From Phycisphaerae bacterium (lineage in GTDB: Bacteria > Planctomycetota > Phycisphaerae > Phycisphaerales > UBA1924), in contig PAKY01000037.1 in NCBI GenBank assembly GCA_002706885.1, positions 1-38,793 on the forward strand: a DNA stretch of 38,793 nucleotides, given 5' to 3'. A model generated the notes under the pieces. The model was given only the letters and a program-made list of their open reading frames with translations, ran no database searches and was not told the origin of the DNA. The position numbers were made by a program, and so were the translations under genes. Of this stretch, positions 1 to 38,793 are shown one piece after another; positions within the stretch are counted from its first letter, which is position 1, and every line of letters begins with the position of its first letter.

Positions 1-9
1 CGATCAGAG

Positions 10-1176
10 ATGACGCAAGAGGTAGAACGGAACGAAATGAAAGACCCTGAAAGACGAATTGACGCGGATTTCGACCCCGATCGTGCGGTTGAAGTGGACT
101 ACGAGGAAGCGGCGCCCCCTGAAGGGGGCAAGCAGCGGCACGCGAACGACGAGGACATCCAGCGGGCGGTTGATGAGCTCATCGAGCGTGTCAATGGCGG
201 GAGGCCTCCATCGCATGATCGTCGTCATGTCCGGGACATGATCACGGCGGCGCTCAAGCTCATCCCGGACGGGCGGCACACGGGCGAACTCAAGCTCATG
301 GCGGCGGCAACAAAGGAGCTCCGGTACGCGTACCGGGTGTTCGGGCAGTACCCCGAGCCGCACAAGGTCTCGATCTTCGGCTCGGCGCGTACCCCGGTGG
401 ACCATCCGGACTACCAGTCGGCCCGCGAGTTCGGCAAGATCATGGCCGAAGCGGGCTGGATGGTGATCACGGGCGCGGGCGGCGGGATCATGCAGGCGGG
501 GCACGAGGGGCCGGGCCGAGCGAAGAGCTTCGGCGTGGCGATCCGCCTGCCGTTTGAGCAGGAGACGAACGAATTCATCCGCGGCGACGACAAGCTGATC
601 AACTTCCGGTACTTCTTCACGCGGAAGCTGATGTTCTTGAGCCAGTCGGAGGCTGTGGTCTGCTTCCCGGGTGGGTACGGCACGCTCGACGAGGCGTTCG
701 AGACGCTGACTCTCATTCAGACGGGGAAGGCGCCCATCGTGCCGCTTGTGCTCCTCGACGGCGAGGGCGGCGACTACTGGACCGGGTTCACGCGGTTTGT
801 GACCGACTTCCTTCTCAAGAACCGGATGGTCAACGAGGAGGATCTCGACCTGTACTACCACGCAACGAGTCCCGCCGACGCGGCGGAGCACGTCAAACGG
901 TTCTACCACAACTACCGCTCGTGCCGGTACATCCGCGACGAGCTGGTGATCCGGATGAACAGACGTCTGAAGCCCGAATCGATCGAAGCGCTGAACGAGG
1001 AGTTCCCGCGATTGATCGCCGAGGGGCGGATCAATCCCGTGGAGGCGCGGGAGGTCGAGGCGGTGGACCTCGAGTCGCCGCGTATCGCGTTCCACCACAC
1101 GCGGCGCGATTACGGCTTGCTCCGTCGGATGATCGATCGGATCAACGAGTTGCCGACCGAGGGCGAATCGGCGTGA
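10..1176 (+). CDS. LOG-family Rossmann-fold protein (putative nucleotide 5'-monophosphate phosphoribohydrolase)
   Basis: A 388-residue cytosolic protein. The central part (about residues 118-300) is a LOG/TIGR00730-type Rossmann domain: GAGGGIMQA at about 155-163, FTRK at 203-206, and the family signature PGGYGTLDE at 220-228, which carries the catalytic Glu. Family members hydrolyse nucleoside 5'-monophosphates to base plus ribose 5-phosphate; older annotations call them lysine decarboxylases, which is not supported. It is longer than the usual 180-250 residues, with an acidic N-terminal extension of about 110 residues and a C-terminal extension of about 90, as in larger LOG subfamilies such as PpnN. 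The start at 10 is the first in frame; an ATG at 37 is an alternative because the upstream region is outside the window. The stop overlaps the next gene by 4 bases (GTGA), implying translational coupling. The substrate is not known. Confidence 0.88.
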   Translation: MTQEVERNEMKDPERRIDADFDPDRAVEVDYEEAAPPEGGKQRHANDEDIQRAVDELIERVNGGRPPSHDRRHVRDMITAALKLIPDGRHTGELKLMAAATKELRYAYRVFGQYPEPHKVSIFGSARTPVDHPDYQSAREFGKIMAEAGWMVITGAGGGIMQAGHEGPGRAKSFGVAIRLPFEQETNEFIRGDDKLINFRYFFTRKLMFLSQSEAVVCFPGGYGTLDEAFETLTLIQTGKAPIVPLVLLDGEGGDYWTGFTRFVTDFLLKNRMVNEEDLDLYYHATSPADAAEHVKRFYHNYRSCRYIRDELVIRMNRRLKPESIEALNEEFPRLIAEGRINPVEAREVEAVDLESPRIAFHHTRRDYGLLRRMIDRINELPTEGESA

Positions 1177-2207
1177 CCATCGGCGCCGCCTGGTTTCGAG
1201 CCTTTCTGAGCTTCGCCTGCCTGGTCTTCGTTGTTGGTGTTCCGGGCTGTGGTTCGGGTGGAGGCGACGACTCCCAGCGTGTCCTCCACGCCGACCCGCT
1301 GCGGAGCGAGTTGGCGCCCTCAGACGGTCGCGAGGGCGTTCGGCTGCTGACCTGGTCGACGAACGCCGACAGCTCGCGACTTGCGGTGGCGCTGCATCGC
1401 TACATGGACGCCGAGTCGCTGCTCGAGCCGATAGTGGTCGATCGCTGGAGGCAGGCGGGTTTCCGGGTGATGACGGCGCCGCTCGTCGAGGTGGAGAGCG
1501 TCCGCCGGACGGTCGGCGCACGCGGCGCGTCGCAGCAGCGATGGCTCGGTCAGCCGGCGGCATGGACGCCGCTGATCGAAGGTCTGGCGTCCGCGGGGAG
1601 TGTGACGGACGGCGCCGCGACGGTGGCGTTGCGCGGGGCGTCGCCGAGGCTGATCGGGCGGGGATGGGAGGCGGCTCGCCCCGTGTCGGGCAACGGCGCC
1701 GCGGAGGCCGAGTTCTGGCTCGAGCTCGTGCCGCAGTTGCGTGATGCGGTCGATCCGTTCGCGATCGTCGGGCTCGATCCGGCGGGGCGGGGCGGGGGGA
1801 ACACCGCGCTCGGCGATGGGCTGGTGTTTCGACGCCTGCTGCTTCGAACCGCGTTGCCGCGAGGGATGGCATTGATCGTTGTGCCGGAAGAGCCCGGAGC
1901 TGACTGGGCGAGCATCCTCGACGCTGGCAGCGGGGTGATGGAGGCGTCGATCGGGTCGAATGCGGACGTTGCCGGGCCGTCATCGGACGGTGTCCGCGTC
2001 TCTGGGGCGGCTTCCGGGTCGGTCGCGGCTTCGCCTTGGGACGGCGGCGCGGCGTTGCCTTCGCCGGTGGTCGGCGTGCCGCTCGGCTTGCAGACATTGA
2101 CGACGGACGCCGCTGGCGCGGTGACGGGGAAGTCTCCGCGGGCGGTGGTCGTGATCGCTCCAAGTCTTGCGGAGAGGTTCACGCTTCTCGGCGCCGCGCC
2201 GCGTTGA
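1173..2207 (+). CDS. Putative lipoprotein of unknown function
   Basis: A 344-residue protein starting with GTG inside the stop of the LOG gene (GTGA overlap), so it is likely coupled to it. The N-terminus has a hydrophobic stretch ending in VPGC (Cys26), a somewhat atypical lipobox, followed by a Gly/Ser/Asp-rich linker, so a lipid-anchored exported protein is inferred. The body is Ala/Gly/Val-rich with no motif I recognise. A region around residues 40-75 mentions no catalytic signature, and the C-terminal third is low in complexity. Longer in-frame extensions upstream (from 921) run antisense-like through the LOG gene and lack a signal peptide at the start, so the GTG at 1173 is preferred. 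Function unknown. Confidence 0.72.
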   Translation: MTIGAAWFRAFLSFACLVFVVGVPGCGSGGGDDSQRVLHADPLRSELAPSDGREGVRLLTWSTNADSSRLAVALHRYMDAESLLEPIVVDRWRQAGFRVMTAPLVEVESVRRTVGARGASQQRWLGQPAAWTPLIEGLASAGSVTDGAATVALRGASPRLIGRGWEAARPVSGNGAAEAEFWLELVPQLRDAVDPFAIVGLDPAGRGGGNTALGDGLVFRRLLLRTALPRGMALIVVPEEPGADWASILDAGSGVMEASIGSNADVAGPSSDGVRVSGAASGSVAASPWDGGAALPSPVVGVPLGLQTLTTDAAGAVTGKSPRAVVVIAPSLAERFTLLGAAPR

Positions 2208-2261
2208 GCGATCCGGCCCGGATTGAACGGCTACGCTCTCGGCCCCGAAGTCTGCCACGCC

Positions 2262-3374
2262 ATGAGTCAAAGACCTCCGATTGCTCTTCTTGCCCTCGAT
2301 GCCGCCGCGGTCGCGGTCGGCCTCGGGCTGTTGTTTGCCTTTGAACAAACCGGCGCGGCGGTCGCTCTGGTGTGGATCGCTCTGGGGGTGTACATCCTCA
2401 TCCGGGGAGCGGACATGATGGTTCGAGGCGCGGCGCGGCTTGCGACGCTGCTCGGCGTGTCACCTTTCCTGGTCGGGCTGACGGTGGTTGCGTTTGGGAC
2501 GAGCGCCCCGGAACTCGCGGCCTCTGTGGGCGCGACGCTGAAGGGTGAGGGACCGATCGCGATCGGGAACGTGCTTGGCTCGAACATCGCGAACCTCTGC
2601 CTGATCCTCCCGCTGACGGGGCTCGTCCGCACCATCGTGGTCAGGCCTGAAGTTCTGCGGTTCGATCTGCCGCTCATGATCGTGGTGTCGATCCTCGCGT
2701 CGATCCCGATTCTCGACGGGTTCGTCTTCCGCGATGAGACCGGGGCGGTCTCTCCTGGCGTCATTTCCCAGCTCGAGGGCGCCGTGCTCGTGGCGGGTCT
2801 TGGCGTTTATGTCTGGTTCAGCGCGCGGACGGGGCGGGTGACGGCTGAAGACATCGAGGCCGAGGTCGAGTTGGAACTGGGGGCGCCGGTCGATCGGCCC
2901 GTGGGCACAGCGCGGAGTGTGTTCGCGCACCTACTGCTCACGTTGGTCGGGCTTGGCGGTCTGATCCTCGGGGCGGAACTGCTCGTTGATGGTGGCAAGT
3001 CGATGGCGTCTGCGGTCGGGATGTCGTCTGCGGTCATCGGGCTGACGGTGGTCGCGATCGGGACATCGATCCCGGAGCTCGCGTTTTCGGTGCGGGCGGC
3101 GCAGCGTGGTCAGTCGGAGCTTGCGCTCGCGAACGTGCTGGGGTCGAACGCGTTCAATCTGCTGAGCGTGCTGGGGATTGCCGCAATCGTCGATCCGATC
3201 GTGGTGCCTGAAGAGGCGGCGCAGCGTGACGTCTGGGTCATGCTTGCGATCTCGACGCTCGTCTGGCCGATCGTTCTGGTGCGCCGGAAGCTCGGGCGCC
3301 CGGAAGGGCTCACGCTGCTGGCGATTTACGCCGTCTACCTGGCGTTCGTCGTCTGGCCCGCCACGGCGGGTTGA
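2262..3374 (+). CDS. Calcium/sodium antiporter (CaCA family, YrbG-like)
   Basis: A 370-residue polytopic inner-membrane protein with the two inverted alpha-repeats of the Ca2+/cation antiporter superfamily. Repeat 1 has GTSAPEL (79-85) and GNVLGSNIANL (102-112); repeat 2 has GTSIPEL (267-273) and NVLGSNAFNL (291-300). The Glu in each GTSxPE motif and the Asn in each GSN motif are the ion-coordinating residues in characterised exchangers. A charged cytosolic loop lies at about 188-218 between the halves. Length and duplication match the bacterial YrbG/K+-dependent Na+/Ca2+ exchanger group; the exact ions are not provable from sequence. The ATG at 2262 is chosen because the protein then begins directly before the first membrane helix; an in-frame TTG at 2223 adds 13 unremarkable residues. 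There is no clear Shine-Dalgarno site, and a TACGCT hexamer lies at 2232-2237. It converges on the HlyD gene. Confidence 0.93.
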   Translation: MSQRPPIALLALDAAAVAVGLGLLFAFEQTGAAVALVWIALGVYILIRGADMMVRGAARLATLLGVSPFLVGLTVVAFGTSAPELAASVGATLKGEGPIAIGNVLGSNIANLCLILPLTGLVRTIVVRPEVLRFDLPLMIVVSILASIPILDGFVFRDETGAVSPGVISQLEGAVLVAGLGVYVWFSARTGRVTAEDIEAEVELELGAPVDRPVGTARSVFAHLLLTLVGLGGLILGAELLVDGGKSMASAVGMSSAVIGLTVVAIGTSIPELAFSVRAAQRGQSELALANVLGSNAFNLLSVLGIAAIVDPIVVPEEAAQRDVWVMLAISTLVWPIVLVRRKLGRPEGLTLLAIYAVYLAFVVWPATAG

Positions 3375-3384
3375 ACGGCGTCGA

Positions 3385-4986
3385 TCAGGCGTCGCTTGCG
3401 ACCGGAATGCCCGGGCCGCGACGGCCACGGGTCGGGGCCTGCGGGTTGCCGTCTTCGTCGACGCTGTACCCCGCGCGGGTCAATGCGGCTTCGTCCCACT
3501 CGCGCTTGGTGATCTCGCCGGGCCTTGCCGAGCGGAGCAGGATGCGTTCGCCCTCGTCGATGCCCGCGGTGATTTCGGCGAAGAGGTCGCTTCGGCGGCC
3601 GACGCCGACGGGACGGCGCTCGTAGCCCTCGGCGGACTCGACATAGACAAAGCGGACGGGGCCGTCGCTGAAGACAGCCTGGACGGGGACGGTCAGGGCA
3701 CCATCGACCTCGCCAAGCGTGATGCGGGCCTCGCATCGCATGGAGGGCTTGAGGTCGACGCCTTCGCGCGGCGTGAGCTGGACCTTGACGGTGTACTCGC
3801 GGCGGTTCGGGTCGCGCCAGCCGCCGCCTTCGGCGAGTACGCCGACCGAATCGACGACGCCCTCGACCATGGCGTTGCCGGCGGCCTCGACACGGACGGA
3901 GGCGGTCTGGCCGGGCCGGATTCGGCCGGCCATCGATTCGTGGACCTTGACGGAAGCGACCATTTCGGATGTGTCGGGGAGGACGATCAGCAGATCGTTC
4001 TGACGGACCTGTCGACCGATTGAGAGTGGGCCTTCGTTCTGGTTGCGCCAGTTGTCGCTGTCGAGGCTGGTGCCGTAGACGACGAGGCCTGAGCGGGGGG
4101 CGACGATCTCGCAGGCACGCAGTTGCTGACGCTGACCCTCGAGGCGTTCTTCGCGGCGGGCGAGCTGAACGGCGCGGTTCTCTCGTCGAGACGCCTTGTT
4201 CTTGAGGTTGATGTCGTTGGCCTTCTCGACGCGGACGAGTTCCTGCCTGGCTTCCTCGAGGTCGCTTTCCTTCTGGGCGCGGTCTGCCTTGGTCTGGTAC
4301 TCGGTGTAGACCCTCAGGTCGAGCTTCGCGTTGCTCGCGGCGGCTTCGGCTTCGAGGAGCGCGATCTCGTCGCGCTGCCATTCGTCGTAGCTCAGGAACT
4401 TCCGTTCGTAAAGGTCGCGGCTCTTGACGATCTTCTCCTGAAGCCGTTCGAGGTCGCGGGTCGTCTTTTCCACGGCGGTGTTGCGTTCCGCGAGCTGCTT
4501 GGTGTGGTCGCCTGAGACCCACTGCTCGAGGGCGAGTTCGGCGAGATCGACGGCGAGCTGGGCCTTGCGGAGGTTGGCGGCGTTGTCGGAGATCTGGATC
4601 TCGTACTCGCTCTGAGCGGCTTCGAGGTTGAGCTTCGCTTCGCTGTACTGGAGTTCTTCTTCCTCGAGCTCTCGCTTGATCTCGTCCTCGTTCAGGCGAA
4701 CGAGCACATCGCCTTCCTTGACGCGCGAGCCCTCGGGGACGATCTCCACGATCGAGGTGGTGCCCTCGACGCGGCTGCGGATCTCGACCTTGTTGCGGGA
4801 CTGGAGTTCGCCCGTCGCGAGCGTGGTGATCTCGAAGTCACGGTTCGAGACGCGGGTGATCTCGCTCGAGGTCGTGGACGCGGTATCGGAATCGCCGCAC
4901 CCGGAGAGCACCGAAGCTGAGGCGGCGGCGCCGACAACGAGGGCGATCGTGGTGGGACGGAGGAGTGTTCGTAGACTGGTTCGCAT
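3385..4986 (-). CDS. HlyD-family periplasmic adaptor lipoprotein
   Basis: A 533-residue protein with a lipoprotein signal peptide (lipobox LSGC, Cys30). It continues with an N-terminal barrel/lipoyl half-motif (about 55-100), a long charged alpha-helical coiled-coil hairpin (about 100-290), the returning lipoyl half (CEIVAPRSGLVVYG region), a beta-barrel domain (HESMAGRIRPGQTASVRV region) and a membrane-proximal domain. This is the order of RND/MacA-type membrane fusion proteins, which bridge an inner-membrane pump and an outer-membrane channel. The ATG at 4986 is preceded by AAGGG about 9 nt upstream; the frame is open further 5' but lacks a signal peptide. No ABC or RND pump and no TolC-like gene lies beside it, which is unusual: the partners must be encoded elsewhere. 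The C-terminal 50 residues are polar and probably disordered. Confidence 0.9.
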   Translation of the reverse strand: MRTSLRTLLRPTTIALVVGAAASASVLSGCGDSDTASTTSSEITRVSNRDFEITTLATGELQSRNKVEIRSRVEGTTSIVEIVPEGSRVKEGDVLVRLNEDEIKRELEEEELQYSEAKLNLEAAQSEYEIQISDNAANLRKAQLAVDLAELALEQWVSGDHTKQLAERNTAVEKTTRDLERLQEKIVKSRDLYERKFLSYDEWQRDEIALLEAEAAASNAKLDLRVYTEYQTKADRAQKESDLEEARQELVRVEKANDINLKNKASRRENRAVQLARREERLEGQRQQLRACEIVAPRSGLVVYGTSLDSDNWRNQNEGPLSIGRQVRQNDLLIVLPDTSEMVASVKVHESMAGRIRPGQTASVRVEAAGNAMVEGVVDSVGVLAEGGGWRDPNRREYTVKVQLTPREGVDLKPSMRCEARITLGEVDGALTVPVQAVFSDGPVRFVYVESAEGYERRPVGVGRRSDLFAEITAGIDEGERILLRSARPGEITKREWDEAALTRAGYSVDEDGNPQAPTRGRRGPGIPVASDA

Positions 4987-5162
4987 GGTGGGTGTCCCTT
5001 TCACGAGGCGGCGGGGCGGTCGTCGTTCGATCCGTCCTTGGATTCGACGGGCGTCGGCCGGGCGATTCAGCGTTCCATACCTCGCGGTGTGGTCAGGGCG
5101 CCCGCGCAGCACAAGCCCTCGCGGATTGTTGGCTCCATTGGTGGAACGGATGAGCGGCGAAA

Positions 5163-5870
5163 ATGTTGCAGTCGTTTGATCGGATCGTGATCGTTACCGC
5201 GGCGACCGCGGAGACGCGGGCGGTTGCCCGCGGGCTGGGAGTCGAGGAGATTCCGCAGCGACGATCGCTGACGTTCGTTCGCGAGCGGTTCGGGGTGCTC
5301 GAAACGGGGGTAGGGAAGGTCAACGCGGCGTCGGCGGTGGCGCTCGCGTCTCGTGAATTGTCTGGGGCCGCGGTGCTGAATGTGGGTGTCTGCGGGACGC
5401 TGTCGCCGGAGGCGTTTGGAATCGGGGCGGCGGTCCTGGGAATGCTGAGCATCCAGGCGGACGAAGGGGTGGCGACGCCAGACCGGTTTGTCACGTGCGC
5501 CGAACTCGGGTTCCCGCATGGTGGAGCCGGAGTCGCGGAGGGCGAGGCTCCGACCGCGACGGTGGCCGCGGACCTTCGCCCGATCGTCGACGGCGAGGGC
5601 GTGATCGCAACGGTGTCGGCGGGGGCGGGGATCGACGGGCTGGTGACCGATCGTCGTGACCGAGTTGGCGCCGTCGTTGAGGCGATGGAGGGCGCCGCGA
5701 TCGGGCAGGTGTGCCGGGAGATCGGCGCTGCGTTCGCGGAGGTTCGCGTCGTGAGCAATACGACCGGCGACCGGGCGGGGCAGGCGTGGGACCTTCCGAC
5801 CGCGCTCGCGCGGATTGAACGGCTCGTCGCGTCGATCGCGTCGGTGGAGGTTGATCGCACCGGAGGGTGA
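5163..5870 (+). CDS. mqnB: Futalosine hydrolase
   Basis: A 235-residue cytosolic enzyme of the nucleoside phosphorylase/MTA-SAH nucleosidase fold. It is predicted to cleave futalosine to hypoxanthine and dehypoxanthine futalosine in the futalosine route to menaquinone. Supporting motifs are TGVGKVNAA near residue 40, NVGVCGTL near 78, ADEGVATPDRF near 100 and, near the C-terminus, EAMEGAA and VVSNTTGDR...WDL, which form the purine- and ribose-binding site and the catalytic Asp region in MqnB proteins. Length fits the family (about 220-240). The ATG at 5163 has no strong Shine-Dalgarno site. Other mqn genes are not in the window, so the pathway is inferred. A general MTA/SAH nucleosidase is the alternative, but the DEGVATP motif favours MqnB. 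Confidence 0.85.
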   Translation: MLQSFDRIVIVTAATAETRAVARGLGVEEIPQRRSLTFVRERFGVLETGVGKVNAASAVALASRELSGAAVLNVGVCGTLSPEAFGIGAAVLGMLSIQADEGVATPDRFVTCAELGFPHGGAGVAEGEAPTATVAADLRPIVDGEGVIATVSAGAGIDGLVTDRRDRVGAVVEAMEGAAIGQVCREIGAAFAEVRVVSNTTGDRAGQAWDLPTALARIERLVASIASVEVDRTGG

Positions 5871-5885
5871 GCGTGGTTGGTGTGG

Positions 5886-5891
5886 TACATT
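5886..5891 (+). promoter_or_regulatory. Possible -10 element (TACATT) for the GNAT gene
   Basis: TACATT fits the TAnnnT pattern recurring upstream of genes in this window. It lies 23 bases before the ATG at 5915, leaving room for a short leader that contains the AGGAG Shine-Dalgarno site at 5904-5908. No convincing -35 box is visible. Confidence 0.35.
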
Positions 5892-5914
5892 CGCTCCGTA
5901 CCCAGGAGCTGATC

Positions 5915-6472
5915 ATGACGGTCGCTGAGCCGGTTGTTCGCGAGGCGGTGGAAAGTGATTTTGAGCGGATCGCCGAGATCACGAACGCGTGGATCGCGAA
6001 GGACGCTGCGCACTTCGCGCTCGGGGCGATGCCGTTGGCGGAGTATGTGTCCTCGTGGCGGCGGGATGAGCGTCGCCACCCGTGGTTTGTCGCGACCGAT
6101 GGCGGCGTAGTGATCGGGTACGCGAAGTCGTACGACTGGAAGACGCGCGGCGCGTATCGGTGGACGTGTGAGATCGGCGTGTACGTCGACGCGGAGCGCC
6201 GTCGGTCGGGCGTGGGGCGGGCGCTGTATCGAGCGCTGTTCGCGGAACTCGAGCGTCGGGGGTTTCGGACGGCGCTCGCGGGGATCACGCTCCCGAACGC
6301 GGCGAGCGTCGCGTTGCACGAATCGTTCGGGATGAAGCACGTTGGCACGATGCCGGCGGTTGGGTATAAGCTCGGGTCCTGGCGGAGCGTTGGCTATTGG
6401 GCGTCGCCGATTGGCGCTGGCGCGACGACGGCGCCGGCGCGGGACGCTCCGCCGCCATTTTCACGCGGCTAG
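5915..6472 (+). CDS. GNAT-family N-acetyltransferase (phosphinothricin acetyltransferase-like)
   Basis: A 185-residue acetyltransferase. The GNAT core is clear: an N-terminal strand and helix (REAVESDFERIAEITN), the central strand CEIGVYVDAERR, the acetyl-CoA pyrophosphate-binding loop RRSGVGRALY, and a late NAASVALHESFGM motif near the C-terminus. The order and the FGMKHVGTM ending resemble the Pat/Bar/YncA group, which acetylates small amines such as phosphinothricin or methionine derivatives; the real substrate is unknown. The ATG at 5915 is chosen because AGGAG lies 6 bases upstream (5904-5908); a GTG at 5867 overlapping the mqnB stop lacks a properly spaced ribosome site. The last 20 residues are Ala/Pro-rich and likely disordered. 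Confidence 0.85.
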   Translation: MTVAEPVVREAVESDFERIAEITNAWIAKDAAHFALGAMPLAEYVSSWRRDERRHPWFVATDGGVVIGYAKSYDWKTRGAYRWTCEIGVYVDAERRRSGVGRALYRALFAELERRGFRTALAGITLPNAASVALHESFGMKHVGTMPAVGYKLGSWRSVGYWASPIGAGATTAPARDAPPPFSRG

Positions 6473-6538
6473 GCGGGTGTTCGAACAGGACCCGCGTTTC
6501 GGCGCCCGCGATCGCGGCGGGTGGAAGGGGTTGTATCG

Positions 6539-8659
<2,121 letters not shown>

Positions 8660-8662
8660 GCG

Positions 8663-10174
8663 ATGGTGGGTCGGCTTGGTTTGCGGGGTGAGCTTTGGCG
8701 GCTCGTGGTGATGGTCGCGTGTGTCCTGACGTCGTTTGAGGCGACAGCGCAGGAAGTACAGAAGGGGCCGTTCACGCTTCACGAGCGGGCGGTGTCGGTA
8801 GAAGTTCCTGAAGGATGGACGCTTGAGCCGCAGCCCCTGGGTGAGGGTGTCGAGGCCCTGTTCGTCATCGCGCGGCACCCGATCAACTCCTCGGTCAGTA
8901 TCGGGTTGTTCCAGACCGATGTTCCGCACGCGGAGATGCTCGACGGCCTCGCTTCGATCTGGCGGAACGCACGGTTCAAGGTCGAGCGCGGCGAACCGGT
9001 GGAATCGTTCGCTGGGCTCGAAGGCGTCGGCGAGCGCGGGGTCATCCGGGAGCGGAACGGCGAGAGCCGGTATGTCTGGATGTTGAAGGACCTCGACGGG
9101 TCCTGGCGGCTCCAGGTGCAGTGCGGGGCGTACGAGGGCGCTCTCGACGACGCGCTTCCGGCGATAGAGCGGATCGTCAGGTCCATCGAGGTCCGTTCGC
9201 CCGACACGATCGCGCCGGTCACGGACGAACCGTCGCGGCACGACCTCGGCCTGATCGCGGTTGACTACCCGGCGAACTGGCGGCCGTACGCGGGTGAGGG
9301 CGGCGTGTCGCTTTCGAATGTCATGGTCGAGATGCCGCAGGACGGGTTCGTTCGATTCGACGTCTACCCGACCACGCTTCCGATCAATGAAGAGTTGATC
9401 TCGACCAAGGCGATGCATGCGTCGCTGGGGTTCCGTTTCGGCGAGGGGCGGGCGATCGATCAACTCGGTTCACGCGGTGGTGAGGGGATGCGTTGGCCGG
9501 TGCTCGGTGACGATGCCGAAGCGACCCATTGGTTTGAGGCGCTGGCGTGGGATCTTGGGGATGGATTTCGCGCAGAGGCTCGCGTCATGACGCCCGTCGG
9601 TCGAGAGGACTTGGTACGGCCCGGCGTCGAGTTGATGATGTCCTCGATCAACGCCGTGCGGCCGGATCAGGCGACGCCGTCTGTCGCTGAGCCGCTCGAC
9701 ATCGAGCTGCCATGGATTCGGTTTGAGTCGCCCTCGAACTGGAGCGTCGAGTCGCCAGTGGAGAGTGCTATCCCGATGGTATTTGTGGGTTCACCTCAGG
9801 ACAGCGCGATCGTCCTCGCATGGATTGAGGGCGAGTCGACTGCGAAGAAGGCCTTGTCGCACCCGTCGATCGCGAGTTGGGGCCCCCCGGTCATGGGCGT
9901 TTCGGATCAGGCGTCCATCGACCGGTTGGGATTGATGACCGGGGTTGGCGAGCGATGGACGACCGGCGATGACGCCGGGGAGGTCGAGGTGGTTCGGTTC
10001 GCCACGTCGACAGGCGGCGGTGTGCTGGTCATCGCGACTGTTGCTCCGACGAACTTCGCGGAGCTGGTCAAGCCGGGCGTCGAACTGGTGCTGGGTTCAC
10101 TCGACGTCGGGCTTGTGGACGGCGGCGAGGGGGCAGAAGCCGACGAGCCCGCCCCAAGCAAGCCGCGTTTTTGA
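8663..10174 (+). CDS. Exported protein with three tandem 154-residue repeats
   Basis: A 503-residue protein with a Sec signal peptide (hydrophobic 12-26, probable cleavage after ATAQ at 30). The mature part consists of three related domains. Each opens with a strand ending in Pro-x-x-Trp: VEVPEGW at 46-52, VDYPANW at 200-206 and FESPSNW at 354-360, a spacing of exactly 154 residues. Each closes with a hydrophobic helix-like segment: IERIVRSIEV (168-177), GVELMMSSINAV (321-332) and GVELVLGSLDV (472-482). The layout recalls PsbP/Mog1-like or DUF1795-like domains, but I cannot assign a family. The start has GGAGGGG 6 bases upstream. It lies 3 bases after acs, suggesting a shared transcript, although a functional link is not evident. 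It is likely periplasmic; function unknown. Confidence 0.82.
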   Translation: MVGRLGLRGELWRLVVMVACVLTSFEATAQEVQKGPFTLHERAVSVEVPEGWTLEPQPLGEGVEALFVIARHPINSSVSIGLFQTDVPHAEMLDGLASIWRNARFKVERGEPVESFAGLEGVGERGVIRERNGESRYVWMLKDLDGSWRLQVQCGAYEGALDDALPAIERIVRSIEVRSPDTIAPVTDEPSRHDLGLIAVDYPANWRPYAGEGGVSLSNVMVEMPQDGFVRFDVYPTTLPINEELISTKAMHASLGFRFGEGRAIDQLGSRGGEGMRWPVLGDDAEATHWFEALAWDLGDGFRAEARVMTPVGREDLVRPGVELMMSSINAVRPDQATPSVAEPLDIELPWIRFESPSNWSVESPVESAIPMVFVGSPQDSAIVLAWIEGESTAKKALSHPSIASWGPPVMGVSDQASIDRLGLMTGVGERWTTGDDAGEVEVVRFATSTGGGVLVIATVAPTNFAELVKPGVELVLGSLDVGLVDGGEGAEADEPAPSKPRF

Positions 10175-10316
10175 GCCGCGGCAAGTGGGTCGAGAGATTC
10201 GTGGAGGCGGGGTTTCGCGACGACGAGGATCGTCCGGACGATCCGGGGAGCCGACTGAAATCGCTTGCACGGGAATTTCGAAACGCCAACCCCTTTCGCG
10301 GACTTCAGAATGCCTG

Positions 10317-10322
10317 TAACGT
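10317..10322 (+). promoter_or_regulatory. Possible -10 element (TAACGT) upstream of amt
   Basis: TAACGT lies 31 bases before the amt start, leaving a short leader that holds a G-run at 10340-10346. No clear -35 box, and no sigma-54 (GG-N10-GC) signature was found in 10175-10353, which is otherwise featureless. Confidence 0.25.
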
Positions 10323-10353
10323 GCCGCATTGATCCGCCTTGGGGGGCTCACGC

Positions 10354-11772
10354 ATGCATCGGTGTCAGAGATGGTTGTCGGCTGGTCTTGTCGTCTGTGT
10401 AGCAGGCGTCGCGTTCGGGCAGGATGCGGTGACTGCGGGTGAGACCGGTCTCGCCAATGTGACCGACCGGTTCGTGGTCGACAACCTCTGGCTGTTGATC
10501 TCGACGGCGCTGGTGTTCATCATGCACCTCGGCTTCGCATCGCTCGAGAGCGGACTGACGCAGGCGAAGAACACGGTCAACATTCTCTTCAAGAACACGG
10601 CGATCGTCGCGATCGGTCTGATCACCTATCTGATCATCGGCTTCAACCTGATGTACCCGGGTGAGGCGTGGACGGTGTCCAACTGGCTTGGCGCGTTCAG
10701 CTTCGGGGCGTCGCCTGCCCATGACGGCTCGGGGATGACACCCGACTACGCGGGGTACACCTACTGGAGCGACTTCATCTTCCAGGCGATGTTCGCGGCG
10801 ACGGCGGCGACGATTGTCTCCGGCGCAGTGGCGGAGCGGATCAAGCTCGGGCCGTTCCTGGTCTTCAGCACGCTGTACGTGGCGATCGTGTATCCGATCA
10901 TCGGATCGTGGAAGTGGGGCGGCGGGTGGCTCGCTGATCGTGGGTTCTACGACTTCGCGGGTTCGACGCTTGTCCACTCGGTCGGGGGTTGGGGAGCGCT
11001 CGCGGGTGTGATCGTCCTCGGGCCTCGGATCGGTAAGTACCTCGTCAATGAAGAGGGCAAGTGCCAGATCCGTCCGTTGCTCGGTCACTCGATGCCGCTC
11101 GCGGCGATCGGCGTGTTCCTGCTGTGGTTCGGTTGGTTCGGGTTCAACGGTGGCTCGGTGCTCAGCGCCGATCCGGGTGATCCATCGGACGGCAACTGGT
11201 ACGGCTTCGGGGGCGTGAGCCTCGTCTTCGTGACGACATCGATCGCCGCGGCCGCGGGGATCATCGGCGCGATGTTCACAAGCTGGATCGTGCAGGCCAA
11301 GCCCGACCTGTCGATGGCGCTCAATGGCGCCCTCGCGGGGCTTGTCGGTATCACCGCTGGGGCGGACGTGATCCGCGTCGAGTGGGCGGTCGTGATCGGT
11401 CTCATCGCGGGCGTCGTTGTCGTGCTCAGCGTGATCGGTTTGGATCGCCTGCGGCTCGATGACCCGGTGGGCGCCATCTCCGTGCATCTCGTGTGTGGCA
11501 TCTGGGGGACGCTTGCGGTCGGGCTCTTCGCGGACGACGCGCGCATGACCCAACTCGACACCGAGGGTGTCGGCGTGGGCACGTTCGGGGACCAGCTCAT
11601 CGGCGTGCTTGCGACTGGAGCGGTGGCGTTCCCCGCGGCGTTGATCTTCTTCTTGATCCTGCGGTTCACGGTCGGCCTGCGCGTGTCGCGAGACGAGGAA
11701 CTCGGCGGCCTGGACTTCGGGGAGCACGCCATGGAGGCGTACGGCGGGTTCCAGGTCTTCCCGGACCACTAG
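10354..11772 (+). CDS. amt: Ammonium transporter, Amt/MEP family
   Basis: A 472-residue inner-membrane channel for ammonium. An N-terminal cleavable signal peptide (about 1-22, FGQ/DA) is followed by eleven predicted helices, as in AmtB. The conserved pore elements are present: WSDFIFQAMFAATAATIVSG (138-157, the external recruitment site region), STLVHSVGGWGALAG with pore His208, and ISVHLVCGIWGTLAVG with the second pore His378. The cytosolic tail ends in the usual ELGGLDFGEHAMEAYG region that P-II proteins contact. The ATG at 10354 has a G-rich run at 10340-10346; a TTG at 10339 is less likely because it lies in that run. The P-II gene follows 168 bases downstream, the standard amt-glnK arrangement. 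Confidence 0.96.
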   Translation: MHRCQRWLSAGLVVCVAGVAFGQDAVTAGETGLANVTDRFVVDNLWLLISTALVFIMHLGFASLESGLTQAKNTVNILFKNTAIVAIGLITYLIIGFNLMYPGEAWTVSNWLGAFSFGASPAHDGSGMTPDYAGYTYWSDFIFQAMFAATAATIVSGAVAERIKLGPFLVFSTLYVAIVYPIIGSWKWGGGWLADRGFYDFAGSTLVHSVGGWGALAGVIVLGPRIGKYLVNEEGKCQIRPLLGHSMPLAAIGVFLLWFGWFGFNGGSVLSADPGDPSDGNWYGFGGVSLVFVTTSIAAAAGIIGAMFTSWIVQAKPDLSMALNGALAGLVGITAGADVIRVEWAVVIGLIAGVVVVLSVIGLDRLRLDDPVGAISVHLVCGIWGTLAVGLFADDARMTQLDTEGVGVGTFGDQLIGVLATGAVAFPAALIFFLILRFTVGLRVSRDEELGGLDFGEHAMEAYGGFQVFPDH

Positions 11773-11785
11773 TTCGAGCGTTCGA

Positions 11786-11816
11786 GGTCGGCCTCCGCCG
11801 ACCGCTTACTTTCTTA
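11786..11816 (+). terminator. Putative terminator-like hairpin after amt
   Basis: A perfect 7-bp stem (GGTCGGC 11786-11792 with GCCGACC 11797-11803, loop CTCC) begins 14 bases after the amt stop. It is followed by an interrupted T-rich tract (CTTACTTTCTT). The T-tract is imperfect, so partial termination or attenuation between amt and the P-II gene is as likely as full termination. Confidence 0.5.
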
Positions 11817-11821
11817 CGGCT

Positions 11822-11840
11822 CGCCGAGGTGGTCTCGGCG
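11822..11840. promoter_or_regulatory. Second hairpin in the amt-glnK intergenic region
   Basis: A perfect 7-bp inverted repeat, CGCCGAG (11822-11828) and CTCGGCG (11834-11840), with loop GTGGT. It sits 18 bases after the terminator-like hairpin and 100 bases before the P-II start. It may protect or pause the transcript; function is inferred only. Confidence 0.35.
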
Positions 11841-11940
11841 GCCAAGTCGGCGCCCGCTCGGCCGTCCTCGGAATGTGGTCATCTGGCGAGCTGCGATCTG
11901 GATTTTGGCAAACTGGCCATCCGCCGTCGGGAGACGTGTC

Positions 11941-12282
11941 TTGAAACTGATCATCGCGTACGTTCGGCCGGAGAAGCTTCGTGACGTCAAGACGTCGCTC
12001 AGCAAGGTCGAGGTCTTCCGGATGTCGATCGACAACGTCCGTACGACCGGCGACGAGCCGGCGGTCCGAGAGAGCTATCGCGGCGCTGATGTTTACGTCG
12101 ACACGCACGCGAGAGTGAAGTTCGAGATCGCGGTGAATGACGAGTTTGTTGATCGCGCGGTCAACGCGATCATCGACGCCGGGAGGACGGGTATCGACGG
12201 CGATGGGCACATCCTCGTCGTTCCCATCGAGCGTTCGATACGAATCCGTGACGGGGCTGAGGCGGGCGAGGCGATCGCGTAG
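11941..12282 (+). CDS. glnK: P-II family nitrogen regulator with a divergent T-loop
   Basis: A 113-residue trimeric-type signal protein, the usual P-II length, aligning with E. coli GlnB without gaps. The start is a TTG at 11941, supported by GGGAG at 11929-11933 and by the canonical MKLIIAYVRPEKL beginning; the frame upstream is not P-II-like. P-II proteins bind ATP/ADP and 2-oxoglutarate and control AmtB and nitrogen enzymes. Several key residues differ. The T-loop reads TTGDEPAVRESYRGADVY (35-52): Gln39, which coordinates Mg-ATP/2-oxoglutarate, is Glu; Tyr51, the uridylylation site, is Val. In the B-loop Lys85, Ile86 and Lys90 are Ile, Asp and His, while Gly87, Asp88, Gly89, Arg101, Arg103 and Glu62 remain. 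Location after amt supports a role in ammonium uptake, but sensing and modification are probably non-classical. The symbol follows the amt linkage. Confidence 0.88.
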   Translation: MKLIIAYVRPEKLRDVKTSLSKVEVFRMSIDNVRTTGDEPAVRESYRGADVYVDTHARVKFEIAVNDEFVDRAVNAIIDAGRTGIDGDGHILVVPIERSIRIRDGAEAGEAIA

Positions 12283-12291
12283 CTCGACGGA

Positions 12292-12870
12292 CTACCCCGC
12301 GGCGACGCCGGACTCGACGAGCCCCTTGAGCAGGTAGCCAACGAGGAAGGCCGCCGCGGCCGCGAGGCCGCCAATACCGATCGTCTCGGTGATCGAGATG
12401 CCGGCGCCGCGTCCCGTCACCCTGCTCTTGACGACGCCGATGAACACGAATGCGAGCACGGTGCCGAGCGTGCTCAGCGCGAACTGGTCGAATTCCAGAC
12501 CGAGTACCACGCCAACGACGAACGGAATCATCGGGATCGAACCGACGACGACGAAGGCCGTGAAGGTGGTCGCGGCCTCCTTGCGGGCGATCAGTTCGAT
12601 CTCGCGCGGTGTTCCGGTTGCGCCCGCCGTTTTCTCGGCGTCGGTGTTTCGGTTCGCGGCGTGGTGGTCGGCCTTGGTCGAGAGATAGTTCCCGCACGCC
12701 ATGGCGAATCCGTCACCGAGGAGGTTCGCGAGCCCGAGAATGAGGACGACCACCGGGCCAAGCCCCGCGCCCGCCGAGCCCGCGACCACGGCGAACGTCG
12801 TCACCGTGCCGTCGATGGCCCCGTAGACGAACTCGCGGATCCAGCCTGTGCCGTTGGCGTTCTCGGGCAT
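12292..12870 (-). CDS. VIT1/CCC1-family membrane transporter (putative Fe2+/Mn2+)
   Basis: A 192-residue integral membrane protein. The N-terminal motif [19 protein letters not shown], with Asp in the first helix, and the second helix [20 protein letters not shown] are hallmarks of the VIT/CCC1 family. A charged cytosolic segment (about 66-97, rich in Lys, Glu and His) takes the place of the metal-binding loop. Three further hydrophobic segments follow. It is shorter than plant VIT1 and most bacterial relatives (about 230). Family members move Fe2+ or Mn2+ out of the cytosol. The gene converges on the P-II gene with a 9-base gap. The ATG at 12870 lies 6 bases after TAAGGT; this could be a -10 element of a leaderless transcript or a weak AAGG ribosome site. 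Confidence 0.88.
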
Positions 12871-12876
12871 GGAAAG

Positions 12877-12882
12877 ACCTTA
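12877..12882 (-). promoter_or_regulatory. TAnnnT element 6 nt before the VIT gene start
   Basis: On the minus strand TAAGGT is followed by CTTTCC and the ATG at 12870. It matches the TAnnnT-N6-ATG layout of six other genes here. AAGG inside it could also act as a short Shine-Dalgarno site, so this case is ambiguous. Confidence 0.45.
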
Positions 12883-12975
12883 TGGAGCGTTGACACCGCT
12901 CGGCGTGAACTGGCGATGTCAATTGATACATGAGACCCGGTCACAGAGCGGCGGTGAGATCGGACGGCGATGGGT

Positions 12976-12981
12976 TATCAT
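12976..12981 (+). promoter_or_regulatory. TATCAT -10-like element 6 nt before purE
   Basis: TATCAT, then CCGGGC, then the ATG at 12988. With no Shine-Dalgarno site in view, transcription starting 6-7 bases after this hexamer would give a leaderless purE mRNA. It decides in favour of the ATG at 12988 over the one at 12970. Confidence 0.6.
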
Positions 12982-12987
12982 CCGGGC

Positions 12988-13521
12988 ATGGACGGAAACG
13001 GCAGCGGAACGGGCGGAACGGGCGGGACGGCGCTGGTGGGCGTGGTGATGGGGTCGCACTCCGACTGGGAGACGATGCAACACGCATGCGAGGCGCTCGA
13101 AGAGCTCGGCGTGCCCTACGAGAAGCGGGTGGTGTCGGCGCATCGGACGCCCGATCTTCTCTTTGAGTACGCCTCGGGCGCTCGGGAGCGGGGGATCGAG
13201 GTGATCGTTGCGGGGGCGGGCGGGGCGGCGCACCTGCCCGGGATGCTCGCCGCCAAGACATCGGTTCCGGTGCTTGGCGTGCCGGTCCAGAGCAAGGCTC
13301 TGAGCGGGTGGGACAGTCTGCTTTCGATCGCGCAGATGCCGGCGGGTGTGCCGGTGGGGACGCTCGCTATTGGGCGATCGGGCGCGGTGAACGCGGGGCT
13401 GATGGCGGCGGCCATCGTGGCGAACGCACACCCGGAGCATCGGGCGGCGTTGGAGCAGTTTCGCCAGCGTCAGACGGAGCGTGTGCTAATGAACCCGGAT
13501 CCGGAGCGGGCGCCGGGGTGA
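12988..13521 (+). CDS. purE: N5-carboxyaminoimidazole ribonucleotide mutase
   Basis: A 177-residue cytosolic enzyme that converts N5-CAIR to CAIR in purine synthesis. Class I PurE motifs: VVMGSHSDW (about 19-27), VVSAHRTPD (48-56) with the catalytic His of [17 protein letters not shown] (75-85), and [18 protein letters not shown] with [11 protein letters not shown] Gly/Thr-rich tail of about 12 residues precedes the fold. The start at 12988 is preferred because a TATCAT element sits 6 bases upstream; an ATG at 12970 lies before that element. The last four bases overlap the next gene (GTGA). Its partner purK is 2.1 kb downstream rather than adjacent. PurE of this class works with PurK, which is present. 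Confidence 0.96.
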
Positions 13522-14066
13522 GCGACAGACCTCGCAAGGTCTGCCCCCGCTGTGAGTACGAGATCGCGGGGCGTGTCATCTCGCCGTGTCCCGAGTGTGG
13601 GGCCACGATCATCGTCGCGGCCACGCGTCCGAGGCCTGAACTGGACTGGACGATCTGGCTCGCCGCCGCCGTGACGATCTTTCCGAGTGGCATTCTGACC
13701 GCGCTCGTGCTGTCGATGGTCTGGGGCGGTGTCTTCGGTGACGCGGGTTGGATCGCGGTCTGCCTGATCGCGCTTGTCGCATCGCCCGTGGTCGCGGTTT
13801 GGGGCGGAATGGCCACCCGCAGGCGGCGGCTCGTCGAGGTCGGGGCGCTTGTGACCGTTCTGCTCGCGGCTCTTGTGTTCGTTGGGGTGGTGATGACCGC
13901 GGTGATGACGATCGGCGCGTCGATGCTTCCCGGGCTCGTGGTCGTCGTGCTTGCCGGCGGCGGCGCGTGCGGGGCGGCGCTGCTCGGATCGGCGATGCGG
14001 CATTGGCAGGCGTGCGAGGGTCGCGCGATTCCGCCGCGGTCTCAGGGAGCGGCGGAGCGCAGATAG
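13518..14066 (+). CDS. Zinc-ribbon membrane protein of unknown function
   Basis: A 182-residue protein beginning with GTG in the purE stop (GTGA overlap), so it is translated from the purE transcript. Residues 9-27 form a four-cysteine zinc ribbon, C9PRC12 and C24PEC27, with C-x2-C-x11-C-x2-C spacing. Four hydrophobic segments follow (about 43-66, 73-94, 108-130 and 134-158). The same ribbon spacing occurs at the N-terminus of the unrelated large protein at 27286-29175. Such CPxC..CPEC ribbons beside membrane helices are frequent in Phycisphaerae genomes, but I know no established function. The 3' end overlaps the convergent GH13 gene by 25 bases. Confidence 0.75.
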
Positions 14067-15637
14067 CGTGCGGAGCGGGGGGCGAGTTGGAAGGCGGTGT
14101 CGTCCTGCTCGTCGTCGTCGGTGCGGATGGACGTGCTCACCGGCTCTTCCGCGAGGTTGAACAGGCAGAGCGTTCGGTCATCCCTGTAGGTCCGGGTGAA
14201 GGCGAGCACGCGTGGATCGCGCGTTTCGAGGAAGCGCAGTTCGCCCTTGCGCAGGGCGGCGTCGCTCTGGCGCTCCCGTATCAGGTCGCGGTAGTGGCTG
14301 AGCAGTGAATCGGGATCGCTGGATTCGCTCGCGACGTTCACCGACTCCGCGTCCGCCTTCGGCTCGATCCAGGGCTCCGCGCTCGAGAACCCAACGTTAG
14401 GGCCCGATTCCCATTGCATCGGCGTTCGGAGCTGCGGGTCGGGTTTGTCGGCGGACATGCCGATCTCTTCGCCGTAGTACATGAACGGAACGCCCGGAAG
14501 AGCGAACTGGATCGACGCGGCGAGCTTCGCGGCCTCGACGTCGCCACCGAGAACGTGCATCGTCCGGGACTGGTCGTGGTTGCGGAGGAAGGTCGCGTAC
14601 ATGCCCGTCGGATAGAGCTCGTTCACCGTGGTCATCGCCTTGCGAAGCGGCGACGCGTCACGGGTGTTGACGGTGGTCAATATCGCGTCGGAGAGCGAGA
14701 ACTCGAACGCGAGGTCCATCTGGTCGCCGACGTAGCGGGACACGTCGTTGGACGGGGCCCAGATCTCGCCGACGCTGAACGCCTCGGGGTTGATGTTCTT
14801 GACGCATGCGTAGTACTGCTGGAGCCAGGCGTGCGTCGCTGGGGTGTTGTCCTGGCGGGGCCCGTCCTCGATGAGGTGGCGGATGGCGTCCATCCGAAAG
14901 CCGTCGGCGCCCATATCTTCGAGCCAGAATCGGACGACGTCGAGCATCTCCCGCGTGACGTCGGGGTTCTCGTAGTTCAGGTCGGGCATGCCCTGCCAGA
15001 AGCACCCGTAGAAATAGGAGCCGTCAGCGCGATGCCAGACCGGCTGGTTCCACGGGCCGCGGTACCCCGGATCCTCATCGCTCCAGATGAACCAGTCGCG
15101 CTTGTCGGGATCGCCCGAGGCTGCCGCTTCGAACCAGGGATGCGCTCGGGAGCAGTGGTTGAGGACCAGGTCGATGGTGACGCGGATTCCACGCTCCCGG
15201 CATGCCTTGATGAGGTCACGGAAATCCTCATTGGTCCCGTAGTCGGGCTCCACGCGTCGGTAGTCGGTGGTGTCATACCCGTGGTAGCTCGGAGATTCGG
15301 TGATCGGCATGAGCCAGAGGGCCGTGACGCCGAGGTCGTCGTCGGTGGTGGGATCGCCGTCGTTGAGGTAGTCAAGCCGCTCGATGAGGCCGCGGAGATC
15401 GCCGACGCCGTCGTTTGCGAGCGGGCCTGTGGTCGAGTCCGCGAAGGAGCGGACGAAGACCTCGTAAAACACGGAGTCCTGCCACCACTCGTCGAGCCTG
15501 GGCTCGAAGCGTTCGGCGGCGGGGGCCGGGCGGCCCTCATCGTCGATGGGTTCAGCCGCCGTGGTCGCCTGGCCATGAGCAAGGGACGGGGCGAGAAGCA
15601 GGGAGAGGACACTGAGTTCGATCGTGGGGGTTCGCAT
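14042..15637 (-). CDS. Exported GH13 alpha-amylase family glycoside hydrolase
   Basis: A 531-residue enzyme with a Sec signal peptide (hydrophobic 8-20, likely cleaved after AHG at 22). The (beta/alpha)8 barrel is complete. Conserved regions: DLVLNH (156-161), GFRMDAIRH with nucleophile Asp250, VGEIW with acid/base Glu291, and RNHDQS with transition-state Asp355; GMPDLNYENPDV (216-227) resembles oligo-1,6-glucosidase and trehalose synthase-type members. A C-terminal beta domain runs from about 450. It should hydrolyse or rearrange alpha-glucans or short alpha-glucosides in the periplasm or outside; exact specificity cannot be read. It overlaps the convergent zinc-ribbon gene by 25 bases and is divergent from purK with 31 bases between the start codons. 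There is no Shine-Dalgarno site, and TAGCCT lies 6 bases upstream of the ATG. Confidence 0.93.
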   Translation of the reverse strand: MRTPTIELSVLSLLLAPSLAHGQATTAAEPIDDEGRPAPAAERFEPRLDEWWQDSVFYEVFVRSFADSTTGPLANDGVGDLRGLIERLDYLNDGDPTTDDDLGVTALWLMPITESPSYHGYDTTDYRRVEPDYGTNEDFRDLIKACRERGIRVTIDLVLNHCSRAHPWFEAAASGDPDKRDWFIWSDEDPGYRGPWNQPVWHRADGSYFYGCFWQGMPDLNYENPDVTREMLDVVRFWLEDMGADGFRMDAIRHLIEDGPRQDNTPATHAWLQQYYACVKNINPEAFSVGEIWAPSNDVSRYVGDQMDLAFEFSLSDAILTTVNTRDASPLRKAMTTVNELYPTGMYATFLRNHDQSRTMHVLGGDVEAAKLAASIQFALPGVPFMYYGEEIGMSADKPDPQLRTPMQWESGPNVGFSSAEPWIEPKADAESVNVASESSDPDSLLSHYRDLIRERQSDAALRKGELRFLETRDPRVLAFTRTYRDDRTLCLFNLAEEPVSTSIRTDDDEQDDTAFQLAPRSARYLRSAAP

Positions 15638-15643
15638 CTCGCA

Positions 15644-15649
15644 AGGCTA
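15644..15649 (-). promoter_or_regulatory. TAGCCT -10-like element 6 nt before the GH13 gene
   Basis: On the minus strand TAGCCT, then TGCGAG, then the ATG at 15637. It forms a back-to-back pair with the purK element at 15657-15662, the two hexamers being 7 bases apart. Any -35 region would lie inside the first codons of purK. Confidence 0.55.
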
Positions 15650-15656
15650 CCCCGCG

Positions 15657-15662
15657 TACGCT
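15657..15662 (+). promoter_or_regulatory. TACGCT -10-like element 6 nt before purK
   Basis: TACGCT, then GCCCGC, then the ATG at 15669, with no Shine-Dalgarno site. Its -35 region would fall over the start codon of the divergent GH13 gene, so the two promoters probably compete for polymerase. Confidence 0.55.
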
Positions 15663-15668
15663 GCCCGC

Positions 15669-16784
15669 ATGTCAGGCTCGCGACCAGTGCTCGGCGTGCT
15701 CGGTGGGGGTCAGCTCGGTCGGATGCTTGCGCAGGTGGCCGAGCGGCTCGATGTGGAGACACGTCTGTATGACCCCAACGCCGAGGCGTGCGCTGGTCAG
15801 GTTGCGTCGCTGACGAGTGGGGCGTGGGACGACCTCGACGCGGTCAGACGATGGGCCGAGGCGTGCGACGTTGTCACGTACGAGTTCGAGAATGTGCCTG
15901 AGGCGACGGCCCGTGCCGTCGACGAGGTCGCAACGCTCCGCCCGGGGTTGCAGCCGCTTGTCATCGCCCAGGACCGGGTTCGAGAGCGTGAATTGTTCCG
16001 GCGGCTCGAGATCCCGACTCCAAAGTGGGCGAAGGCGGAGACGGCGGAGGCGTTGGAACGCGCCGCCCGAACCCTTCCGCTCCCCGCCATCGTCAAGGCG
16101 ACGCGTGGCGGCTACGACGGCAAGGGCCAGATGACGCTCGCCTCCGCGGCCGACGCGGCGAGCGTGTTCGCCGAACTCGGATCGCGGACGGTCATCCTTG
16201 ACGAACGCGTCGCGTTCGATCGCGAGGTCTCCTGTGTCGGCGCGTTCGGCGTTGACGGGTCAGCGTCGATCTACCCCCTCGCCGAGAACGTCCACCATGA
16301 AGGCATCCTCGTCCGGAGCACCGCGCCGGCGGCGGGCCTAAAGAGCGGGGGGGCCGTCAGCGCGTTGCGGTCCCTTGCGACCGAACTTGGTTACGTCGGT
16401 GTGCTGGCGGTCGAATTCTTCGACGTCGGGGGCCGCCTGCTCGCCAACGAGTTCGCTCCTCGCGTGCACAACACGGGTCACTGGACGATGGACGGCACGA
16501 CGCTCAGCCAGTTCGAGGCGCACGTACGGGCGGTGATGGGGATGGGGCTGCCCGAGATCACGGCGGACCGCCCGACCGTGATGGCCAACCTGATCGGAAG
16601 CGACGCCGTGGCGGGCGAGGTCGAATCACATCCCGCGCTCCGCGTCCATCGCTACGGTAAGGCTGCCCGCCCCGGTCGGAAGGTCGGGCACGTGAACGTG
16701 CTCATCGATGCGTGCGGCGGCGGGCCCGAGGAGGCAGCATCGCTTGCCGACCGCGCGACCGCGGGCAACGTGTACGCGGAATGA
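15669..16784 (+). CDS. purK: 5-(carboxyamino)imidazole ribonucleotide synthase
   Basis: A 371-residue ATP-grasp enzyme that carboxylates AIR with bicarbonate and ATP to N5-CAIR, the substrate of PurE. Motifs: LGVLGGGQLGRMLA near the N-terminus (pre-ATP-grasp domain), DVVTYEFENVP, KATRGGYDGKGQ (ATP-binding Lys and Gly loop), the Mg-binding EFAPRVHNTGHWT, and SQFEAHVRAV. Length matches the family (355-390). The ATG at 15669 is selected because the protein begins right before the Gly-rich loop and a TACGCT element lies 6 bases upstream; an earlier in-frame start at 15624 would lie inside the GH13 gene. It is separated from purE by 2.1 kb. Confidence 0.96.
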   Translation: MSGSRPVLGVLGGGQLGRMLAQVAERLDVETRLYDPNAEACAGQVASLTSGAWDDLDAVRRWAEACDVVTYEFENVPEATARAVDEVATLRPGLQPLVIAQDRVRERELFRRLEIPTPKWAKAETAEALERAARTLPLPAIVKATRGGYDGKGQMTLASAADAASVFAELGSRTVILDERVAFDREVSCVGAFGVDGSASIYPLAENVHHEGILVRSTAPAAGLKSGGAVSALRSLATELGYVGVLAVEFFDVGGRLLANEFAPRVHNTGHWTMDGTTLSQFEAHVRAVMGMGLPEITADRPTVMANLIGSDAVAGEVESHPALRVHRYGKAARPGRKVGHVNVLIDACGGGPEEAASLADRATAGNVYAE

Positions 16785-18368
<1,584 letters not shown>

Positions 18369-18391
18369 CGCCGGTCTCGCTCGGTATTCAC

Positions 18392-18414
18392 ACCCCCGCC
18401 CGGCGGGGGTTTTT
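18392..18414 (+). terminator. Intrinsic terminator after atpD
   Basis: An A/C-rich arm (ACCCCCGCC) and its complement (GGCGGGGGT) form a strong GC hairpin at 18392-18410, directly followed by five T residues, 24 bases after the atpD stop. A classic rho-independent terminator. Confidence 0.88.
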
Positions 18415-18457
18415 CATGCGCCAGCGTCGTCGGGGATGGTGCGTTCACCCGATCAGG

Positions 18458-18463
18458 TAGTCT
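18458..18463 (+). promoter_or_regulatory. TAGTCT -10-like element 6 nt before the CvpA-like gene
   Basis: TAGTCT, then CCGCCC, then the ATG at 18470, with no Shine-Dalgarno site. It lies after the atpD terminator, so this gene needs its own promoter, which supports the leaderless interpretation. Confidence 0.6.
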
Positions 18464-18469
18464 CCGCCC

Positions 18470-19807
18470 ATGCCCGAAGACTCCAGCCGTCGTGTGCTTC
18501 TCGCGTACTCCGCGTCGGACGGCTCGCGAGAGTCGTCGCTGGGGCTGGTGGAAGGCCGTTCGCGGACCAAGCGGTACGGCGACATGCTCGTGGTGCGGAT
18601 GGCCACGCCGATCGAGGGACACCAGCGCGTGCTGGTCGCGTCCTCCGACGCTGAGCGTTCGGTGAGGACATACCGCGAGCAACCGATCGCGGTCTCGGTC
18701 ATCGCTCCGAAGGACGGCTCGTCGCTGCCCGCGCCCGGCGCAGGCGCGAGCGGCGAAGCGATGCGATCGGCCTCGCTCGTCGTGGTCACGCGAGCCGAAT
18801 TGGTTCACGCGCCCGCGGCGGTCGAGCAATCGAGCGAGGTCGATGAGCCTGTCGAGCCGTCGGGCATCTGTCGGTATCGTCTCATCGGCGCCGCCGTCGC
18901 GTGTGTTCTACTCGTCGTCGCCCTTGTCGTCGGCACGAAGCCGACCCGCGTGGTCGCGACCATTGTGTTCGCGACCACCCTGCAAGGTCTATTTGTTGGA
19001 GGTCGTAGGACGCTCGCGGTGCTCGTCGGCCTGATCGGCGCCGCGATCATCGGCCTCCCGCTCGGTGAAGTGGTCGGGCCGGCGGTGGGGCGGGCGATGG
19101 GTCAGAGCGGCCTCCTCGCGTACGGCGTGGGATTCGTCGTCGTGACGCTTGCAGCGGTGGTCGTCGTGGCCGTCATCGCGGGCATCGCGATCGGCATTGG
19201 CGTAAGGCGACTGCCGCCGCGTGCATCGATGGCGATCGAGAAGTGGGACGCTCCTGTCGGAGGCGCCTTGGGCCTGATGGAAGGTCTAGCGATCGCTCTT
19301 CTCCTCGCTTGGGGTGTCGCCGCCGTCCGTCCCGTCGCGGAGTTTCAGGCGGACGTTGCCGCGAGGCCCGGCGCGACCCCCAACCCGGTCGCCGAGCGCT
19401 TTGTGGCGGCGACGGAGGGTTTCGACGCCTCGCTCCCTGGGCGGGTCGGCAAGCGGACCAATCCGATCGCCAATAGCTCGGTCTTCGTCGTGATCGATGA
19501 CTTTCTGGTGGTGATGGCCGACCCACAGGCCCGCGCGAAGTTCGAGAGCGATCCACTCTTCGACGAAATCGGCGAACTCCCCTCGGTGCGACAAGCCTTC
19601 GACACGCTCCGGACCAACCCCGAGATCGAAGCGGCGATCGAACGCGGCGTCGTCGCTCCCCAACTTGCGGGCGATCTCCTGCGGAGCGAAGCGGTGCTCC
19701 GGGTGATCCGTGACACGCCAGTTGTCGATGAGGTCACGCCGTACGTTGATCGGATTGCGGAGGCGCTTCGGGAGGCGAGGGAGACGGTCGGGGAGGGCGG
19801 GCCGTGA
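18470..19807 (+). CDS. CvpA-like membrane protein
   Basis: A 445-residue protein in three parts. Residues 1-130 are a soluble, Ser/Ala-rich N-terminal region without a recognised fold. Residues about 135-290 hold four to five membrane helices that resemble the CvpA family: a Gly-Arg-Arg turn before the second helix (GGRRTLAVLVGL), a long hydrophobic helix near 215-245, and WDAPVGGALGLMEGLAIALL (259-278), which matches the family's conserved D-x(2)-G-x-x-x-G-x(3)-G last helix. Residues 290-445 are a polar, helical C-terminal domain with many Glu, Asp and Arg. E. coli CvpA is needed for colicin V production and for envelope and purine-linked phenotypes; here purK is 1.7 kb upstream. The length is more than twice that of E. 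coli CvpA (162). It has its own -10-like element. Role otherwise unknown. Confidence 0.65.
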   Translation: MPEDSSRRVLLAYSASDGSRESSLGLVEGRSRTKRYGDMLVVRMATPIEGHQRVLVASSDAERSVRTYREQPIAVSVIAPKDGSSLPAPGAGASGEAMRSASLVVVTRAELVHAPAAVEQSSEVDEPVEPSGICRYRLIGAAVACVLLVVALVVGTKPTRVVATIVFATTLQGLFVGGRRTLAVLVGLIGAAIIGLPLGEVVGPAVGRAMGQSGLLAYGVGFVVVTLAAVVVVAVIAGIAIGIGVRRLPPRASMAIEKWDAPVGGALGLMEGLAIALLLAWGVAAVRPVAEFQADVAARPGATPNPVAERFVAATEGFDASLPGRVGKRTNPIANSSVFVVIDDFLVVMADPQARAKFESDPLFDEIGELPSVRQAFDTLRTNPEIEAAIERGVVAPQLAGDLLRSEAVLRVIRDTPVVDEVTPYVDRIAEALREARETVGEGGP

Positions 19808-19812
19808 GGCTC

Positions 19813-19836
19813 CCAGCGTCGCTGGATGTTGTTTGG
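19813..19836 (+). terminator. Weak possible terminator after the CvpA-like gene
   Basis: A short stem (CCAGC 19813-19817 with GCTGG 19821-19825, loop GTC) is followed by a T-rich but interrupted tract (ATGTTGTTTGG). The stem is short, so this is a weak call. The remainder of 19808-20035 shows no gene. Confidence 0.25.
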
Positions 19837-20035
19837 CGATGCGGTCGCTGCGCCAGTATGCGGTGGTGATTCGAGCCCCTTCAAGCAGGCGTCCATCCAA
19901 AGGTCGCCGAGCATGCGAGCTCGCCGATACATGCGATGGTGCGACTCGGCGCAGCAGCGTGACCTGCCGCCACTCTCAACGGAGATCCTCGTCCGATTCG
20001 GATTCTGCGAGTGAGTCAGCGATGGCGCAAGAGCG

Positions 20036-20719
20036 CTACCAGGGCAGCTCCACCCCTTCTCGATCCACGAACCGACCGGATTCGTGCATCGACAGTCGCT
20101 CCCAGGTCCGCAGCATCGCGGCGACGCTCTCCGCAACGCCGAGCGGCGCGTCGTCGCCGCCCATGTCCGTGCGTGCCCACCCGGGGTGCATCGCGACACA
20201 TGCCACGCCGACCGGACGAAGCTCGCCTGCCATGACGATATTGAGCAGGTTCAGGGCCGCTTTGCTCGCGCGGTACGCGTAGCTGCGGGCCCCCTCCGCA
20301 GCGGTCAGCGTGAGGCTGCCGCCGTTCGAGGAGACGTTGATGAGCAGCCGCCGTTCGCCGAGGCGAAGGTTCGGGAGCAAAGCGCGGGTGACAATCAGCG
20401 GTCCGACCGAATTGACGCGAAAGGTTTCGGCGGCCGCTTCCGCGTCGAGATCGAGCAGACCAACGCCGCGATCGGGGAACATGCCCGCGTTGTTCACGAG
20501 CACGTCGATCGCCCGTCCGTCGAGTTGATCGGCTAGCGTCCGAACGCTCGACTGATCTGCGACATCGCAGCAGTGAACCTCCGCTCCGGTTGCGCGAAGA
20601 TCCGTCGCCGACGCGGGGTCGCGTGCCGTGGCGATGACGGCGTGCGACCCCGCGATGAGCTGGCGGGCGGCCTCGAGCCCGAGACCGCGGTTGGCGCCTG
20701 TGATCAGAAAGGTCGCCAT
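20036..20719 (-). CDS. SDR-family NAD(P)-dependent oxidoreductase
   Basis: A 227-residue classical short-chain dehydrogenase/reductase. The cofactor loop TGANRGLG is at 7-14 with Arg11 following the Asn, NNAG is at 76-79, active-site Ser is in INVSS (130-131), and the catalytic Tyr149-x3-Lys153 pair is in AYRASK. HPGWARTDMGG (178-188) matches the family's substrate-loop motif and resembles C-factor (CsgA)-like and carbonyl-reductase subgroups. TAR after the second strand (residues 31-33) suggests NADP(H) preference. The start ATG at 20719 has no obvious ribosome site. It lies 31 bases downstream of the secreted dockerin-type gene on the same strand and may be cotranscribed. The substrate is unknown. 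Confidence 0.92.
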   Translation of the reverse strand: MATFLITGANRGLGLEAARQLIAGSHAVIATARDPASATDLRATGAEVHCCDVADQSSVRTLADQLDGRAIDVLVNNAGMFPDRGVGLLDLDAEAAAETFRVNSVGPLIVTRALLPNLRLGERRLLINVSSNGGSLTLTAAEGARSYAYRASKAALNLLNIVMAGELRPVGVACVAMHPGWARTDMGGDDAPLGVAESVAAMLRTWERLSMHESGRFVDREGVELPW

Positions 20720-20750
20720 TGACTGATTCGTCGGGGCATCCGACGCCGGG

Positions 20751-21824
20751 TTACGGGCATCCCTCGCCGAAGAGCCTCAGGAACTCGACGACGTCCGCGA
20801 TGTCGAATGCGCCCATCGGCGCGCCGAGGTCGGCCGCCGCGTCCATGGCGCCGAACGCGTTGAGGAACGCCACGACGTCCGCGATGTCGAGCTCGCCGAA
20901 CGGCGCCGCGATATCAGCGCCGGAGCAACCGCCGCCCGCGACCGTGACCGCGCCGGGGCCGAAGATCGAGTTCTCGGCCGTTGCGATCGAACCGAATCGG
21001 TCCCACTGGCTCGTGACCCAGAAGTACGTCACGCCCTCGAGGAGTAGGGACGAGAACGTACTCGTGCCGCGGGGCGTGCTGAACGGGTCGAACCCGTTGC
21101 CCAGGCCGTAATCGACGAGGTCGTCGAGCGGAGCGGTGGAATCAAAGTCGCCCTGATACAGGAACGTGTAGTGGTTGGCGCCGTCGGGGCGGACGCTGAG
21201 AAACTCGTAGACCCCCGTCTCCGCGACGGTGAACTCCATCGCGTCGTACGCCACCGGGCCGCCACTGGAGACGCCCGCGATGAAGAACGGACGGTCCCAT
21301 GTCTGTTCCGGGTCGGGAGTGGCCGTGGTCTCGAAGGCGACGCCCGGGGCATCCGCGAGCAGGTAGTACGTCACGTCGCGAAGTCCGTAGGTCCAGTTCG
21401 ATCGGGGCTCGGCGCTCGAGAACCCAAGCGTCCATTCCCCGCCGCCGCTGACCGGCGCGTCGAACAGCGCTGCGCCGTCCATCAAGGGGAAGTCCGCGAT
21501 CGTGACATCGCCGCCGAGCGGGTTGTACAGCGCGCCCGTCTCCCCGCCCGGAGCGGTCGGAAGGATGGAGACATCGAGGGCCCACGGGCCCGTTCCATCG
21601 ACGGTGTCGCCGACGACGAGAGTGAACGTCGCGATCATGCCGACGCCGACAACGTCCGTGCCGGTGTCGGCGAACGTCGGCGTACGGCTGACGACCTGCG
21701 ACGTGGGAACGTCGAAGTCGGCGTCGGGTGTCGAGGCGACGGCGCGGAGTGCCTGCCCGTGCGCGAGCGAAACAGACAGAGCGGCCGCGATCGACGCGGC
21801 GACGGCCCGGTTGAACTCATTCAT
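20751..21824 (-). CDS. Exported protein with C-terminal GC-flanked dockerin-like module
   Basis: A 357-residue protein with a Sec signal peptide (hydrophobic 8-22, cleaved about AHG/Q at 23). The start ATG at 21824 has AAAGGAC 8 bases upstream; a longer frame above it lacks a signal. The central region (about 25-300) is rich in Asp, Gly, Thr and aromatic residues and is probably beta-sandwich; no catalytic motif is seen. The C-terminal 56 residues consist of two repeats, each Ala-Asp-[IL]-x-Ala-Pro-x-Gly-x-[LF]-Asp-Ile-Ala-Asp-Val-Val, the two calcium-type loops being bracketed by GC at the start (GGGC) and the end (GEGCP). NCBI uses the term GC-type dockerin domain for modules like this in Phycisphaerales. 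Calcium binding and cell-surface anchoring are inferred from this. The gene is followed 31 bases later by the SDR gene. Confidence 0.82.
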   Translation of the reverse strand: MNEFNRAVAASIAAALSVSLAHGQALRAVASTPDADFDVPTSQVVSRTPTFADTGTDVVGVGMIATFTLVVGDTVDGTGPWALDVSILPTAPGGETGALYNPLGGDVTIADFPLMDGAALFDAPVSGGGEWTLGFSSAEPRSNWTYGLRDVTYYLLADAPGVAFETTATPDPEQTWDRPFFIAGVSSGGPVAYDAMEFTVAETGVYEFLSVRPDGANHYTFLYQGDFDSTAPLDDLVDYGLGNGFDPFSTPRGTSTFSSLLLEGVTYFWVTSQWDRFGSIATAENSIFGPGAVTVAGGGCSGADIAAPFGELDIADVVAFLNAFGAMDAAADLGAPMGAFDIADVVEFLRLFGEGCP

Positions 21825-21858
21825 GTTGTCGTCCTTTCGTTTGGCGTTCGAATGGACT

Positions 21859-22683
21859 TTAGCAGCGGCGACGACGCATGGCGGTGAGGCCGGCGAACGC
21901 GAGCAGGCTCGTTGCGCCCGGCGCCGGGATGAAGAAGTACAGGGCGTCGATGTCTTGGTTCTGGCCTCCGAAAGCCGCCTCGCTGAAGAACAGCGTGGCG
22001 GAGTCGGTGAGCGGGTCATAGAGGAAGACGTCGCCGTCGAGGAACAGCGTGCCGCCGATCATCTCGTCCGTGCTCGCGGTCAGCAGGAACGTCCCATCGG
22101 CGTTCGCGTGAGCGCCGTAGATGTTGGCGTCACCGTCATCGAAGAGGTCGGCGCCGACGATGAGGAACGACACCGTTCCCGTGTCGATGTCGTAACGCAT
22201 CAGGTCGCCGGAGGTGAACGCGACGCCGCCGATGGAAGCGTCGGCGAGCGTCGAAAACACGATGTCGCCGTCGGCGAGGGTCGAGAGGGCGCTGATGTCC
22301 TCGCCCGCGTCATCGAACGTCGACTCGGTGATGAAGTAGGTCTCCGCGACACCCGTGTTCGGGTTGTAGCGGATCACGTCGCCGTCGTCGAACGTGACGC
22401 CACCGATTGTGGAGTTGAACAGCGAACTGAAGAGATACGTGCCATCATCGAGGATGTGGAACGCGTCGGTATCGCCGTCGCTCGTCCAGTTGCTCTCGGC
22501 GAAGAACACGCTCGCCATGCTCCCGCTCGCGTTGGTCTGGACCATGTCGCCGTCGTTGAAGACCAGGCCGCCGAGTTCATTGCCCACGTTGTTGCTGACT
22601 GAGATGATCAACTCAGCGTTCGCCGAAGCGCAGACGGCAATCAGGGTGGCGGCGGCGGTCTTGCGGAAATCGATGCAAGTCAT
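21859..22683 (-). CDS. Exported repeat protein with PxPGA-type C-terminal sorting signal
   Basis: A 274-residue protein with a signal peptide (cleaved about ANA/E at 23). Its body is four repeats of 56-58 residues, each containing a Gly-Gly-x-x-Phe-x-x-Gly-Asp core: 38-46, 94-102, 152-160 and 210-218. Asp-rich turns in each repeat suggest beta-propeller blades or calcium-binding loops. The C-terminus is PAPGATS, a hydrophobic helix and MRRRRC, a tripartite anchor like PEP-CTERM but with Pro-Ala-Pro-Gly-Ala. Such tails are processed by exosortase-type systems in other bacteria; the enzyme is not in the window. The start has GAGGAGA 7 bases upstream. It lies 33 bases from the dockerin gene on the same strand. 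Confidence 0.82.
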   Translation of the reverse strand: MTCIDFRKTAAATLIAVCASANAELIISVSNNVGNELGGLVFNDGDMVQTNASGSMASVFFAESNWTSDGDTDAFHILDDGTYLFSSLFNSTIGGVTFDDGDVIRYNPNTGVAETYFITESTFDDAGEDISALSTLADGDIVFSTLADASIGGVAFTSGDLMRYDIDTGTVSFLIVGADLFDDGDANIYGAHANADGTFLLTASTDEMIGGTLFLDGDVFLYDPLTDSATLFFSEAAFGGQNQDIDALYFFIPAPGATSLLAFAGLTAMRRRRC

Positions 22684-23112
22684 GTCTGGTCTCCTCTGCC
22701 GTGGCTACACGGCGCACGTTCCACGAGCGGAGCCGCGGACGGAGAAGGGTGTCCACGGCTAAATCGAGCGGGTTTCACCGACGGTGGGGCGCGTGCGAAG
22801 TTTCGGCGACATCGCTCGTGCCGCGCACAGGCCACCACCAGATCAAGGTAGCGACTGGCGACCCGGGTTGCGACACTTTCTTTGCATCGCAAGCGATATC
22901 AGAGGGTTGGGAGCGTCTTCCCCCAGTGGCGCGACAGGCGAAGACGCGAACACCGTGGGGGTGATGTCTCGCCGTAATCGTTTTCAGTGGCTTGCGGCGC
23001 CCGCGTGCTTGGCCGAAGCGGTCGTAGAAGGCGGTAGGCGTCGGGGAGTTGAAGGCGGAAAGGCGGCGGGCGTCGTTGGACGGCCGTCGCCTGCAGGGGT
23101 TGCTGCTGCGCG
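22684..23112. other. 429-base region without a recognisable gene
   Basis: It lies between two minus-strand exported-protein genes. It must hold the promoter and leader of the gene starting at 22683 (its GAGGAGA ribosome site is at its left end) and the end of the transcript from the right. A 129-residue minus-strand frame (22775-23164) and short plus-strand frames are Arg/Pro-rich and look like chance. I see no clear terminator, tRNA or repeat. Confidence 0.6.
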
Positions 23113-23697
23113 TCAACGTCGTCGGCGGATCGCGACCGCCCCGACGCCAGCGGCGGCGAGGCACGCGACGGCGCCGGGTGTCGGCACCGCGGTGAAGACG
23201 CGGATGAAGTCACCCGGGGACGACGCGCGGAAGTCGATCGAAAGCGTGTCACCCGCGACGGCGTAGCTATCCCGATTCGACTCGAGCCCTCGAAGCGTCG
23301 GATCCTTGTACGTCACGGAGCCGAGTCCCGCGATCGGATCCGTCTTTGCGAGTTCGCTGAACGTCGTCGCCACGCCGAGGATGTCAGTATCGAAGCGGAT
23401 GTCACCCTGGATCGTGGTTCCGGATCGTGGATCCCAGAAAATACCGAACGCATTGACCGTCGTTCCCGCGGCGATTCGTTGGCCGCCGAGTATCAGATCA
23501 TTGTCGAGCGTGATGTTTTGTCGTTCGGCGAACCCGCGGAGCATGCGGTCGTTGAAATCGTCGCTGCCGACCGATGTGGGCGGCGCGATGATCGACCAGG
23601 TCGCATCGGCGTGACCGCCGGTGGCGGAAAAGGACACGATCCCGGCGTTGGCCGCACCGGCGGCGCCGATCACTGCAATGGCTGCGGTACGAATCAT
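23113..23697 (-). CDS. Exported protein with PxPGA-type C-terminal sorting signal
   Basis: A 194-residue protein with a short signal peptide (hydrophobic 5-15, cleaved about ANA/G at 18). The middle (about 20-165) looks like a single beta-sandwich with alternating hydrophobic and polar stretches; no family is recognised. The tail, VPTPGAVACL, a helix and AIRRRR, matches the tripartite sorting tail of the neighbour at 21859-22683 (PAPGA...RRRR), with the initial Val-Pro-Thr-Pro-Gly-Ala. The start ATG at 23697 is fixed by AGGAGGAGG, 7-15 bases upstream; the frame runs open further 5' without a signal. Two hairpins lie in its probable leader (23724-23780). Surface display is inferred; function unknown. 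Confidence 0.78.
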   Translation of the reverse strand: MIRTAAIAVIGAAGAANAGIVSFSATGGHADATWSIIAPPTSVGSDDFNDRMLRGFAERQNITLDNDLILGGQRIAAGTTVNAFGIFWDPRSGTTIQGDIRFDTDILGVATTFSELAKTDPIAGLGSVTYKDPTLRGLESNRDSYAVAGDTLSIDFRASSPGDFIRVFTAVPTPGAVACLAAAGVGAVAIRRRR

Positions 23698-23723
23698 CAA
23701 AGCCCTCCTCCTCTGAAAGTGGC

Positions 23724-23780
23724 TCGGGCGGACGCGCCCGACCACGAACAGCACGGCGGCGATGGGACAGACCCATGCCG
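23724..23780. promoter_or_regulatory. Two hairpins in the probable 5' leader of the gene at 23697
   Basis: Hairpin 1: TCGGGCG (23724-23730) with CGCCCGA (23735-23741), loop GACG. Hairpin 2: CGGC-G-ATGGG (23757-23766) with CCCAT-GCCG (23772-23780), one bulged base. Both lie 26-84 bases upstream of the start codon. They could be untranslated-region structures or the end of the DUF1579 message; neither has a T-tract. Confidence 0.3.
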
Positions 23781-23909
23781 CTAGCCATTCATCCAATTGA
23801 GGGAGACCGTTGGCCAACCCACTCAGAGAAGGGGGTGGCAAACCGTGCCGAATGGAGGATCTGTGACGCCGAGGACATCGCCATAAACCCAATCGCGGGC
23901 CAACAGCGG

Positions 23910-24392
23910 TCAGGAACGCTTGTACGTCGCCTGCATGAAGGTTGTCCATCCACTACCCGGCCCGGGCAGGCGGGAGGTCAGCGTCCTGGTGCTCGCATCT
24001 TCGACCGCGATGATGTCCTGATACTTTGAAAGCTTCGCAGGGTCTTGGAAATCCGGACCCTCCGTGTCGAGCGTGAGCGCCTTCCGTTCGTCGTTCAGCG
24101 TGCCGTCGTAGACGAACATGTGGTCGAAGACCGAGCAAACGAATGTCCCGCAGAATCGCCCTCGCCGCGTATCGAACCCGAGCGTCATGACCGTGCGCAT
24201 TTCACCGTCCTGATCGGGCATCGATCCGACGCCCTCACCGATGACCCACAGGTCGCCTAACTTGCGGACGGACTCGCGACCGGACCACGACATCGGCGGG
24301 GCGTCCGGACCGGCGTCACAAGAACCTTCGTATACCCAGTCGCCAACGAGCTGATCGAGCCAGCGGTGGTGGTCGGTGGTTTCGGCATACAT
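23910..24392 (-). CDS. DUF1579 family protein
   Basis: A 160-residue protein that fits the DUF1579 family: an N-terminal HHRWLDQLVGDWVYEG with the family's L-x-G-x-W motif, then a lipocalin-like series of strands with WSGRESVRKLGDLWVIGEG, MTLGFDTRRGRF and FDHMFVYDGTL. The family has no agreed function; a small ligand-binding barrel is the usual guess. The ATG at 24392 is selected because GGAGGT lies about 6 bases upstream; an earlier in-frame start at 24464 gives an Arg-rich extension with weak hydrophobicity and is less likely. It follows the sulfotransferase on the same strand, 93 bases downstream. Confidence 0.82.
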   Translation of the reverse strand: MYAETTDHHRWLDQLVGDWVYEGSCDAGPDAPPMSWSGRESVRKLGDLWVIGEGVGSMPDQDGEMRTVMTLGFDTRRGRFCGTFVCSVFDHMFVYDGTLNDERKALTLDTEGPDFQDPAKLSKYQDIIAVEDASTRTLTSRLPGPGSGWTTFMQATYKRS

Positions 24393-24485
24393 CGGGGACC
24401 TCCGTGAAATCGCGAGGATAACGAACATCAGAAGGCGGTGGGCCGTCGTTCTACCAGAAGCCATGGCGGACGATCACTCGCCCGT

Positions 24486-25445
24486 TCATCGCTCCGCGGC
24501 CTTCCATGTGCTGAGGTCGCGACCGAGGATCGATTCGAGTTTCTCGACCTCCGGCCGTAGCTGATTGGTGAGCCGCCGATGAGTGGCCTCATCCATCGGC
24601 GGGGAACCCCGTTTGAAGAAGACCTTGCGTGCGATGTCCCGGACGCGAAGGCGGGCGAGAAGGTCCTTCGCTCCCCGTTCTCCCAATAGCTTGCGCAGCG
24701 GGCGGACTCCGCCAACAACCGCGGCGCGATAGAGCGTCCCGTACGCCCAACCTACGGCTCCCGCCTTGGGCGAGACCCCGCCATGAACCGCCTTGCCGGT
24801 GGACTGCGCTCGGAAGGCATCGGGCGTGAAAGTTGGGTCGACGCCAAGGAACTCGTAGAGGCGACGCACCTCGTTTGCCTGATCAGCCTTGATGTCGTCC
24901 TGGACCAGAATGTGGATCTGTTCACGCGGGAACAGGCCGAGCCAACGCTCGAGCGACGACCCCATCCGTACCGCTCTGAGAAGCTGATCGTACCGCTCGA
25001 TGGCGTCCTCGAAAGATAGATCCCACTCGTTGCGCTCCATCTGCCAGAAGTTCTGCCGCTTCGCCTGCCAGTACCAAGAGTACAACAGGCTGACAGGCTC
25101 CCTCACCGACGCGATGAGCTTCACCTCGGGGATAGCGGCCTTCACGCGCGTGGGCGCCTCTCGATGCTCGAGGTAGGAGACACTGAACTCGCCGGCCAAC
25201 TGTTCGGCTGACGCGTCCTCGAAGTACGAGGCGTAATCGTCGAGCGTCTGGCCTTCCTCAATGGTGAAGCTGAAGTAGTGGGGTTCCTTCACCTCGGGGA
25301 CGTAGAGCGAGGGGTGTTCCCGGAGGCAGGCCGCGAGAAACGTCGTGGCCGTCTTTGGGGCGCCGAGCCCGAGCCAGTCCGGCAAGCGCCGGGTCGTCGA
25401 CGGCGACGCGTTCGCGGTGGCAGGGGCTGGTCCGGTCGTTTCCAA
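24486..25445 (-). CDS. Sulfotransferase family protein
   Basis: A 319-residue PAPS-dependent sulfotransferase. The 5'-phosphosulfate loop is GAPKTATT (28-35), with the catalytic/binding Lys31 and Thr residues; the 3'-phosphate motif is in LIASVREPVSLLYSWYW (about 108-124). HPSLYVPEVKEPHYFS (44-59) matches the [HP]-x-x-[IL]-KEPHYFS motif of bacterial carbohydrate and heparan-like sulfotransferases. The product is expected to be a sulfated sugar or lipid; the acceptor is not known. The start is TTG at 25445, supported by GGAGGAG ending 6 bases upstream. It is divergent from the DUF1569 gene. Confidence 0.88.
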   Translation of the reverse strand: METTGPAPATANASPSTTRRLPDWLGLGAPKTATTFLAACLREHPSLYVPEVKEPHYFSFTIEEGQTLDDYASYFEDASAEQLAGEFSVSYLEHREAPTRVKAAIPEVKLIASVREPVSLLYSWYWQAKRQNFWQMERNEWDLSFEDAIERYDQLLRAVRMGSSLERWLGLFPREQIHILVQDDIKADQANEVRRLYEFLGVDPTFTPDAFRAQSTGKAVHGGVSPKAGAVGWAYGTLYRAAVVGGVRPLRKLLGERGAKDLLARLRVRDIARKVFFKRGSPPMDEATHRRLTNQLRPEVEKLESILGRDLSTWKAAER

Positions 25446-25539
25446 GGCTTGCTCCTCCGACGGGGTCGTCTGACGACGGAACCGGTGATGTTAGAGCGGA
25501 AACCTCGCCTCTGGCGCCACCAGCCGTTGGGGCGACCGG

Positions 25540-25545
25540 TATCCT
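25540..25545 (+). promoter_or_regulatory. TATCCT -10-like element 6 nt before the DUF1569 gene
   Basis: TATCCT, then GCCGCG, then the ATG at 25552. There is no Shine-Dalgarno site. It has the same layout as upstream of purE, purK and the CvpA-like gene. Confidence 0.6.
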
Positions 25546-25551
25546 GCCGCG

Positions 25552-26043
25552 ATGACCACCGTTGATACCAAGACGGCCCCGCGCCGCTCGCTGACCCTCG
25601 GCTCGATCGACGAATTGGAGCGAGAGCTCGATCGCATCGATGCGGCCATCCAAGCCGGCACGATCGGACACACGGGCAACTGGACACCGGGCCAGATCGG
25701 CGAGCACTGCGCGAAGTTCATGCGCTTCTCGATCGACGGATTCCCGACGCTCGCGCCCGGGATCCTGCGATTCTTCGGCCGCATGTTCCTGCTGAAGAAG
25801 GCGATGGGGCCAGAACCGCTCCCATCGGGCTTCAAGCTGCCCAAGCAGGCGTCTGTGCTGCTCCCTTCTGACAGCGTGACCGACGCGACGGGTATTGGAG
25901 AACTCCGGATGCAGGTCAAACGGCTTCAGAATGGCGAGAGGATGACGCAGACAAGCCCGCTCCTCGGCAAGCTCACGCACGAGCAGTGGGTGGTGCTCCA
26001 ACTCAAGCACTGCGCGATGCATCTATCGTTCATCACGTACTGA
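25552..26043 (+). CDS. DUF1569 (DinB-like four-helix) protein
   Basis: A 163-residue protein with DUF1569 features: TGNWTPGQIGEHCAKFMRF (about 42-60), which holds the conserved W-x-P-G-Q-I-x-x-H segment, and a C-terminal SPLLGKLTHEQWVVLQLKH (about 136-154) followed by AMHLSFI, with conserved His residues that in the DinB/YfiT superfamily bind a metal. It is predicted to be cytosolic and helical. Family function is unknown; metal-dependent thiol or small-molecule chemistry is a speculation from the fold. It is probably transcribed as a leaderless message. The Eis-like gene starts 26 bases downstream on the same strand. Confidence 0.82.
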   Translation: MTTVDTKTAPRRSLTLGSIDELERELDRIDAAIQAGTIGHTGNWTPGQIGEHCAKFMRFSIDGFPTLAPGILRFFGRMFLLKKAMGPEPLPSGFKLPKQASVLLPSDSVTDATGIGELRMQVKRLQNGERMTQTSPLLGKLTHEQWVVLQLKHCAMHLSFITY

Positions 26044-26068
26044 GCGAAATCACCCAAAGGGGGTCGGT

Positions 26069-27289
26069 GTGGGTGACGAACGCGTCGTCGTGCCGCTATC
26101 TGAACTGTCAGACGGCAGCGTGGGCGATGTCTCACGCCTGACGTCACTCGCGTTCGGTGTCACAAGGGGCGAGGGTGACGCGTGGATCCGCATGGCGGGG
26201 ATCAAGAACTGGCGTGTTCTCCGAGAGGGCGGCCAGACGCTCGCGTGTGCGATGCTCATCCCGATGGCCCAGTATCTGGGGGGCCGTTCGGTTGATACGG
26301 CGGGCATCGCGGCGGTGACCGTCTCACCAGAAGCCCGCGGCCGCGGTGTCGCCCGGGGTTTGATGGCCGAGCTCATGCGGGAGTTGAACGGTCGCGGCGT
26401 GCCGACGAGTGTCCTCTACTCGGGGCTGCACCCGCTCTACCGCTCGGTCGGCTACGAAACGGCAGGAATCGTTTGCCACGCGAAGGTCCCCGCTGCGATG
26501 TTGCCCGCAACAGACCGCGGCGTCGGGTGGCGCTCGTACGCCGATGAGCGTGATTTCGACGCCGTTCGAGCGTGCTACGCCGCGTACGCGCGCGACCGAC
26601 ATGGATTCTGCGACCGCGGTTCATATCTCTGGGAACGCGTCCGCCGCCCACGCACCGGCGAGAACGACGGGTTCGTGGCGACCGCCGAAGACGGCTCGAT
26701 CGAGGCCTATGTCTTCTACAAGCTTGGCGCTTGGGACTGGGAACAGCCCGGCACCGGGACGATGCTCGGTAACCCTCTCCGCGTCGCGGACATGGCCTGG
26801 TCGACGCCGCGTGGCCTCGCTCGCCTTCGCGGTTTCCTTCGGGGTTATGCGTCGACGGCGGGCGAGATCAGCTTCACGACTCAGGCGGAATCCGCGCTGC
26901 TGATCGATCTCGAAGACCACCGCTTCCGAATGAAGGTCCTGAATCGCTGGATGCTCCGTGTGACTGATGTCGCCGCTGCGGTCGAGGCCCGTGGGTTCCC
27001 GCGTGGTCTCGCGACGGAGATCCATCTTGAGATCGCGGACGATGTCGTTCCATCGAACGCCGGTCGGTGGATCGTTCGCGCCGATGGATCGGGCGCCGCT
27101 GTCTGTGAGCGCGGCGGTGAGGGCCACCTGAAGACGACGGCGCGTTGGTTCGCGCCGATCTACTCGGGGCATCTCAGAGCGAGCGAACTCGCCGCCGCGG
27201 GGCGGATCGATGCTGGCGAGAACGCGCTCGCCGCGTGCGACGCGCTCTTCGGTGGCTTTGGGGCGCCGACGATGGTGGACCTCTTCTAG
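26069..27289 (+). CDS. Eis-like GNAT acetyltransferase
   Basis: A 406-residue protein with the three-part Eis architecture: an N-terminal GNAT domain with VTVSPEARGRGVARGLM (acetyl-CoA loop, R-G-R-G-V-A), a second GNAT-like half with HPLYRSVGYETAG (about 122-134), and a C-terminal SCP2-like domain (about 290-406). Mycobacterial Eis acetylates several amines of aminoglycosides and proteins, using its C-terminal carboxylate; this protein also ends in Phe (VDLF), as Eis does. Its own substrate is unknown. Start: GTG at 26069 with AAAGGGGG at 26056-26063, 5 bases upstream. It ends by overlapping the convergent gene at 27286 by 4 bases. Confidence 0.85.
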   Translation: MGDERVVVPLSELSDGSVGDVSRLTSLAFGVTRGEGDAWIRMAGIKNWRVLREGGQTLACAMLIPMAQYLGGRSVDTAGIAAVTVSPEARGRGVARGLMAELMRELNGRGVPTSVLYSGLHPLYRSVGYETAGIVCHAKVPAAMLPATDRGVGWRSYADERDFDAVRACYAAYARDRHGFCDRGSYLWERVRRPRTGENDGFVATAEDGSIEAYVFYKLGAWDWEQPGTGTMLGNPLRVADMAWSTPRGLARLRGFLRGYASTAGEISFTTQAESALLIDLEDHRFRMKVLNRWMLRVTDVAAAVEARGFPRGLATEIHLEIADDVVPSNAGRWIVRADGSGAAVCERGGEGHLKTTARWFAPIYSGHLRASELAAAGRIDAGENALAACDALFGGFGAPTMVDLF

Positions 27290-29175
27290 TTCGCTTCGTT
27301 CAGCCGATCTCGAAGCTCGATCGCGTTCAGGTCCCCGGCATCAGCTTGGGCGGAGATGATCGGCTCGTAGTGCCGAAGGATCGCGGTATCAGCCAAGAAG
27401 TTCCTCAAATGGGCGATGAACGCACGGGTGTCCAGGCTCGCGTTCTCGATCGTGAGGCGAAGACGGACCAAGTCGTGATCGGCGAGATCACGTCGCACCA
27501 GATCAATGAGCGCGTGCTGCGGGGTTCCAAGCGAGAGCGGCTGGTCGAGCGACGGGTTCTGGTCGAGGATCCAACGCGTCGCTCGCTCGGCATCCCCGCC
27601 CTGCGCGACGAGCGCCGCCGCGGCGAAGAAAGAACCGCGATGGCTGTCGAGGCCGAACAATGGTTCGATGGCGCTCCGGAGCCCGTCGTAGCTGTCATGC
27701 AGGTCCAGGATCAGAAGCATCTCGGTATCCAATCGCCCGCCGAGAAAGAACACCATTGGATCTGGAGCGTAGAGGCCGCTCTCGAGTCCTTGGACGTATG
27801 ACCTCAGCCGATTGCTCATGGCGTCGACGAAGTCTTTTTCATCGCCGCCAAGCGCTAGGTAGTCCCGATAGAAGCCCGATGAGCCGATCGGTACATCCGG
27901 GTCGCCGATAGCCTCGAGCATCGCTGGCGAAAGCACGTTCGCGGCCTCGCCAAAGCGCGTCGCGGATGAAATCGCCGCCCGCTGGACGGTCGGGCCCGCG
28001 CTGATACAGGCGGTGAGATACGACTCGGTTGATTCAGACCAGGGATAGCCACCGAGCAGTTCGGCGCCGAGCGCCTGGAGGTCTGGCGCGTCGTCGGCCA
28101 GCGAGAGCAGCGTCTGTTCCGCTCCTGGAGGAAAATCGCCAAGACGGGTCCACATCCACACGCCGAGCAGCCGAGCGAAGTCGTCAGCCGACAGGAACGT
28201 GAACCGCGGGTCCGCTATCCTCACTGGTTGCTCCGCCGACTCCACGCCGAGCAGCTTTTGGCGCATCTGTGCGTCGGTGGCGATCTGCTTGCACCACGCG
28301 GCGGCTTCGACGTGATCGCTTCCGAAGCCCCGGAGCTGATCGAGCATCGACGCCCAGATCCGCTGCTTCATCTTTGGAAGTAAGCCGATTGAGCTCATCG
28401 CGGTTTCGACCGCGCGAAACGCGACCCATCCGATGGGCGACAGACGGACGCCGTCACGGCGCTCGAACTGCCGATCGAGGTACTCCGGCTCATCGAGAAG
28501 CCTCATCGTGACGCGGCGGTCGAGGTCCTCCAGTTGGGCGAGCGATTCGAAGAGCATTCGGTCTGCGACAGCCGGATCCGTCGGACGCGCGAGCAGGACG
28601 TCGACCAGCCCCGGCGCATCCAGTTCGATAAGAAGCACGCGCGCCTTTGAACCGTCATCAAGCCGCACACGCGCCGAGGGCCAGCCGCACGCACGCAGGA
28701 GTTCGAGGTCCGCGGGGCCGGAGTCGGATTCCCGGAGGCGATCGCGAGCGCCACGCGCGATCCTGGATATCTCGCTGAGGCGAAGGTCGCCCTCGCCGAG
28801 CCTTCGGCGCAAGTCCTCGTCAAGTTTCGAATCCTCCAGCCACACCAGACGGGTGACCACCGACGCCGGCAGGTCGGCCCACCCGCGCGTCTGTTGGACC
28901 CGCGCCAGCCCGACGATCGTTGCCGCGGGAACGAGCAACAGCAGCGACAGAAAAGCCGCGGATCCCCATCGCCGCCGAGTCCTCAGCAGCTCCTGGTCAC
29001 GCTCCACCCGTCGTTCGCACTCCGGACAGGTCGTCGGGACCAGCGCGGAGAGTTCGTAGAAGCACTTCGGGCATCGTCGCCGCCCTCGTGGTCGGTCCGC
29101 GACAAGAAAGAACGCCAATCCGCCCAACCAAGCGCAGAGCAATCCCGCGGAAACGGCGTAGAGCCAGACATGCAT
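27286..29175 (-). CDS. Large membrane protein with N-terminal zinc ribbon, function unknown
   Basis: A 629-residue protein. It opens with a membrane helix (about 5-26), then a zinc ribbon C35PKC38 / C50PEC53 with the same C-x2-C-x11-C-x2-C spacing as the protein at 13518-14066, then a second helix (about 72-91). The remaining 530 residues are soluble, acidic and mostly alpha-helical, with HEAT-like or armadillo-like Leu/Ala spacing but no clear repeat family. With two helices the large domain is probably on the side away from the ribbon. The ATG at 29175 has TAGTCT 6 bases upstream and no Shine-Dalgarno site. It is divergent from the EamA gene with a 43-base gap and overlaps the Eis-like gene by 4 bases at its end. 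Confidence 0.72.
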   Translation of the reverse strand: MHVWLYAVSAGLLCAWLGGLAFFLVADRPRGRRRCPKCFYELSALVPTTCPECERRVERDQELLRTRRRWGSAAFLSLLLLVPAATIVGLARVQQTRGWADLPASVVTRLVWLEDSKLDEDLRRRLGEGDLRLSEISRIARGARDRLRESDSGPADLELLRACGWPSARVRLDDGSKARVLLIELDAPGLVDVLLARPTDPAVADRMLFESLAQLEDLDRRVTMRLLDEPEYLDRQFERRDGVRLSPIGWVAFRAVETAMSSIGLLPKMKQRIWASMLDQLRGFGSDHVEAAAWCKQIATDAQMRQKLLGVESAEQPVRIADPRFTFLSADDFARLLGVWMWTRLGDFPPGAEQTLLSLADDAPDLQALGAELLGGYPWSESTESYLTACISAGPTVQRAAISSATRFGEAANVLSPAMLEAIGDPDVPIGSSGFYRDYLALGGDEKDFVDAMSNRLRSYVQGLESGLYAPDPMVFFLGGRLDTEMLLILDLHDSYDGLRSAIEPLFGLDSHRGSFFAAAALVAQGGDAERATRWILDQNPSLDQPLSLGTPQHALIDLVRRDLADHDLVRLRLTIENASLDTRAFIAHLRNFLADTAILRHYEPIISAQADAGDLNAIELRDRLNEAN

Positions 29176-29181
29176 GGCGGC

Positions 29182-29187
29182 AGACTA
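29182..29187 (-). promoter_or_regulatory. TAGTCT -10-like element 6 nt before the gene at 29175
   Basis: On the minus strand TAGTCT, then GCCGCC, then the ATG at 29175. It is identical in hexamer and spacing to the element before the CvpA-like gene. Confidence 0.55.
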
Positions 29188-29204
29188 CAGGAGCCACGCA
29201 CGGA

Positions 29205-29210
29205 TACGCT
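29205..29210 (+). promoter_or_regulatory. TACGCT -10-like element 8 nt before the EamA gene
   Basis: TACGCT is followed by 8 bases and the ATG at 29219. Spacing is 2 bases longer than in the other cases, so a start or two upstream bases may be transcribed. It forms a divergent pair with the element at 29182-29187. Confidence 0.4.
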
Positions 29211-29218
29211 GCACTTCT

Positions 29219-29677
29219 ATGAAGGCGATCCTCTTTGCCGTGCTCGCTGGGCTCTGCTGGGGCGTGGGCGAGTTGTTCACCAAGTCGGTGCTCCACACGA
29301 AGCAGGTCGGGCCGATCACGGCGATCGCCGTCCGCTCGTCGGTGGCGATCCCCCTCATGTGGGCGGCGTACGCGTGGGCCGTCCATAGCGCGAAGCTCGA
29401 GCCGTCAAAGTGGACAGAAGCGTCCGCTGGGACGCTGTGGAAGCTGGTGCTGGGGTCGGGGGTGATCGCGGGCGCCGGTGGGATGATCTTTTTCTATCTC
29501 TCCTTGCATTACGGAGAGATCAGCCGCGTCAAGCCCATCGCGTTTGCCCTTGCCCCCGCCACGGCGGTCACGCTTGGTTGGCTCGCGCTTGGAGAACCGC
29601 TGGGAACTCGGAAGATCATGGGGGTGGGCTGCATTTTGGCCGGGGTCGCGTTGCTTTCGGCGAACGCTCCCCGCTAA
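29219..29677 (+). CDS. Half-size EamA-family transporter
   Basis: A 152-residue protein with five predicted membrane helices and one EamA (drug/metabolite transporter) domain. It begins MKAILFAVLAGLCWGVGELF, with the family's Gly-x-x-W-G first helix, and ends with AFALAPATAVTLGWLALGEP plus a final G-x-x-x-x-G-x-x-L helix, the family's typical L-x-E-P turn. Full-size DMT proteins are duplicated (about 300 residues); single-domain members are thought to work as dimers, as in the EmrE group. Start ATG at 29219 is preferred over 29174, which would add a non-hydrophobic Arg/His-rich tail. Substrate unknown. Confidence 0.85.
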   Translation: MKAILFAVLAGLCWGVGELFTKSVLHTKQVGPITAIAVRSSVAIPLMWAAYAWAVHSAKLEPSKWTEASAGTLWKLVLGSGVIAGAGGMIFFYLSLHYGEISRVKPIAFALAPATAVTLGWLALGEPLGTRKIMGVGCILAGVALLSANAPR

Positions 29678-29829
29678 TTGCGTGCCAGGCGGTGAGCATC
29701 GCGATTGTATCGGACCATCTGGCGGAATCTGGGGCCGCATGATCGTCTGTGACGGCGCAGGCAGCGTTGCTTGACGTGATGCTGTAACACCCGACCGGAT
29801 CGGGAGGGTTGTCAGGCCGACATTGAGAT

Positions 29830-29853
29830 GCTGGCCCCGGCGCCAGCGGGAGG
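29830..29853 (+). promoter_or_regulatory. Hairpin abutting the Shine-Dalgarno site of the receiver gene
   Basis: A perfect 6-bp stem GCTGGC (29830-29835) with GCCAGC (29842-29847), loop CCCGGC, is followed without a gap by the ribosome site GGGAGG (29848-29853). The stem could limit or position ribosome access. In the 186-base stretch 29678-29863 I see no gene. Confidence 0.4.
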
Positions 29854-29863
29854 CCTGTGCGTG

Positions 29864-30268
29864 ATGGACCAGCGACATCTTCTCGTGATCGACGACGAGA
29901 TCCACATCGTGACCATTCTGAAGCGGCGGTTCGAGGCCGCGGGCTGGCGGGTGACGCTGGCGAGAGATGGTCGCCAGGGGGTCGAGGCCGCGGTGGCGTG
30001 TACGCCCGACGCGGTCGTGGTCGATTACCAGATGCCCCACATGGACGGGCTCGAGGTCGCGGAGGCCCTGTTCGCGAACGAGACCACGCGCTCGGCGCCG
30101 GTGCTCATGCTGACGGCCCGTGCCCATCTGATCGACGAGGAACGTCTGGCAAGGACGAATATCAGGGATCTTCTTTCCAAGCCCTTCAGCGCTCGTGAGT
30201 TGCTCACACGCGTCGAGAAGGTCGTGGGGTCGGACACGAAGTCCGGCGAAGTGGAGGCGGCCGCATGA
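29864..30268 (+). CDS. Stand-alone response-regulator receiver
   Basis: A 134-residue CheY-type receiver with all the phosphorylation-site residues: acidic pair D10/D11, phospho-acceptor D54 in VVVDYQMPHMDG, Thr84 in LMLTAR and Lys106 in SKPF. There is no output domain. The ATG at 29864 is used; the GTG three bases earlier (29861) lies closer to the GGGAGG ribosome site and is equally possible. The stop overlaps the HD-GYP start (ATGA), so the two are coupled and probably work together. No histidine kinase is in the window. In RpfG, receiver and HD-GYP are one protein; here they are separate. Confidence 0.92.
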   Translation: MDQRHLLVIDDEIHIVTILKRRFEAAGWRVTLARDGRQGVEAAVACTPDAVVVDYQMPHMDGLEVAEALFANETTRSAPVLMLTARAHLIDEERLARTNIRDLLSKPFSARELLTRVEKVVGSDTKSGEVEAAA

Positions 30269-31758
30269 TCGAACCCGCTCCGAACATGGACGTGCTGGGG
30301 CGGGTCGAAGACCGCGCCAGATCGCTCGGCGCCTGGTTCTGCCGATTGACGCAAGACGGACGCCTGCCGGAGGACGTTGAGGGTCCGGCGGACGTTCTTG
30401 CCTGGGCAAAGCCGCAGATCTTCGACCTTTCAGAGCCGGTGATGCGGGTCGGCGGGCCGACTTCGCACGCGATCGCGGTGCTGAACGCCTCGAACGGCGG
30501 CGCCCTGCTCGTCGCGGCTCCGAAACGAGCTCCGGACGGAATGAACGACATCTCGTCGGGCGTCATCTCAGTGCTCGCCGAGTCGTTGAACGACTCGGTG
30601 TCGTCATCGCTTCTCGAGCACGAGTACGGCGTCTTCGCGATGCACCTCGACCACTCGTACGAAGCGACGACCATGCTCTACGAGCTGGCGAGGACGCTCG
30701 GCAACGTCCGCGCCTCGGCCCAGTTCGTCACCGACTCGCTCGGCTCGCTCCGTCGGGTCCTTGGGTGCCGCTGGTCGGCGCTCGACCTGGTCGAGGGCTG
30801 GACGGTCGGCGGGATCGAGGTCCCGCAGTTAACCGTGTCGGCCGACGAGGCGAGACTGATTTCCAGGGTCGCCGCCGAACTCCCGAACATCGTCTCCGAG
30901 TGGGCGCCGCGCGCCCGGCGGGGCATCTGCGTTGGATTCAATGCTCTTGAAGCGGACGAGCTGATCGTTAAGGACGTGCGTCTCGACGGGGAGCGCGCGG
31001 GCTGGATCGTTCTGGGCAAGTCCCTCGACGAGACGGAAGAGAAGGCGAGCAGCTACGACACGCAGGCCGTGGAAATCGTGGCGGGGCGGGCAGCGACGAA
31101 GCTCGAAAGCCTCTGCCTGTTTCGACAACAGGAGAGGACGTACATGGGCTCACTCCAGGCGCTCACGGGGACGCTCGAAGCCAAGGATCCGTACACGCGA
31201 GGCCATTCCGAGCGCGTGGCGCTGCTTGCGCGGATGCTCGCGGAGGCCGTGGAGATGGACCCGGCGGACATCGAACGGATCGATCTCTGTGGAAGGCTGC
31301 ACGACATCGGCAAGATCGGCGTGCCCGACCGGGTGCTCTGCAAGCCCGATCGTCTCACCGACGAAGAGTTTGAGATGATTAAGCAGCATCCGCGGATCGG
31401 GTTCGAGATCCTCGACTCGATCCCCGGTCTCGCTGGAATCCTGCCTGGCGTGCTCCATCACCACGAGCGGTGGGACGGACGCGGCTACCCCGACGGCCTC
31501 GAGGGGGAGGCGATCCCCATGATCGCCCGTGTCTTGGCGCTCGCCGACACCTTCGACGCCATGAGCTCCAACCGCGCCTATCGGCCCAGTCGTCCGCGGA
31601 ACGTCGTGCTCGCGGAGTTCCGCAAGTGCGCGGGCACGCAGTTCGCCCCGGATCTCGTCGAGCCATTCCTCGACATCGACTTCGCACGCTTCGACGAGAT
31701 GCAGCGTGAGCACGCGAGCGGTGAGTTCGGCAACCAGCGCGTTGAACGGGCCGCCTGA
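30265..31758 (+). CDS. HD-GYP domain protein with GAF-like sensor region
   Basis: A 497-residue protein. Residues about 1-300 are a poorly conserved region with GAF-like features (around 150-285), and about 310-470 form an HD-GYP domain. HD dyad His346/Asp347 is in GRLHDIGKIGVPD, and GYP is at 407-409 in the motif HHHERWDGRGYPDG. The metal-binding His and Asp residues are intact, so it should degrade cyclic di-GMP to pGpG or GMP. It overlaps the receiver gene by four bases (ATGA), and a strong terminator follows at 31791, making a two-gene unit. The receiver likely controls it by contact. Localisation is cytosolic; no signal peptide or membrane helix. Confidence 0.93.
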   Translation: MIEPAPNMDVLGRVEDRARSLGAWFCRLTQDGRLPEDVEGPADVLAWAKPQIFDLSEPVMRVGGPTSHAIAVLNASNGGALLVAAPKRAPDGMNDISSGVISVLAESLNDSVSSSLLEHEYGVFAMHLDHSYEATTMLYELARTLGNVRASAQFVTDSLGSLRRVLGCRWSALDLVEGWTVGGIEVPQLTVSADEARLISRVAAELPNIVSEWAPRARRGICVGFNALEADELIVKDVRLDGERAGWIVLGKSLDETEEKASSYDTQAVEIVAGRAATKLESLCLFRQQERTYMGSLQALTGTLEAKDPYTRGHSERVALLARMLAEAVEMDPADIERIDLCGRLHDIGKIGVPDRVLCKPDRLTDEEFEMIKQHPRIGFEILDSIPGLAGILPGVLHHHERWDGRGYPDGLEGEAIPMIARVLALADTFDAMSSNRAYRPSRPRNVVLAEFRKCAGTQFAPDLVEPFLDIDFARFDEMQREHASGEFGNQRVERAA

Positions 31759-31790
31759 ACGGCGCCGGAGATCGCGGCGGACGACGAGAT

Positions 31791-31820
31791 GGCCCGAGTT
31801 CCTGACTCGGGCCTTTTTTT
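31791..31820 (+). terminator. Intrinsic terminator after the HD-GYP gene
   Basis: A perfect 9-bp stem, GGCCCGAGT (31791-31799) with ACTCGGGCC (31805-31813), loop TCCTG, is followed by seven T residues (31814-31820). A strong rho-independent terminator for the receiver/HD-GYP unit. The remaining bases to 32035 show no gene. Confidence 0.93.
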
Positions 31821-32035
31821 GTGCGCGGCCATAGAGCGAGGCGACACGAAGGCATCGCCGATATCGAGGTGGTTGTCCGTCGGATCTTGACGAGCGCAAG
31901 GTTGAGAACGCTCAGGCGTCGTGACCTTGCGGCCGGTCGCTCTCATCGGCCGAGCGAGCGATCAGCGGATCGGTTCGATTGTTGGCTCGTCGGGATCGAT
32001 CCCCGGCGAAACGCGGGTGAACCCACCGTCGCGAC

Positions 32036-33154
32036 TCAATCGACGATCCATCTGGTTGAATCCGGGTCGATGGTCAGCGGGATCTCATCGATCTCATAGA
32101 TGTACCGAAGCTCGGGCGTCGTGAGTATCCGATCGAATACAGCGAAGCCCAGGACCGAACCGTCGAGCTCTTCGTCTACCCCGGCGTAGTCGTACCCCGC
32201 CGGTCCGCCGAAGCGGAAGATGTCGTCGAAGGTGTATTCAAGTCCTCCCTTGAACGATCCGTTCGTCGACGGGGAGTTCACGTTGACTCGGAGCTTCGCG
32301 CCGGACTGTCCGAACGAATACGTCACGAAACTCCAGGTGTTCTCGGGAAGATTGTCGCCGACGAGATAGCTGTCAGGGCCGGAAATCTCGTGATACACGG
32401 CGATCCGATCGTCGTCGATGAGAAAGACGACGTCTCCGTTGCCCTGGCTGAAGTAGCCAGCCTTCATGGCGATCACACGGTCCCAGCGGTCGGCGCCGGG
32501 ATTGACCCAGAAGGTGATCGTCCCGTTGCCGATATCGAAGTTGGCGCCGGCCGCGCTCCCGGCGTTGTCGTTGTTGTCGGAGAACCAGGGGGCGTTGCCG
32601 TCCTCGGGGCCGGTGGTCCTGCCCGAGATGTTGCTGTCGCTGTAGACGCCGCCGAGGGTGGCGGTCGATTCGCTCATGCCGATCGAGCCGCTGCCTTCGT
32701 TGAGCGGGTAGTACCGGATCGGGCCGAGCGACAGCGCTCGCGCGTGCAGGTCCGGCCCGGTGTCGGTGACTTCGCACGCCAGACGGACACGGGCGTTCCC
32801 CGTGTACGCCTCCGCGATCAGGTACGCGCCGCTGGCGGGCAGTTCGGCGGTGGTGAGCTTGAAGTGCGTTGTCTTGTCGGCAAAGTAGGCGGTCGCGAAG
32901 GACCTGTTCAGGATGACGTCGGCGAGAACGTTCCGCGCATCGGTGTACACCCAGTCGCCGTCGTCATCGGTCAGCGTGTTCAGCGCGAGTTCGAACACCG
33001 ATCGAGCCGTCTGCCGCGCACGCGCGGCGTCCGACGCGTCGTGCATCCTGTCGGCCATCGACCGACGCGCCACGGCGCCTCCGATCGCGAGGCTCGCGAC
33101 GATCGCGCTCGTGAGCATCACGAAGACGTAGATCGTCCCACGCCGTCGCTTCAC
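32036..33154 (-). CDS. GspK-like minor pseudopilin with a LamG domain
   Basis: A 372-residue protein and the last gene of the pilus-type cluster. It starts with GTG in the stop of the preceding pilin gene (GTGA overlap). The N-terminus KRRRG/TIYVFVMLTSAIVA resembles the type III signal of GspK proteins: Gly before the cut, a hydrophobic helix and no Glu at +5, as in GspK, followed by an alpha-helical region (about 30-60). Residues about 147-353 form a LamG/concanavalin-like domain: RYYPLNEGSGS, TITFWVNPGADRW, ENTWSFVTYSF, LGFAVFDRILTTPELRYIYE. Typical GspK has an inserted alpha-domain at the tip and no lectin fold. LamG domains often bind carbohydrate or calcium. A tip adhesin or a substrate-recognition role is inferred. 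Confidence 0.75.
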   Translation of the reverse strand: MKRRRGTIYVFVMLTSAIVASLAIGGAVARRSMADRMHDASDAARARQTARSVFELALNTLTDDDGDWVYTDARNVLADVILNRSFATAYFADKTTHFKLTTAELPASGAYLIAEAYTGNARVRLACEVTDTGPDLHARALSLGPIRYYPLNEGSGSIGMSESTATLGGVYSDSNISGRTTGPEDGNAPWFSDNNDNAGSAAGANFDIGNGTITFWVNPGADRWDRVIAMKAGYFSQGNGDVVFLIDDDRIAVYHEISGPDSYLVGDNLPENTWSFVTYSFGQSGAKLRVNVNSPSTNGSFKGGLEYTFDDIFRFGGPAGYDYAGVDEELDGSVLGFAVFDRILTTPELRYIYEIDEIPLTIDPDSTRWIVD

Positions 33155-33714
33155 CGCTGCCACAGCGTGTCTCCGGAGAGGGTTCGCAGGACCGTGATCT
33201 CCGCGAGCGTTTCGCCTCGTCGGCGGACGGTGACCGTGACCCGCCGTCCGACGATGTCCGCGCCGACGAGCGTGTCCGAACCGACCTCGTCGATCATGGC
33301 GATCTCCACCGAACGGCTCCATGTCGCGTCGAACCCGGGCAGCGCGGCCCCCTGGACGTCTTCGGGAGGCGACGCCGACCACTTGTGGTAGTAGTCGATC
33401 GTCGGGAAATCGGCCCGGGGCGAATCCGCGTCGATGCTGGCGACCGTCCTGAGCAGGTTCGCGGTGAACTCGGTCAGGTCAAGAACGAAGTTCGCGTGCA
33501 TTGGATCGATTGGCGCCGTCGCGACCTCGGAGGCAAGATCTTCCGCGAGCCGCCACGCGGCCGCCCGCTCGTTCGTTGTGGTGGTCAGCGCGCGCGCCGC
33601 GGTCGCCGCGTTCATCGCTCCGACCAGCATGAGGGCGACGACGATCGAGGACATGACGACCTCGAGCAGCGTGAAGCAGCGTCGGCGAACACCCGTGGTT
33701 GAGCGACGGTTCAT
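33151..33714 (-). CDS. GspI/PilV-like minor pseudopilin
   Basis: A 187-residue protein with a prepilin N-terminus: Arg-rich leader RRRC, then F-T-L-L-E-V-V-M-S-S and a hydrophobic helix. Glu at +5 of the mature part is present, but the residue before the cut is Cys, where Gly is typical. The C-terminal part is a small beta-rich domain. Relation to GspI or PilV is inferred from size, order and the TLLEV start. The ATG at 33714 follows the GspJ-like gene by 10 bases; its stop overlaps the GspK-like start. It is expected to form the tip complex with the flanking minor pilins. Confidence 0.72.
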   Translation of the reverse strand: MNRRSTTGVRRRCFTLLEVVMSSIVVALMLVGAMNAATAARALTTTTNERAAAWRLAEDLASEVATAPIDPMHANFVLDLTEFTANLLRTVASIDADSPRADFPTIDYYHKWSASPPEDVQGAALPGFDATWSRSVEIAMIDEVGSDTLVGADIVGRRVTVTVRRRGETLAEITVLRTLSGDTLWQR

Positions 33715-33724
33715 GCCTCGATCC

Positions 33725-34246
33725 TCAATTCGTTGACGTGGGGTTGGCCAGCATCTCGACGGTGGTCGTCGCCGTGACGTCGGGGGGACCGGCAATCGTG
33801 AGCTCGATCAGCAGCGAAGGCCTCCGGTCGGCGGGTGTGATCGCATCGACCTGGAAAGAGCCAACGCCCGTGATCAGGTGCCGTTCGTAGGCGCCGTTGC
33901 TCCGGATGAGGACGACTTCCCCCGCGGGTTTGATCAGGTCGTAGCGGACGGTGTCGGCGCCGTCGCTGTCGTCCCGATCGGGGAGCGTCAGCACGAGTGT
34001 TTGTTTCGATCCGGTGATGCTGTACCCGCTCGCGACCGCGACGTCGCGGGCGATCAGGCTGAGCGCGTCGTTCGCTTCGCGGATGCGTACCGCCGGCTCG
34101 TCGGCGGTGGGGAGGGCGAAGCTCGCAAGCGTCAGGGCGCCTCCCATCGCAACGATGATGACCGAGCCGGCCGTCATCGCGACGACGAGCTCGATCAGGG
34201 TGTAGCCGCGCCGGCGGCCACGGATGTGTCGGGGCGTGGGGCTCAT
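33725..34246 (-). CDS. GspJ-like minor pseudopilin
   Basis: A 173-residue prepilin-type protein: leader SPTPRHIRGRRRG, cut before Y-T-L-I-E-L-V-V-A, with Gly at -1 and Glu at +5, then a hydrophobic helix and a beta-rich domain (about 50-170). Position between the H-like and I-like genes and its size suggest GspJ or PilW. The ATG at 34246 overlaps the stop of the GspH-like gene (ATGA). Assignment to the exact minor-pilin class is uncertain, although membership in the family is clear. Confidence 0.75.
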   Translation of the reverse strand: MSPTPRHIRGRRRGYTLIELVVAMTAGSVIIVAMGGALTLASFALPTADEPAVRIREANDALSLIARDVAVASGYSITGSKQTLVLTLPDRDDSDGADTVRYDLIKPAGEVVLIRSNGAYERHLITGVGSFQVDAITPADRRPSLLIELTIAGPPDVTATTTVEMLANPTSTN

Positions 34247-34794
34247 TTCACGTACGTCTTCCCGTTCTCGTCGCAGACGCTCACCGTGACGGAGGCGCTC
34301 CCGCGGGTGATGACCGCCTCGCCGCGCTGGAGCCCGTCTCCCCACGCGTTAAAGACGTAGACGGAGCGTCCGGTCCGGATCGAGGACGAGAACTGCTCGT
34401 CCGTGCCGTCCGTTGGATCGACGTCGGTGGAGGTCGCGGACATCGCCGTGATGTCGAAGGGCGGCAGAGACAGGTTCATCTCCTCCGTGACGACCGCGAA
34501 GGGCGCGAATACAAGGTCGTACGCGGTGATATCGAACGTCGTGGGATGGATCGTCAGGAGGCGCGGGTCGCCCGCCGCCATCGCCTCCTCCCTCGTCTGC
34601 TCTGTGAACTGAGCGAGCGAGTAGGCGGCGGCGCGTGCGCCCGATCGATCGACCGAGGCGGCGAACCGGGGCATGCCGACGGTGGCGACAATGCCCAGGA
34701 TCGCGACCACGATCACGAGCTCGAGCAAAGAAAACGCGCGAGGCCGGGCCTCGCGCGAACAGGCGGTCATGGTTGTTCTCTCGGAACGCGTCAT
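34243..34794 (-). CDS. GspH-like minor pseudopilin
   Basis: A 183-residue protein with the prepilin motif ARPRA/FSLLELVIVVAILGI, Glu at +5 and Ala at -1, and a GspH/FimT-like C-terminal domain: RAAAYSLAQFTEQTREEA after the helix, then beta strands. The ATG at 34794 has GAGGG about 8 bases upstream; a second ATG at 34770 is an alternative. The start comes 16 bases after the GspG-like gene, and the stop overlaps the next start (ATGA). Family membership is secure; the subclass is inferred from the NxxR-like helix and order. Confidence 0.78.
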   Translation of the reverse strand: MTRSERTTMTACSREARPRAFSLLELVIVVAILGIVATVGMPRFAASVDRSGARAAAYSLAQFTEQTREEAMAAGDPRLLTIHPTTFDITAYDLVFAPFAVVTEEMNLSLPPFDITAMSATSTDVDPTDGTDEQFSSSIRTGRSVYVFNAWGDGLQRGEAVITRGSASVTVSVCDENGKTYVK

Positions 34795-34810
34795 GCGCGA
34801 TCCCTCTGGA

Positions 34811-35278
34811 TCAATAGGTGTTGTACGCGACGCCCGCGTCGTCGCTCTCCGTGGCGTTCGCCCGGATGTCGCCGCTCGCGTCGTCGTAGATCCAGCCGAT
34901 GCCCGCGGCGTCGGCGTTCGCGACGCCCGTGGCGCCCCGCTTGGCCCCGACCTTGAGGGCCGGGATGGCCGTGATGTACGGGCCATAGATGTGCGTGGTG
35001 TCCGGCGTGGCCTGCGTGTTTCCGGCGCGGTCGGAGAACTGCGTGAGCGCCGCTTCGAACGTCGCGACGGGCGGGTAGTCGCCGTCGTGCTCGGCTCGGT
35101 AGAGCTCGATCGCGTTGCGAAGGATGGCCAGGTCGGACGCGACGCCGGAGTCTCCGGCGCCTGCTGCGCCGCGGCTCATCCGGGGGATCGCGATGGCCGC
35201 GATCACGCCGAGGATGACCACGACCACGACAAGCTCAATCAAGCTGAAGGCGCGGTGACGGGCGGTTCGGGCGTGCAT
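34811..35278 (-). CDS. GspG-like major pseudopilin
   Basis: A 155-residue protein with the classical motif HRA/FSLIELVVVVVILGVIAA, Glu at +5, then IAIPRMSRG and the GspG-type helix SDLAILRNAIELYRAEHDGDYPP (ALD-helix with the family's Y-x-x-x-x-G-x-Y-P turn). It lacks obvious calcium-loop residues of the full GspG end and has a shorter, Ala/Gly/Asp-rich tail, though its size is normal. The residue before the cut is Ala, not Gly. It should form the main body of the pseudopilus. The ATG at 35278 has AGGAG 8 bases upstream. It is separated from the PilP-like gene by 131 bases, so it may have its own promoter. Confidence 0.88.
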   Translation of the reverse strand: MHARTARHRAFSLIELVVVVVILGVIAAIAIPRMSRGAAGAGDSGVASDLAILRNAIELYRAEHDGDYPPVATFEAALTQFSDRAGNTQATPDTTHIYGPYITAIPALKVGAKRGATGVANADAAGIGWIYDDASGDIRANATESDDAGVAYNTY

Positions 35279-35343
35279 AACGATGCTCCTGTGGTTCGTA
35301 AGGGCCGCCCTTTTGTCGCCCTGAACTGCTCTATCGACCCCGT

Positions 35344-35358
35344 GCAAGGCTTCCTTGC
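35344..35358. promoter_or_regulatory. Inverted repeat upstream of the major pseudopilin gene
   Basis: A perfect 6-bp inverted repeat, GCAAGG (35344-35349) and CCTTGC (35353-35358), loop CTT, lies 66 bases upstream of the GspG-like start in the 131-base gap. No T-tract follows on either strand. It could be a regulator site or an RNA stem. Confidence 0.3.
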
Positions 35359-35409
35359 CCAACGAGTCACGAAATTGGGTTCCGGCCGTAGCCGTCGCCC
35401 GCACGACCG

Positions 35410-35895
35410 TCACACCCCACCATTGAGTGTGAGACGACGGCGTTCCTGGTTTCGTTCCAGGAACACACCCTCGTCATCGATCGAATTCACCTTCCATCCG
35501 GACTGACCGATGGCGTCGCCGACCCGGACCACCGTTCCATTGATGACCGCAGCTCGACGCTTGGATCCGACCATCACGCCGGTAACGACGATGTCGTTGC
35601 TCGTTGTCTCGACGACCTCTTCCTGAGCGACGACGGTCGCGAAGAGCCGGGACAACGCGGGCGTATCAGACTGGGACTGTTCGGCCGTCAGGCGGAGAAG
35701 ATCCGGGACGCTCAGCTTGCTTGATTCCGCTTCGGCGCCCGCGGTCAAGTGTTCGACGACCGCCTCGGTCGCGGCCTGCGCGAGGGCCGCCGATGGGCCA
35801 CCGCCACGGAGAACGAAATGGTCGAAGGCGATGAGACCCGGTCCACCGAGGAGGACGAGGGCGAGAAGCTTCGGTCGACGTCCGAGTTTCGACAT
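35410..35895 (-). CDS. PilP/GspB-like inner-membrane pilus assembly protein
   Basis: A 161-residue protein with one N-terminal membrane helix (about 9-24), a helical region rich in Ala, Glu and Leu (about 35-95) and a C-terminal beta domain (about 100-157): VVTGVMVGSKRRAAVINGTVVRVGD, then VNSIDDEGVFLER. This compact domain resembles the HR/GspB-PilP type fold, which links the inner-membrane platform to the secretin. No secretin gene is in the window, so its partner is unseen. It starts 36 bases after the PilO-like gene and has a GAGG ribosome site. GspC-like proteins have a similar architecture, so the label is by class only. Confidence 0.62.
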   Translation of the reverse strand: MSKLGRRPKLLALVLLGGPGLIAFDHFVLRGGGPSAALAQAATEAVVEHLTAGAEAESSKLSVPDLLRLTAEQSQSDTPALSRLFATVVAQEEVVETTSNDIVVTGVMVGSKRRAAVINGTVVRVGDAIGQSGWKVNSIDDEGVFLERNQERRRLTLNGGV

Positions 35896-35931
35896 GGATG
35901 CCTCATCGGCCGGTCATCGGGTCTAGACGAG

Positions 35932-36492
35932 TCAGCCCGAGGCCGACCCGTCCGACAGCGTGGTAGAAGTGCGCCAAACCAACCCGAGCCGCAGTCCGAG
36001 CGTGTTATCCGACTGTCGGTCGATCGTGAAGCTCCGTACCGCGGCCTCCGGAATTCGCTGCCTCAATTCGGCGAGGAAGACACGGAACCGCTCCGCCCCG
36101 CACGTGCCGACCAGGTCGACCGGAACGTCCGTCCATGACTCGGCCGGCTGCGGGTCGCCCGGGCTGATCCGTTCGATCAAGATCCCGGCGTCGTCGGCCA
36201 TTTCGATCAATCGCTCCAGAAAGCCGTTGATCGAGGCGTCGGACATCGGCTGCAGCGCAAAGGCCTCGACCTCCGCCTGCAGCCGGTTCGCCCGTTCCTG
36301 CTCCTCGGCTGATCGGCGTTCGGCGAGGTCGTACGCCTGGCGAAGCGACACGATCCGCTCGGCCTGAGCTCGCTCCTCGGCGTGCGCCTGCAGCAGCGGG
36401 GACAGCCCGAGGAACCAGGCGGCAGAAACCATCAGGCCGATCAGCGTCGTTCCGATGACGCCTTCGATGTTCATGTTGGAGAGGCGGTTCAA
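35932..36492 (-). CDS. PilO-like pilus platform protein
   Basis: A 186-residue protein with one membrane helix (about 12-33), a coiled-coil region (about 36-75, Glu/Arg/Ala-rich) and a ferredoxin-like C-terminal domain (about 85-180): IERISPGDPQPAESWTDVPV and VDLVGTCGAERFRVFLAELR. It overlaps the PilN-like stop (ATGA). PilN and PilO form the periplasmic heterodimer of the type IV pilus platform; GspM has the same layout in type II systems. The start could also be the second Met (MNIEGV), 6 residues later. Confidence 0.75.
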   Translation of the reverse strand: MNRLSNMNIEGVIGTTLIGLMVSAAWFLGLSPLLQAHAEERAQAERIVSLRQAYDLAERRSAEEQERANRLQAEVEAFALQPMSDASINGFLERLIEMADDAGILIERISPGDPQPAESWTDVPVDLVGTCGAERFRVFLAELRQRIPEAAVRSFTIDRQSDNTLGLRLGLVWRTSTTLSDGSASG

Positions 36493-37088
36493 GGCGTGCC
36501 CCCCGTTGAGGTTGCGTTCGGCACCTCGCCGACCGGCCGTGGCGCGATGGCGCAGGACATATCAAACTCCACGACGCCGCCGGAACGATGGCTGGATCCG
36601 ACATCGACGGTGACAAAGAGCGGGCTCGATTCGATAGCGAGCGCTGTCTCAGACACCTCGCGAGCCGACGGCGCGACGCCTCGTATACGAAGCGTGTAAC
36701 CCGGATGATCGCTCCGTGCGAGTGGCTGAAGACCGAGCGAAATCAGTGTCGCACGGTCACCGATCGCGTCGGCGAGCACCGGGAACAAGAGGCTCCAGTC
36801 GGGATGGCTGGTCAGGCTCTGAACAACGCTCAGGCGGGACTGCCACATCGTCGCGCTCGCCGCGGCGGCGTCGGCGGTGTCCTCGAGCTCCGCGATCTTC
36901 GCCTGCAGCGATCGCGCTTCTTCACCGAGCGTCAGGTACCGAGCGCCGGTCTGGTACGCGGCGGGGATACACACCGCGAGCGTCATGACGCCCATCGCGG
37001 CGAGCGCTGCGCCCCAACGGGCTCGGCGTCGTGTCCTCGCCGCGTCCGCGAGACGGACGGCCGGGATGAATGAGGGGAGCGTGGTCAT
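36489..37088 (-). CDS. PilN-like pilus platform protein
   Basis: A 199-residue protein: a short Arg-rich cytosolic N-terminus, one membrane helix (about 27-46), a coiled-coil (about 55-85) and a C-terminal ferredoxin-like domain (about 95-180), with LISLGLQPLARSDHPGYTLRIRGVA and VEFDMSCAIAP. This fits PilN (or the C-terminal part of GspL). The cytosolic N-terminal tail would bind PilM, encoded directly before it with overlapping start and stop (ATGA). The conserved INLL motif of classical PilN is not evident. Confidence 0.75.
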   Translation of the reverse strand: MTTLPSFIPAVRLADAARTRRRARWGAALAAMGVMTLAVCIPAAYQTGARYLTLGEEARSLQAKIAELEDTADAAAASATMWQSRLSVVQSLTSHPDWSLLFPVLADAIGDRATLISLGLQPLARSDHPGYTLRIRGVAPSAREVSETALAIESSPLFVTVDVGSSHRSGGVVEFDMSCAIAPRPVGEVPNATSTGGTP

Positions 37089-38167
37089 GCGGCGTGCTCC
37101 ATCTCGTCCACTGAGCTCGATACGTCGGAGGGCCCGTTGTGTCTCCCGTGTCGATGGGTGTCCGCGCGTTCAGGGCGGGTCCAATCGGCGCGGGCGAGCC
37201 CCGCGGCGGTCGCCATCGACGCGTCGAGGCCACCCGCGACGCTGATCGGGACACAGATCACGCCGACGTGCGCCTGGAGCCAATCCAGCAGTTCGCTGTC
37301 GGACGCGAAGCCGCCGGCGATGTGGACGAGGTTGAAGTCGCTCTGTCGCCAGCACTCCTGGGCATAGACGCGCGTCGTTTGGATCGCTCGCGACGCGGAT
37401 TCTCCGTACGCCTGGAGCATGCCCGAAACGACGCTCGCGATCTCGGGCGCCTCTTCGCGTCCCGCTCCGAGCATCCAGCCGGTGTGCGTGTGGTCGAGCT
37501 CGCACGCTTCGGCGCAGGCGGCGTGGAGCGACGCCGCTCCGGCGCCCTTCACGCTCCGCTGGAACAGCACCCTGTCGTTGTGCGAGATGATGACCTCGCA
37601 CGACGACCAACCCAGATCGACGACGATGGTCGGTTCGGTGTCCTCGGGGCTGTCGATGGCATGTGTTCGCGCGACTGCGGCGGGGCCGGGGCAGAGTCCA
37701 AGGACATCGAACCCTTCGTCAGACCACGCGTCGAGGACCGTCGTCGCGGCGCGGTGCTCGCACGAGACGGCGATCACGCGACCGCGCGCGGGGGGTCCCG
37801 CTCCGCGTGGCGACCACCACGTGAGCTCGAAGCTCGACGGATCGATCCGTCGGGCGCGGGCCAGTTCGCCGCGAGCGATCGCGGTGAGTGGGGCGCCAGA
37901 GTCCTCGGGGGGGAGTTCGATCATTGCGGACGGCGTCATGGACTTCGGAGCGCCCAGGACGACCCGCTTCCCAACGAAGCCTCGGCGCCGGACGATCGCC
38001 GCGACTTCTCGCAACTCGTCCGCTCCGTACGGTTCGCGGGGTTCGCCTCGGGGAAGGGACAGCGTGCGAAGCGGGTGGCCCGCTCCGTCGAACTGGACGG
38101 CGCGCACATGGCTCGCCCCGAGATCCACCCCGATCAACGAGGGCCTGTTCGGCTTGGGCATCTTCAT
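37085..38167 (-). CDS. PilM-like actin-fold ATPase
   Basis: A 360-residue cytosolic protein of the actin/FtsA-like fold. Phosphate-1 loop IGVDLGASHVRAVQF (12-26) has the D-x-G signature; the phosphate-2 loop is VVDLGWSSCEV; the adenosine loop is VHIAGGFASDSELL. PilM binds the cytosolic tail of PilN. It overlaps the gspF stop by four bases (ATGA) and is followed by PilN with the same overlap, so F-M-N-O are tightly coupled. It is close in length to PilM of type IV pili (about 350). The C-terminal 30 residues are polar and His-rich. Alternative: GspL cytosolic domain; the separate N gene favours PilM. Confidence 0.83.
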   Translation of the reverse strand: MKMPKPNRPSLIGVDLGASHVRAVQFDGAGHPLRTLSLPRGEPREPYGADELREVAAIVRRRGFVGKRVVLGAPKSMTPSAMIELPPEDSGAPLTAIARGELARARRIDPSSFELTWWSPRGAGPPARGRVIAVSCEHRAATTVLDAWSDEGFDVLGLCPGPAAVARTHAIDSPEDTEPTIVVDLGWSSCEVIISHNDRVLFQRSVKGAGAASLHAACAEACELDHTHTGWMLGAGREEAPEIASVVSGMLQAYGESASRAIQTTRVYAQECWRQSDFNLVHIAGGFASDSELLDWLQAHVGVICVPISVAGGLDASMATAAGLARADWTRPERADTHRHGRHNGPSDVSSSVDEMEHAA

Positions 38168-38793
38168 CGCACGCCTCCCGATCCCGCCATGGACGTCAGG
38201 TCGAACAGCGGAAGGAACATGCTCAGCGCGACGAAGCCGATCACGATGCCCATGAGGACGATCACCAGCGGCTCGATGACGGTCGAAAGCGATCGCATGG
38301 CCTGGGCGTTGTCCTCGTCGAGGTGCTCCGCGGTGGTTGTCAGCACGCTTCCCAGGCGAGCAGTGGCCTCACCGTTCCGAATGGCTTCGATGATCGCGGG
38401 GGTCAGCAATGTGGTCCGAGAAATCGAACTCGTGAACGACTCGCCGTCCACGAGGTCGGCCTGCGCCTTCGCGAGCAGATCGCGATAGGCCGCGTGTCCC
38501 ATCGACGCCTCGGTCAGGTCAAGCGCCTCCACGAGCGGCACGCGGGCCTCGAGGAGCACGCCCAGCACCCGGGCCAGCCGCGCAGAGTAGAGCGATCGCA
38601 TGACGCCGCCGACGCCCGGCACGGACAGCATCACCCGACCCATCCAGTCGGCGCCCTGATTCGTTCGCAGCGCCACGAAGAGCCCGATAGCGCAGAGCAG
38701 CAGGATCGGACCGACAGCCCACCAGTAGGAGCGGACGAAGGCGCTGATCGCGAGCAGCCCCTCGGTGGTCGCCGGAAGCGGCGCGTTAAGCGC
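38164..38793 (-). CDS. GspF/PilC-type inner-membrane platform protein (partial)
   Basis: Only the C-terminal 209 residues are in the window; the frame runs open through the right edge, so the start lies outside. One membrane helix near the edge (VRSYWWAVGPILLLCAIGLF), then the second GspF cytosolic repeat: LYSARLARVLGVLLEARVPL, VEALDLTEASMGH, SSISRTTLLTPAIIEAIRNG, NGEATARLGSVL, then the last helix VIEPLVIVLMGIVIGFVALS. This is the strongly conserved T2SF domain ending. It forms the base of the pilus with the ATPase (GspE/PilB), which is probably upstream outside the window. It overlaps pilM by ATGA. Confidence 0.9.
   Translation of the reverse strand, partial: ALNAPLPATTEGLLAISAFVRSYWWAVGPILLLCAIGLFVALRTNQGADWMGRVMLSVPGVGGVMRSLYSARLARVLGVLLEARVPLVEALDLTEASMGHAAYRDLLAKAQADLVDGESFTSSISRTTLLTPAIIEAIRNGEATARLGSVLTTTAEHLDEDNAQAMRSLSTVIEPLVIVLMGIVIGFVALSMFLPLFDLTSMAGSGGVR

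Follow-up and report, generated by a model that had tools for sequence, protein, structure and literature searches.

Is the pilin cluster in this planctomycete DNA a hybrid of type IV pilus and type II secretion parts, and what might a LamG domain be doing in its last pilin? The window, i.e., the whole 38,793-nucleotide stretch that was analysed (contig PAKY01000037.1 of a Phycisphaerae bacterium), carries the pilin-machine genes all on the minus strand in the order F-M-N-O-P-G-H-J-I-K (Table 1), just as a preliminary description had listed them, and the F gene is truncated by the contig end at 38793. That description took the combination of M, N and O with G, H, I, J and K to be a hybrid. The same 13-gene locus, however, recurs across the Phycisphaerae, encoding a PAS histidine kinase, a STAS protein, an MshEN-type ATPase, F, M, N, O, P, G, H, J, I and K; the G-H-J-I-K order is kept in 66 loci, and all 13 genes are present in 50. 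A hybrid peculiar to the window is ruled out by these conserved loci, and what stands is a locus for a type IV filament in which the last minor pilin bears a LamG domain, most plausibly displayed at the tip. The ATPase gene adjoins F in the relatives' loci, and the ATPase, STAS and kinase genes of this genome lie beyond the contig end; a search for the missing 5' part gave only a weak STAS match elsewhere, and contigs C127, C31 and C69 were also negative.

Table 1. Features of the filament locus and its convergent neighbours (positions in the window).
Feature	Positions	Strand	Evidence
F: PilC/GspF platform protein, C-terminal half	38164-38793	-	Pfam T2SSF E 4.4e-22; NCBIfam GspF E 4.7e-42
M: PilM-like	37085-38167	-	NCBIfam pilM E 3.5e-7
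N: PilN-like	36489-37088	-	Pfam PilN E 1.8e-4
O: PilO/GspM-like	35932-36474	-	NCBIfam GspM_XpsM E 9.6e-9; Pfam PilO E 0.0011
P: PilP/GspC-type periplasmic protein	35410-35895	-	weak C-terminal Y4YQ_C, CdsD_C and T2SSB matches
G: major pilin	34811-35278	-	NCBIfam GspG E 1.5e-10, under cut-off
H-like minor pilin	34243-34794	-	NCBIfam GspH E 1.1e-7, under cut-off
J-like minor pilin, short form, 173 aa	33725-34246	-	N_methyl E 3.8e-6
I-like minor pilin	33151-33714	-	PilV/GspI-type N terminus; orthologues in relatives
K: modular minor pilin, 372 aa	32036-33154	-	last pilin gene; prepilin-type start
K pilin stem, residues 1-131	32762-33154	-	AlphaFold: long helix and four strands
K LamG jelly-roll module, residues ~147-340	32135-32716	-	Pfam Laminin_G_3; AlphaFold; VIA-align
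K C-terminal strands, residues 360-371	32042-32077	-	alignments; AlphaFold
Response regulator receiver	29864-30268	+	Pfam Response_reg E 3.2e-22
HD-GYP protein, convergent with pilin genes	30265-31758	+	Pfam HD_5 E 1.2e-35; HDIGK and HHERWDGRGYP motifs
Intrinsic-terminator-like hairpin 3' of HD-GYP gene	31791-31820	+	10-pair stem, then T7

A "generic" type IV filament system comprises an ATPase, a platform protein and a major pilin (PMC6668835). F and G are in the window and the ATPase stands beside F in relatives, which places the locus in the type IV filament superfamily; further, M, N and O, recognized by weak positional matches, are followed by the P-like protein, so that the PilM-N-O-P alignment complex of type IVa systems is represented. 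The position of P is kept across the relatives' loci, and P is a candidate secretin adaptor. Orthologues of G in relatives are 49-61% identical, while the J-like minor pilin is 173 aa long in the window vs 300-580 aa in many relatives. With a probability that we put at about 0.6, the window holds the distal two thirds of this conserved Phycisphaerae locus, and the product is a type IV filament regulated by c-di-GMP, with a plug-in tip that is probably a lectin here and a secretin drawn from elsewhere in the genome.

The K gene starts with a GTG codon, an alternative in-frame GTG at 33163 being possible. Its prepilin-type start, RRRG/TIYVF, has F at +5 and lacks the +5 Glu, as the preliminary description noted, and +5 Glu is absent from K in all 58 scorable relatives. 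In a Pfam search K had no PF07963 (N_methyl) match, and it falls outside the N_methyl/IPR012902 signal used in the modular-pilin survey (PMC8179133); surveys based on that signature would therefore miss pilins of the K type. K is nonetheless a modular pilin as defined in that work, i.e., a pilin fold joined to a domain that is not pilus-specific. Residues 195-348 match Laminin_G_3 (E 7e-10; 39.7 bits, curated cut-off 27.6). The AlphaFold model of K (mean pLDDT 80.9) consists of a helix at 5-63, four strands within 75-131, a jelly roll at ~147-340 and C-terminal strands at 360-371, and VIA-align superposed the jelly roll on solved lectin-type domains with Z ~20 and rmsd 2.2-2.9 Å over ~195 residues (AbnA domain 4, 5hon: Z 20.0, rmsd 2.9 over 195 residues). 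Given the model and the structural matches, the LamG/concanavalin-like fold that had been proposed for residues 147-353 of the 32036-33154 product is borne out, and the LamG-pilin observation is real and not due to chance. The top structural matches were to clostridial neurotoxin binding domains; a toxin reading was rejected because the similarity is confined to the lectin-type jelly roll and the other toxin parts are absent. The modelled module is a probable lectin, although the fold alone does not prove sugar binding.

The place of the module in the pilin was found by comparison with a K protein that has no module (locus L123). Its AlphaFold model (pLDDT 94.1) has the same helix and strand elements as the window K stem, and its residues 140-142 and 148-150 correspond to strands 360-362 and 368-371 of K; the C-terminal tail, conserved in alignments, closes the pilin part. 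By this strand order LamG lies between the penultimate and last pilin strands, as the solenoid of Thermus ComZ does. The module-less K matched PilA of the Streptococcus sanguinis tip complex (Z 9.7) and ComZ (Z 9.2), the latter alignment spanning ComZ residues 7-526, across its inserted solenoid. On these models the K pilin part appears closest to PilA and ComZ. The earlier assignment of K as a GspK-type member was not upheld: there was no T2SSK match, NCBIfam GspK gave only E 0.063 and 12.8 bits vs a cut-off of 130, the insertion point differs, and among the named structural matches of the pilin model GspK appeared only as a chain of the XcpGHIJK model (Z 6.6).

MshP/MshQ of the MSHA system may be a LamG precedent. 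Lectin modules of the LamG/ConA type have been described in pilins before (PMC8179133, PMC9934059). In S. sanguinis PilC, as in K, a minor pilin carries a lectin module of ConA type; PilC assembles with small minor pilins at the tip, in the PilA-PilB-PilC complex whose PilA the K pilin part resembles, and its lectin module binds glycans (PMC9934059). PilC, however, belongs to a monoderm and has its modules C-terminal on a very short pilin part (PMC9934059, PMC8179133), whereas the K module lies inside the pilin fold and its diderm locus has PilM-N-O-P and c-di-GMP-type regulators. T. thermophilus ComZ, a proposed tip pilin, shares with K an extra domain between the penultimate and last strands of a pseudopilin-like fold (PMC6561018), but that domain is a large DNA-binding solenoid rather than LamG, and ComZ and K sequences gave no significant match (E 0.19). 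ComZ and PilC are precedents for tip placement (PMC6561018, PMC9934059). GspK of the GspI-J-K tip is likewise the last pilin of its set, lacks +5 Glu and has a domain inserted in the pilin fold; its helical insert is placed between strands 3 and 4 (PMC6561018), whereas LamG precedes the last strand. In Kil/Tad pili (PMC12075869), as in the K system, one filament machine has exchangeable minor pilin tips exposing variable domains, but that is a Tad system of Myxococcus with several tips per genome, while K is normally single in a locus and varies between lineages.

LamG is not specific to the window, although the preliminary description singled out the fusion; it is present here, and it is one of several alternatives in the slot. 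LamG was found in 17 of 73 K proteins, which links the domain to pilin genes elsewhere, and CBM_4_9 in 6; about 38 have one further module type with weak Bactofilin matches, and about 9 have no module. The K position has at least four states, namely LamG, a probable beta-solenoid, CBM_4_9 and none. The beta-solenoid label of the ~38 modules rests on the weak Bactofilin matches and repeat-like sequence, because a profile search with these proteins found no ComZ match; homology of this type to ComZ by sequence was accordingly discarded. On a tree of the cluster's F, M and G proteins the K position changed state at least 13 times, and at least 3 LamG changes are forced by well-supported branches. 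Because the slot holds other domains or none in relatives, it seems that the same filament is equipped with different tools in related bacteria. Tentatively, and at slightly less than even odds, we suggest that the Phycisphaerae share one inherited c-di-GMP-controlled pilus and that lineages swap the occupant of its single cap-pilin slot (lectin, solenoid, CBM or none), re-targeting the pilus to different polysaccharides or surfaces.

Control by c-di-GMP is suggested by the relatives' cluster ATPase, which matches MshEN (E 3e-14) and, in locus L111, the NCBIfam c-di-GMP_motif (63.7 bits vs cut-off 38). MshEN receptors of c-di-GMP have two 24-residue motifs joined by a 5-residue linker (PMC5013675). 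Of 78 cluster ATPases, 71 have motif I; a second copy lies 29 residues further along but often lacks the final Gln, so that c-di-GMP binding may be weak. A receiver and a convergent HD-GYP gene directly follow K in 39 loci, and in the window the two genes overlap. The preliminary description omitted this pair (29864-31758) and the relatives' kinase, STAS and c-di-GMP-binding-type ATPase. Given these genes in the relatives, c-di-GMP and two-component signalling probably control filament extension. The G-pilin filament would be built by a GspE/PilB-type ATPase together with the GspF/PilC platform and PilM-N-O-P, and the minor pilins H, J, I and K would initiate and cap it. K would be the outermost subunit, with a plug-in site that follows the fourth strand of the pilin fold and precedes its last strands. 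The insert, here a LamG/ConA-type jelly roll, would most likely be an adhesin that binds carbohydrates, with surfaces or extracellular polysaccharide as its targets; relatives have another domain, or none, at that site. The outer-membrane secretin would be supplied from elsewhere in the genome.

Could the locus instead be a type II secretion system, in which a short periplasmic pseudopilus exports folded enzymes, with the K module serving to recruit or sense substrates, e.g., by binding the polysaccharide its enzymes degrade? By score, G, H, O and F come closest to GspG, GspH, GspM and GspF, the pilin order is T2SS-like, the locus has a PilP/GspC-type protein, and the score of the major pilin would also fit a short pseudopilus. 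We nevertheless consider it unlikely, as the co-encoded GspD secretin of T2SS was absent from every Phycisphaerae cluster locus examined in a search with this genome's seven secretins (all encoded outside the locus), K is not GspK by sequence, and PilM and PilN are separate rather than a fused GspL. Further, a related cluster from another class of the phylum (L187) has a PilT-type gene inside it, with a secretin directly after P, and contig C52 of this genome has another pilin-ATPase-platform-secretin set. PilT is absent from the Phycisphaerae cluster loci; PilB/PilT-type genes are present elsewhere in this genome.

Rather more doubtful is the reading in which LamG has no extracellular ligand and acts as a structural spacer or in protein-protein contact. 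The slot's occupants alternate between unrelated folds, two of carbohydrate-binding type, as would be expected for changing specificity, and the PilC precedent binds glycans; still, LamG domains are common, similarity of fold shows no function, and some K proteins do without any module. Least probable is a DNA-uptake pilus with K as a ComZ-like DNA receptor and the modules as variants of a DNA- or cell-surface-binding tip. Although the K pilin part and insertion point are ComZ-like (PMC6561018) and the genome encodes ComEC, ComEC is found in most bacteria (10 of 14 controls), competence genes are absent from the locus, LamG and CBM_4_9 are carbohydrate-binding types, and the beta-type K profile did not reach ComZ.

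In sum, the suggestion of an undescribed system holds in part: in the literature searched we found no description of this locus or of LamG pilins in planctomycetes, but LamG/ConA-type and modular pilins are known, and the novelty lies in a locus that spans the class and has a single exchangeable slot. The Phycisphaerae are known mostly from metagenomes, and the locus, recurring across the class, is a concrete candidate for planctomycete attachment to polysaccharide. With the filament machine constant and the tip domain alternating, it offers a natural series in which grafted, tip-displayed pilin modules are testable.

The window spans a complete contig (C37) of a draft genome. Its minus strand carries, in this order, F (the PilC/GspF platform), M, N, O and P (PilM-, PilN-, PilO- and PilP-like), the major pilin G and the minor pilins H, J, I and K, with F truncated at the contig end. 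K starts like a prepilin (RRRG|TIYVF), has no Glu at +5 and matches Laminin_G_3 above the curated cut-off (E 7e-10); the gene order, the missing Glu and the LamG domain claimed in the preliminary description were thus borne out. The I-like pilin has Cys at -1 of its cleavage site (RRRC|FTLLE), a position that is nearly always Gly or Ala in relatives.

Locations of features in the window and in related loci
Feature	Location	Remark
K, LamG minor pilin	window 32036-33154 (-)	
I-like pilin	window 33151-33714 (-)	Cys at -1
J, short form	window 33725-34246 (-)	
HD-GYP + receiver pair	window 29864-31758	convergent with K
Second, paralogous minor pilin set, 1280-aa K-like protein	L184:6858-10700	relative
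Tandem K genes	L185:6513-9140	two copies
Tandem K genes	G047:C56:12887-15196	two copies
Cluster of another class	L187:1-15977	same phylum

An AlphaFold model of window K, for which 13 sequences were the input, had a mean pLDDT of 80.9. Its N-terminal part (helix 5-63; strands 75-82, 85-93, 110-118 and 121-131) is followed by a jelly roll (about 147-340), a helix (346-353) and strands 360-362 and 368-371. In structural comparison the jelly roll was matched by domains of lectin type, including domain 4 of the arabinanase AbnA in isolated form (5hon; Z 20.0, rmsd 2.9, 195 residues) and, at Z 18-20, the lectin-like halves of binding domains from clostridial toxins; such matches to a predicted model establish fold, not function. 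The module-less K of a relative (L123) was modelled as a pilin fold (mean pLDDT 94.1; strands 80-86, 89-96, 111-119, 122-132, 140-142 and 148-150), matching S. sanguinis PilA at Z 9.7 and ComZ at Z 9.2, with an alignment that began at ComZ residue 7, bridged the inserted solenoid and ended at residue 526. Because of the strand order in the models and the alignment to ComZ, the LamG of window K is placed after the predicted fourth strand and before the last strands, where ComZ, but not GspK, has its insert (PMC6561018).

LamG is one of several modules in this slot. Among 73 K proteins, 17 had LamG, 6 had CBM_4_9, and about 38 were of a further type with weak Bactofilin matches, by sequence probably a beta solenoid; about 9, some possibly cut by a contig end, were module-less and short (81-212 residues, mostly 130-153). 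In alignments the pilin stem was common to all types and a short C-terminal tail to most. A tree built from F, M and G (63 rows) requires at least 13 changes of module state; LamG accounts for at least 4 changes, 3 of these forced by high-support branches. The states were clustered on the tree (no shuffle was as low), and module exchange is therefore slow rather than constant. J also varies in size (window, L123, L129, L158, L159, L162, L139), from the window's short form (about 150-175 aa) to long forms of 300-580 aa with an extra C-terminal part; the longest are often paired with module-less or CBM K. The paralogous set of L184 has as its last member a K-like protein of 1280 aa containing three LamG stretches, and several genomes of the order encode similar proteins of 1100-1480 aa.

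Relatives of the G pilin were nearly all Planctomycetota, most being Phycisphaerales MAGs. The Phycisphaerae locus also occurs in two records (L132, L159) with the titles Leptolyngbya sp. and Cyanobacteria bacterium, and these MAGs are therefore probably mislabelled or mixed. Loci in about 20 related genomes were reached through PilM orthologues, and 80 named loci through the G pilin. Scored with one profile per gene, the order G-H-J-I-K was kept in 66 loci and the complete order kinase-STAS-E-F-M-N-O-P-G-H-J-I-K in 50; convergent HD-GYP and receiver genes directly followed K in 39. K-profile matches (E 0.001 or better) were found in 149 of 198 sampled genomes of the class, many of them strong and the weakest spanning the pilin helix alone; strong matches were few in the wider phylum. 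Some relatives have tandem K genes.

The cluster ATPase (E) of relatives has an MshEN domain, with its c-di-GMP motif above the NCBIfam cut-off. Motif I was found in 71 of the 78 ATPases; a second copy, often without the final Gln, lies 29 residues further on, the spacing described for MshEN (PMC5013675). It is plausible that the kinase (PAS, HisKA, HATPase), STAS, receiver and HD-GYP proteins round out a control circuit. A search for this genome's own ATPase, STAS and kinase did not find them, their position lying beyond the contig end.

A search for a secretin found none in any cluster locus of the class. The L187 cluster, from another class of the phylum, has a secretin gene directly after P and also encodes a PilT-type ATPase; this suggests an ancestral complete pilus system, with the secretin and PilT acting in trans in Phycisphaerae. 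In that cluster K precedes I. Type II secretion and DNA uptake are both possible functions of the locus. Most likely, the locus forms a type IV filament tipped by K, which in this genome displays a lectin-type domain. The tip placement would follow from the PilC and ComZ precedents and the bulk of the module, and sugar binding from the fold type and the alternation with CBM_4_9.

Modular pilins are known and widespread, some with PF13385 (PMC8179133), glycan binding has been demonstrated for a lectin-type pilin (PMC9934059), and exchangeable tips are known from Tad pili (PMC12075869). What appears to be new is a class-wide Phycisphaerae locus in which one slot, that of the K pilin, is filled by differing domains, and the location of this slot in a kind of pilin missed by the usual signature.
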